From Lepidurus packardi (lineage: Eukaryota; Arthropoda; Branchiopoda; Notostraca; Triopsidae): a stretch of 64,000 bases of DNA. The stretch lies in assembly GCA_023053545.1 (NCBI GenBank), contig JAKZAN010000133.1, forward strand, positions 27,874 through 91,873, in the 5' to 3' direction. Made by a program: the position numbers and the translations under genes. A model generated the notes under the pieces. The model searched no databases. It saw only the letters and a list, made by a program, of their open reading frames with translations, and was not told the origin of the DNA. Positions 1-64,000 of this stretch are shown one piece after another (within the stretch, counting starts at the first letter, position 1; every line of letters starts with the position of its first letter).

Positions 1-1
1 C

Positions 2-1831
2 TCGCAAATTTTCAGTACTAACATGAGTGCCTCATATGGCAACTTCGGCCTCTTCCTCTCTGCCATATCTTGGGTGGTTTCTCCTTTCGATACTGAGGTC
101 CAAACCCTTATGCAACTCTTTTTCCTTCACTATTTCATAGGCAATACCTACCCAGTGAACCTGCATAACTTCCTGGCCTCTTTCCAAATCTCTACTCTTT
201 CTTGGATACCCAACTTCTTCGGGTCCTCGCTCCCGCCTCGTTCTCGTCGAGCCAACATCCCTGACAAGGTTGCCGACATGTATGGAGACTTACTTTTCCT
301 TAGGAATGGTGGCTACATCTTCACATTCGTCTTTGTGATCTCTCTTCTTTTTGCTTTTGTCAAAGTTCTCTCAGTCCCTGAAATCAACAAGTTCAAGCGT
401 GCACGTATGTGGTTCGAAGAAGTTCTGCGGGAGAAGTGGAAGTTTTCGATTCAGCTGTCCTTTGTTTCTGTGCTGGCCATTCCGCTGTTCCTTACCGCCT
501 TCCTGAACTTCCGTGACTGCACGGCGTACGACGCTACTGCTGGTCTCTCTGTTGCCATATCATTAATAGTCTTCCTGATCTTCCTCGCTGTCATCGCCTT
601 GAGTCTCATCCAAGTAGTCAGATTCTACAGACAGAACCCGAAACTTGTGGAATCTCTGCACAAGGCTACTGACATTATTCTCCAGGAAAACTAATATCAT
701 CTTCTAAACAGCCAGAACCAGTTCCTCTTCAACATGAAGAAGATCGACCTGCGCAACGTCCACTACCCCAAGATCAACGGCGAGAACATCCTCCCCTTCA
801 CTTGCGTCTACCGTTTCGACCTCCTCAGTCTCCTCTGTCCTTCCATCCTCCATGTCCGCGCCCTCCTCCTCTCTCTCGTGGTGGTGCTAGCCATGTCTTC
901 GCCCGTCCTCCAAGTCAGCCTGATGATTGTCATCAACTTCCCAGTGCTGCTGTACTTCGTGCGGGTCCGTCCGTTCACCTTCCAGTGGCGACGCATGCGT
1001 CTGCGTAACTACATGCGTATCTTCAATGAAATGGGATTACTGTTTGTGGAAATAATGTTTCTAGTATACTCTGTGATGGAGTTTAATGAAGTGGGCGTTG
1101 GTTCAAAACAGAGGATGTCATCAGTAATAAGCAATTGTATGCAGGTGATCCTTGCTCTCAACTTTATCTACCTGTTGATAAGGACATACGTGGAAGTAGA
1201 GGAGAAGATCTGGAACAGGTTTACACAAACTGCTTGTTTCAAGACCAACTTCCCAGAATTAGCACAACAGCTTGAATAAGAATCAATCAGACTCAATGGA
1301 GGCAGAGCCTTGACCCGGAGGTTGAATCGCAAGGCTAAAGAGACCCTCAACAATATGTTCAAGAAACTCAAGCACCAGGCACTCGAATACAACTAGCTTA
1401 GACCTCTAGAGGATGAGAAGCTCAACCCAGCACCGTATGGCACGAATCCGCTGATATTCTTAGATAGCAGTCTCTCAGTCTCAAATACTCACTTTTCGCT
1501 CAATCGGAAGCAGCGCAAGAACATGATTCAAAAACTGTTCTCGGCGTCGGGTCCAAAATAAGTGATGGATGAGGAGAAAGAATGGAAAGACCTAGCCAAC
1601 GCATCATCCTCAGACCGCAGGCCCGAGGCGTTTAACAACCTGCAAGGCGACGACGAGAACTCCGTCTATGAAGACTATGAAGAGGAAATTGCGATAAAGT
1701 TGTCACAGGTGGAAAGGTTCTTCGTGAGCGGAGGGAACAGGAAGAAGGGGAAGAGGAGGGAAGAGAAGCCAGGGAGCTAGAAAGAAAGCAGCGAGTCGGG
1801 GGAAGGAGGTTTGATAGGCGAGTATCAATGA
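2..1831 (+). CDS. Multi-pass membrane protein, C-terminal part (5' end outside window)
   Basis: One frame is open from base 2 to the TGA at 1829-1831 (at least 609 residues) if TAA and TAG are read as glutamate (in-frame at 692, 1277, 1394, 1558, 1777). The frame is already open at the window edge, so the ATG at 23 is probably internal. At least six hydrophobic segments are visible, around bases 30-150, 310-370, 460-510, 550-620, 860-990 and 1030-1190, followed by a charged cytoplasmic-looking tail of about 180 residues rich in Asp, Glu, Lys and Arg. The shape resembles the C-terminal membrane domain of the very large ciliate surface proteins, but I recognise no diagnostic motif, so function is unknown. 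No intron is needed in the visible part. Confidence 0.75.
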
Positions 1832-2074
1832 TCTATCTCTCTCATTACAATTTCACAAGATCTCAATGAATAATTTAGTTTAGCAAGTTCCATTCGAATA
1901 GAAAACTATTTTTTATCCGAAACAAAGTGGCTTATGTCGGAGTTTCGGACAGTAGCTTTCTTTCATCGATCACCCACATATAAATATACAAAGAGGCCTC
2001 GCCCGACTCCATTATAAAGTGGTATCAGTTTAATTTTATGTCCTCTACCTAGATCACATTGCATATCCTAGCCA

Positions 2075-3274
<1,200 letters not shown>

Positions 3275-3608
3275 GATAGAGTGTAGTTAAAGTTGTTGCG
3301 GACAAGTTTAATAGTGACTTGGCTAATTAAACTCTGATATGTGGGATAACAGAAAGCAGAACATGAGTGATAAAAGCCGAGAGAATTGATAAGGTGGATA
3401 TTTGCTATAGGTGGAAGGCAGAGGGAAAACACGTCTGAAACCAGCACAAACAGAGGCCTAGAGTTTATTTGGTCGGCTGTTATAACAGTGGCATATCGAT
3501 AATATGGGATTGTTAGGCTGTCTGCGCCTGCAGTTGTTAGGACAGCATTAAGGAATATCGACACTTATATTTTATAGCCCATATCAGTCTGCTCGCATTT
3601 AGTGTCCC
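3275..3608. other. Intergenic region between divergent genes
   Basis: This stretch of 334 bp separates the protease (minus) from the adaptin-ear gene (plus). Both start codons point away from it, so it must hold both promoters. I see no gene, no clear repeat and no RNA gene in it. Confidence 0.5.
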
Positions 3609-6600
3609 ATGAACTTCGACCTCAGCGCCTTCGATCAAAAGGTAACTCCCTCTTCGGCACCCCTTCCCCTTCTAGAAAAGTGAAATCCTCGGCCAGTTCG
3701 ACGCCTTCTGGGATAACAAGAACTTCGAAATTAATAACAAAAGCTTCTTCTCCGACAAGCATTCCGAAAATGGTGACAGCCCCGACCCCTTTGCGAGTCG
3801 CCTTCACTAAAACCCTTTTCACAAACCCTCGGGTTTCGGCGAAGATGACTTCCCCACCCATCAGCCCAACCAATAATAAGTCAACATGTTCTTCAGCTCT
3901 AACTCTCGTCCCCGTCTCTCGGCAACTCGCAAGTCTCAGCAAAGCATTAATGGTATTGGTTTCGGCGACGCCGCTCCCAATCAGGATGAAGGCAAATCCC
4001 TCTCGCTTGGAGACTTCGGAGACCCGGAAGACAATAGCAGAGTCGAGCAATCAGGTATTTCAGAAAGGTTTAACGTCCCTAAGGACTCCAAAGCCTCGCA
4101 GGAAATGTGGGAGCGTGAGGACAACTTGGGCAGCATGAACGAGTCACGCAACCTGGACGACATCTCTTTTGAGAACCAGCCTCCAGGTTTTTCCAAGATT
4201 TCGAGAGGATTCGTTTTTTAAAAGGAGATGAAGGAAGTTTACCAGTCAACCGATGACAGTTTCCTGAAGCTCAAAGCAGAGCTAGCCAAGCCAAAGCCAA
4301 AAGACTTTAGATAGTTCTTCAAAGAACTCAGTGACGAGAATCGCAAAGAAGAGATGATGGAAGACTCATTCTTGAAGCGATCCAAGTACCACTCACGAGA
4401 AGAGTTCGAAGAGTATATTAAAACCCTGAAGCATGAGAAGAGAAGACGCGAAGAAGAGCATCAGAGACAGGTCACGCAGGTGCCCACGCGTGATATTCTC
4501 AACAGCATCAACCGTGTGCCAACAACGAAATCTATCTCGGGTACAGAGAGTCCGTGGAGGGACTTCTCTAAAAAGCAAGAAACAGAAAGCCAGAACCCAG
4601 ACAATTTTGACTGGAACGAAAAACCCATCAGCGACCTTGAAATCCATGGGATTATGTCTAAGGAGACGATGAAAGTTCTAGGAAGCAACCAAAGAATAGA
4701 AAGCGTAAAACAGGAGACGTCAATCATAAATAATGGAGCGCCAAGCAAACCCAAAGAACAAGAACTGGAGTCTGCAGGCACATCCAGTTTTTCCAAAGCC
4801 AATAGTCTCAATATCAATGAGTGGAACTTCGGCTCAGAGCTCAATAAGAAGTCAGAGTCCAGCAAGCAGTCCAGCAAGCAGCCCAGCCACCTCATGGTAC
4901 AGCCTTCCACCCTTCAGATGGAGGACGAAGACGAATACGATTGGGAAAAACAGGCAGAAATTAAGCAGCAGAAAATGGACCGTATAGAGGCCATCCCCCA
5001 GAAACTGCAGAAACCTCCCAGTCTTAACCTGGGATCTTCAGCGCTGCCCCAAGTTCTTGAAATAGGGTCTTCGGGAAACATCATATCGGCAGATATGAAG
5101 AACCCTGACTTCGATACTTTGGATGCTGATGGCTTACACAATCAATTCGAGTCTTTTGACAATAATGATCAGAATGACTTCTTTTCAGACACCGATTTGG
5201 GCAGGTCTAATCCCCAACCTCAGCAGCCCCAAGAAACTCCCAAGTAGCTACCAAAGAAAGGACAGAAAAAGTAGTTGACAGCCATCAGAGAAGAGAACTC
5301 GAATTTGTTCGAAAAAACAGTCGAGGAAGAACGCATGGGCAAGGTGATCAAAAACTATGAGAAGCTGCAGCAGAACTACGAGTCACTTATGAACCAGTTA
5401 CGTTCGAGTTCGCAGGGCCAGCAAAAAATCCTGGATGAGCTAATGATCCTGCGGCGTGAATGCAAGACGAAGGAATAGACTGTAGAGAAGACGATCGAAG
5501 TGAAAGAGCTGGTGAGGTAGAAAAAGAAGGATTAACAAATGCACGAAATCAAGAAGATAGTCGAACAACAATCAGAGCGAACGACAATCGAAAAGGAAAT
5601 CAGGGAACGAATTGCCAAAATGGAAGAAGTAGTCAAGACCAGCTTCCAGGAACTCAGTACAGGGCCCACGCCTCCCAACCTCATCTGGGTCAACCCAGAG
5701 CTCCAGAAAGCACCATAGAAATCTGTACATCCCCCGAAAGACAGCGAGAATAGTAGTCACAGAGATAATTTCAGTGAAGTGGCGTCTGATTCGCAGGTGT
5801 CCCAGAAATCGTATGGAAACCCGGTAGGATTCCAAGTGCCCAAGAAGCCATCTGCCTCGATAAAACCGATCGAGACTGAAGAAATCTACTCCCCACTTCA
5901 GTTGAAACTCGAAAACATGCCTGGCTCCCCCTTCGTAGCGCTTTCGGAAAGTCCTGCTGCTCATCACAATAATTATTTTAGAGACTCCCTAAAAAAACTG
6001 AATCTCGCCAACTCTGCCAGACGCTATTCTTCCGGCGAGTTGTACACTCCGAAGCACATCGTCCAAGCTGATCACTATCTACGGGCTGCCTGCGTGCAGG
6101 AGCAATGCATAATCTACGAGTCCTTTGACTTCTTGGTCCACGCTCGCTATAGCTCAAGTACCACCAATGCTCTGAGCAAAAAGCGATGCTGCAAAATAAG
6201 CGTCAGTCTACGCAATAAGACAATCCTGAGCCTGAACGACGTTATCGTGGTGGTCTACGGGTGTTTGGGCGAACAGCTGAGCATCAGTCCTTCTAAAATC
6301 TGGGCGCAACAACTCCGAACTCAGTAGGTTCTCGGGTTTGACGTTTATCTATAGAATATCAACCCGTAAAGCCACCACCTTAACATGCAAATATGTTACA
6401 AGACAGAGAACATGCTACGCAAGAAGATAGAAGTAAGAGTGCCTCGGCCTGTCACAAAGTTCCTGGACCTCCAGTTCACACACGAAGAACAGTTCCGCTA
6501 GATCTGGGACGACCTGGGCAACGAGCTGGTCGTAGAGGCGAAGCTGCTCAACTTCAAACTAATCAAGTCCAGCGAAGATATCAAGATGATACTACCCTTC

Positions 6601-6829
6601 ATAGAAGTAAATCCATTCACAGTCATATCTTTAGATAAGCTAATAAGAGGAGACAGAGTTCGGATACGGGCTGCTGTTCAACGTGATGAATTGCGCTGGG
6701 CTGTTCCTGCTGAAGCTGAGGTGTTCGACGGACGGCCGAGCCTCTCTGCATGTGAAGTACGAGGCGTCGCAGTCGCGGCCATACGCGTAACAGATTCTGG
6801 ACCTACTGAACTGCATCCTGTATATGTGA
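3609..6829 (+). CDS. Trunkless alpha-adaptin-ear protein with endocytic linear motifs
   Basis: About 1,052 residues. Exon 1 (3609-3641) is joined over a 34-nt intron (3642-3675) to a long exon; a 28-nt intron (6607-6634) precedes the last exon, which ends at TGA 6827-6829. The last 250 residues match the AP-2 alpha-adaptin appendage: a beta-sandwich half containing the LRNKT block (YGNKT in animals) and the platform half with VTKFLDLQF (compare ITLNKFFQP), ending in a conserved-looking helix (QILDLLNCI). Without the last intron the ear is cut short and the frame turns to unrelated residues, which supports the splice. The adaptin trunk is missing. Instead there is a low-complexity and coiled-coil region of about 800 residues carrying DPF (3784) and NPF (3811) motifs, typical ligands of alpha-ears and EH domains. 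Likely a clathrin-endocytosis scaffold. Confidence 0.75.
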
Positions 6830-6988
6830 AGGTTTACTGGAAGAAAGTCTAAGAGTAGTTTTTAATCGCACCTGGATTTAATTTATATCGCAAGGACACA
6901 GCATATTACACTGATTACAACTAGCAATAAATTTTAGTGCCTCTACTTCTCCCTACACTTATTTCTAATCCGTCCAGTCCCTCTCACC

Positions 6989-7939
6989 ATGGCAGACCTC
7001 AACGCCTCCCACACCCTCAACAACTCCATCTCCAAACAGAAGTTCTCCTTCCCCAAAGCTGAACGATTCCTGCCTCCCGTCAAGCCACCGTACCTACTCC
7101 CATCGCTTTACCTGTTTACCCTCTCAGATGCGACCAGTCCTACTACGACATCCCCGGTACCCGCGTCAGCCGTACCACTTCCTTCGGTAAAGGCAACAAG
7201 ACCAAAATGGAGCTCGATAAGAAAGACATCCCTCCTCCTAACACCTACACGATTCATAGTGATTTCTAGCTTCTAGACAGTAAACGCAGAGGATTCTCCT
7301 TCGGCGCAGGCCGCTACGTACCTTCTCAAGCCAAAATGCAAATAACAACACTCTTACCTTTTTTGAAACTTATAGTAAGTCAATGGAGGACCCTTGTAGA
7401 ACGTCAAGCTACTCGCCAAGCTACCAGGTCCTGGCTAATATCCTCTCAGATCTACTCTCGAAGGCAGAACCACAGTACTTCGGTCCAGACTCCCAGACAC
7501 CAGTATGTCGGGTAGCAAGCTTGTCCCAGGACCAGGAGCTTATGACTTTACTCCATCAATAAATCCTCGCGGCGAATACTTACTTTCGAAGTTCCGAAAC
7601 TCGTACTGCCGAACCATATCGCCACCTTCACACAATAGTCAAAACAACAGCAGGGCCCTAACTGACAATACCTTGAAAAACCCAGGTCCTGGACAATGTA
7701 AATAACTATCATAAAAGCGATGTACGTGATATAGATGACAGCCAAATGACTATTGATCCCGAGGGACAGTACTTCTTGTCGAAGATGAAGAACAGCCAAG
7801 TGCGGACGTTCGGGAAGTCGCGAAGACCCAGTCTGGGGGGGAAGACGATCAGTCCAGGCCCAGGCGCATAGTAAGAGACTATTTTATATCGTAACTGTGG
7901 TGTGTGTGCAGCAACAACTATTCGGAGTTCGGACAGTGA
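6989..7939 (+). CDS. STPGR (sperm-tail PG-rich repeat) protein, copy 1
   Basis: 258 residues in five exons; introns at 7090-7127, 7318-7375, 7698-7734 and 7871-7911, stop TGA 7937-7939. It carries repeated PGPGxY motifs (PGPGEY, PGPGAY, PGPGQY, PGPGAY), the signature of the SHIPPO/ODF3-like STPGR family, whose members line axonemal microtubules. Two motifs only appear after intron removal: the Tyr of the third is split T|AT by an intron and that of the last is split TA|C. The Glu of PGPGEY is a TAA. A paralogue lies at 44731-45617 with the same order of blocks. The second intron (58 nt) is the least certain; a 25-nt intron at 7376-7400 would also keep the frame, but the longer one aligns better with the paralogue. 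Confidence 0.75.
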
Positions 7940-8087
7940 GACAGGATCGAGTCGGCAGCCAGGACGCCCAGACTATTTATATACAGCAATCTTAACTTTT
8001 CCCTTTCCTAATAAATTCTAAATTTTCTATCCCGCCTTTTAAATTCTATTTTTACTTTCAGTCACCTTTAAGACCCATACCCACCAA

Positions 8088-8844
8088 ATGCATCCCAGTC
8101 GTCTCTTCAAAAAGCCCCCAAAACCCATTCCTCGCCAGCGACTCTTCATCCACCTTTATGAAGGCAGGTCATACTACAAGGTTTCATACGATGGCTTGCC
8201 TGAAGATTCAGATTCCTCAAGCCTACATTTCTCGCACCAGTTATCGCACTCTCCTCACAGAAATCTTCACGCTACTCATCATGAATTGCCCCATCATGAC
8301 CCTCCAAAACTGAAGCGAAAGAAGAACCCTCCGAAGCTCACAGAGTTGAACTAAGCCAGAATCATGGTCGAAAGCTCACCCTAATTATTGAGGATACCCA
8401 TTGAATTCTCGATTCTGCTGAAAGAAGCTCCGAATGGGCCATTAACACTTTTCCAAAAGCCAGATACTTTCACTGATCCTCCAATAATGATGATTCTACC
8501 GATTCCCAGACTCTTTCAGATTGTAGTTCGGAGTGGTGTGCCAGGCCTGCCGAAGCCAGTCAAATACGAAGTTATCGATGAGGAGCACCTGCATGATCAT
8601 GACATCAGCGAGAACAGCGACGTTATGGTCATTAAAGGCAAGAAAAAGGGAAGAGAGAGGAAGGGCGACGATGAGGGGGGAAACGATGGGAAGTCCAATG
8701 ATGAGAAAGATAGTATGATTATGGTGAGTAGCATGGAGTCGGGAGTTGGAGCTACCGCAGCAGACTTTATATGATAGACTTCGGAACCGGAGGGGCGTGC
8801 ACGACAGGAATCGGCCGCCAGTCGTGAAAGTGGAAGAGGCCTGA
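8088..8844 (+). CDS. Hypothetical basic protein
   Basis: 239 residues; a 37-nt intron (8724-8760, GTGAGT...GCAG) joins 212 codons to a final exon of 28 codons ending at TGA 8842-8844. Without splicing the frame ends at 8774, but the spliced version continues into a plausible charged tail, so I prefer it. The N-terminal part is rich in Pro, Lys and His, followed by a hydrophobic-patterned segment (FSILLKEAPNGPLTLF) and an acidic/basic C-terminus. TAA/TAG occur in frame at 8352 and 8382. I do not recognise a family. It lies head to tail between the STPGR gene and the leucine-rich-repeat gene. Confidence 0.6.
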
Positions 8845-8950
8845 CCCACCAAAACACTGAGTTTAAGCCCTATGCTTGCTTTTATAAATATTTTGTCTAG
8901 TACAATAATTTTTCCTACTATCAAATACTCACCCATCACCCATATCTAAA

Positions 8951-10031
8951 ATGATTTCTTCGTCCGAGGCTACCATACTGCCCATCACTCCAGATATTTC
9001 AATCGAAGTGCCACCAGTCTTCGTATCCGACGCCTCCTAGGAAATATCGAGAATTGTAGGTTCCAACAAGCTTAGCGACTTCCTCCGATAGGGCAACCTG
9101 GAGACTCGCAAGAAGAAATGGTAGGCGCTGGTGGCAAGTCAGTGTAACCGGTTCGAATCACTCGTGCTTTATGGCTTTGTCTTCGAGAGCATGGGTTTCC
9201 TGCTGCGCCTTGACTTGAGAAAGACTAAAAAACTGAATTTGAGTAAGATCCTTTTCTGATTAGTGTTTAGGCAACAACTCTCTTCCCATTTTATAGTTTT
9301 TGGAAGCTGTGGACTGTCCCAGTTTGCGAGAACTCAACCTCATGTCAACCTCGGTGCGAGATATTTCCTGTCTTTCCAGAGTCCGTTTCCCGCTGCTCGA
9401 AAGCCTCTATCTCGGTAAGTCCTCTTGACCATAATGTGCAGGTTGTAACACAATCACAGACATTAAGGTGCTCAGAAACTGCGACTTCCCCCGGCTGAGG
9501 TGTCTCTTCCTATGTAATCTATGCAGCTTAAACATTTAGTTAGAAACTGGATAATCGACATCCAAGTTGTGGGCTACCTGCGGTTTCCGCAATTGCGTCT
9601 ACTGTATTTGGGTAACTTCTACACCGCAACCGGAAGAATGCAACTTAATTGAAGACATTTCGACCTTGAAGCGCATGGACTTTCCTCTTCTGCAATAACT
9701 GAGATTAGGTAATCTTTGCGCTGCTCATATGTTTAGCTTTTAATCGGATCGTGGGCATCACGGCTCTGCAGTATTTGTCGTGCCAGGAACTAAGAGTGCT
9801 AAGCCTGAGTAAGTATCGACCTTTGCTGATGTACAGACAACAACTGTGTGGGCATGAACGGAATGCGGGACTTCATCAAAATGTACAGGAAGGGGACGGA
9901 GCATGGGAATCCTTTGCCGAAACTGAAGAGCATCGACTTGCGTAAATCCGATCTCGTAATATTTGATAGACGGAAACCGGATCAGCGACCCCTAGTTGCT
10001 GCGTGGAACAGACTACCTCATCGCTGGATGA
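8951..10031 (+). CDS. Leucine-rich-repeat protein with one exon per repeat
   Basis: 296 residues in eight exons. Introns, all phase 1, lie at 9243-9270, 9415-9441, 9514-9539, 9612-9636, 9709-9736, 9809-9836 and 9942-9969 (25-28 nt). After splicing a run of 24-residue leucine-rich repeats appears, with blocks such as CNTITDI, RNWIIDI, CNLIEDI, FNRIVGI and GNRISDP at the loop position. Four consecutive exons are exactly 72 nt and a fifth is 144 nt, so each exon is one or two repeats. The protein probably acts as a binding scaffold; no other domain is visible. The first 80 residues carry no repeat. The last intron decides the end: spliced, the frame stops at TGA 10029; unspliced it would run to 10087 with non-LRR sequence. 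Confidence 0.8.
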
Positions 10032-10299
10032 CCAAAGGATCAGACATTAACGCATTTGTAATTAACTTGTATACGAAATACAACTAAATCATGATGGGCA
10101 GCGTCTATGGGTGCTTGCAGAACCAGGGAAAATAGGCTAGTATTTTTTATGGGACTTTCAGATTTGAATATAAAATTTCCTAGTAAGAATTCCAATCGAG
10201 GAGACTTTCGCTTTCATTACCAGTATGAGGGTTATTAAATCGGCTCGGCTCTCCCACACTATATTCATTAAATTCCTACAAAAATATCTCACACTCGAC

Positions 10300-10566
10300 A
10301 TGACAACCATCTATATCGAATACTGCGGTGGATGAGGCTACAGAAGACCAGCCCAGGAGGTCGAGAGACAGATTCGCCAAAAGCTCCCTAACTGTCCTCC
10401 CATCGAACTCGCCTCCGCCCAGACACTCACCTCCCTCATCGAGGTGTTTGTGGTCAAGAACGGCCAAAGGACCAAGGTGTGGAGTCGAGGCAGACAGGAT
10501 ACCGTGGAAAGGGTCGATGAAATCGTGCAAAACCTGCAATCGGAGCTGCAGAGAAGTGAGAAGTGA
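10300..10566 (+). CDS. SELENOW: Selenoprotein W (Rdx family), TGA at 10333 read as selenocysteine
   Basis: 88 residues, the usual size of SelW. The frame from ATG 10300 reaches TGA 10333-10335 at codon 12 inside the motif Cys-Gly-Gly-TGA-Gly-Tyr, which matches the CxxU redox motif of selenoprotein W (CGAU-GY in animals). Past it the frame stays open to TGA 10564-10566 and keeps the family pattern: an amphipathic helix, then SLIEVFVVKNGQ (compare TGFFEVFV) and a final helix. A SECIS-like hairpin begins 30 nt after the stop. TGA is therefore both the only stop and the Sec codon here. Small thioredoxin-fold oxidoreductase of the cytosol. A short peptide ending at 10335 would be meaningless, and no intron removes the TGA while keeping the motif. 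Confidence 0.85.
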
Positions 10567-10595
10567 GAAGTGAGAAGTGAGTGAGTTGATGAGGA

Positions 10596-10660
10596 GGAAT
10601 TCCTTAATGATAGTCCAATACTAAACCTACAGGAGGATCGGGCTTGAAACCAGGAGTTTC
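10596..10660 (+). promoter_or_regulatory. Candidate SECIS element of the selenoprotein W mRNA
   Basis: An 8-bp lower helix pairs 10596-10603 (GGAATTCC) with 10653-10660 (GGAGTTTC). The non-Watson-Crick core is ATGA (10607-10610) opposite TGAA (10645-10648). The upper helix starts with AGTCC (10612-10616) against GGGCT (10640-10644). AAA at 10623-10625 lies 12 nt above the core, the spacing seen in eukaryotic SECIS elements, and CC/GG (10626-10627 with 10632-10633) can form the small extra helix of a type 2 SECIS. Pairing was done by eye; the middle of the upper helix is imperfect. Confidence 0.75.
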
Positions 10661-10745
10661 TCATTATATATGACTCGATATGCTATCATCCATTTGTAAG
10701 AATCGAATACTTTAGATTATCTCTCCCCATCGTAAGGGTGGTTTC

Positions 10746-12070
10746 TCAGGGCAGAGGATCGTACAGGGAGCTGTCGACCCTGGGCTTGTTGAAGCTGTTG
10801 ATCCTTATCTTAAAACTGGCTCTTCTCCTGCGCCGTTCAGGAGTCCCTGTGGCGTCTTCTTCATCTACTTCCTTTACCCGTAACTTATCCAGGCTGTCGT
10901 TCTTTCGAGCCGATTTGAGAAGCATTCCGGGGGCAAGGCACATTGTCTCTCTGAGGGTGTGCAGGGCATCTTTAATCTCGATGCTCTGCTTGTGTACGAT
11001 ATCATTCTTAATGTTCCTTAGTTTCATGAGCATCTTCTCACTGTCATCTCTGCGCTGGCGTAGTTGCTAGTTGCGGTCCTTCTCTATCCTCTTGAGGTGG
11101 GCGTTCAGCACTGACTCCTGGTGCTTGCGCATGGCCTCGGTTTTCTGTTGGATCTTTTCCCTCTACCTCACGGTCCTTGGTCTTTCGCTCTCGCTGTTCG
11201 AGGGCATGGGATTCATGTTTGACCTTTTCGGCTTACTTGTACTGTTTGAGCTTGACCAGATTCCTGTGGACGGTTCCCTGCAAAGATGCGAAGAGACGTA
11301 AACCCACAACTGTACCTTTATTTGCTTTTGAGCTCGTGCCAAAGCTTGGAGAGCTTGTTTTTCTGTTAAAACTCGCTCCGCAACCGCATCTCCTCTTTCT
11401 CCATTTCTGCCAAATGTCTGCTTTTCAGCTTCTCCAGACTCATCAATGCCGCATTTTCGTATTCCTCCATGTACGCGTTCCAAGCATTGTTGAACTCCAG
11501 CAGCTTATTTTGCTGCAGGGTCGTCATGCTATGTACTTTGGTCTGCTGTTCACGGAGGAAGTTCTGCTTCTGCCGGTGTAGTTATTTCTCGCGAATTTCG
11601 TTGGCCTTGGAGTGGGCCTTGTCGGCTTCGGTATACTGGCTGGATGCCTCACACTTTTTACGGTAGTCCTCCAAGAGCTGCAGGAATTCAACCATACGGT
11701 AGTTAACTAAAGACCTTTCGTCAGTGCTTTATTCGAGTTTCGAAAGACGTCACATTATTCAAGGTCGGTTCTTACTTAGACGTGAGTTTGTTTTCGATTT
11801 AGGTCTCCCAGAGGACTGCCAGGAACTCGTCGAAGCTGAGGTGTGTGTCGGTGCTCAGGATGACGCGTCCCAAGATGCGAGGGTGCCAGACCTTGAGTCC
11901 TCGGGTGTCTTTGAAGTACTTAATGGTGTCCTGGAGAGAGACGACTCCTCTGCTCGCTGTTTGTCCATGGTGTTGAAGGCTGTGAGGAGGTCTTGGAGCT
12001 CGCTGCTGCCCAATACTTCCTTGAGGCGAATATTGTTATTAGGGGGGTTGGGAGGCAGCTGTTGGTTCAT
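10746..12070 (-). CDS. EF-hand-like and coiled-coil protein; probable frame shift near 11945
   Basis: About 395 residues, start ATG 12068-12070, stop TGA 10746-10748. Introns: 11715-11775 (61 nt), 11264-11315 (52 nt), 11145-11166 (22 nt). The N-terminus resembles a degenerate EF-hand pair (AFNTMDKQ ... GVVSLQD ... LSFDEFLAVL). The first half of loop 1 and its second half lie in frames that differ by two bases near 11941-11955. A 20-nt GT-AG intron a little further on, or a GC-AG intron of 23 nt, would also restore the frame but would destroy the EF-hand. The rest is a charged coiled coil (for example LEFNNAWNAYMEEYENAAL). It is divergent with the MADS-box gene. Function unknown; the EF-hand reading is inference. 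Confidence 0.6.
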
Positions 12071-12699
12071 AGTGTTTGTATTTAGGACTATATATTGGTG
12101 GCAATAACAACCGACTGGGAGTGGGCAGTGCATGTCTGAGGGGCTAACATCGATTTAATGGACATTAATTCGAAGACCTTGTTTCTGGAAGTAATTTAAT
12201 AGGCACAACGAGAATACTGGGCAGAGTCATGGAGTGCTATTGCATCGAGTGCTATTGCATCGAGGCACTTCAGGAATCTCCCAAGGCACTGTCCATCCCA
12301 TTTAACTCTTTGGATAAATCCAAAGTTAACCACCCAAAAAGGTTCAGTAAACTTTGCTTAGCACCCTTAAAATATCGACAGTCCGTTTAACCCGAATTCC
12401 CATCCCATTCGCTAAAATCTACAATTATTTGTCCCTTAATTAGGCCCTGGCAGCCATGGCGTTCTGCCTCAGCCGATCTGCTCCCCCAATAGCAGCCATG
12501 ATCCAGTGTCTCAGGGTTGGGAATTTTAGAAAGGGTGGTAATTTGATAAGAAGGCTGGTGGAGGAGGAGAGTTACAGATAGGCGTGGACTAAAGGCAGGA
12601 TAATTATAGAGCAGGACGTATAAGAGGGTTGGGGGAGGAAGTAATAATAGTTATTGGACTTTTCGTAAAATACCACACACTTTCTTCGAGTATTTCCGC
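12071..12699. other. Intergenic region between divergent genes
   Basis: 629 bp between the EF-hand/coiled-coil gene (minus) and the MADS-box gene (plus). It contains a tandem duplication of 16 bp (GAGTGCTATTGCATC twice, near 12234-12263) and one inverted repeat (12302-12329). I see no coding frame that I can support. Confidence 0.5.
12302..12329. repeat. Short inverted repeat
   Basis: TTAAC-T-CTTTGGAT is followed after two bases by ATCCAAAGTTAA, so the arms pair except for one bulged T. It lies between two divergent start codons, roughly 230 and 370 bp from each. It could be a palindromic factor-binding site or chance. Confidence 0.35.
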
Positions 12700-13458
12700 A
12701 TGGGCCGCAAGAAAATAGAAATCTAGCTCATCAAAAATGAGCGTCTACGCAATGTACGCTCCTTCCCCTCAACCCATTTCTCTCACTCCACGCCCTCCTT
12801 AGATCACCTACAACAAGCGCAAGAAAGGATTGTTGAAAAAAATCGTGGAACTCTCCAAGCTCTGCGGCATCAAGGCCAAACTCGAACTCCAGGACAACTT
12901 TGGCAACCTCATCGTCCTCGACGCCAGCAAGGCCTAGGGCTAATCCCTCGAGAACGAAGTCGCCCAGGACAAAGTGTATGTCTTTAAGCCTGAAGACGTA
13001 AAATACCCTTCCCATACATCAAACTTTAACCAGTCTATTTTTAGTATCCCGAGTTTAAAGGCTTCGAGAAGATCCGCAGGCGCCGCGAGGGCGACATCTT
13101 GGAGTCCGATCCTTTGCCTGAAGATCTGGACTCTGATTAGGAAGAAGAAGAACCCAACCTCCAACCCCAAAAAGTTCTACCATGTTTAGAGGGTCCTAAT
13201 TAACAAGTTGCTCACCCCTATCCTCAACCCTCGGCGACTCTGCACGGACCTGTTCTCGGACGCCAGGGACATGGAGTTTTGGGTGAGCCAAACTTTTTGA
13301 TGCTGGACGCTCTACGAATGGGGTTTGCGAGGAACAATTCGCAGCAGGTGCTAGAGTACATGGCACTGATGGAGGCGGTGCAGAGATAGCAGAACCAGAG
13401 GGAGTACAACCAACTGCTGTACGAAAAAATAATGGGGCTGCTGGCACCTCGACAATGA
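12700..13458 (+). CDS. MADS-box transcription factor
   Basis: 220 residues in three exons; introns 12754-12802 (49 nt) and 12998-13044 (47 nt); stop TGA 13456-13458. The N-terminus begins MGRKKIEIELIKNERLRN and, across the first intron, continues ITYNKRKKGLLKKIVELS, the classic MADS DNA-binding helix (compare MGRKKIQITRI and VTFTKRKFGLMKKAYELS of MEF2). The intron falls exactly inside the domain, and the domain is only continuous after splicing. In-frame TAG at codon 9 gives Glu. After the domain comes an acidic stretch (LDSDEEEEE) and a Gln-rich C-terminus. Nuclear DNA-binding regulator, probably dimeric; MEF2 versus SRF type is not decided, since there is no clear MEF2 or SAM domain. Confidence 0.9.
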
Positions 13459-14070
13459 CTGGCAGAGTAGAGGACTGTGTTTGGGAGATTCAGGGAGACC
13501 CTTTTGAAAGAGGGTGCTTATATATTAGAGAAATTCAAAAATGCTGTAAAATGCTGTTGTGTGGAATGGAGTCCAATTTATATTCTATATTTATGAACTG
13601 CCTCGAACTTAGAGTCTAAGCCATGTCTAATAATAGCACTAGTAGCACACATTTACTCTGACCTGCTATGACTGGCCCCTTTATACTGTGGCTTTGTCTT
13701 TTAAGCAGAATGTATTGTATGTATGTAACTATATTTATCGCTATAGTTTCTTATAGGAGAGGCAACCACTTGAACCACTGGATGGCGAGGCCGTGCATGG
13801 TCTGCGGCGAGTTGCGGGTATTATCAAATTTATATGTTTTTAGCAGAATGTAATTTAAGTGCCGTCACAATTTTATGGAGTAATGCGAAGAGGGTTCGAC
13901 CACCGATGCGTGGCGACTAGGTTTTGTGTAACCGTCACATTTGACTCCCTCATAGCCTGTTATGTTTATAGATCCTAGGCATCAGTATCTTGCTATTATT
14001 AAAGGCACTCTCCTTATATAAATGTGCCCCGTCACTTCATCAAAACTCTAGAACTATCAAACCCTAACTC
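13459..14070. other. Intergenic stretch with exon-like fragments, no gene supported
   Basis: 612 bp between the MADS-box gene and the RelA/SpoT-like gene. Two segments look like short introns (13717-13756 and 13818-13843, both GT...TAG). Around them the motif AGCAGAATGTA occurs twice (13704 and 13842). Spliced, one frame is open from 13757 to TGA 13942-13944, but I find no in-frame start. It may be a decayed gene or a non-coding transcript. Confidence 0.3.
14014..14023 (+). promoter_or_regulatory. TATA-like box
   Basis: TTATATAAAT lies about 50 bp upstream of the ATG at 14071. It fits a TATA element for the next gene, but AT-rich intergenic DNA makes chance matches likely. Confidence 0.3.
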
Positions 14071-15138
14071 ATGAACTCCAGACTTGACTGCTCCTTCACC
14101 GAACAAGACCTAGAAAATTAGTATAAAGCCAACCTCTTCACCCTTGACGCCCACTACAAAAAACTCGCCAAGACTGTCCTCCCAACTTCCCCCCTCCTCG
14201 ACAGCCACGAGGAAACCCATAAAATACGCACACTATTTGAAGACAAAGCCTATGCCTACTTTCACTTTGTACACCAATACTACCTCAAAACTGGTCGTTT
14301 CCTCATCAGAGGACCCCTCCTCCGTCTGCAGCGAGGTATTCTGCGCAAACTGTCGAAGTTGCAAGTGCCGGCAGCCGATGGCATCAACAAGGCCTGTGAA
14401 AGAATACTGAAGGAATTTCCCATGGAGGCTGCTAAACAGAACAGCCACCATGTGGAGGAGATGAAGATGCCTCCTTTCGTCATTAACAAGATGTCCTTCT
14501 TCAAGAACTAGAAGACATGCATGAACTTCTTTATGAACTACATGCAGCTGGCTCGAAGTAATTTTAGCAATTTCGTGACAGAGATGAATTCTATCTATAC
14601 CAAGCTGGGAGTCAAGGGTGACAACAGCATCAAGGTCAAGGAGGAATCCGATATCATGGCCATCAGGAGGGTCTTTGCCAAGTTCATACAGAATTAGGGC
14701 GCTGAGGAATTCAAAAGCATGGGTCCGATAAGCTCGATGATGTACGACGAGCTGGACTACATCAACGACATCCGAGGCTGGCAAGACCGCGACATCAATA
14801 TTTATGATCTGCTGAGATGTCGATTCAAAGTTGCCGACGAAGGGGCTTTAGACATGGCCCTTAAGAGACTAAAATCAGAATCCCCGAACATTCGGGTAGT
14901 GCGCGTGAAGAACAGACTGAGCACACAGTTGTCGGATGTGCTGGTGAATTTTGTTTATAAGGAGATCATCTGCGAGCTGCAGATCATGGTGACAGGCAAC
15001 AGTGCGACGAAGGTGCCGCACTCATGTCTGAACCACGCCGTGTACGAGCTCAAGAGAGAGTACCCACGGATCATGGATCATCTGGGAGTCATGGCCAATT
15101 CTGACAAATACATGCCTCCTGAAGAGTTCCAACATTGA
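14071..15138 (+). CDS. Protein with RelA/SpoT-like domain
   Basis: 355 residues, no intron, stop TGA 15136-15138; in-frame TAG at 14119, 14509 and 14695. The N-terminal 200 residues are helical and unrecognised. The C-terminal part has the order INIYDLLRCRFKVAD ... VVRVKNRL ... DVLVNFVYKEIICELQI, which resembles the RelA/SpoT nucleotidyltransferase fold as it occurs in stand-alone eukaryotic proteins (DLVRxxI, VRVKNRF, DVLLN, ICEIQ). Whether it makes or breaks alarmone nucleotides cannot be told; most eukaryotic relatives are uncharacterised. Family assignment is from motif order only. Confidence 0.6.
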
Positions 15139-15250
15139 TTGATTTGTCTAGAGTATTCAGCATCCGAAATATAAATCAAAGGGCAGATAAAAACACCAGG
15201 CACAGCACTATCATACAATTCCATATGCTCACAGTTACTTATCCCCCATT

Positions 15251-16111
15251 TTATGCCCCTTTTACGCGACCTAAGCTTGCGAATTCCATCAGAGAATTAC
15301 AATGAGCATCCACCAGGTAAACAGGTCGGGAGTTGATTGCCTGAGGGGATCGGCTATTGCTGGAACCGTGGTTTGTAGCATGCTTCAGCTTCATAAGCTG
15401 GTCGCTGCGAATGCTGAGGGTTGTTGTCCAGACATACCAATTAGTGTTCTCCGAACAGGGAGGACTGGTGTTACTGCCGTGGTAGTGATAGTATGACCCT
15501 TTTTTCAGGAAATCTGCAGAGAACAAAGAGGCAAAGTTGACAACCTTGGTTCCCTCAAGGTCATCCGGTAGAAGTTGGTCCAGAAGATTCTTCTCTGTCG
15601 AAGAATCGTCGAGGCGGAACATTAGGGATAGAATCAGCAGTGGATACCGTGAAGACAGGCTTTGAGGCAGGCCATTGAAGATTCTATGTTTTATCTGCAT
15701 TTCAAGAGGGTGCAGGACGCCATCAACTACGTGTTCTGCAGGGACTTTGAAAACAATGCTTTCTCCTAAATACTCGAGATGGGACCGGTCGTAGTCCACA
15801 ATGGAAATGATGGAGTGCTTATGCAGTAGTTAGTATTATTGAAGATTCGCAGTAACTCGACTCAATTTGGCTTTCCCATCCAGGAAACCCACATGAATTT
15901 TGTTGTAGTCGCAGAAGTGGATGGCGTCTTCTTGACGCAGGTCGATGGGGGACTGCATGGAGCCTATGTTACAGACTTCTGGCCAGTGCTGGGGTGAATC
16001 GTAAGAGTAGTGGCTCGTCTCACAATGAGATGTCGAGCCCAGGCAAAGCGTGAGGACCAATGCGGAGGTCAGGCGTTTCAAGAGAAGGTGTCTCTGATGA
16101 GATTAACTCAT
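15251..16111 (-). CDS. Alpha-carbonic-anhydrase-like protein, zinc ligands lost
   Basis: 286 residues, start ATG 16109-16111, stop TGA 15251-15253, no intron; in-frame TAA/TAG are Glu. An N-terminal signal sequence (LTSALVLTLCLGSTSHC) points to secretion. Family marks: MQSPIDLRQ near the N-terminus, VPAEHVVDG, and YYHYHGSNTSPPCSENTNWY (compare YxYxGSLTTPPCxE). The segment that normally reads HFHxPSEH is here VFKVPAEH, so the first two zinc histidines are Val and Lys. The third, in EMHxVH, is Gln in EMQIKH. With all three ligands replaced it should not hydrate CO2, like the animal CA-related proteins, and may act as a binding protein. It is divergent with the TTLL gene. Confidence 0.85.
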
Positions 16112-16655
16112 GTACAGAAATCGATGTAAATATGGAAAAATCAAAGTGACCCATCAATTACGGACCCGATGGAATCATTGATTAATTATGTGAACGCAAA
16201 TCCTATTCTGCCAACAGTCAAGCAAACCAACTCCCACTCGATTTATAACAACATTCTACTCTTGCTCTTGAGTGCACTTTCCCCGCCTCAGCGAGCTAGA
16301 ATCATCCTTATATAGTCTAAGTTGTAGGTGGTGGCGTCAATAGAGACCTTCATATAAAAGGAGCAGCGGTAATCAGACAGCTATCTGAATCAGAAAATGT
16401 GAGTTTCTGATGTGGATTCTGCTAGTATTGTGAAGATTGATCAGCCAGAGTGTGTAAGAGATTTAAGACTAAAGAGAAATTCAGTATGATATTGATTAGA
16501 GGGAAGGTAATGAGAGGCTTTAGACAGATGTATGTATGGAAACAATAGTCGGGATCCCTAATTTAGCAGAAATAAATATCAGTCGTCAAGTTTGCAAAAT
16601 TATACCCTAGAATCGTCGTCTGAGCTTCCTCCCACTCTCCACTATTTGGTTACTC
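16112..16655. other. Intergenic region between divergent genes
   Basis: 544 bp separating the start codons of the carbonic-anhydrase-like gene (minus) and the TTLL gene (plus). It is AT-rich with TATA-like stretches (for example CTTATATAG near 16308). No gene or RNA is seen. Confidence 0.5.
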
Positions 16656-19121
16656 ATGTTGAATCCCTCCGAACGCATCAAGTTCATTGCCCGATGGGAC
16701 CTCGAGAAGGCTATCGGACGCACCCCACTCCCGGCCATCCACAGGCTTTCCCAGATCCAACCCACCAAGATGGCTCCCATCCCTCCAAAGCTCCACCCAA
16801 CCCCTCCAAAACATGCACATTCCATGTTCGGCACTGAATCTAAGTCAGCCTAGAAGACTGGCCTGGAAGATACCAGTATTTCTACTGATAACAAGAGTCC
16901 CGTCATTGGAAATTGCAGTCCTATGCTTGATGAAGTTTTCTGCAACAATTTTCCGAGTTCTACACACCCGCCCCACAGTTGCAGCGAGGTCATGCATTAA
17001 GGCACCAGGAAAAGCTGCGTCGTGTCTCCGCTGAAGAACAAGAGTGCTGTTTTGGGGTTGGATCCTCGTGTATAGGAAGACAGTCCCCTAAATAAAAATT
17101 ATGCATTGGGCTATTCGCAGATTCAACGTTTGGCGCCCTTCCACAGTGGTTCTAAGATGTACTCGCAGGGAGATGCCTAACTCCTGCCCGGACCGCACCG
17201 TCGATCGAATAGCACCTTCAACCGGGCGATGCGCCAAAACCCACAGCACTCTTCGGCCAGTAAGCTCTGTCTCTTTACTTATACTTTTTGTCTTTAGAAC
17301 AGGAGTAAAAAGCAAAGGTCGAAAAGATCAAGGAGACCTGCCTGATGAAAACAGAAAAAAACCAAGAACCCAAGACCAACAGCGTCCGAAAGCAGAAGAA
17401 CAACACCACACCATTCCTCGACTCTGAGGTCTAATCAGAATCAGAGTCGATGAGCAGTCCTCCGAATGAAGAAGAAGACGCCTTAGGTTCTTATTGCAGT
17501 ACGAGTTCCAAGATGTACATGCTGAAGTCAGTGTACGGCGGGAGACCTGCCACAGTCTTCATACACTATTGCCCATAAACGATGGAAGATCGGCAGAAAT
17601 CGGAGCGAATCTTCCAAGTCACTGATAAAGTTAAAGAACTCTATAGCATTACCTTCAAAGTACAACTCATAGGCCTAATAACGACCATCTAAAATGAAGT
17701 GATAGTTTTTAGGTGATAATCCGTTCAAATGCGTAGTTAACCCTCTCAGGCACGGCGGGATATAGCAGACCGACGACAAAAACTGGACTATCTTCTGGGG
17801 TCTCTTGAAAAAGGGTATGATTAAAAAGCTTTCGAAACACCAGAAAGTGAACCATTTCCCGGGCTGCTGGGAGCTAGGCAGGAAGGATAACCTGTGGAAA
17901 AACCTGTCAAACTCGAAGAAAAAGCATAAATAAGCCTACAATTTTGTACCGCAGACCTTCATCCTGCCGGATGATTGGGAACGATTCGATAGAGCAAAGG
18001 AATAATGCGACAAAAAGAAGTTGTGGATCATAAAGCCGGTGGCATCATCCTGCGGCCATGGCATCAGGATGATCAGTAAAAAAACCAAGATTCCCAAAAA
18101 GAAGAAAGACTACCTCATCTGCGACTACATCCCCAACCCTTACCTCATCAACGGCCTCAAGTTCGACCTCCGCCTGTACATCCTCGTCTCGTCCTATGAT
18201 CCCCTGAGGATCTATCTCTTCGAAGATGGACTGGCCAGGTTCGCGACTGAAAAGTACACTACTAGTACTCACGAACTAGGCAAAAGATATGTGCACTTGA
18301 CGAACTATAGTGTCAACAAGTCTGCTCCCAAGTTCGTAAAAAATGTGAATGCCCAAGATGATGGGACGGGCTCGAAGTGGTCTCTGGTGGCTCTGAAAAG
18401 CTACCTGCAGTAAGTCCAGAAAGTAAACGTGGATGAAGTCTTCAGCAATATTGAGGACATCATCATCAAAACTTGTATTTCAGTGGAACCTTACATGCTG
18501 GATATGCATGCCAAGACCAGCGAACATAGGAATAACTGTTTCGAACTCTTCGGGTTCGATATTCTAATCGATGAGACCCTAAAACCATGGCTCTTAGAAG
18601 TTAACGTGTGCCCCTCCCTCAGCTCCAGTTCTCCTCTCGACTTGAGGATAAAGCACACGCTGCTCACTGATACCCTCAATCTCATTGGCATCCAGCCTCC
18701 AGAGCCACCAATCTCCAAAAATCTACACAAACTCAACGGTAGCCACAACAACTCTTCTGCCACTTCCTTTTCTCCCCACATCAACGCACAGTCCAACGAG
18801 ACTCTTGGTGGTGTCTGCGCTCGATCGAATCATAGGCCAGTTTTTTCGCGGAATATCCGCAGCCTAGCTGATCTGAACTACTGGAACTGTGTGGAGAAGC
18901 TGAATGCGGAAGACTGGAATGTGCTTTTCGAAACTGAAGAGGAGGATTATCGAAGAGGGCATTTCAAAAGAATTTTCCCGACGAAGGAGAACGTATAGGA
19001 GTACCAGAAGTATTTCTAGTTCGAGAGGTACAACAACACGATGGTGAGCAGGTGGCTGAAGGCAGAGGGAGGCGAGTTCCTGGATAAGATTGCTAAGAAA
19101 AACTATCACGGCTCCATCTGA
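16656..19121 (+). CDS. TTLL4: Tubulin-tyrosine-ligase-like polyglutamylase (TTLL4 type)
   Basis: 796 residues; introns 17260-17297 (38 nt) and 17713-17749 (37 nt); stop TGA 19119-19121. The first 350 residues are low complexity. The TTL domain follows: HQKVNHFPGCWELGRKDNLW (compare HQKLNHFPGSFQIGRKDRLW), FVPQTFILP, the ATP-grasp block KLWIIKPVASSCGHGI, LKFDLRLYILVSSYDPLRIY, VHLTNYSVNK, and ELFGFDILIDETLKPWLLEV with the metal-binding carboxylates and NVCPS after it. These fit TTLL4-like enzymes, which start glutamate chains on tubulin and other proteins in cilia and cytoplasm. The 37-nt intron is required to join VIVFR to HGGIEQTDD in the right frame. Confidence 0.9.
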
Positions 19122-19167
19122 ACAGCTTCTACTTATCGCCTTATGAGGGTGGGAATATATTGATGTA

Positions 19168-20669
19168 TCATTGGATATGGAGTAGCTCCAATAACTTCCG
19201 GAAGAGATCCCGGAGCATTTCTTAATAACCTTTTTGTGTCCCGATATCCAGGTTCTTGCAATTGCTAACAATCCACTTCTTCAGAGTATCCTCCAACAGC
19301 ACCATCTGGTCTAGTTCTCCCTGTCTTTCTTGCAGTGTTAGCTCCAGCCGCGCTATCTCGTCATCCTCGATCCCCTTGTAGTACCCCTTATGGAACATGG
19401 CTGAGGTTTTGCTGTCCTTCTACAAGATTTAAGTCCCTCGCTTCTTCAGCTGCTTATGCTGTTTCTCTAATTACTCGATTCGGTTTTAGAGTCCTGCTGC
19501 CGTCAACAACAGGTTCTAGTATGTGGAGTCCTGGTTCTACATCTGGTCCAGTATCTTGTTGACATCAGATAAGTTCGTATTCTGCTTGATGAACCTGAAA
19601 GCCTCCTGTTCAGTCTGATGTTCTTGGACCAGGGCGATGCTCTTGGTCTGGATGACCGAGGCTAGAAGCTTGTGCACATAATACATCTGCGAATACTTAG
19701 CCTGCTGTTCCTTCTCCTGTTCGGAAGTGGCATTTTGTTTGATTTCAGTCATCTTCTTGTCTCTGTCGGTGAGGAGCTTGTCGATGGTATGTTTTTCGTG
19801 CACTTCTTGCTCGTAGATATTCATGAGACCTGCCTTGCTGTTAAGTTCGGATTCTACAATCTAAAGGCATCATAATCATAGTGTGGGAGCAATAAGCGTG
19901 ATGAGGATAGGCATACGAGTTTGGCTCGATCGCGCATTTCGACTAAATTCTTTTGGGTCTGAGTGAGACTTAATTCTTGGGCTCGCAGATTGGTTCTATG
20001 ATTCTTGTAGTACTCCATCATGTCTTCAAGTTCGTTAGTCCGAGCCCGTAGTACCATCAGGTCTGAAGATGTTCTTTATTTGATGTGGTAATAGCATTTG
20101 AGCTCCCAAGTATTGTTCTCGTGCTGCTGCTTAATGTTGCCATCCCTCATATCTAGGCTGAGCATCTGGTTCGTCGAGTCTCCCAGTTGCTTCTCCAGAG
20201 CCTTGGTGTTCATCTGAAACTGCCTGATCTGTTCCTTCATCCTTCCCAGCGCTGCCTATTTCTCCCTTCTCTTCGTGATGAACTCATTGTACTCTTTGTT
20301 GACGCGACGCGACTCCGCCCTTATTTCCGAGAGAAAATCCTGCAAGCTTGATCAAATGGTTGTAGATTCTTACATTCTCAAATAAAGTAGACTTCCGGTG
20401 AGACTCTGTGTGCAGAATTTGCTCCACCTTTTTGTCCTGCACAAGCCTCTAGAATTTAGACTTATAGAGATCTGCGAAACTGCCTGCCGTCTTGCCCATG
20501 GCCGGGGCGCCGACGGACTCACTACGACCGCGGCTGCCTAGGGACTCAGGCCTGGCCATCCTGCGTTTGATGACAAGCTAGTTTTTCATTTTGAGTCTTT
20601 CCTGTAGGATGATGGGATGGAAGATGGCTTGGAAATGGTGGGGGTTACGTTGAATGTTTCTGCCTTCAT
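19168..20669 (-). CDS. Coiled-coil protein, outer-dynein-arm docking complex-like
   Basis: 454 residues, almost entirely coiled coil; start ATG 20667-20669, stop TGA 19168-19170. Introns at 20602-20648 (47 nt), 20340-20373 (34 nt) and 19861-19916 (56 nt), all phase 0. The C-terminal part reads FIKQNTNLSDVNKILDQM, then ENRIEELEKQHKQLK, resembling the 'isdideiv ... elneeiexleee' pattern of CCDC63/ODAD1 docking-complex subunits, which anchor outer dynein arms on axonemal doublets. The assignment is inferred from this pattern and the coiled-coil layout and needs a profile search. If the first intron is not used, the protein could start at ATG 20589. Confidence 0.6.
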
Positions 20670-20827
20670 GGAGGGTTGCGCTTCAGGTAAAAATACAATT
20701 AAAGACTAGCTATTTATTGCAGAACCCAAATTGTCATGTCGAGACCCCCAGATTATACCTACTTTTTACTAGTAAAATCATAATACGTTGTCGTTCCACT
20801 TCCCTCGCCGACACGCTGCTATTCACC

Positions 20828-21770
20828 ATGCGTCCCCCCTACCAATACGACTTCTTTACCGATAAGTCTATCACTGAAGCCGCCTTCAGACCACATCTCT
20901 ATCGAGCCCCCCAACCCCACCCCTAGCTTCTTCCTCACTCCATCCAAACTAAACTCTCCCATCTCATCGATGCTTTCATCAAGTGCAATTGTTTTCGATC
21001 CTCATAGTTCCGCACCCTCGCTAAGTGCGTCTTCAAACTGGATCTATTCACCCAACTGGGCCTGGCTCTGTACGGACTGTGCCTCGTAGAATTCGGGATC
21101 CTAGACTCTAAAGCCACAACGAGTCGTGAGGAGAGATTGGAAGCCTGCAGAGAACAGGTATATGATTCAATCCAGTCACTGAATATAGTGCTTGGAAAGG
21201 ATAAAGATAAATACCTTGCAGTAATTGCACTGGTTTTCCGGTCCTTGCTCTTGAAACTTTTCGAAGAAGTTGAAGTTGACCTACATCCCATGCAGAAGTA
21301 GCAGCTGGGCCACACTCTCTACTTCTAGATAAAGGGACAGCTCGTGTGTGCTTAGTTTTTGGAAGCTTTGTAATCCGAACATTTCAACAGGCATTTTGCC
21401 TAGTTTATGTCGGATGGCTCACACCGGCAGACAGGATAATCATTTATGAATAGTCTGAGGCCATATTCTAAATAAATCAGACAGAAGCCTATCCAGGCAG
21501 CCTACTATAGAGAAGTGGGGCAAGTCAGTAACAAAGAAAATGCGTTAGGGAACAGGGAGTAAATGCAGAGAGTGGGGGGATCCTAGGGCTTTAGGACTGT
21601 AGATGTAAGGTCCGGGACTCCAAACTATGGCTAAAAAGGCACCAGGCCTCGCGTCGATAACATAGATTATGGGCGAAGAATTTGATACATTTCTGGATAT
21701 TATGGAGTATTATTAGCGTCTGATAAAGACAGGCGTCTTCTTGGAGATTAAGGACAATCTTCGTACATGA
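20828..21770 (+). CDS. Hypothetical protein
   Basis: 293 residues; an intron of 61 nt (21605-21665, GTAAGG...CATAG) joins 259 codons to 35 codons ending at TGA 21768-21770. Without it the frame stops at 21685; the spliced tail (EEFDTFLDIMEYYERLIKTG) is more protein-like. About fourteen in-frame TAA/TAG codons occur, mostly in the second half. The N-terminal half is helical with Cys and Leu, the middle resembles an all-alpha fold, and the end is hydrophilic. No family recognised. It is divergent with the docking-complex-like gene (158 bp between starts) and lies upstream of the Aurora kinase. Confidence 0.6.
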
Positions 21771-21958
21771 TGGACAAGCACGTCAAGAGGTTACTGTCGT
21801 CGTCCTGGCCACTTTGTCAGGCAGTATTTACTACATGATCACAATATCCAAATGTGGGTGTGTCTCGCAGTTTCTACTTATGGTTCTTTTCTCGCTTCTA
21901 ATCGTCTGTTTTAACATCTCTTAGGCATTCCTTAATTTCTCTACAAAGAACTTACTCC

Positions 21959-24145
21959 ATGGACTACAGGAACTCAACCCTCAAATCCAACTCCTTTACG
22001 GACTCCCCCCACGCTCAATCTTCTTCCCGCTTCCCCAACAACGTTATCTCTTATGACCATCTTTCCAACTCTCTACGCCCTGACACCACACGCCATCAAG
22101 TTTCCGACAGAGGTCGGTCACAGCTCTCCCAAACCATGAATCTCTCGGCCAGCTCCAACTATCGTGACTCTCCTTTGGCCAAGAAAATTGGGGTCATCGC
22201 TCACTAGAGAACTCCCTAGAAATACCCCTTGGCTTCATAGAAATTCGGCAGAGATCTTCAAAATATAGAAGAGTCTGTTTCTTCTAAAAACCCTGATTTC
22301 CACCTCGGTGTGCCCAAGCAAGTCCCACTGCTTCGGGAGTCTTTCAAGCTGTCGAGTGGGTCTCAGTCTAACGGAAGATAGAATGATTATCTGCGGGCGA
22401 CGACTTCTTCCATAGAGCAGTGCCGGTGGGATACGAACCCAACGAAATTCGGGTACCCTCCAAAGCCTCCGATCCAGAGATCTTCACATGATAACAAAGA
22501 AAGTAGAACCTCTGTGAGCTACTCGCCGGGTAGCTCGCCTAGTAATATTTCGAAGTAAGCCAACACAGCTTACGCCCCCGCGAAAAGTCAGTTTTAGAAG
22601 AAAATGAATGACACCTTATCCTCTACGGGATCGAGTGAGAGGCTCCACGTTTAGATTAGAAGCAATCCTATCAGGAGTTCATTCTGCGATAGGCAGCCCG
22701 CCAATCTCTAGGGAAATACCCTACAAAACTTATACATTAGCACCCGCCTTAGCAAAAATCCCCATTAGCCTTCTTACCTTCTTCCTCCCAAATCTAGGGA
22801 TCCCCTGTAAACTTAGTTATAAAAGGCTCACAGCAAGTCGAGCCACAACCCCAAGGAACCAAGCTTTGACACCTAAAGATTTAACCTTCGAGGCACGACT
22901 TCTAAAGCTGATTATACCTCTCAGGCCGTGACAGACCTTCTAGCAAAATATAATAACAACTCAAACTCAAACAGTCTGCGAGTTCCGGGAGACTACAATC
23001 AAAGACCGCCGACTATCAACGTTGCTCCTGCTGCTGAGCTGGCCACGCCCACAAAAAACTACTATTAGACAAGGCCTAACAGCGCGTTTTCTGCGAACGC
23101 TACAAATACTTCTGCTAACAACAGTCCTCGGTCGAAGAAATCTTTCTTAGAAGAAAGTATCAGCCTAAACAGAAAGAAGTCCGCCTTCGAGGAAGCTTCT
23201 GCGACACACGCTGCATAGTTAAGGTTACCAACTCCTTCACTCAGCAGGGCTAGCAGTCAAAAGACTCCTCTGTCCAAGAGTGACTTCCAGATCGGGAAAT
23301 GTCTTGGCGACGGCAAGTTTGGCAAGGTTTATCCTTGTAAGGATAAGAGGACTGGCATCTTGTGTGCTTTGAAGGAAATCGCAAAGGAGAGCATCAAAAA
23401 GTACATGATGGAGGAGCAGATGCTCCTAGAAATCAAGCTGCAGCTGTATTTCGACCACCCGAACATCGTTAAACTTTTCGGCTGCTGGTCCGACAGCACC
23501 AACATCTACTTGCTGATGGAGTACATGGAGGAAGGCACCCTCTTCAGCTACCTAAAGAAGAACAGCAAGCAGGGCATCCCTGAAAAGTTGTGTGCTAAGT
23601 GGATGAGGGAGATCTGCAGCGCAGTCTACTACATGCATGACAGGGATATCGTCCACAGAGACATCAAGCCTGAAAATATAGTCCTCTCCAATGTAATTAC
23701 TCCTTCTCACTTATTTGTAGGGAACAGCAAAACTCTGTGACTTTGGTTGGGCCAACAGGACTATCTCCCGGAGGACCACATGTTGCGGCACATTCGACTA
23801 CGCTCCTCCATAGATTTTGGAGGGCAAAGAGTATGATCAGACTGTCGACCTATGGGCTTTGGGAGTGCTAACCTACTAGCTGCTGACGGGGAAGCTGCCT
23901 TTCTATAGTATCAGCCGATCTGAGACGATGAAGAATGTGCTGGGAGTAAGAACTATTGAGTTTATGTGTGGTTTAATTTGTGATAGGTGGATAAGAAGAA
24001 CATCTAGTTCCCAGTACATGTGTCGAAGGAGGCACGGGAATTCATCGAATCGCTGTTGAAGAAAGACCCTGACGCGCGGACACACGCAGACATGCTGCTG
24101 AAACACCCGTTTCTACGGGATGGGGAGAAGGATCAGGGGATGTGA
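21959..24145 (+). CDS. Aurora-like serine/threonine kinase with long N-terminal tail
   Basis: 705 residues; introns 23693-23720 (28 nt) and 23946-23986 (41 nt); stop TGA 24143-24145. About 440 disordered, Ser/Asn/Pro-rich residues precede a C-terminal kinase domain: LGDGKFGKVY, CALKEI (ATP lysine), IVHRDIKPEN, LCDFGWA, RRTTCCGTFDYAPPE, VDLWALGVLTYELLTGKLPF. DFGW and the RRTT-CGT activation loop are hallmarks of Aurora kinases, which control mitosis and, in protists, flagella. The Glu of APE is TAG (23811-23813) and the Glu of TYELL is also TAG, evidence for the Glu code. No TPX2-binding motif was identified in the long tail. Both introns are within the kinase domain. Confidence 0.9.
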
Positions 24146-24287
24146 TGTTGTGAAATTAGGATGCAAAGTACGAGGGTATTTCGATGTTGGTGTTGTATTC
24201 TTTGGGAGTTTTCCATTCCTGGCTATAATCGTAAATAATTATACAGCAATAGCCTCAATCTTCTAACCATAATAATCCATAATCCAC

Positions 24288-24986
24288 ATGATCGGAATCG
24301 GAGGAAGACTCGAGAAAAACACCAAGATCAAGCTACTCGCCGAAAAGGCCAGAGACTACAACAACAACTACGACCAACTCGAAAACCAGGGCATGCCTCC
24401 CGACCAAATCACCAACCTCCTAGCCACCCAATAGTTCCAAAAAAGACATGCCAACGTCACACTAGACCTCGAAGCCCACAAAGTATTCCTTCCATTTCAC
24501 GCTTCCCTGCGACTCCGGTCAGCTACCTTTAGAGATCAGACCTGATGAACGGCATCGGAGGATCGATATCGATGGGTTTTGTAGATGCCCACAAGACGCT
24601 GTCCGAGACCAAGACTATGTTCACGCCAGCAGAGACCAACTTCCGGAAGACAAAGGAACTCAGCTCCAAAGGAATGCCGGTTATCGATGAAAGTAAGTAG
24701 ACATATGATAAAAATACAACTGAAACTATGTGTAGAGTCTATAAAAGAACAGAAGGATGTGGAGAATAAGATGAAGTACAGGATCTACCAGGACCACTTG
24801 GCACAGATGTGGGACGGCGTCAAGTACGTCAAGAAGCAAGCCACAGAGCACTCCGCCAACTTTGTGCTGACCCCCGAGCTCCAGAAGGAAGTGGAGGGTA
24901 AAGACAAAAGCTACAACCAGCGCAAGAACGATCTGAAGTGGTACAGCGAGGAGTACGTGAAGACTAAACTGAGTCTCCGCAAGTGA
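24288..24986 (+). CDS. Hypothetical small hydrophilic protein
   Basis: 201 residues; introns 24483-24532 (50 nt, phase 0) and 24693-24735 (43 nt, phase 1); stop TGA 24984-24986. It is mostly helical and charged. A region near the middle (NGIGGSISMGFVDAHKTLSE) is Gly/Ser-rich; the end (TELQKEVEGKDKSYNQRK-like) is a charged helix. No family recognised. It sits head to tail between the Aurora kinase and the next coiled-coil gene. Confidence 0.65.
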
Positions 24987-25087
24987 TCGGATCTTTTCGA
25001 GGTTGGCTCTCAAACACTTTTATACTTTTTGAAGGTTGCATTTTGTGCATAAAAATAGTATTAATCCCAATAAAATTGTACCAAGTC

Positions 25088-26606
25088 ATGACAGCAGTTA
25101 AGCCTCAGATTCATCTCGCCCACCTCGACAACATCTGCTACTCCGAAGTCCTCGAAGTCAAAATTAACCAAGAAGCACTCAACAAGAACTTCTAAATCAT
25201 CGCCAAGTGCCTCGTCAAAATCAATGACTTGTCGCAGTACGTCCGTCACTGCGATGAAGAAATCGAGACCCTTAAGACCCAGACGAATCGCCACGACTCC
25301 ACCATCACGACACTTCAGAAGAACCAATAGCTAAGAAAGCAATTCGACCTGAACAGAGTCATCCAAAAGATCGAGGAGCACGACCAAACCCTTGGCAGGA
25401 TCATTGAAGACAACAAAGGCAACCAAGAAAACATCTCGAAGCTGTTTGATGTGGCTAAATACCTGGACTGTACTCGCTCATTCCTCAGACATCCTAGATA
25501 CTGAACTCATCAGGAACATCGACGAACGCAACCACTACGCCCTCAGATAGGAACAAGACAAGAGGCAGGCTGTCCATGCCGAAAAGATAGCCAGTCTCGA
25601 AAAGGGTAAGATGGACACAGAAAGATGCGAGAAGGAAATGTCGAAATTCGTACTGAACTCCAACTACAAGCGCTTCTTCCAAGATACCAACAGCGAACTC
25701 ATCCGTATCGAAAAATAGAAGCTGAACATTTTCGACTGTACTCTCTTCCCTCACATCTTACACAGTTAAATAATATCAGGAATAGGGTCGCGCTCAGACT
25801 GCACAAATTGCAGATATACGCACACTCGTTGACAAACTCCACAGGGCCGTCGAAGAAAACAATCAGCTGGTCAAAACTATAGACCTCAAGGAATTCGATA
25901 TCCGAGTTCGCAAGTCGCGTGAGGAGATGATGTTCCATATTAACGGATTGAAGCCCATCATCAACTCCAAGGCTGGCATGGCTGAGCTAGATCAGTTCCA
26001 CAAGGACTTGGAGATGCGGCTTCGGCTGTTCGAGAGTTCGAACTTGGAGAATGTGGCTGACAAAACCGAGACGAAGAAGGCATTGGTATTCCTCTAGAAG
26101 AGGGTAAAGACCATCTTTTGATTATTTGTTAGATTAATGCGTTATTGAAGTTGCTGTGCGAAAAGCGGGACGACGATGTGGACGCACTTCTGACCAAAAC
26201 AAATCCGATGAATTGTGCTTCCTGCTCGGCAAGCGTTATCAAAGTCCAGGACAAAACCTCTAAGTTCACCCCTTGGTCTAGTTTCCCCGTGCGAGAGTCT
26301 AGCGCTGCCAAGACCCATTTAGTCGAGACCAACACGGACACCAACAAAAACTTCGAAACTTTCATGTAGAAACTGGCTCTCAAGAAACTCTCATAACCCT
26401 TCATGGCTAAAACCAATGCCTAAGAAAAACTCGAAATGCTAGCAGAAGCTATTACTACGGCTCGGTAAAAGGAAATGGCTGACGACCCGGCCACGACGAG
26501 AGCTACCAATTTCATGCAAACCTACGGGCGATCTGACAGTAAAAACACCCTAGGGCCTGGGAGGGTGCGTCCAGAGTCCAAAACCAGAAGTGCACAGAAA
26601 GGCTGA
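25088..26606 (+). CDS. Coiled-coil protein with a 19-nt intron
   Basis: 480 residues; introns 25470-25488 (19 nt), 25738-25765 (28 nt) and 26104-26132 (29 nt); stop TGA 26604-26606. Both early introns follow the same exon ending (GAC-T, phase 1). Nearly the whole protein is helical and charged, with heptad-like spacing. A Cys pair (NCASCSAS) follows residue 340. TAA/TAG codons are frequent and lie at surface-type Glu positions. I recognise no family; length and composition fit a structural cytoskeletal or ciliary protein. Confidence 0.7.
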
Positions 26607-26714
26607 TTCACTATCATAAAGACACTAGTTAAAAAGACTACCCCTTGAATGGGCCTTTATAATAGAATTTTAAAATCAATATTTCTATTGTTTGGTCGAG
26701 AACACCGAATCGCC

Positions 26715-27143
26715 ATGTCCTACCTACTACCTCATCTCGAAAATGGCTGGGAGGTCGACCAGGCCATCCTCAACGAAGGCGAAAAGCTGGTCATCATTCG
26801 GTTTGGGCACGACTGGGACCCCAAGTGTATGCAGATGGACGAAGTCATGGTCAAAGCAGCGCCCAAACTCCGCAGCTACGTGGTTATGTATTGCGTAGAC
26901 ATAACAAAGGTGCCTGACTTCAACACGATGTACGAACTGTACGACCCAGTGACTCTGATGTTCTTCTACCGCAACAAACACATGATGATCGACCTGGGAA
27001 CAGGCAACAATAATAAGATCAACTGGGCACTGAACGACAAGCAGTAACTGATGGACATCTGCTAGACAATCTACAAGGGAGCCAGGAAAGGGAAAGGACT
27101 GGTGGTGGCGACGAAGGACTACTCGACCAACCACAAATACTGA
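26715..27143 (+). CDS. TXNL4A: Dim1 / U5 snRNP 15-kDa protein
   Basis: 142 residues, exactly the length of human TXNL4A/Dim1, without introns; ATG 26715, stop TGA 27141-27143. It starts MSYLLPHLENGWEVDQAIL and contains VIIRFGHDWDPKCMQMDEV, DITKVPDFNTMYELYDP and DLGTGNNNKINWAL, all near-identical to animal and yeast Dim1. This thioredoxin-fold protein is a core part of the U5 snRNP and is needed for pre-mRNA splicing, which fits the intron-rich genes around it. In-frame TAA (27045) and TAG (27063) fall where Dim1 has Glu (DKQE and IIETVY), so this gene is a good calibrator of the code. Confidence 0.97.
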
Positions 27144-27648
27144 TGTGCACACTGTATTTGGCAGTGCAAATCTATTGTTTCTAGGTTATTCGATGTGCTG
27201 GGATTTATACTGTATGGTGGCATAGTTAAGTGAGGTAAGCTTTTTAGCGCAGAGCCATTGATGTGTAGGAAGGCCACTAAGAAATCAATATCGATTCCTA
27301 ACCTATCGTATAGATTTGTTGTCCTTCTGGAAGAATAACAGTAATTTCATAGGCTTCGTAATGCCGACCCCTAAAATATATTTAAGCTTGACTCTCGACG
27401 TATGTTACAGTAAACAGTCTGGCATGCACCATATTGAGTCAGCTCGTCGAGAATGGTCGGTAGATAGGATAGGATATAGCCTGTAGAGTTATGGGTGTGG
27501 CTTTGTATCGAGTATTCATTATGTAGGTGAGGTGCCAGAAGTACAACCCTCTCCATAATTCAATAAAATCATCTGAGAAAACCCTAGACTTTATTCTCTC
27601 TCAAAACCATCGCAACAAGATCCCAAAAAGCAATCCTCCCTTAAGCCT
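27144..27648. other. Intergenic region
   Basis: 505 bp between the Dim1 gene and the CAMK-like kinase gene, both on the plus strand. Only short frames with unlikely composition exist on either strand. Nothing recognisable. Confidence 0.5.
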
Positions 27649-29440
27649 ATGTCCGAATTGTTCCGCATATAATAAAACCAACGGGGTCCCTCCTCTATCA
27701 AGACCGTCAACATCACAGCCAATGGGAATCCCGACAAAACCTTCACTCTTCAGCTCCGTCTGCCCATCACGCTCGCTGAAGTTGCTCGTGCGGCGGAGGC
27801 CCGATGGAATAATAAATACCGCAGTATAAGGCTCTTCAACCCAGAAGGCGTAGAGTATTTCGAAGAAGACCTCAAGTACCTCAAGGACAACGAAAACATC
27901 TATCTGAGCAAAGGTACGCTGTCGACCACAATTGTGTTTGGAATATGTAAATTATGACCTGGTAGGATAGGAATTCGATGCCAACAGCAGTTTCGGAGAG
28001 TACGACGTCCTCAAAAGTTTGGGTGAGGGCGGCTTCGGCAAGGTCAGCCTCGGAAAGCACAAATCTACCGGCGAACTCGTCGCCATTAAGGTCATGAAGG
28101 CCAACAAGATCAAGAACGCCCATGAAATTGACCTAGTATTCCGTGAGGTGGAAAACCTGAAGGCTCTGAACCACCCGAACATCGTCAAAATCTATAACTG
28201 TTATACACTGCGAGAAATGCAGGTCGTGGTCATCATGGAGTACCTGGAAGGTGGAGAACTGCTGCAGTATCTCCGCATCAAGGGTAGACTTGACTTCAAA
28301 TAGACTCTTCTATTCTTTCGCAAAATCGCTTCGGCCATCGAATACTGCCACTCAAAAAATATCGTTCATCGAGACCTCAAGCTCGAGAACATCCTCATCA
28401 AAAAGGTAGAGACTCAGGACATCAAGGTAGCTGATTTCGGGATTAGCGGTGTCGCAGAGCAATTTAACCCTGATGTCGACAGCGGAACTCTCAAGTACAT
28501 GGCCCCCGAAATCCTAAGCGGCAACTAGAAAGGTAACTCTCCCGCCGTGGATGTGTGGGCTCTGGGCTGCATCTTCTACTACCTGCTTTTCGGGAAGCTG
28601 CCTTTCGTGGGCCGCACGACAGGCGAGACCATTCGAATGATCGTCGAAGGCTACTACAAAGTGCCGAAGGAAATACCAATTAAAGAGTCGGCGCTCGCGC
28701 TCCTATCCAGGTAGTCCCACATTTGAAAGATTTTCTGCGGTGTACTTATCCATTTTTGTGAGGTAGCTAGGATGTTGGATGTCAACCCCAAGACCAGAAT
28801 CAAAATTACAGACTTATGTGATGAACTCCCCAGTCTCGACGATCGCCATAATATGTGTACTGAGGAGTCCCTGACCAGCTCCCCCAGCAACAGCGCCAAC
28901 AGCATGTATAGCCGCTACTCTCGCGACATCCCGAATAGCGGAAAGTTCCCCGAACTCTTCAACTCTAAGAACTTGAACAATAGCATCAATGGTCCTGAGA
29001 CCGTCTGTGTCCAGGTACGAGAATCCAGTCCCAACAAACTGGCGAGTATCAACCAGAAGCGTGCACCTTTGTACGCCAAAAAGAGTTCAGCCGTTTATTC
29101 CTATGGGAGTTCATCATCGACGAAGCCAGCGATGCAGGCAGCGTTGCTTGTCCCGAAGCGACTAGAGAAAGAAAAGGATATAATCGAGAACGAGCTAAAA
29201 TAGTATCAGAATAGGAAAAAGCCAGCCCTACAGTCTTCAGTGAATGGGTCTGGGTCAGGCGAACGGGGCTTGTTCAAAAGCTACGACAAGAGTGCAGCGA
29301 AGTCGCAACAAGTTGTAAAGAAGGACAAGATCGGTGTGGTGGGGAACGGGAGCAACGTGTTAGGAAGCACGAACGGTCTGGGGTTCGGGACGAGTATCAA
29401 GAAGCGGGACTCGATCGTCTAAATCAAGAAGACGAAGTGA
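27649..29440 (+). CDS. CAMK/AMPK-like serine/threonine kinase with N-terminal ubiquitin-like region
   Basis: 559 residues; introns 27914-27965 (52 nt) and 28711-28770 (60 nt); stop TGA 29438-29440. Residues 1-90 resemble a small beta-grasp fold (TFTLQLRLPITLAEVARAAE ... SIRLFNPEGVE), similar to doublecortin or ubiquitin-like modules; this is inference. The kinase domain follows: LGEGGFGKVSLGKH, LVAIKVM, IVHRDLKLENILI, VADFGISG, SGTLKYMAPEIL, VDVWALGCIFYYLLFGKLPF, ending LLSRMLDVNPKTR across the second intron. All catalytic residues are present. The C-terminal 200 residues are Ser/Asn/Lys-rich and disordered. It looks like a MARK/AMPK-type kinase. Confidence 0.85.
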
Positions 29441-29855
29441 ATGAGAAATAGTACTACCACTTTTTGAGTGTAGTGTCAAGAGGCGTCACTCTTTTTGTTA
29501 AGCATTTTATCAAATATACGCATTGCTGTCGAATTACGGTATCGCCAGGGAAAACCCATAACATATTAGACGCAGTGTCGCCACATAACATAATACCGTC
29601 TCACACACTACAGATTGGAATGGGCTTGCTCATTCCAGTCATTAGAGGATGGAAGCCGGCGCTCATCCGGCGGACATTTTAAGTGACCACAGCAACACTC
29701 TTCTAAAAAAGTCTCTGCTGACTCTAAGTTGTCAAGCGGTTACCCAGGGAATAGATATCTCACCCTACCTTTTTCCCCTACTCCCTGCTTCTACTTTGCT
29801 TCCCATATTAATTATATTCCCATCAATATTCCCATCACTGCCCATCTCGGTTCCC
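29441..29855. other. Intergenic region
   Basis: 415 bp between the kinase gene and the myotubularin gene, same strand. No coding frame or RNA gene that I can support. Confidence 0.5.
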
Positions 29856-32047
29856 ATGTGGAAATCAGTCAAGAACATGTTCGGCAACAACTCCAAAAAG
29901 GTTGACCCTAATTACAATGAAGCTCGCGTAGTTCCCCATCATCATTCTTTCCCACTCTTTTTGAGGCATGTAGACAGTAAACTTCGGAGTCTCAACCGAC
30001 AAGATGGAGAAGAAGACGATAACCTTCGGTAATGCTGTTGCACCAGGCAGCGCCACGAATGCAGTCACGTCGGACCTGGCGATGCGAGGGGAAAACGATG
30101 ATTTCGAAGTAGTGCTGATAAAATAGTAGCCCGAAACAGAAGACAAAAGATACTAGAAAATTGACTGCAAACTGACTCTGAAGGACTTGCAGTTCAGCAA
30201 AGACGACATCCTGCCTGGCGAGATCATTGTGCTCTACGAGAAGAAATTAGTCGAAGCACGCATCAGGAAGAATCAGTATGCTCCGGGCGAGTTCATACTC
30301 ACCAATTATAAGCTAGTCTTCAAATTCGTCGACAAGTCAATCCAGTTCGAGCGCGATGACTACTTCAAGATCCCTCTAGGCTTGGTCGATCGGGTCGAGC
30401 GACGCAACGATGGCAAGCGCAACCAGGAAATGCAACCCAAGTTGGTGCTCTGGCTGAAGGACACCCGATAAATCAAATTCCGATTCCCGATGATAGACAC
30501 AATGAAGAAGATCCACGATGAGGTTAACCGATTCGCGTTCGTCACCCAGAAGAAGCAGTTCTTTGCGTTCCGCTACCACCTAAGTAACTCGTCATTGGCA
30601 TCCGAGTTTATAACCAAACACAGACAACAAGTAGATGGAGGACAAGCACGAGGGCTGGAAACTCTACAACCCTCTGGCCGAGTTCGAACGCTTAGGACTC
30701 AAACTCATGGATCACACTGACAAAATACAAACTGAGTTTACTTCCGACTACAAGATTTATGACAACACTGCTGGCAAGCTCTGTTCGACCTATCCATCTT
30801 TCATCGTGCTCCCATCCAGAATCCTCTATGACTACGTCGGGAGAGCAGCCAAGTTCCGCTCGCGTGAAAGAATACCTGCACTCACGTACGCACTTGAGAC
30901 TAATGGGAGGATGACAACGCTCTTCCGATGTTCGCAGCCCAAAGTAGGGATGAGTAAGAATAGCAATTTGGAAGACCAGATTCTCTTGCGACTCATCGGA
31001 GATCCCAAAGCAGACATAGCTCAGTAGCATAAAACGGGGGTCATTAACTTGAAGGTTTTTGATGCGCGTCCTTATGCCGCAGCATTCGGCAACATGATAG
31101 CAGGCAAAGGCTACGAACTGGCATAGTTCTACAAGAATGTCGAAGTGACTTTCCTGGATATACCTAACATCCATACCGTTCGGGAAAGCTACCTAAAACT
31201 GAAACAGGCGTGCTTTACGGATGATGGGAAGTTCTTGTCCACACTCTCAGATTCCGGCTGGTATGACTTAGTCTTTGGAGTCTTGGCAGGAGCCAGGCAA
31301 GTGGCCACTAGCTTACTAAAGGGCGTGAACAGCCTTGTACACTGCTCAGATGGGTGGGATCGCACAAGTCAGCTATGTGCACTCTCCCAAATGATCTTGG
31401 ACCCATTCTACAGAACGATGGAGGGTTTCCAAATCCTGATCGAGAAGGACTTTGTATCGTTCGGACACATGTTCTGTGAGAGAATGGGCCAGGGGCTGAA
31501 TAAGCCTAATAGCGAACAGAAATCCCAGATTTTCATCCAATTCATTGACTGTGTCAGCCAGCTCCTCTATCAGTTTCCAGTCTCATTCTAGTTTAGCTAC
31601 AAGTATTTGAGCGAACTTCTGAAGCAGGCAATGGTCCATGTCTTTGGCACTTTCCTCTGCGACTCTCACCTTCAACAACTCAATGCGGGAGTATCCAGAA
31701 AGACAGTCTCACTTTGGTCTTACTTCCGTCAGCACCGCGAACAGTACCTCAATCCATACTACCAACCTGGATGGTCTAAGCACCTGGACGTCTCGCCAGC
31801 CCAGAAGCACATGCGATTTTTTAAGGAACATTTCCTGTACCATGTTGATGGGTTTAGAGATGTGTACGCGATCTACAGCTGTGACTGGACGGATGAAAAC
31901 CCAGGAGTGATCCATAGCCAGCTGAAGAAGGAAAATGAGCTACTGCGAGATCGGCATATGGAGAACGAGAAAACGATCGGTATGTTGCGGGAGAGAGTGG
32001 AAGAGGCGCGAAGGAAGCGGGCTAAAAGATTAGATGGAAGAGAATGA
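29856..32047 (+). CDS. Myotubularin-family phosphoinositide 3-phosphatase
   Basis: 692 residues; introns 29901-29973 (73 nt) and 30584-30623 (40 nt); stop TGA 32045-32047. Order of parts: a short N-terminus, a PH-GRAM domain (GEIIVLYEKKLVEARI ... GEFILTNYKLVFKF), the myotubularin core with GWKLYNPLAEFERLGL, ARPYAAAFGNMIAGKGYE, the active site HCSDGWDRTSQ (CX5R, intact, so probably catalytic), LDPFYRTMEGFQILIEKDF, and a C-terminal coiled coil. It removes the 3-phosphate of PI3P and PI(3,5)P2 on endosomes. At 31589-31591 TAG stands for the Glu of the conserved FEF after QFP, more evidence that TAG is Glu. The second intron is needed to reach GWKLY in frame. Confidence 0.93.
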
Positions 32048-32346
32048 TGGTATATAAATCTAGGGAGATAGTGAATTTAAAGTATTGGTAGTATTCTGGA
32101 GGGATGGTTTAACTGACTAATAGGGATATATTTGGCTGAAGGGTTATAATGCCTGGCCAAAAGTACGGAACCACACAACCCAATAGCAAGAGTCCCTCCC
32201 ACCCTCCCTCTAAATTTATTACTCCCTCTTTTTATTGAGCCTCTTCTCTGCACTCCCACTCCATTTTTAATATTCAAAATTCAAATTACTCCTGCTTCCT
32301 CCATTCTTCCTCGCCTCCGACTTCCTCTGCCTGCACTCATTCTCCT

Positions 32347-34429
32347 ATGTCTACGATTATACTCGAACACTTCTACAAAGAGTACCGCATCGGCAAAAAA
32401 CTGGGCCAAGGCTCCTATGGCACTGTCTATCAAATCACCCACATCTCTTCGGGCCACCTATTCGCCCTCAAAATCATGCACATCACCAATAAAAAAGAGC
32501 TAAAAGATGCAGTCCAAGAAATCGTAGCCATGATCCGTTTCAGACACCCCCTCGTTATACAGGTACGCATTTTAGCATTATCGGCCCTTCTATGAAGTTC
32601 AGATCCATAAGTTTTATCACGGTATGCGCTCCTTCCCGAGCAATCTCAAGATCCAAGTCCCAGAAGTTGGTATCATCATGTAACTTGGTCAGGACTCGCT
32701 TCAGGATCTAATAACAAAGACTGCAAAAAAAGGCAAAAATCTGCCCCTTGACGAAATCCTGAAGTTTGCCCTAAGGTTCCTCAATTTCTTCGCTGAACTT
32801 GAAAGACGAGGTATTTACTATCGAGACATCAAGCCTGCTAACTTTATCGTCATCGACGAATAGCGCTTTCACTGTAAACTCACCGATTTCGGTCTCTGCA
32901 AAGAAGAAAAAGTCAGACATCAAAACCCGAAGAACCAACCTAGTGAGGGCTATGCGGGTTCCTTCTACTACTCGTCGCCCCAGCAGAGGGACAGATTCTT
33001 CTACCCCGAAGCCTATAAGAACATGCCTGTGAATCACGCGAAAAATGATGTGTACAGTCTGGGAGTGACTTTGTACCAGATGGCTACCAATGAGTTGCCC
33101 GAAAGCGAAAAACACATTTCGTTTAAAAGAGTCATGAACATCCACGATATTGAATCTCAGGGCTTCCAAGGAGAACTGTTCATCGAACTCATGAAGAGCA
33201 TGCTCGAATAGAAATAAGATATCAGGCCAACCTTCGTGGAACTGAGCAAAAGGGTGGAGTCTGCGATACTCCGCAACCAGGAAATAGGCAGCGAGAACCA
33301 AGACACTTCTAATTTGATGCTGGGCCATGTGAGTGCCGAAGACAAAGCCCTGGAGCTTTCTCTGAGCGAACCCTTTCAATACAACGAGCTGGAGCTGGTG
33401 AGGAGTGACTCGGTATCTTCTGTTTCTACGGAGACTAGCAAAATAGTAAAAAGACTGAAGATCAACACTGTCAATAAAATAAGCACTGGGCTGCCAATCC
33501 AGTCTCTGTGTGTATGCGATGACCTCATATTCCTCGGTTCATCGGCGGGAGAAATCAGAATTCTCTACCAATAAAACATATTCGAGGTAAAAAGTTCACA
33601 CACGAGAGCTATCACTACGATTGAACAGATTTCGGAATCCGAAGTCATGAGCGGAGGATGCGACGGAAAGCTGCTTGTCTGGGACATCACACTCATTCGC
33701 AAACTGCTTCCTCTTATTGAGCCCAAAACCACAGTCAAGAAAAATGTCTTGTTCAACACCAACAAGAAGGAGACCAAGTACGAAGTAGATCACTAGGATC
33801 TATACAAATAAAGAACAGATATCCCACAGTATGAGCATGGTATCAGCTGGGTCTCCAGACACAAAAACTACTTGCTAGTAGGCTACCATAGTGGGGACAT
33901 CTACCTCTCGTCAGACCAGGGAGACTCATTTAACCTCAAACCACACTCAAGTTCAGTCTGTGCTTCAGCCTACTATACTGCTAGCAACATGGATGAGTAT
34001 TTGATTACTGGAGGCTATGATGGCATGGTCAGACGGATCAACATCAAAAATAAATCCCTGGAAACTCACTTCATGTCTTTAGATTCTCCAATACTTGCAA
34101 TGGCGATTCTTCACGAATCGAATACTGTAAGCGTTCTTACAGTTTCTGGAAAGGTAGTAGCCAGTGACTTTGACCTCAATATCAAGTATTGTGGCTATAT
34201 CGAGTCATAAACCCTACTAGGAGGGTGTTTCTGTCAGTGTGGAGAGTCAACGACAGGACTCGTAAGTCTATCGGAGAACGGTGAGGTCATTCAGGACCAG
34301 AATGAAGTAGTGCAGTTGCTGGATACGAAGGGCACACATTTAGTACGGAGCACGCTAGACAATGGGTTGGTGCTGGGAAGCTTAGAAGGAGCAGTCTACA
34401 TCGTGAAGAGAATACTGGACCCAGCCTGA
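32347..34429 (+). CDS. Protein kinase fused to beta-propeller (WD40-like) repeats
   Basis: 680 residues; one 40-nt intron (32563-32602); stop TGA 34427-34429. Kinase residues about 1-300: LGQGSYGTVYQI, LFALKIM, YRDIKPANFIV (HRD has become YRD; the catalytic Asp is kept), LTDFGLC, then SSPQQRD where APE is expected, so the APE Glu is missing. The overall shape is casein-kinase-1 or CDC7-like. After a linker, residues about 370-680 carry repeats ending in short strands such as CDDLIFLGSSAGEIRILY, GGCDGKLLVWDI, LLVGYHSGDIYLS and ITGGYDGMVRRI, typical of WD40-like blades. Such fusions of a divergent kinase with WD40 repeats occur in ciliates; function unknown. Confidence 0.8.
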
Positions 34430-34560
34430 ATGACACCGTAGTCATAATTTTTTACTTATTAGCGTGTAAATATAGTGTTACTTTCTCTCTGTTTCTGATT
34501 TACTTGGCAGTTTATCTTATTACTTACTGTTTCATTTTATACTTTATAAATCCTATCCCG

Positions 34561-36435
34561 ATGATCACTGAAGCCGACACTCTTAATAACCTCGAACTCC
34601 TCGGAAAGCCATAGACTCTAGAAGAGTCCGAAATCATACAGCCCGAAGCACTCCGCAATAAACTCAGCTCTGCCAACCACAAAATCCTAGAACTGTATTT
34701 ACCCACACCATTATACTCAATCCTCCGCTTTTCATTAAGTCAATGTAAATCCTGTTGGTGACACTCCACTAGACATAAGATTGCCCTACGTCAACGCAAA
34801 CAGAATGAATATCTCAGATCCCAGCTCAAAACCCTCAACGAGACTGTCGACGGAGTTATCGAGAAGGCGGCAGTCAAAGATACCCGCAGACGGTCTACTA
34901 GTAATATTGCCCGTGAGGATGTGACCAAAAGGGAACTCGAAAACAGTATGAAGCAAATCGTCAACTATAAGAAGGAGATAGCAGCACTGCGACTGAAGGC
35001 AGATGCTGGGGATTTCCCGACGCAGCTGCAGAAGCTTCAAGATGAAGTGAAAGCGAGAGATGAAACCATTTTATCCCTGAATGCAAGTATAAAAACTCTG
35101 GAAAAGCAGGGAAAGCGATACCAAGCAAGTGACTCTAACAAAATTGAGGAATAACTCAGCTCCAAGGTAACTAGTTTGACTGAAGAACTGAATTTCCTGA
35201 AGAAGAAGAACATTGAATTAAAAAAGACTAACGACTAACTTATCAAGAGAAAAGAGACTCCCGCCACCCATAGAAGCACTACCAATCTGCCAAATAATAT
35301 TTCGGCAAGCAAATCTATCCTGCTTACCGGTAGTCCACTCAAGGATCGAGATCTCAGCCAGCAGAATGATGATCTTAGATATATGCTTGAGGGGCTTAAA
35401 CTCGAAAATGATAAAGCTAAGGAGGCAATAGCCAGTCTCGAACACGCCAAGTCTGTCCTAGAGAAGAAGATCAAGATAGAGCAAGACGCATATAAGCTAA
35501 GATAGAGGAAACTAGAAGACTCTATCAGTGAGCTGAGATCAAGGCTGGAGGAGAAGGAAAAGTATCTTAATATCACGACTGCGAAGTTCAATGAACTGAA
35601 AAGAAGATCATTAACAGCAGCCACATCGTCTGTGTTAGAGCCTGTGACGTTTGGAAGGAAGGAAGACTTCTTTAGTCTCCAGAAGACAAACAGGAGGAGA
35701 GAATCGAAGGGGCTCACCAATATGTCCAATAATATCACTCGCTTTGACGACTCCACCAGTTTTAGCATCGGCGAAAACTACTCTATCAAGAAACTCACCT
35801 TCCGGTGGATCGACTAGCACATTCTCAGCCTCAATACTTAATATGAGGTCGGCACCCTCCACAAGACCAGGAAAATACTGGAGACCTTCAAGATTATGGG
35901 TGCCAATACAGAAGACCAGAAGACATAGGGAGGTGAACTGCCTGAAACAGTGAGTATTGCTGCTAATGTCAATTACACGCAGGGAGAGTTATAGTTGCAA
36001 GCCCATGAGTATATCAATCAGGTGGAGGGTTACGCGAATCGGCATATAGAGTTCCTGCGAGTGGTCACTTCGCGGGGCCAGGAGTTGCGGGTGGGTTCGG
36101 ACAGAAATCAAGCGAAGTGCAAGAGGTTTTCGATCGAGATCGGGTCTCACGAAATCCCCATCGCAATCATCGGCATCGTTGAGAATAAGAAGCGTAATTT
36201 TTAGTCCTATCTTTCCCGCTAGGCTTTAGTGATCAATCAGAAATTTGTGGACGTGCTGATATCTTTCGGCTTCGAAATCCGGAGAAAGGTCATCGATAAA
36301 ATCCCCCGCGAACCCAGCACCCAGTCGCCATTCCCCAGAAACAAAACTGTAGACAGGCTGGATTCTAAGCTCAGCCACTACAGCAGCGTCGAGCACAGAC
36401 CCAAGACCCTCGTCAACGACAAAAATCTCGACTGA
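34561..36435 (+). CDS. Coiled-coil protein
   Basis: 598 residues; a 78-nt intron (34695-34772), the longest in the window, joins 44 codons to the rest; stop TGA 36433-36435. The first 350 residues are coiled coil with a Ser/Thr-rich break. The C-terminal 200 residues look globular (SIKKLTFRWIDEHI ... KRFSIEIGSHEIPIAIIGIV ... VINQKFVDVLISFGFEIR) but match nothing I know. Multiple TAA/TAG codons encode Glu in the coil. A TATA-like AT-rich tract lies just before the start. Structural role is likely. Confidence 0.65.
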
Positions 36436-36606
36436 AAGTCCCTGAGTTTGTTCCCTTTTCATCCCTCCCTACCGAACGAGCATTATTCCGTGTTCTTGCA
36501 ATCCAATTCGCTATGAGATCTTATCCCTCTGTACAACTTCTAAGGCTTGTTTCTCAAAAAGATCTCTAATTGATGGACTGGCTGTCCCTGATATAATAAT
36601 CGAGTA

Positions 36607-37016
36607 TCAAGGATCTGCTGGCACAAAACTCTTCCAGATTCTATTAAGGCACTTTAGCTCGTCTCCAGCTACAATGTTGTTTTTGACAATGGAGTCGCAG
36701 TTGTCGGCAGGGGCGTTCAGCTTGAACACACCGAAAATCGCCCTAAGTTCATCCGTGGTGAGTTGCTTGAGTTTTCTATCGCCGTCTTTTTGAGTATTGA
36801 GATCGTTGATAAGGGTGTCAGCGACAGAAGCAGGGAGTGCGGCTTTATTCTTGATTCTAAAGAGGTCGAAGAGTATGTGTGAGGGGTTATAGGGAGTTAC
36901 ATGTAGGCTTTGATGGATTCCGAGATCTACTTTCGGAGGTCAGGAGTGTAGTTATGAGAGGGGAGCCATGCGGAATGTGCGGCGATGAAAAGGGTGAGGA
37001 GGAGGAGTTTTCTCAT
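36607..37016 (-). CDS. Small secreted protein
   Basis: 121 residues with a clear signal peptide (MRKLLLLTLFIAAHSAW); intron 36857-36900 (44 nt, phase 2); stop TGA 36607-36609. The mature part is helical and hydrophilic with two Cys that could pair (DNCDS and LKCLN). It continues only if the intron is removed; without it the frame ends in unrelated residues. No family recognised. Confidence 0.65.
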
Positions 37017-37176
37017 TTGAGTGAAATCAGGTTTTGGATATAAAATCAGTGATTGTTCACTTAGGAGTCATTTTTAAATGCTCGAAATTAAGGAGAGTAT
37101 AAACGCCTCTATTTTAAAAGTGTACTCTTAACAAATCCACAACCCTCTATCATTTCCACCTGAAAACGACGCTCTA

Positions 37177-38803
37177 TCATATGTAGGATGCGTCATGCGA
37201 CATCTACGAGTTCCGCGGCACCAGCTGGTGCAGCTGCTCGATCTCCCTCTCCTTCTCGTCCAGCATCTTGGCCTGCTGATCCACCAAGTTCTTATAATTG
37301 GCCAGTTCTCCCGCCAGGTTGATGAATGCCGATTTGTCTTAGGTCGCTTCTTCCTCCTCCTCGCCCTCCTCTTTGATCTCTAATAGTTATCGGATTTTCT
37401 ACACGCAGTTACCAATCAAGATGTTAAAGTTGTACCTAGTCCTTCTCATCGATAATCCTCTGAGCACGTCCGCGATACTCGTCGTACTCCCTTTGTAGTG
37501 CGTTATTGATATCTTCCCGATACTTGATCTCTTCCTCCATTCTCCTCTGACATTCTACAAGTTGATCCTGGAGCCTTGAGAGTTCTTCCGAATGACGTGA
37601 CTACGTAGCCTTATTCCTTACATCTGGAGTGAATGGCTCCACAACTGAGTAAACCATTTCCTTTTTCCTAAGGTCCATGCTAGGAGTATTTTCCGCACTT
37701 TTCTCAGCTCTCAGATCCTGTTGGACTGATTCTGACTGTGCATCCCTTTTGAAAATGTCCATTTAGTATTGAGTTGGGGACAGGTTTCTCAGCACATCGA
37801 TCTGCTCTCTGAGCTGTCTATTTTCTTCCTTTAGCTCCTCGCACTGCTTTGATAACCGGCTTTGCTATATCCCGTTTTCAGCATGATTTTTATTTGTTTG
37901 GATGACGTCTTGAAGGTGCTGAGTGAGTTGATTGTCGCGCCCTTCAAGGACCTTTACTTTCAGCTTTGTAGTTGCCAGCTAGCTCCGAACCGAAGCGATC
38001 TAGCTTAGAAGGTTCTGAACCTCTATTCCTTTTTACTTAATGATACTGCGATTTTCTTCGTGCAGGGAACGTACTGATTTTTCATGATCCTGCATTTTGG
38101 AACGCAAAAACTTATTCTGAGTGGTTAAGGTTTCAGCTGTATTGCGCATGTCCTGGAAGAGAAGCTGCTTCTGTTGCTGATCCTGGTGATAGAGGGTGAT
38201 CTTACGATTGTACTTCTGTTTAATCTGTTCCAACAACTGCTCGTAGGTGCCCTTCAAATGACTTACGATCGGTTACTGAAGGAGGGATTGCATGTGCTAA
38301 AATACCTCGATTGCTTTTGGTACTAGGCTTCGACCGAGCTACGGGACACTTCGAGCTGCTTTTTGAAGTCACTCGTCATGTTAGACAGTTACTTGCTGTG
38401 CGAAATGATCGTCTCTGTGTACCCATCCAGCATGTCTCTTAGCCTCTGGATTTCTGCGAACAACATCACGACATGGCAGTAGTAACTAGTTTTGTCCCGC
38501 TATTGACCCTCTTGAAGGCTCCTCAGATATCCATTTTGTTGTTAGATTTTGGTCTGCAGTTCAAGGATATGACTGTCCCGAGCCGTGACCTGTTCTTGAT
38601 AAAGAAATTGCTTTTGCTTTTCGGAAAAGTCTTCGTTCTGCATTCTGAAGGTAATGATGGGATGATTACGACTTGACTAGGTCTCGTATGCTGTGGAGGG
38701 GAGCGACGAGGTGGGTGTCAGCAGGGGAGGCTGGCTTGGTGAGGAGAGAGCCGTGGAGGACTGGGATGTTGTGTTTCTTGTAGAAGATTAGTTGTTTGTC
38801 CAT
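37177..38803 (-). CDS. Coiled-coil protein with a 20-nt intron
   Basis: 514 residues; start ATG 38801-38803, stop TGA 37177-37179. Introns at 38645-38669 (25 nt), 38323-38342 (20 nt) and 37399-37435 (37 nt), each needed for the frame. The whole protein after residue 45 is predicted coiled coil with many Gln, Glu and Lys, for example YEQLLEQIKQKYNRKITLYH. It is divergent from the giant repeat gene with 162 bp between starts. No family identified; the size and composition suggest a basal-body or axonemal structural protein, as inference only. Confidence 0.7.
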
Positions 38804-38965
38804 GGCCAAATTGGAGGAAGTTAAACGATATCTGAGCCTGAATGGAAACTGCAGCAACAAGGCAACCTCTATTTCTACAGTTTAGTTTAAATAAAAGTTT
38901 ATATCCTCTATATACTGATTCATAATCGAAATAGTCCACACAAACCACGGAAATCGACAACACCC

Positions 38966-41900
38966 ATGCATCATAGAGGCAAGCACAGCCAGGACAGGAC
39001 CCACCACCCTGACCTCAACGACCGCGCCCCCTCTCCCAAGAACAACTACGAATACGAAAAGTACCTCGAAAAGACCAGAGGAAAAAAGGGACCGGAAAAT
39101 CATCTATTCCAAAAGAAACTCGCAGCCGGCAAGTCCTTGGGAGAACTCAAATCCAAATTCCTGATGATGGACAAGCTCGAAGAGGAGTATGAGCAACTGC
39201 GCGAGAAGTCTATGAAAGAAGCCAAGCTACGCAGAGATATCTTGTCGCAGTCCCGCAAAAAAGAAAAAGAAGTATCAGTTCTTAAGAACAAGGTCAACAA
39301 ACACTAAATCGACAGAGTTAGTCTCAAGAACCGTCTCGCGAGACTCGAGGGCGAACGCGATAACTACTTAGTAGCCGTGGAGAGGTTGCAGAAGGAACTC
39401 AATGAGTATCGCAAAAGACTCAGACAGGAAATGTTCAGGCGGGAAGAGATGGAGAACAACTACCGGGTGCTCATCGAGGAGCAACAAAGAAGCTCAGCCC
39501 AGGACTACTACGCAGGCTCTAAGAAAAAGAAGCATGGTGCCAGTCAAAACAATCACAATCATGCATGTAGCAGATGTCCATTGCTCGAAGAGGAAATGGA
39601 GAGTATTGAAGGAGCCTATAAGAAAGAGGTGGGGCGCCTTAAAGACGACCTATCAAAGAATTACAACGAAATCATCAAAGTCGAACTCAACCTCAAAAAC
39701 ACAAATCAGGAAAGATAGAAGTTACAACAAGAGAAAGAATCCATTAAGATATAAAGAGACGAACTAAGGAAACGTATGGAAGAAATGAAGGCAACCCTAA
39801 AAAAGTGGGAGGGAGAAAGAGACACCATCAGACAGCTGGAGATTCATAAGGAAGAACTAACCAAGAAGAACAAGCAGGCGGAAGAGTGTTTGAATGGCCT
39901 GCGTCGAGAGTTCGAAAGCTTCAAAATCAAGAAGGAGAAAGAGTCACAAAAACACGAAAAGGATTTGGGCGAGATGCTACGTAGGCTATCAGAACAGCAG
40001 AATTAGAATTTGAATTTGAGGAACACTCTGAATCTCCTAAAAGAGAAGCAAGAATAGGAAGGGAGCTAGAAGGTCTCAGAGGCCTTAGTGCAAAATCTGG
40101 AGGGGGAGGTCAAGAAACTGAAGAAATAGAAGCAGGACATGAAGAACAAGGAGAGAGAGTTGGAAGACAAGCTGGTCAATCTGAAAATGTAGAAGGAGAA
40201 GGAGAAGAGGTAGCTGAGGGAAGCACTGAAAAGACTCGAAGAAGAAGTCAAGAACGAGTCGGGGACCCAATAACTGGAGAAGATGGAGAAGTTAAGGCAG
40301 AAGCTGGAAAAAGAGCTGCAAAAAGAAAGGGATGAACGAAAGGTAGAGGCGATAGAGAAAACCAAAGTTGAACAGCAATTGAAGGGGTTAGAGAAGGATA
40401 AGCAGAAGTTGGAGAACGAGATAAAGTGGATGAATGAGACTGTGAAGAGGGCACAGAAAGAAGCTGTACAGAAATAGGAGATACTAAAGAGTGTTGAGAG
40501 AGAATTGGAAGAAGCCGAGGAACTCAGGATGATGGTAGAAAAATACAAAGAAAGCTTGGAAAAGAGAGACAAGGAACTCAAAAAACAGAAGGAACTGTAT
40601 AGAGAGTTAGAGAAAATAGTGGAGGAGAATAGGGTGATGGCAGAAGAAAAAAGAGAGGAAAACTAGAAGATTCGACGAGAAGTAAAAGAGCTAAAAGAAA
40701 GGAATAGTCAAGCAGAAAAATAAATAAGATAACTGAGAGAAAAAGTGACTGACGGCGAGAGAGAAGCAAGGGAAATTATAAAGAGATTGAAAGAAGAGAA
40801 AGAGGAAATGATGTAGAGGGAAGAAGACGAAAAGGAGAATAGAAGGAGAGAAAAAGACAGAGAAGAGAAGTATATTTAGGAAATGAAGCAGAAGTATGAT
40901 TAGGCAAAAGAAAGAGAGGAGGAGTTGAACCAAGAAGTCTTGAGACTCAGTCAAGAGCTTCAAGCCCAAAAGCTGAGTGGCCAGACCGAGACTCAGCAAC
41001 TGTTGTAGCAGATCGCCCACTTGAGCGAACAGAAGGAGACTGCCAACAGAGACTTAGCACAAGCTCAAGAGTACATCAGGTAGTTGGCTGAGAAGGGGGA
41101 TGATGAAGAAGTCGACCAGTTGAACCAAGAAGTCTTGAGACTCAGTCAAGAGCTTCAAGCCCAAAAGCTGAGTGGCCAGACCGAGACTCAGCAACTGTTG
41201 TAGCAGATCGCCCACTTGAGCGAACAGAAGGAGACTGCCAACAGAGACTTAGCACAAGCTCAAGAGTACATCAGGTAGTTGGCTGAGAAGGGGGATGATG
41301 AAGAAGTCGACCAGTTGAACCAAGAAGTCTTGAGACTCAGTCAAGAGCTTCAAGCCCAAAAGCTGAGTGGCCAGACCGAGACTCAGCAACTGTTGTAGCA
41401 GATCGCCCACTTGAGCGAACAGAAGGAGACTGCCAACAGAGACTTAGCACAAGCTCAAGAGTACATCAGGTAGTTGGCTGAGAAGGGGGATGATGAAGAA
41501 GTCGACCAGTTGAACCAAGAAGTCTTGAGACTCAGTCAAGAGCTTCAAGCCCAAAAGCTGAGTGGCCAGACCGAGACTCAGCAACTGTTGTAGCAGATCG
41601 CCCACTTGAGCGAACAGAAGGAGACTGCCAACAGAGACTTAGCACAAGCTCAAGAGTACATCAGGTAGTTGGCTGAGAAGGGGGATGATGAAGAAGTCGA
41701 CCAGTTGAACCAAGAAGTCTTGAGACTCAGTCAAGAGCTTCAAGCCCAAAAGCTGAGTGGCCAGACCGAGACTCAGCAACTGTTGTAGCAGATCGCCCAC
41801 TTGAGCGAACAGAAGGAGACTGCCAACAGAGACTTAGCACAAGCTCAAGAGTACATCAGGTAGTTGGCTGAGAAGGGGGATGATGAAGAAGTCGACCAGT

Positions 41901-44536
41901 TGAACCAAGAAGTCTTGAGACTCAGTCAAGAGCTTCAAGCCCAAAAGCTGAGTGGCCAGACCGAGACTCAGCAACTGTTGTAGCAGATCGCCCACTTGAG
42001 CGAACAGAAGGAGACTGCCAACAGAGACTTAGCACAAGCTCAAGAGTACATCAGGTAGTTGGCTGAGAAGGGGGATGATGAAGAAGTCGACCAGTTGAAC
42101 CAAGAAGTCTTGAGACTCAGTCAAGAGCTTCAAGCCCAAAAGCTGAGTGGCCAGACCGAGACTCAGCAACTGTTGTAGCAGATCGCCCACTTGAGCGAAC
42201 AGAAGGAGACTGCCAACAGAGACTTAGCACAAGCTCAAGAGTACATCAGGTAGTTGGCTGAGAAGGGGGATGATGAAGAAGTCGACCAGTTGAACCAAGA
42301 AGTCTTGAGACTCAGTCAAGAGCTTCAAGCCCAAAAGCTGAGTGGCCAGACCGAGACTCAGCAACTGTTGTAGCAGATCGCCCACTTGAGCGAACAGAAG
42401 GAGACTGCCAACAGAGACTTAGCACAAGCTCAAGAGTACATCAGGTAGTTGGCTGAGAAGGGGGATGATGAAGAAGTCGACCAGTTGAACCAAGAAGTCT
42501 TGAGACTCAGTCAAGAGCTTCAAGCCCAAAAGCTGAGTGGCCAGACCGAGACTCAGCAACTGTTGTAGCAGATCGCCCACTTGAGCGAACAGAAGGAGAC
42601 TGCCAACAGAGACTTAGCACAAGCTCAAGAGTACATCAGGTAGTTGGCTGAGAAGGGGGATGATGAAGAAGTCGACCAGTTGAACCAAGAAGTCTTGAGA
42701 CTCAGTCAAGAGCTTCAAGCCCAAAAGCTGAGTGGCCAGACCGAGACTCAGCAACTGTTGTAGCAGATCGCCCACTTGAGCGAACAGAAGGAGACTGCCA
42801 ACAGAGACTTAGCACAAGCTCAAGAGTACATCAGGTAGTTGGCTGAGAAGGGGGATGATGAAGAAGTCGACCAGTTGAACCAAGAAGTCTTGAGACTCAG
42901 TCAAGAGCTTCAAGCCCAAAAGCTGAGTGGCCAGACCGAGACTCAGCAACTGTTGTAGCAGATCGCCCACTTGAGCGAACAGAAGGAGACTGCCAACAGA
43001 GACTTAGCACAAGCTCAAGAGTACATCAGGTAGTTGGCTGAGAAGGGGGATGATGAAGAAGTCGACCAGTTGAACCAAGAAGTCTTGAGACTCAGTCAAG
43101 AGCTTCAAGCCCAAAAGCTGAGTGGCCAGACCGAGACTCAGCAACTGTTGTAGCAGATCGCCCACTTGAGCGAACAGAAGGAGACTGCCAACAGAGACTT
43201 AGCACAAGCTCAAGAGTACATCAGGTAGTTGGCTGAGAAGGGGGATGATGAAGAAGTCGACCAGTTGAACCAAGAAGTCTTGAGACTCAGTCAAGAGCTT
43301 CAAGCCCAAAAGCTGAGTGGCCAGACCGAGACTCAGCAACTGTTGTAGCAGATCGCCCACTTGAGCGAACAGAAGGAGACTGCCAACAGAGACTTAGCAC
43401 AAGCTCAAGAGTACATCAGGTAGTTGGCTGAGAAGGGGGATGATGAAGAAGTCGACCAGTTGAACCAAGAAGTCTTGAGACTCAGTCAAGAGCTTCAAGC
43501 CCAAAAGCTGAGTGGCCAGACCGAGACTCAGCAACTGTTGTAGCAGATCGCCCACTTGAGCGAACAGAAGGAGACTGCCAACAGAGACTTAGCACAAGCT
43601 CAAGAGTACATCAGGTAGTTGGCTGAGAAGGGGGATGATGAAGAAGTCGACCAGTTGAACCAAGAAGTCTTGAGACTCAGTCAAGAGCTTCAAGCCCAAA
43701 AGCTGAGTGGCCAGACCGAGACTCAGCAACTGTTGTAGCAGATCGCCCACTTGAGCGAACAGAAGGAGACTGCCAACAGAGACTTAGCACAAGCTCAAGA
43801 GTACATCAGGTAGTTGGCTGAGAAGGGGGATGATGAAGAAGTCGACCAGTTGAACCAAGAAGTCTTGAGACTCAGTCAAGAGCTTCAAGCCCAAAAGCTG
43901 AGTGGCCAGACCGAGACTCAGCAACTGTTGTAGCAGATCGCCCACTTGAGCGAACAGAAGGAGACTGCCAACAGAGACTTAGCACAAGCTCAAGAGTACA
44001 TCAGGTAGTTGGCTGAGAAGGGGGATGATGAAGAAGTCGACCAGTTGAACCAAGAAGTCTTGAGACTCAGTCAAGAGCTTCAAGCCCAAAAGCTGAGTGG
44101 CCAGACCGAGACTCAGCAACTGTTGTAGCAAATTCACCTCCTCTCTAACTCTCTCCATGTATCCCCAACTCATCTGTTCCATCAGAATGAGTCACTCTCG
44201 TAGATTACTTAACTTAAAGCTACTGTTTAAACCCTCTAGTCTTAAAAGCTTTACCTTTTTTAAAAGCTCTCTTATGCTAATGAACAAATAATTCAACTTC
44301 GTACACAGACTCTTTCCAATACCTATAGCAGTAGCTTTAAAGATATGGAAAATACTTTGACATCCATGCCTCGGACATTCTAAGTTACTCAGCCAGTGAT
44401 TAAGTTGCCTGCCTGCGTGGGTATGTGGTCTGCGAGTGAGTAAATAACGATTCGGATCATTGAGGGTTTATTAGAAGAGGAGCTAATGAGTCAAGTGTTT
44501 GCGCCTACGTTTGATTACAACCTGTAGATATAATGA
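38966..44536 (+). CDS. Giant coiled-coil protein with 16 identical 65-residue repeats
   Basis: 1,856 residues in one uninterrupted frame, ATG 38966 to TGA 44534-44536, no introns. The N-terminal 650 residues are a highly charged coiled coil (Lys/Glu/Arg/Gln), with one Cys pair near CSRCP. Then come 16 complete and one partial copy of a 65-residue repeat (LNQEVLRLSQELQAQ ... LLEQIAHLSEQKETANRD ...), each with two TAG codons read as Glu. After the partial copy the frame continues for 135 unique residues (IHLLSNSL ... LEIE). A standard code would break this gene at dozens of places. Long rod-like structural proteins of this kind occur in ciliate cortex, basal-body-associated fibres and contractile stalks; location here is unknown. 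Confidence 0.85.
40925..44130 (+). repeat. Tandem repeat, 195 bp x 16.4 copies
   Basis: Copies start at 40925, 41120 and every 195 bp to 44045; the last is cut off at 44130. All copies I compared are identical base for base, including synonymous sites. 195 = 3 x 65, so the array keeps the frame of the coiled-coil gene. Copy number could be affected by assembly. Confidence 0.97.
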
Positions 44537-44730
44537 GGTATTCTCATAGTGTAATTAGGATGGAGTATTCGAGTATTGGCTCCCTTATTTGGGACACAGT
44601 TTTGGACTATTACATTTTGGGTGATGCCTCTATGGTTTATTGTCTAGAACGATTCAACTGTATTCCTTTAATTAACCATCGTGCTGCTTCTAATAAAATA
44701 TATTGATATTTTATCCTAGATTGCCGCCCC

Positions 44731-45617
44731 ATGTCCTCCGTCGATGACTACATCAACCACCCCCTCAACACCTCCTACTCCAAGTCTTCCTTCCATTTCT
44801 CCAAAAACCAACGTTTCTTCCCGTCTCTCTCCCCTAAAAGCTTCGACCTCACTTACAACCTCCCAGATACCAAAAATAAACGTAGTTGCAGCTTCGGCTA
44901 CGGCAGCAAAATCAACCTCGCACAAATACACGCTCCCTGCTCACCTCCTCCAGGCAGGTATCAGCTCAAAAGCGAGTTCGAACCTACTCACTCCAAAGGA
45001 TTCTCTTTTGGCATAGGCCGCGATGACTCTTCTTTCGGAGCCGTCCTCCCGCGAAAGCGAAGACACTCGACCCTACCAGGACCTGGAGAGTACACTCTGC
45101 CTACGACGTTGAACCAGCAAAGTGTCTACATCGGTAGCAAACTTAAGAGCGTCTTCAGCGGGAGTGGGTCTACGCCTGGACCCGGGACATACAGCATCAA
45201 GCCAACAGAGATGAACCGTTCTGGCAAATACGTCCTGTCGAATTACACGTACGAACCTGTTAGATAATTTGTTATTGAGTAGTAACCCGTTGTCGCCCAG
45301 CTACCGACACAAGACAATCTAGCCCAGCCTAAAGCGAGTGCCACGGCCAGAGCTGGGACCCGGCAGCTGTACTCCCCTACCATGATATGATTACTGGCTT
45401 AGACAAATAAACTCAGACGATGAGTCCTGAAGGCAAATACTTCGTGGCCAAGTATAAGAACAGCAAAGTGCGAACCTTCAGCAAGTCCAAAAGGTTCTCG
45501 ATGGCAGAAGTCAAAATGAAGAGCACGCTGCCAGGACCAGGCACATACCCCTCCTTTTCGGAGTTCGGGAAGACGGGTCTCGACATGTCCCGAATCCACG
45601 TGGGCTATAGAAAATGA
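44731..45617 (+). CDS. STPGR (sperm-tail PG-rich repeat) protein, copy 2
   Basis: 272 residues; introns 45249-45282 and 45369-45402 (both 34 nt); stop TGA 45615-45617. It has CSPPPGRY, PGPGEY, PGPGTY, LGPGSY and PGPGTYPSF motifs of the SHIPPO/ODF3 family, expected to bind axonemal microtubules. It parallels copy 1 at 6989-7939 along the whole length (KRSCSFGYG/RTTSFGKG-like and GFSFGIGR/GFSFGAGR blocks, then GKYxLS, PEGKYFxxK). The second intron splits the Tyr codon of the LGPGSY repeat at T|AC, the same place and phase as an intron of copy 1. The first intron is not shared. Confidence 0.85.
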
Positions 45618-45738
45618 CAGAACATTACAATAATTATTAATCTCAACTTTTCCCTCAAATTGACACTCTACTTACTGCCCCACTAACCCGCTCCACATTT
45701 TGGTGAAACTATAAGCACCGATACTGTAGTTATAAACA

Positions 45739-48358
45739 TCATTGACTTGTGTTACTGCTCAGTTTTGCTACGACTGCCCCACACAGGTTCATCCCTCTTT
45801 CAACCTTATCCCACTGCTCCTTTAGCTCCCTCTTCACTTCTCTCAATTCTTACTTCACTTCTTCCTGTAGGAGATCGGTTCCCATTACACTAAGGCATCG
45901 GTAGCCATACACCACCTTCAGATCGAATTCCTCACCATTTGACAGCAAGTACTTCACAAAGTTGACTACGTGTGGTGCGTTGGATGGCAACAGCAGATAA
46001 CTGCGAACTTCGTAGTCAAACTCTGCTGGAGTAAGAGACTTTAGAGTCTGGAGGGTTGCTTGATACTGGTTGGGATCTTCGAGATCTAGAGCTCTGGTCG
46101 CATCTCGTAGAAGCTAGTCAGACTTGTCGTTGAGGATCCTGCCCTGCTTGCGGATTTCTGCCTGGGTTTCCTTGTCGAGGTTTTTGGCAATTTCATCCTT
46201 CTTCTTGAAATCTAAAAAGAATGGTGCCTCTATCTTTTTCTAAATATTGACCTTTGGTCTATTCCTTTCCTTGATTTCATCGTAATAGGCCAGGGGCATC
46301 CAGCGGGAGATCGGTAGACTCGTGAACTTGGTGAGTCCATCTTGAGCATCTGCTATTTCATCGAGATAGCTGTCTAGATCCAACTGGGAGTTATAGTTGT
46401 CTTCCGTGGACTCCTCCTTCTTGACTGCATTACTCTACTTGTGCAGATACTTGCGGAGGTCCTCATCCCTTTTGGAGATCACTGTAGTGAAATGTATGTT
46501 CTATAACTCGACACTGCTGGCCACGATGCCAATCAGGTTATGCCACAGATTGACTTCCCGAGACTCCTCGAACGCACTCACCAAGAAGTTATTGTCGGGG
46601 GTAATCCCCAAGTGCACAACCTTTTTTTGGAGCTGAAGCGATTTCTCCAGAGTGCTGCTAATCACGTCGAACACCTCCACGATGTTCCCACTCGCTACCA
46701 AAAGGTACCTATTGTCGGGGCTGAAGCATGCAGTGCTCACAGGATCTGAAGCTCGACTGCAGGAGAAGGTTCTGCCTCTCCGACAGTTCTTCATATCCCA
46801 CACCTCTACTGTCCTTTCGTAAGCCAACGCAACAAAGTCTAAGAGGAAAATAAATACATTTTTATATTTGGTTAAATAGTTTACTTCCGAGGTCGTTCTC
46901 AACCAAGAATAGAGGCTGGGAGTCTTAGGTTAGTTGGTAGATTTGTGGAGCCACTTCACAGTTACAGAAATCAAGCACATACAGAGCAGAGTTGGTCAAG
47001 GCATAGATATAGTGCTGTTGGTACAGTGCGATCGACTTTACTCCAGGGATATTCCATGTTAGAGTATCCCCCGAGCCGACACGCAAAACTTTAGTAGCTG
47101 TGGCTATCACGTAGAATGATTGCGACATGGAGATCCGCCCAACAACTGGTTTTTCGCCGATAGGAATAGCCTTAATGATGGTTTGTTCTTTGTAGACGTT
47201 GAGATAGCTGCCTTTAGAAGCAGCGATGAAGGTGGGGAGTCTGGAGTCCAGGCACCTGGGCAGCAGGTAGGTGTTGTTCTCGCTCAGCAAAGACAAGTAG
47301 CATGTCTGATTGGGAGTGTTCAGAACAAGTTCCTGGTTGCTCTGAATCCTGAAGTTCTCTATATCCTCATTAATTGAACATCGTTTGCGCAGCAGTCTGA
47401 AGTGCAGCTGTTAGATTTCGTCGTATTTCCACTGTTTCAGTGAATTATCAGCAGAGCTACCCGAAATGAGGAGCAGCTCGTTCGGCAGGAACACCAAGCT
47501 ATCGACGGGGTGAAAACCATGGGTCTCTTCCAGTTTGCTGAAGATCTTCTTTTCCTCCAAGTCCCAGAAGATGATGCTGCCTCGGCTGTCGCCCGTGGCG
47601 AGGAGAGGCTTGGCATTCTGGCTGAAGGCGAGACTGATGGCCCCTTTCTTCTGCCTCAACTCGAACAGGAGTTTGTTAGTCTTGATATTGTACATGAGAA
47701 TGCGGCCCGAAGAGTAACTGATACAGAGTATATCGCATGCGGGAGAAGGTACGACTGCCAATATTTTGTCATCCTTCCCAACAATCCTCTGCAAGTAGTC
47801 TGTGAAGTTAAATATGCGTTCTGCCCTCACAAAGTTCCAGAGCTCCAGGTTCGAGTTTTCTCCGAAGACTACAATTTTGTTCACGTAGGTCAGGGGATGC
47901 ACAAACCCCTTAGCCTCAAAACCAACCCTGAACGTCTCCATCGCATCATCTCCCTCATCCCGCGAATCTAGAAATACAGCGATCTGATTGCCTTCCAATA
48001 AAAGAATAGCCTATCCTATTTTCATCATGCTCGATTGCTGGGACTCGGGTTGATCGGGCATGAGGCTCCACTCTCTGAGGATGTGGTAGTAGTTCATTTT
48101 GTACAGATGGGGTCCGCAGCGCAAGTAGACCTTGTCACCATCGCCAAGGATAGCAGATATGGGATGGCTAAAGTTGGGGGATATGTTCTGGAGGGAGAGG
48201 GTAGGGGTGTAGATCTTGTAGCTAGAGTAGGTGGGGCAGATGAGCGCGATGGTGGGAGAGGTCTGGAGAAAAAGAGGAGCTGAGAGAATGGAGGCGAGGG
48301 AGCGGTAGGCGTCGATGACGGGCCTGGAGTGGACGGGTGATTATGGGTGTTGATGCAT
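45739..48358 (-). CDS. UTP21: UTP21/WDR36, small-subunit processome WD40 protein
   Basis: 857 residues; one 46-nt intron (46839-46884); start ATG 48356-48358, stop TGA 45739-45741. Two WD40 propellers with blades such as ISLAFSQNAKPLLATGDSRG followed by IIFWDLEEKKI and GSSADNSLKQW (compare MAAGSPCGHIGLWDLEDKKL and GADNALRIW in WDR36). The C-terminal Utp21 domain carries SLPISRWMPLAYYDEIKERN and APFFLDF (compare LLPESRWKNLL and APFFIPT). It acts in the nucleolus in U3-dependent 18S rRNA processing. The protein is shorter and more divergent in the first propeller than yeast and animal relatives. Confidence 0.85.
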
Positions 48359-48457
48359 GTGACTTTATAATCCGAGACTTATATTAAATATGGGCTCTTT
48401 CGGTACTGTTCAACAAATAATAAGGCAGAGCATTGGTTGGATAATTAAAGTTTAGTT

Positions 48458-50596
48458 TCATCCTAGAAGCATCAACAGCTTGTTTCGCTCGATTAACAGC
48501 GCCTGAGCCTGCTTCTTCTTCTCGGTCTTCATCAGCTTGTTCATGCTCATATTGTTCTCGATCTCTCGCTCTATCTCCCCTGCCTTTATGTTCAGCTCCT
48601 GGATCTTCAGCGTGATCTCCTGTTTTTCCTGTGCACTCAGTCTCTTCACACTCCCTTCCTCTTCCATTTCCATCTGTCCAACAGGGGACTTGTAGGCAGC
48701 AGTCGGAGGTCGATTCGATGTGCCTATGACTGCTGATTCCTCCATTTTGTTCTTCGAATCCATTTTGGAGATGCCTCGTCCTATAATTTTGGGAGGTGGT
48801 CCTACATGCTTAGTCCTGAGATCCTCGATGAGCATAACTGTGCCCTTTTCGATGACAGTCCTTTTGATGAGTTTGAGAGGGTTTCCATCGACCTTGAGGC
48901 CAGTGAGTTTCATGAATCCGAGGATCGTGGGGAGTTTCTGGATGTTGTTGTTTTCGACGTTGAGGAAGTTGAGAGTGTCATACAGATCTCCAATTTTTTA
49001 TGGGACTTCTGTCAGCTGATTGTTGCTGAGGTCCAGTATCTCTGGGTTCAAGTAAGGGTGGCAACATAGGCTCTCCATGGAAGCCAGTTTATTGTAGGAG
49101 AAATGCAAGATCCTCAGCTTGCGCAGACCCAGGACGAATGCTGGTACGCTCGCAAATCTATTGAGCGAAAGTTCCAGGAAAAATAGATTGTCGAGTCTGC
49201 TGTCTTTTCGGTCGTGGAAGAGCTGGCTCACCCGGTTCTTCTTGAGTTCGAGCTGTTCTAGAGTCTGCATGCCGAGGATTTCCATGGGCAGCTCCTCCAA
49301 AAGGTTCTAGTTGAGGTTCAGAACCTTCAACTCAGTCATGCTAGCTATTTCTCCGCTGATCCTGGTGAGTTTATTGTTGCTGAGGTTCAAGACCCTGATG
49401 CCCTTTTTGAAAACCTTGCTGTCTAAGTCCTCCAAACCTTGAGCCCTGATTACCAGCTCGTTCCCTGTCGTAAATTCCATAATCAACTTGTCCCATTTGG
49501 AGAGACCACTGTTCATCTGGTGGCGTGGATCAATGACATTCTTCTCCAGTGTCTCGATGCTATTAATGTCGATACGCTCCCGTAAATACTTCTTGAGGGC
49601 CTCTGCGCCTGCTGTGCGGATGTTCTGTCTTATGCACTTGAGGGGGTTTCCTTCGAGTTGGATCCTGACAAGACCAGGAAGAAGTCCCAATTCTGAGGGG
49701 AGATCGGAGAGGTCATTGTTGGAGAGATCGAGTGTTTTGAGTTTCTTGAGTGCCAATACTTTGGGGGTCAGTTTGTCTATTTTGTTGTCTGAGAGGATGA
49801 GGACTGTGAGGTTGGGACTGTTTTGGAAGAAGCCCTAGGCCAGATTTGTGATTCGGTTGAAGCTCATGACAACATTGTCTAGTTTTTCGGACTTAGGCAT
49901 TTCTTCGAATACCCCAGCGATCCGATTCTCTTTGATCTCGATGGACACCAAATTGCACAACTCCCTGAAGGCTCCCTTTTCGATTTCCTTAATCTGGTTT
50001 TTGTTCAGGTTGATAAATTCCATGTTCCTGCACCGCTCAAACCGTTTCCTCTCCACCAGCATGATCTGGTTATTCGAAAGATCTACCTTCTTCAGACCTC
50101 CACCAAGAGTTGGTATGCTTTTGAGCTTATTATTTTATAGGAAAAGCACCTCTAGGTTCTTCAACCCTACAAGGGCTTCTTCAGGAAATTCACTGATCAC
50201 GTTATTAGAAAGGTTGATTTCAACTAGTGTGATTGCGCTGGACAGGCTAGGTCTGATCCTCTCCAGCTTGTTGCCACTCAAGTCAATACTCTTTAGATTC
50301 TGAACTACATAGAGATCATCGGGAATCTATTTGACGACGTTGTTCTTCATTCTAATGAGCTGCAGGTCTGGCAGCTTGTCGATAATTTCATTGGCAGGAA
50401 TAGACGCTATGGAGTTGTTGGACAAGTCGATCTTGGTAATGGGGTTGCACTGCCACCAGCTTTGGTCCTCAAAAGTAAGGGTGTCGATGCGGCAGAGCTC
50501 ATCGGGAAAGGCGGTGAGTTCCTGTCCGACCATGTTGAAGGCTCCAGACTGGAGGGCCCTTTTGATGGCATTGAGCATGGATTTCTTTTCAATCAT
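48458..50596 (-). CDS. LRRC40: LRRC40-like leucine-rich-repeat protein
   Basis: 712 residues, no intron; start ATG 50594-50596, stop TGA 48458-48460. About twenty leucine-rich repeats (for example KIDLSNNSIASIP, SIDLSGNKLERI, TLDLSNNDLSDLP) with the GNPLKxIRxxIxxxGxxALKKYLRERI segment in the middle and again near the end (GNPLKLIKRTVIEKG), a feature of LRRC40. The C-terminal 150 residues add a charged coiled coil. LRRC40 is a conserved cytoplasmic protein of unclear role. A longer start upstream at 50638 would use a TTG, so the ATG is preferred. Confidence 0.75.
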
Positions 50597-50720
50597 TTGG
50601 ACTGAGGTTGAGGTTTGAAAGTAAATAATAATAAACAAGTTTCAAATGGGTAAATCTAGTGAAGCCAGCAACAGAATCTTATTCTCTATGTGGGTTGTTA
50701 CCCGAAATTTAACTACTGCC

Positions 50721-52112
50721 TCAGGCCATGGGATAGACTTTGTACGGATTCAAAATTCCATTCGGGTCGAATACGTGTTTCAGCTGGTGCATCACGTCCA
50801 GCACCGCCTTGGGTTTCTGCAATCCCAGGTATGCAGTCTTGTGTGCCCCGACTCCGTGCTCCGCGCTGATGCTCCCATGCTTCTTCACTACTTCCATAAA
50901 CACCTCCTTCTCGTCCAGCGGGGCATCCTTGTCCAGACAGATATTGAGGTGTAGGTTGCTGTCCCCGATGTGGCCATACCCAATCACGTAGCCTCCGAAC
51001 TTGCTACGAGCTTTGGTGACGAAGTCGTCCCATTCGTGGACGTCGAAGGATATATCGTAGGAGTGCACAGTGCCCATCTTATTTGCCGCTAAAGCAATGT
51101 CCTCTCGGATCTTCCAAATGGCTTTGTACTCTTTGTCGCTGTTCGACATAATAGAGTCTTGGAACTCGGGCAGCTTGTCAAGCAGCGGCTCAATGTCTTC
51201 AGTATTGACCTCGACCAACAGCAGGTGGTCTGTCAGCTTCACAGACATCACTTCAGGGTGGAGGTGCTTCGTCACGGCGTGGTAAGAATAGCCATCCATA
51301 TACTCCAGGGCTGAGAGTTGTTTTCCGAGAGACTTGGCCTGCTTGGCTGCCTCCAAGATGGTGGCATAGTTATCGGTCTTGAACAGCAGCACCTTGCGGA
51401 TTTGGTCAATCTTCATGCAGTTGATATCTAGTTTGGTGATGACTCCTAATGTCCCTTAGGCTCCGATCAACAGTTGTTTGATATCTGGCCCTGTGTTGTC
51501 TTTACGGATGCGCGATCTCATATCCAGGATAGTTCCATTGGCTAGCACTGCTTCCATGCCCAGGATATGGGCTCTCAAAGGCCCATGTTTAATAAAGTAT
51601 TTGCCTCCGGCGTGGGTTGCAGCGTTACCTCCTATCAGGCAGGACCCTTTGGCTCCTAAGTCGAGAGGGACTTAGAAACCATGCGGCTCAAGGAATTAGT
51701 TCAACTTTTCCAATATGCAACCTGACTAGCAGCTCAATACTCCACTGACAGCATCGAACTGCTCGACTTTATTGAAACCACGCATACTCATGATCACTTC
51801 ATCAAAGACAGGCACTGATCCTCCCACGAGTCCAGTGTTGCCGCTTTGAGGGACCACTGCAAGTTTTCGAGAGTTGCAATAATTGAGAATTTGGGAGACC
51901 TGCTGGGTGGTTGAGGGTTTGAGAACCAGTTGTGATTTGCCTTGGTAGGTCCTGAGGAAGCAGATGTTGTAGGGCTGGGCTTATTATGCAGTGTAGACGT
52001 GGCTTTGACCGAGGGTGGACTTGAAGTAGGAAAGGTCTGAATCTGTGAGAGTGGCGAAGGAGGGGTTGCGAGTGGTAGCGAATAGTCTTCTGAGTACAAT
52101 TTTTCTGAACAT
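50721..52112 (-). CDS. D2HGDH: D-2-hydroxyglutarate dehydrogenase, mitochondrial
   Basis: 463 residues, no intron; start ATG 52110-52112, stop TGA 50721-50723. The first 20 residues are basic and Arg-rich ([15 protein letters not shown]), a mitochondrial import signal. FAD-binding PCMH domain: [52 protein letters not shown] then Glu (TAA, 51456-51458) GTLG. C-terminal cap and metal site: [13 protein letters not shown] and [18 protein letters not shown]. These match D2HGDH more than D-lactate dehydrogenase, because of the RKDNTG and GDxNLHLN contexts. It oxidises D-2-hydroxyglutarate to 2-oxoglutarate. Confidence 0.92.
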
Positions 52113-52647
52113 TTGGAGGGTGAGACGTTGGCGGAATGGGATTTATAATGTAGTGCAATCTGTTTGAGGAGCGATATCACGATTTTAGTGGTATACTCGA
52201 CACGGACTCCAAATTATCGGGTGCATTTTCCCTAAATTCTATACCGTTTAAATCAAACTTCAAAATGGAAACCTTATAAGGCTGTTTCACCAGCAACGCC
52301 GACACATCTGCATCTTCTCCACAGCTAGTGCTCTGGGGAATGAGGGATTGTGTGTCCACCAATCAACACAAGAACGTCAATTTAAAGAAAGCAGCACAGT
52401 ATTTTGGTGCCGAAGAAGATAGAAACTTTGAGAGTGTGTAAGTCAATCCGATCATGACGACCGAAGTTTTGATTGGAGCTTTGAGAGTATCAAAATTCCC
52501 CAATCTTGAGTTGTAAATACTTGCGGTGGGTCTCAGAGTCCTCCCTCCCTGTTCTTGGACCCGACCTGACCGGCAAAGACTGTGCAGGTTAAGTTGTCTA
52601 GCCTTAATGTCAACAGTTATCCTGTCGATTCTGCGCTGTGGCTGATT
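52113..52647. other. Intergenic region between divergent genes
   Basis: 535 bp between the D2HGDH gene (minus) and the disordered-protein gene (plus). A minus-strand frame is open at 52177-52362 and looks protein-like, but it has no ATG and no clear partner exon, so I do not call a gene. Confidence 0.4.
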
Positions 52648-54174
52648 ATGACCAATAATATTATCCCCACCCACTATTATAATTACTCCAAACCCATGAA
52701 GTAGGACCAGCTGACCCATAACCTGCGCCCCATCGAAAATAGCCAACCTTCCACGCTCCCCAATGCTACCAAGTCTAATAGTAAAGCCAAACTCAACAAA
52801 CTCATCACTAGCAACACTATGAACGACACCTTCGCTAACTGGCGCCGCTCCAAAAAACATACTACTAACCCCAACTCCACCATGAGCCACACTCTCAACA
52901 ACCATACCGATATCTCCTCCCTGCCCCTCGGGAACAGTTCAATCTCCAAGCCCAATCGCAATGATAATTTTCCTTAGGCTCTGGCAGCAGCACAAGACCA
53001 GCCTATACAGTTGCCTAAAAACGAGTCCAACTGTCCTAACAACCACAAATCCAGTACAAAAACTTCTCTTAAAATTACTGCTAACTTACTCTTCCTATTT
53101 TCACTTCTTCCTTATGTTACCTCCTTTGGCGTGTAGGTTTCAGAGGAATGACGCTGGAACAGTACTTTCGCGCACGCTCATCAACCGAGGGTCAGCACGA
53201 ACCCGCTTCCAGTCCTCCCCAGATCCACAAATACAGTACGACCCCATAACAACCACCCTCATTATAGACGACGCGCCTCTGCCAAAGAGTGACGACAATC
53301 TGGACTACGACACCCAACAATATCTACATGAGACCTTCGAGATCAACGAGACAGATGAAGACAACTATAGTGAATCCCATAACTCCGTCAAAACACCTGA
53401 GTTCAATCACCAGAAAAACTATGTAGTGCAACGAGCATACAACAATGCCTCCTCCCGCAGCAACCATAACAACGACAGCAGGCCTTCAGACAATGACTCC
53501 CAGCCTGCTTCCAGCACCATCCTTTCTTCGGCTCTTCCCAGTCCCCACTCCACCGCACAGATGGTGAATAGTGCCACAATTACCAAAAAATATTCGCAAC
53601 CCCCCATACAGCTCGCTAAAAAAGTGACACGCAAAGCAACTACTAAGCTACGTACTGAGGGTTGCTTTGACGACGAGTACGTGGAAGACGGAGCGAATCA
53701 AGTCAGCGGATATGCAGCAATCAATAACTCAAACATCTAGGAGAGTTTCGCAGGAGACAATCTTGCAGAAGGCGATAAGAGTGCTTACCCGCTGATTACG
53801 AATACGACGGCGATCCAGTTCAACCCGGCCAAAATGACGAAGCTACGTTTTCCGACGATGAACTCCGAGGAAGCCGAAGAGCTGCGCAAAAGTACAGAAT
53901 ATCATTTGATTATTTTCTGAGGGTAGTCCGAGTCACGTCGAATCCGGGGAACTCCACAACGCTCAAGAAGTCCGAAAATAGGTCTACGCTGACTGACTTC
54001 TACAAGTTCGAAGGGGACTTCAAAAAGTGCAAGATCTTGGAGAAGGTACGGCACGAGAAGGACCGCATCAACGACATGCGGATGAACGAGTTGGGGTTCG
54101 TGACGAAGTACGCGACGAAGTTCAACCTCAACGAAGCCACGTGCAAGCAGATCATCAAAGACTGCAAAAGCTGA
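52648..54174 (+). CDS. Hypothetical disordered protein
   Basis: 487 residues; introns 53116-53143 (28 nt) and 53892-53926 (35 nt); stop TGA 54172-54174. The sequence is rich in Asn, Ser, Thr and Asp through residue 400, then ends in a charged helical tail (LTDFYKFEGDFKKCKILE). A short hydrophobic stretch (LLFLFSLLPY) precedes the first intron; it may be coding or may mean the intron starts further upstream. The start ATG is the first in frame but is not certain. No family recognised. Confidence 0.5.
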
Positions 54175-54348
54175 CCTCTGCCCTCTTACTCTACTCCGCT
54201 CTATATTTCTAAGCCAGTTCCAGTTATTCCCTTTTCCATTCTTCCTCTGGCACTGTTGCAAAACCGATATTCCACAAGGAATGATACGCTGATTTTCAAA
54301 CTGTTCTCCCATATAACACTATATCATTTTTTAAGCTGCTTCCGCCAA

Positions 54349-57300
54349 ATGTCCTTCCTTCGCTACGGGCAAGTCATTCGCATACACAGCATCTTCTCCG
54401 ACGCAGATAAGAACGACATCACCGGCGTCCTCTCTTCCAAAGCGTAACGCCACACTCTTTTACTCAAACCCTAGATACACCGATGAGACACTTTACATGC
54501 AGACCTATCGAAACTTTAGGTGTCTTCCCAACTATCGCTAGTCCCTCTTCTAAGTCCTGCCCAAGTCCTCCTTCGATATTAATGATGAAATGAACAAAGT
54601 ACCCGAGTCTAAAAGGGAGGCCTTGGAACCCAGGGCCCGAACTTAGAGATAGCAGTTCTAATCGCTGGTCAAGCAAAAAAGAGGCGAGAATATCTACTTC
54701 GGGGCGCAAGTGGTGTTCAAGCATGTGGACTCAGGGTCCTATATTCACGCTACCTTCTAGTGTGCGAAATCTGGAATTGGTGCCTTCAAAGTGCATTTGT
54801 CGCCGCAGCTGAGTTCAGAAATAGTATTCAAGCTGGAATCCTTCAGAACCTACGAGAAGGTGGGTGACGAAATCAGTCTACGGGCACCCATCCTGATCTA
54901 CCATGAAGATACACGCTGTTATTTGTCCTACGAAACTGAAAATATCTTCCTGGACATTGTGCTGCCTTTGCAGAACTAGTTCATGTAGAGAGAATAGCGC
55001 GAGTGCAGGAGGCCTGCAATCAAGGTGCCAGCAGGTCCGCGCTACGAAGTCATCAATGAAAACATCCCCAAGCGTTCCTTTAGGTTCGAGGAACACGAGT
55101 CGTTCAGCTTCACGAAGCAGAAGGAACAAATATGCGTACATGACCTGGTTTACTTTGTGCACACCAAGGACAATAAGTACCTGGTGCCCCACCTGAACAA
55201 CAACTCTGTTTCCCTCAAGAAAAGGAAGGACGAAGAGGCTATCGGGGATTTCTTCGACGGAATCTGGGAAATCGAGGAGGAGTGCCTCGAGTTCTAGTCC
55301 TTTCTGACTTCCTCGCAGCAGAGATCTAACCAGAAAAGGAGGCTCGTGGCTTCTGAAATCGAGAAAAAATCAGCTTCTCCTAAACTTATCGTCAGGCATC
55401 TGACTTCCGGCCGCATACTCATGTTCGACAGGAACACAGAAACCCCCTGTGTCGAATAAAAAAACGAGCCCACCTCCAACTACCAGATGTAGCTTGCCTA
55501 TATCGGGAACAAGCTTGAAGAGAGTACCCTCGTCAACTTTACCTTTGCTGGGAAGTTTATCGACACAAAACGCAAGGGTGAGCAACGAGACTTCTCCCAC
55601 AGTCCCGTGCCTGTCCACAGCCTGTCCGTGGGAGTCGGGATGACGACTATTGGGTCTCAAGCTCCTATGATCGCGGCAGCAATTTAGAACAAGGATCAAA
55701 GGTAATTTGAAAAACTACTGTTCATGCAGGAGATGTATGAGAACTTCTTCGAATCAGAAGAGGTAGAGATGAACAAAGTGATGAACTAGCACGGCTTTAG
55801 AGTGTACAAGTTGGCCGAGGAGTTCAAGAAACAGATGCTCATGGTTGTCAGCGCCCAGGAGTTGTTGGCTAAGTTCGCAGACTTCCTGGCAGTCCGAAAG
55901 CATGGATTCCTGCAGTAGCATATCACATTTTCGCTGCTCAATGACGTCGTCAATACGATGAAGGACTTGGTAGGCTTCATCTACAACTGCGAGTACTCCA
56001 AGATCAAAGTGCTCGGAAGTAAGAAATCTCATCTAATTGTGTGTTTTGACCAGTATAGACAGCCCCGTAACGCAGCGCCAGAAGATCATGGAGGAATTGG
56101 GCATGGTGGAACTGATCACAGACTTGGTGGCCGAAATCGACAGAGTCTCCGATATTCTGAGACGCGAGCTTACAGGCAGGTAGTCCGAGTACTCGAAGGT
56201 GCGCATGATCTACAAACTGGGGTACGAACTGCTGTAGTCCACCGCCAAAAACAATCATAAGCTCAAGATTAAAATCTCATACTTCCTCAAATAGTACCTC
56301 AACCAGATGATCACCAAGAGCGAAAATAAAGTTGCCTACCGGAGTCTCACAGAAGTCCTCGACGACAACTACACGGCCATCGAGAAACTCGTAGAGGCAG
56401 ACACCCTCACAGCACTCATCGCCAGCTTCGACAAAGACAAGCCAGACCCTGATAACCTTAAGTTCTTGTCCATCCTGTGTCTGTGCAATGGACGGTCCAT
56501 AACGGCTAATCAGAATACTATCTACTCAGTCTTCTTCGAAGGGAGCGAGAAACAGCAACAGCCCGACAAGTTCCGATTCCGAGAAGACCATAACCATATG
56601 CAGATCGAGTCAACCCTTTCAGAAAACCATCCGGCACGGTTCAGAGTACTTCCAGAATTATATCGAGACTGTGAAAACGTTATGGAAGATCTCGATAAGG
56701 AAACAAGGCAGAAGGGTCACTGGAACTACTTCATCGAGTACTTGAACTTGATGGCAGACCTCTGCGTACACCGCAATCAGCATTGCCAAAGATATGTGAC
56801 TTCTATTCTGCCGCTGAAAAGACTGGTGGGGTTTTTGCAGGAGAAGATCGTGAAGGAGAAGGGTCTCTATCAACCCTTCATCAGACTAGTGCACTATGCT
56901 TATATCGAGACTTATGACTACGACTAAATCAACAGGATTTCGAAGGTGAAGGGATGGAGCGAGAGTTCGGAAATCTTCGAGATCCCCAGAACCAAAAACC
57001 AGATTAGTACCGAGCTGAAGTCTATTCTCGACATGATCATGGGCTACATCAGTAAGATTAATAACCCCGATGAATCCAACTCCATCGAAATGGACCCCAC
57101 CAACGTCGAACAGCTCAGGAATATCTACACCTTCCTCGAACTGCTCAAGTCCACACTCAACCTGGGATTCTGGGAGTCTATCAACAACCTCAAGGAGATG
57201 GTGCCCTGCATGCTCCGAATCCTGAAGTTCGACCTGTAGTACGCCCAGGCTGAACTCAAAAGGTCTATCAGGACCGAGGAGGAGAAGCATTTAGACGACA

Positions 57301-60300
57301 AAGCCTTCAAGAAGAAGGTCTACGGGAACATAAAACTGAAGCTGACTCTAAACAAACCCGAAATCAACCTGTTGGTCAAATGCAAAATAATAGCGGCCGA
57401 GATCCTCCACATCATCATTGATAACGACAACAACATCAGGGTCTCAGAAATCACTAAGCTCTTCAGAGACCTGCTTCAGATGAATATCGATATCTCCGAG
57501 TTCGACACGAGCGAGGAGGCCCAGCAGGAACTCACCCGCAAGCTCAAGTCCTACAAAGAGTACAACGAGTTTCGGCCAGACAACGAGAAGGAACGCATCA
57601 TGCTCAACGAACAGATCTGGATCAGCAAGCTCAACAAGCTTCTCGCAGACCGAGACATCTTCAGCGAAGTCAACCAGGATGAGTTGGACTACAGACTCAT
57701 TCTCTTCGAAATTAGCCACTACAGGAACTAAGTCCTTTCCAACTATTGTTTGTCTCTTCTGAGCAGGATCAATGGACAAAGGAAGTAGATCCTCGAGAAC
57801 TTCAGAAACATCATCATCATCAGCAGGAGCAACCAGCTTGACACCCGACTTGACACAACAAGAGGTATGCTCCTCGCTCTCAGTCACTATAATGTCCTGA
57901 ACGCCACCCTCGAAAACCAGCACCTGCAACAAGCTCTTCTGTGGTCCCAAAGCGGCAAGCTTGATAGCGCTATACAATAACTTGCGTTCCTCACTATTTC
58001 AATGAAGAAAAATGTAGAACTTAGTGCCTAGAATGCTGTAAAACTGTACCCGTATGAAGAACTATACCCGTATTTGCCCCTGAAGCCAGATGATAGACGT
58101 GAACGGGACCATTCATTCCTGATCATCACAGAGAAAGAATAGAACAACCCCCTTCACCAGCGACTGATCAAGAGTCAAGATCATCACCTGATCCTTTATG
58201 ACTTCATCAAAATAATGGAGTAGCTACCGGCTTCGGATCTGCCGGCCAAAGCTTTACACGCTGCCTACAACTTCCTAACAGTGCTTATCTGGAACAATCC
58301 TGAGATTAAGAAATAGCTGATGTATTTCCTGAGCAGGGCTGCAGTCCACCTGGAGTACAATATTGGTTGTCTGGACTTCTTCCGATAAATGTACACCAAT
58401 AATAAGGAGCTGGTCAACTCAGAGTCAGAGGTAACCAAACTCGTGGATAAAGTCGTGAGCATCGCCAACGGACTCCCTTCAACTAGCTATTACAAGTCCA
58501 AACTTATGGACTTCCTGCGCGTGCTGGTCATCTTCGACGACCAGGGCTACCAGAAGAATCAGAACATCGTTATGGAAGTTATTTCGAGATACCAGGTGAC
58601 CAATGGGAATCAGATTGTCTTCATCAGCAACCCCAAATTCTTCACTATCAACGAAATCACATTCGAGAGCTACATAAAAAACTTTGATGCTAGCTACAAG
58701 GAAAGTAGGGAAGCTGGCAAGCCACTCAAGCTCAGTGCCCCACTCACATACATCTCAGTCTTTTTCTAGATCTTCTCAGCCCTCATCGAGAACGAAAACA
58801 TTATCAACTTGGGCAAATGCACCAACATGCATCCCTACGAATGGCTCGTTAGGCTGCTCGAGAGGGCCGGAAACTGCTGGCCAGTCATCCGCTATTTGCG
58901 CTCCTACGTTAACAAACTGTACTACTTGGAGACAAGAGAGCGCGAGACCCAGTTGTTCGAGAAGTTCATCTAGTACTAGCTACTTAACATCCGCAACGAG
59001 CTGGATGGAATAGTGAGATTGAAGGAAAACTACCCCGAGTACACAGCCATCAAACTCGAAAATCCGATACGGTACACGTATCTGGGCAGCTATGTGTTCC
59101 TGACGCTGGAGGAAATTCTGGTATCTCTTGGCCAGATCTTCAGCAGTGTGGACTTCCAGAACTACTTCTCAGTGGTTTTGAGCCAGTCCAAGGACTATAA
59201 GACCACACATTTCTGCTTGATCGAAATCGCAGAAATGTTGGGGTACCTCAGCAAAAAACTTGATGGTAGAGCTATCAACAAGTTCCTGAACGAGATACGC
59301 GAGCTGACTCGCTCCCTTCTGATATCGTCGTTCAGCATCGAGGTGCTCAAGTAGTATGAGAGAATCAACAAATAAAAAATATCAAATCTGATGCTGTAGA
59401 ATCACGATTTAATTGATGACACGACGGCTCCTCCCAAAAAACAATACATCTTCCATAACCACAAGGGGTTCTGGAGACACCTCATCGACTGGTACGCACA
59501 TGATAAGCAGGAAAAGGCCAGAGAAAAGGTACTCAATAACGTCAACAGGATGGCCGAAAGAGGAGTCCATTACGGGGAGGCAGAAAAACAAAAGGAGAAG
59601 GAGAACTACGTCGATAAGTTCTGTCTCGGAATGATCGAGAAGAAAATCAAGATGCGAAGAATACACGCCAGCGAGAAGGAGAAGGTGCAGGACAAACCAG
59701 CAGCAGCAGAAGAAACCCTCAAGACCGAATCGGCTGTCCACAAGAACCTGGTGACTTCGAAGTCCAAGCACTTCAAGATCAAGAACGAGCCTGAACTCCG
59801 CCCCGAGTAGGAGAACATCCTGGTCAACAAGCGCCATAAGAAGCTGATGAAGTTCATCGAAGTCAATAAGACATTCGAAGAGTTCAAGATGGCGGAGTTC
59901 TACGACTTCTGCGAACAGCTCAGCAATCTCGACCAGTTCAGCGAGAAGAAGTACGATATGATCGTCATCGGAGCCTGCGATGTCATCAAGTCCTTTGTGG
60001 ATATGAATGAGGCCAACCCTTACTGCATTCGGTTCGAACTCAAGCTGACATTTTTGAATCTCCTATGTAACTTCGTGACACGCAATAACGCAGAAGTGTA
60101 CAGAAGCAAGGGGGTGGATAAATGGGAGAGCAGCGACTGGCTAGCATGTCGCGAGCTGATCTAGGGGGCCCAGAACTTCCTAGTGTCTTGTAATTGCGCA
60201 AAACTGATCTGCTCGATCATCAAGTACAACCTGGAAAACTCTTTGGAGATGGCCAACATGTTGTTCCAGTTCGCGATCGCCTTCCTCCTGGGCGGCAACA

Positions 60301-62651
60301 AGAAGAGCCAGACGTCGTTCATATAGATCTTCCGCAATGATGAGAAAAACATCATTTTCTCCCAGATAGAGAAGCTCATTAAAAAGTCTTCCTAAAGCAT
60401 CATTTCAGCCGTGCTGGCTCGCGAAAGAGGACAGGCCAACTTCGACAGGAAGACTGCCGACACCTATGACTTCTACGATGTCAACTAAAACATCATGGTC
60501 CGCAAATTCATCTACATCGAGCAGACCACCCAGGAGCAGAAGCTGTTTGATGACATGGTGTCCACCCTGTCCCGAGTGTATCGTTTCGTCCAGCTCCTCT
60601 GCGAACAGAACAACTCCGAGATGAAGAACTTCATTCGCGTGCAGGAGAATGTGGATGGAGAGCCATTCTCTAATAACATCGATTTCATTTAAATCAGCAA
60701 CGTAGAACTGAGGAAAATCTTCAAGATCCTCGACCAACAACTCGTCGCACTGCCACTCTCCCTGATTGACTTCATAAACGAGGTCACCCAAATTCCTTGC
60801 ATCGAGAATCAGATCGCGCTGTGCAAGGGAACCTTCTTCGAAGACGTGTGCCTGGTCGCATCGTCTTTCCGTGAGGAAAAGACCTGCAACTAGCGAGGCA
60901 TCGGAGAGGTCGAAAAACTGACACTGCTGAGGATCTTCAATAAATGCATCGACATCGCATTAAGCTGTCTGGAAGGAAACAATGATAAGATAGTTGAAGA
61001 CTTATCGAGCAAAATCGACCCTAGTTTCTTGGTTCAGATTATACAGGATAACCTCCTTCGAATCCCAGAGTTCCGCAGAGGAGACTCTGAGCACCTCACT
61101 TAACTCATCAGCAAAGAAAAGACCCACTCTGATGAGGTCGAACAGGTACTGCGCATCGTGGCGTTCGTGAACAAGATTGATGCGTGTGGAGACTCAACCC
61201 TCAAGCGTAACTTCTAGAAGGAGCTTAACGAATAGGTGAAGCCCATAATTACCTTGCTGAAGGAAAATCTATTGTGCATTGAAATCAATAACAACGGCAA
61301 ACAGGTAGTGTACTTCCCTTTCCACCCAGTGTACCGCTACCTTTCTGACTCCACCAAGGATAAAATCATGTTCGAAGTCAACAGGGAGACTCAGAGAGAT
61401 AAACTCATTGGCCTCCTCAAGACTGAGCAGGAGATCAGCAATGAAATCGACTACAACTTCGAGTTGGACCACCTCAAAATGCCTGTCTTCACCTTCTCGG
61501 TCTCCTCAAAGAAAATCAGCATGCTCCGCACCATAGCTCAGATGATAAGCGTAGTGATTTGTGTGTTCCTATTGGTGTCTGCCCACGTTGACTATTATGA
61601 GGATGAAGAAGAAATGGAGTACTCGCTGGGGAAGCAGCAGCAGACAGTGAGAATCCTCAGTGTTGTTCAATGCATCTCCACTCTGGCGTATTTGACTTTG
61701 TGGCTGATCAATAGGACAAGACTGTCAATCTGCAAGTATGAGGAATAGTTGAACTCCCAACAGGAAGAGAACGGTGGTTCTGATGCTATGAAAGAGTACC
61801 GATTGTTCTCAATCTACCCGATAAAGGCACTTTACTGTCTGGCCAGATATGAAGAAGAATTCGCCAGCATCGTGTTGTTCGTAGTGGCTAGTCTTTTAGG
61901 CACTTTCTATAAGATTGAGTACTATACCCTGCATCTGTTCGATCTGGTCAGCCAGATTGAACTTCTGACCAACGTATTCCAAGCCGTGACCAGCAATCTC
62001 AAACTTCTGGGAATTGTGTCGCTGCTGGGCATTAGTTTCATCTGCATCTTCTCAATCTTCAGCTTCAACTCATATGCCAAGTCTATCTACCCAGATGATA
62101 TCCCGAAAGAGCACTGTGAAACCATCATTTCCTGCATTATGACCCTGTACATTAGCGAGCAGATTGGAGGCGATATGGATAGCTTCGACGCTTTCAGGTT
62201 CTCTTTCGACCTGATTTATATCATCTTCATGGAGCTCCTATTCGGTAACATTATCCAAGGCATCATGATCGACACCTTCGCTTCTCTCCGAGACAAACGC
62301 CGCTCTATCGAGCTGGACAAAAAAGGAATGTGCTTTATATGTGGTATTTCGCGAGAGACTCTCTAGAAAAGTTCGGTCGAGTTGGTTGAACACTACGTCA
62401 GGCAGAATCACGTGCTTTGGGACTATGCGTTTTACCTGTACTATCTGCAGCACAAGCACAAAACGAACAAGACTTTCACAGGGCTGGAGTATATTATCAG
62501 GGAAAAGATCAAGAAGGAAGATGTGAGTTGGATCCCAACTGAGGCCGATGATGAGAAGGATGTATCGTCGCAGCTCTAGGCCTTACAGGACGAGGTTAAG
62601 AAATGCAAGGAGATCGTCGAATCACTTGGATTACCAGCAATAGGTAACTGA
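54349..62651 (+). CDS. ITPR: Inositol 1,4,5-trisphosphate receptor-type calcium channel
   Basis: 2,743 residues, the usual size of an IP3 receptor; introns only near the 5' end, 54444-54474 (31 nt) and 56019-56058 (40 nt); stop TGA 62649-62651. Order: N-terminal suppressor-type domain (LPKSSFD), MIR beta-trefoil repeats (YFGAQVVFKHVDSGSYIHA), RIH domain (QRQKIMEELGMVEL) and NQN block (CLCNGRSITANQNTIYSV), a long helical solenoid, then six membrane segments from about 61510. YTLHLFDLVSQIELLTNVFQ matches the animal S3 region; S6 and the tail read IMIDTFASLRDKRRS and CFICG ... EHYVRQNH, the conserved zinc finger and end. The selectivity filter is IGGDMD in place of GGGVGD. Intracellular calcium-release channel of ER or alveoli. 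Confidence 0.93.
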
Positions 62652-62848
62652 TGGACAAAGGATAGGAAGTTGTGAGGGTATTCGTAAAGATTTGAGGTAT
62701 TTAAGAGAAGTATGCAGGAATAAAATGTAGGGATGTACATTGGTCAGAATTAGCCAATACTCCTATCTCATGATATTTATGCCCTTTTTCACTACCCACC
62801 TATAATCACATTAAACGAGATAACTATACATCCTACCTTCACTCAACC

Positions 62849-63550
62849 ATGGAAAACAGTTCTAACTGGATGCCTCTCGAAAGCAACCCCGAGGTCATCA
62901 ACAAGTACGCAGAGCAACTAGGTTTCAATACTGCAGTCTACGCAGTCCAGGAGCTCCTAAGCGTCGAGGATTGGGCTCAAGACATGATCGGCAAGCCAGT
63001 CTTTGGGCTCATCCTCCTCTACCAGCAAACCCCACCACAACTCGAACATGCTAAAGCCGAGAAGTAAACTCTAGATGCCTCTAAGAACACTCCTAATCTG
63101 TTTTTCATGAAGCAGTATGCCCATAATGCTTGTGGAACTATTGCTCTCTTCCACTGCATTTTGAACGCAGTGCATGAGCACCCTGATATTATTGTCCCTG
63201 ACTCTGCATTCGACAAGTTCCGCAACAAGAATAAGGGCAGATCTGCTGAGTAGGCTGGTCAGGACTTCAAGGGAAATAAGGAGCTCGAGGAAACACATTA
63301 CAAGAGTGCAGTCAATGAGGGGCAGTCAGCCTGTTAAAGTGAGGTGGAGTCGCACTTTATCGCGTTTGTGGAGAAGGAAGGACACCTCTATGAGTTGGAC
63401 GGAGGTAAGAAAATGCCAGTTAACCATGGGCCTTGCAACAGTGAGAACCTGCTGGAGAAAGCATGCGAAGCAGTGAAGGGATATATGGGAAGAGACCCTG
63501 AGAACATCAGTTTCAATGTGATGGCGCTGGGAAAGAAGCCTAGCGAGTGA
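62849..63550 (+). CDS. UCHL3: Ubiquitin C-terminal hydrolase, UCH-L3 type
   Basis: 233 residues, no intron; stop TGA 63548-63550. It starts WMPLESNPEVINKYAEQLG (compare WLPLEANPEVTNQFLKQLG), has KQYAHNACGTIALFH with the oxyanion Gln and catalytic Cys, and HFIAFVEKEGHLYELDG with the catalytic His and Asp. The C-terminal block is RDPENISFNVMAL. TAA/TAG give Glu in the crossover loop (RSAE-Glu). All catalytic residues are present, so it should be an active cysteine deubiquitinase with the short-loop specificity of UCH-L3. It is the last gene, 184 bp before the telomere. Confidence 0.95.
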
Positions 63551-63734
63551 GAGTGATAAGGTTGATTAAGACAGTATAGCTGGAAATATAGATATCGTCA
63601 TTTGTGGATATTTGGAGATAGTTTGATCTTGATTGCAATCAGTTAATTTAATACAATCTAGTTTCCGAAATAGAATCAAAGACTGCCGAATTGGAAGTCT
63701 ACAGGTAATTGGATGCCAACAAGGAAAGGGTACA

Positions 63735-64000
63735 GGGGTTGGGGTTGGGGTTGGGGTTGGGGTTGGGGTTGGGGTTGGGGTTGGGGTTGGGGTTGGGGTT
63801 GGGGTTGGGGTTGGGGTTGGGGTTGGGGTTGGGGTTGGGGTTGGGGTTGGGGTTGGGGTTGGGGTTGGGGTTGGGGTTGGGGTTGGGGTTGGGGTTGGGG
63901 TTGGGGTTGGGGTTGGGGTTGGGGTTGGGGTTGGGGTTGGGGTTGGGGTTGGGGTTGGGGTTGGGGTTGGGGTTGGGGTTGGGGTTGGGGTTGGGGTTGG
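63735..64000 (+). repeat. Telomere, (GGGGTT)n
   Basis: 266 bases of GGGGTT without a variant unit (44 copies). The G-rich strand runs toward the window end, so this is the right-hand chromosome end. The unit is the Tetrahymena/Glaucoma type, known in Oligohymenophorea and unlike the GGGGTTTT of spirotrichs. No subtelomeric repeat precedes it. Confidence 0.98.

Follow-up and report, generated by a model that had tools for sequence, protein, structure and literature searches.

Among ciliates, Tetrahymena thermophila is reported to use all 64 codons, with UGA serving both as stop and as selenocysteine (Sec) codon (PMC7409322), and the same usage is described as inferred for Ichthyophthirius (PMC3341644) and for Oligohymenophorea sp. 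PL0344 (PMC10553269). Going by these reports, the three resemble the ciliate described here in that UGA alone ends translation and also specifies Sec, or is taken to do so on account of a tRNA-Sec. They differ from it in the meaning of the other two usual stops: UAA and UAG (UAR) are given as Gln in Tetrahymena and Ichthyophthirius, and as Lys and Glu, respectively, in PL0344, whereas here both are most likely Glu. Among ciliates, the code with UAA and UAG as Glu is the one described for peritrich nuclei (PMC11687900, PMC10553269); in the literature searched, judged by title or abstract start, no peritrich selenoprotein was found. In Condylostoma and Parduczia, as here, UGA is reported to have several meanings that include Sec specified with a SECIS (PMC4967479), but there, unlike here, it also stands for Trp and no codon is dedicated to termination. 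The family at issue, selenoprotein W (SelW), is described as widespread among selenoprotein-containing eukaryotes, with a Sec-containing version listed for Ostreococcus (PMC2375036).

The window, that is, the whole stretch of DNA analysed (64,000 nucleotides), lies on contig C122 of an assembly that is a mixture of a ciliate, another eukaryote and bacteria, with most of it belonging to the other eukaryote. C122 is one of the ciliate contigs with GGGGTT telomeres; the repeat also caps both ends of C73 and C325 and one end of C108, while the ciliate label of C229, C219 and C241 is based on UAR codons inside gene frames. By comparison, C2, C4 and C5 are contigs of 12 to 14 Mb, and the matches to SepSecS (C5) and eEFSec (C2) are split into several pieces, in the manner of intron-bearing genes. 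C43 carries a bacterial EF-Tu, and C60 includes a stretch of 33% GC with long frames in the standard code. The features of the window that bear on the argument are as follows:

10300–10566, plus strand: coding sequence of SelW (Rdx family), 88 residues and a TGA stop (Pfam, structure search, paralogue)
10333–10335, plus strand: TGA predicted to be read as Sec, in a CGGU motif (TGA also stands at this codon in the paralogue on C73)
10564–10566, plus strand: TGA stop codon of SelW (reading of the open frame)
10598–10658, plus strand: SECIS element (Rfam SECIS_1, RF00031; RNAfold)
17703–19121, plus strand: frame of a TTLL-type tubulin polyglutamylase with in-frame TAA/TAG (homologue alignment)
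50721–52259, minus strand: frame of D-2-hydroxyglutarate dehydrogenase (D2HGDH) with in-frame TAA/TAG, one TAA standing at the Glu of GSEGTLG (domain and homologue alignment)
63735–64000, plus strand: GGGGTT telomere at the end of C122, a ciliate macronuclear chromosome end (repeat)

The SelW frame begins with the ATG at 10300, giving a protein that starts MTTIYIEYCGGUGYRRP. The candidate Sec codon is codon 12, in the context TGC GGT GGA TGA GGC TAC, and the frame is open from there to the TGA at codon 89; the 88-residue frame with a TGA inside Cys-Gly-Gly-TGA-Gly-Tyr described in the first-pass annotation is thus present at 10300–10566. An alternative in-frame ATG lies upstream at 10225; of the two starts, the one at 10300 agrees better with the family and with the paralogue. 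The whole protein matches Pfam PF10262 (Rdx) with E 2.2e-9 (37.8 bits, cut-off 22.6) over positions 1–73 of the 74 in the profile, which bears out both the SelW identity and the normal family length that had been claimed for it; the part past the TGA gives, by itself, E 0.011 (16.3 bits, under the family cut-off of 22.6). A sequence search of the PDB returned mouse selenoprotein W with E 0.0064, ranked after a disulfide isomerase (E 0.00017). AlphaFold2 run on both SelW sequences predicted, with a pLDDT of 82.6, the order strand–helix–three strands–helix, and in this model the CxxU motif (YCGGUGY) sits at the end of the first strand (strand 2–8, helix 11–28). The predicted fold again points to SelW: its top Foldseek match is mouse SelW (2npb; TM 0.65, E 1.4e-3), with no match to the model reaching E 0.001. 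Animal (mouse 2npb) and algal SelW have length, CxxU centre and thioredoxin-like fold in common with the protein found here, the mouse version being only 23% identical to it in the Foldseek alignment and differing in that here UGA is the genome's only stop. The stop codon itself sits within a run of a 7-bp AGAAGTG unit (10552–10582), in which a change of copy number would shift the C-terminal frame; a further TGA lies in frame at 10582.

Eukaryotic SECIS elements lie 3' of the stop codon and combine an AUGA/UGAN core with an A-rich apex 11–12 nt above the core. The hairpin downstream of the window SelW has this core, apex and placement, though it scores under the Rfam gathering threshold: a covariance-model search, the kind of check suggested with the first-pass annotation, matches SECIS_1 at 10598–10658 with 25.9 bits, under the curated 35 bits (E 0.015 for 1 kb against 4227 models; E 0.39 for one family against the whole assembly). 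Its core elements are AUGA at 10607–10610, AAA at 10623–10625 and UGAA at 10645–10648. The AUGA/UGAA core and the 12-nt gap from AUGA to AAA agree with what had been proposed for this hairpin; the lower stem had been put at 8 bp, beginning 30 nt past the stop, and RNAfold instead gives 11 bp (10594–10604 paired with 10652–10662), beginning 28 nt after it. Compared with shuffled sequences, the fold energy has z = -2.84, with 3 of 200 shuffles as good.

A search of the 108.6-Mb assembly with SECIS_1, up to E 10, in which 133 of 1629 initial candidates were scored, gave at least four places, including that of the window. Each of the four listed places lies next to a selenoprotein-family gene on the matching strand, namely SelW in the window, SelW on C73, glutathione peroxidase (GPx) on C241 and Sep15/SelM on C4, and an in-frame TGA was observed in the first three of these genes. 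For the C4 locus, which belongs to the other eukaryote, the part viewed was the last one, comprising the 3' end of the Sep15/SelM gene with its SECIS match, and the active site lies outside it. The second SelW gene (SelW2; C73, minus strand, 1607–1864 of the examined stretch) has its TGA at the same codon as the window gene (SelW1) and its own SECIS (32.0 bits against a gathering score of 35; fold energy z -2.97 against shuffles); its neighbour is a gene of the Glu/Gln-tRNA synthetase family. The GPx gene (C241, about 55343–55909, minus strand) likewise combines an in-frame TGA with a SECIS, and its post-TGA part alone matches GSHPx with E 2.9e-27. Its SECIS scores 24.7 bits against the gathering 35 and folds unremarkably (z -1.62, 13 of 200 shuffles as good). 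This pairing of Sec TGA and SECIS differs from the ciliate GPx survey reported in PMC7409322, where all nine genes with a SECIS lacked Sec and no SECIS was detected for any of the eleven genes with Sec. In each of the three ciliate SECIS elements the gap between AUGA and AAA is 12 nt, and CC directly follows the AAA. Of the 18 pairs in their consensus fold, 11 show changes on both sides in at least one sequence and 8 are disrupted in one, counts that say little as they come from three sequences only. A further Rdx-family protein, on the minus strand of C108, has Cys and no TGA, and an EKPx repeat comes next in the same frame.

The paralogues bear on whether the TGA of codon 12 might simply end translation and leave the downstream SelW frame as a decayed remnant. 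Such a reading would accord with TGA being the stop of this organism and with the E of only 0.011 for the downstream part alone. Yet the TGA is kept in two paralogues, each with a SECIS, and the downstream frame shows, per site, fewer amino-acid than silent changes: past the TGA, SelW1 and SelW2 share 35 of 73 residues, with dN 0.44 and dS 2.05 by Nei–Gojobori counting, the latter being close to saturation and meaning 'many synonymous changes'. We therefore regard decay as very improbable. The dual reading of TGA proposed in the first-pass annotation, Sec at 10333 and stop at 10564, is instead supported by the SECIS, the C73 paralogue, the dN/dS comparison and a ciliate tRNA-Sec (below).

The SelW frame contains no TAA and no TAG, so the claim that UAR stands for Glu rests on other genes. 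We read the code from five genes spread over four contigs: two in the window (D2HGDH and TTLL), a dynein heavy chain (C325), Pelota (C219) and SepSecS (C229). For 39 UAR codons (23 TAA, 16 TAG) in these genes, we noted which residue the best PDB homologue has at the aligned position, the tally taking only codons inside the printed alignment to each gene's best homologue, with the dynein residues taken from the alignment by eye. Left out were the first four UAR codons of D2HGDH (before the alignment), those of the dynein that fall in a gap (two), in the cut-off ends or in the last third of the frame, a single codon at the SepSecS end, and any in TTLL beyond its first domain. The residues facing UAR are Glu in 12 cases, followed by Asp, Arg and Lys (4 each), Ser (3), Ala, Gly, Thr, Gln and Asn (2 each), and Ile and Pro (1 each). 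Summed BLOSUM62 scores over all 39 codons are best for Glu (64, with Gln at 30), and this holds for TAA alone (Glu 33, Lys 17) as well as for TAG alone (Glu 31, Gln and Asp 19 each). Much of this signal comes from the dynein, in which 7 of 17 codons face Glu, compared with 5 of 22 in the other four genes. Ordinary codons of those four served as a control: GAA/GAG align with Glu in 31 of 83 cases, and CAA/CAG with Gln in 13 of 35. The Glu place of the EKPx repeat on C108 provides a second line of evidence, being filled by TAA (9), TAG (1), GAA (8), GAG (5), TTG (1) and GAT (1), and never by CAA or CAG. Were UAR to encode Gln, the commoner ciliate code, one could point to the 2 of 39 aligned codons where the best homologue has Gln. 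Set against these are the 12 with Glu, the best fit of Glu for TAA and TAG separately, and a repeat position that mixes TAA/TAG with GAA/GAG to the exclusion of Gln codons, which together make the Gln code a most unlikely choice. Thus, UAA and UAG most likely both mean Glu, as first proposed.

A cognate UAR-reading tRNA was not found: a Glu/Gln-like pattern with UUA or CUA anticodon gave 28 matches against 24 in a reversed control, with 24 of the 28, which are pattern matches only, on C1–C6 and the other four on C16 (twice), C42 and C169. Neither the window nor 15 stretches of 8–10 kb, 12 of them on ciliate contigs, contain a tRNA according to ARAGORN. For two parts of a 2555-residue frame on C122, no relative turned up in the PDB, which made them unusable for the code.

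The same genes address a reading in which TGA has a sense meaning throughout this genome, either Cys, as it does in Euplotes, or Trp, and no Sec is involved. UGA is reported to be reassigned in Euplotes and Blepharisma (PMC11687900), and a CxxC would suit the motif. On the other hand, the homology of dynein, D2HGDH, Pelota and SepSecS extends over hundreds of TGA-free codons (in frames chosen as TGA-free), D2HGDH stops at a TGA where its homologues end, and this reading would leave both the SECIS elements and the tRNA-Sec of the ciliate unexplained. A general sense meaning is accordingly given very little credence, and these alignments support UGA as the only stop of the ciliate.

The Sec machinery has to be sorted by organism, since the other eukaryote in the assembly has its own matches to tRNA-Sec, SepSecS, eEFSec, SPS2 and PSTK, and an unsorted check would mislead. 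The tRNA-Sec search gave 10 places in the assembly and some match in each of 14 control genomes, and only two strong ones count, both with a UCA anticodon: one on C325, telomeric at both ends and hence of the ciliate (RF01852, 64.1 bits against a cut-off of 47), and the other eukaryote's on C4 (77.8 bits). A third place, on C5, at 47 bits just at the cut-off, is a tRNA-Ser by ARAGORN and was rejected. SepSecS is present both in a ciliate version on C229, with in-frame TAG/TAA, and in that of the other eukaryote on C5. The machinery anticipated for the ciliate was thus recovered in part. The assembly search found no ciliate eEFSec (domain III on C2 only), SPS2 (above cut-off on C1 only, with matches under the cut-off on C52 and C60), PSTK (a match on C3 only, below the curated cut-off) or eRF1; of the eRF1-family matches on C5, C2 and C219, we tentatively read that on C5 as eRF1 and that on C2 as Pelota, and that on C219 is Pelota. 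The best match outside C2 to the other eukaryote's eEFSec, on C43 (36% identity), is a bacterial EF-Tu and was rejected; weaker matches lie on C295, C76, C52, C60, C3, C4 and at a second place on C43. These absences are weak evidence, as the same kind of search with Rdx left SelW2 on C73 unlisted: they count for little because the tool misses members and the ciliate part of the assembly is probably incomplete.

We hence interpret the locus, with a probability of roughly 0.94, as a ciliate SelW gene in a code where UAR means Glu and UGA is both the sole stop and, guided by the SECIS, the Sec codon at position 12. As read from the DNA, this draws on the frame and its family, the TGA and SECIS kept in two paralogues, the ciliate tRNA-Sec and SepSecS, and the code. 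We infer that UGA codon 12 of the SelW mRNA would be decoded by tRNA-Sec(UCA), with the 3' UTR hairpin thought to recruit SBP2 and eEFSec, while UGA codon 89 of the same mRNA would terminate translation. The product would be a small redox protein, with a thioredoxin fold and CxxU at its centre.

That one organism gives all three usual stop codons non-standard meanings, as the first-pass annotation had it, is supported, but the arrangement is not new in view of the reports on Tetrahymena, Ichthyophthirius and PL0344: UGA as sole stop and Sec codon is already known from Tetrahymena, and this is another case. What the locus probably adds is a ciliate that combines the peritrich code with no fewer than three selenoprotein genes, two for SelW and one for GPx, all of them having an in-frame UGA and a SECIS, in a lineage undocumented with selenoproteins in the literature searched, including a Sec-GPx that keeps its SECIS unlike those of the PMC7409322 survey. 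With UGA as sole stop, each Sec decision would oppose the only termination signal and depend on the SECIS alone, and a second code background, with UAR as Glu, lets the sharing of UGA between release factor and SECIS machinery be compared. The three ciliate SECIS elements of one pattern (AUGA, 12 nt, AAA, CC) should be useful for ciliate SECIS models.

Two further long frames were observed in the window. One is a coiled-coil frame with sixteen identical copies of a 195-bp (65-residue) unit at 40997–44116, a repeat that is silent on the code, its two TAG columns being invariant. The other, at 55962–62651, is that of a large IP3/ryanodine-receptor-like channel with RIH, RIH_assoc and Ion_trans domains.
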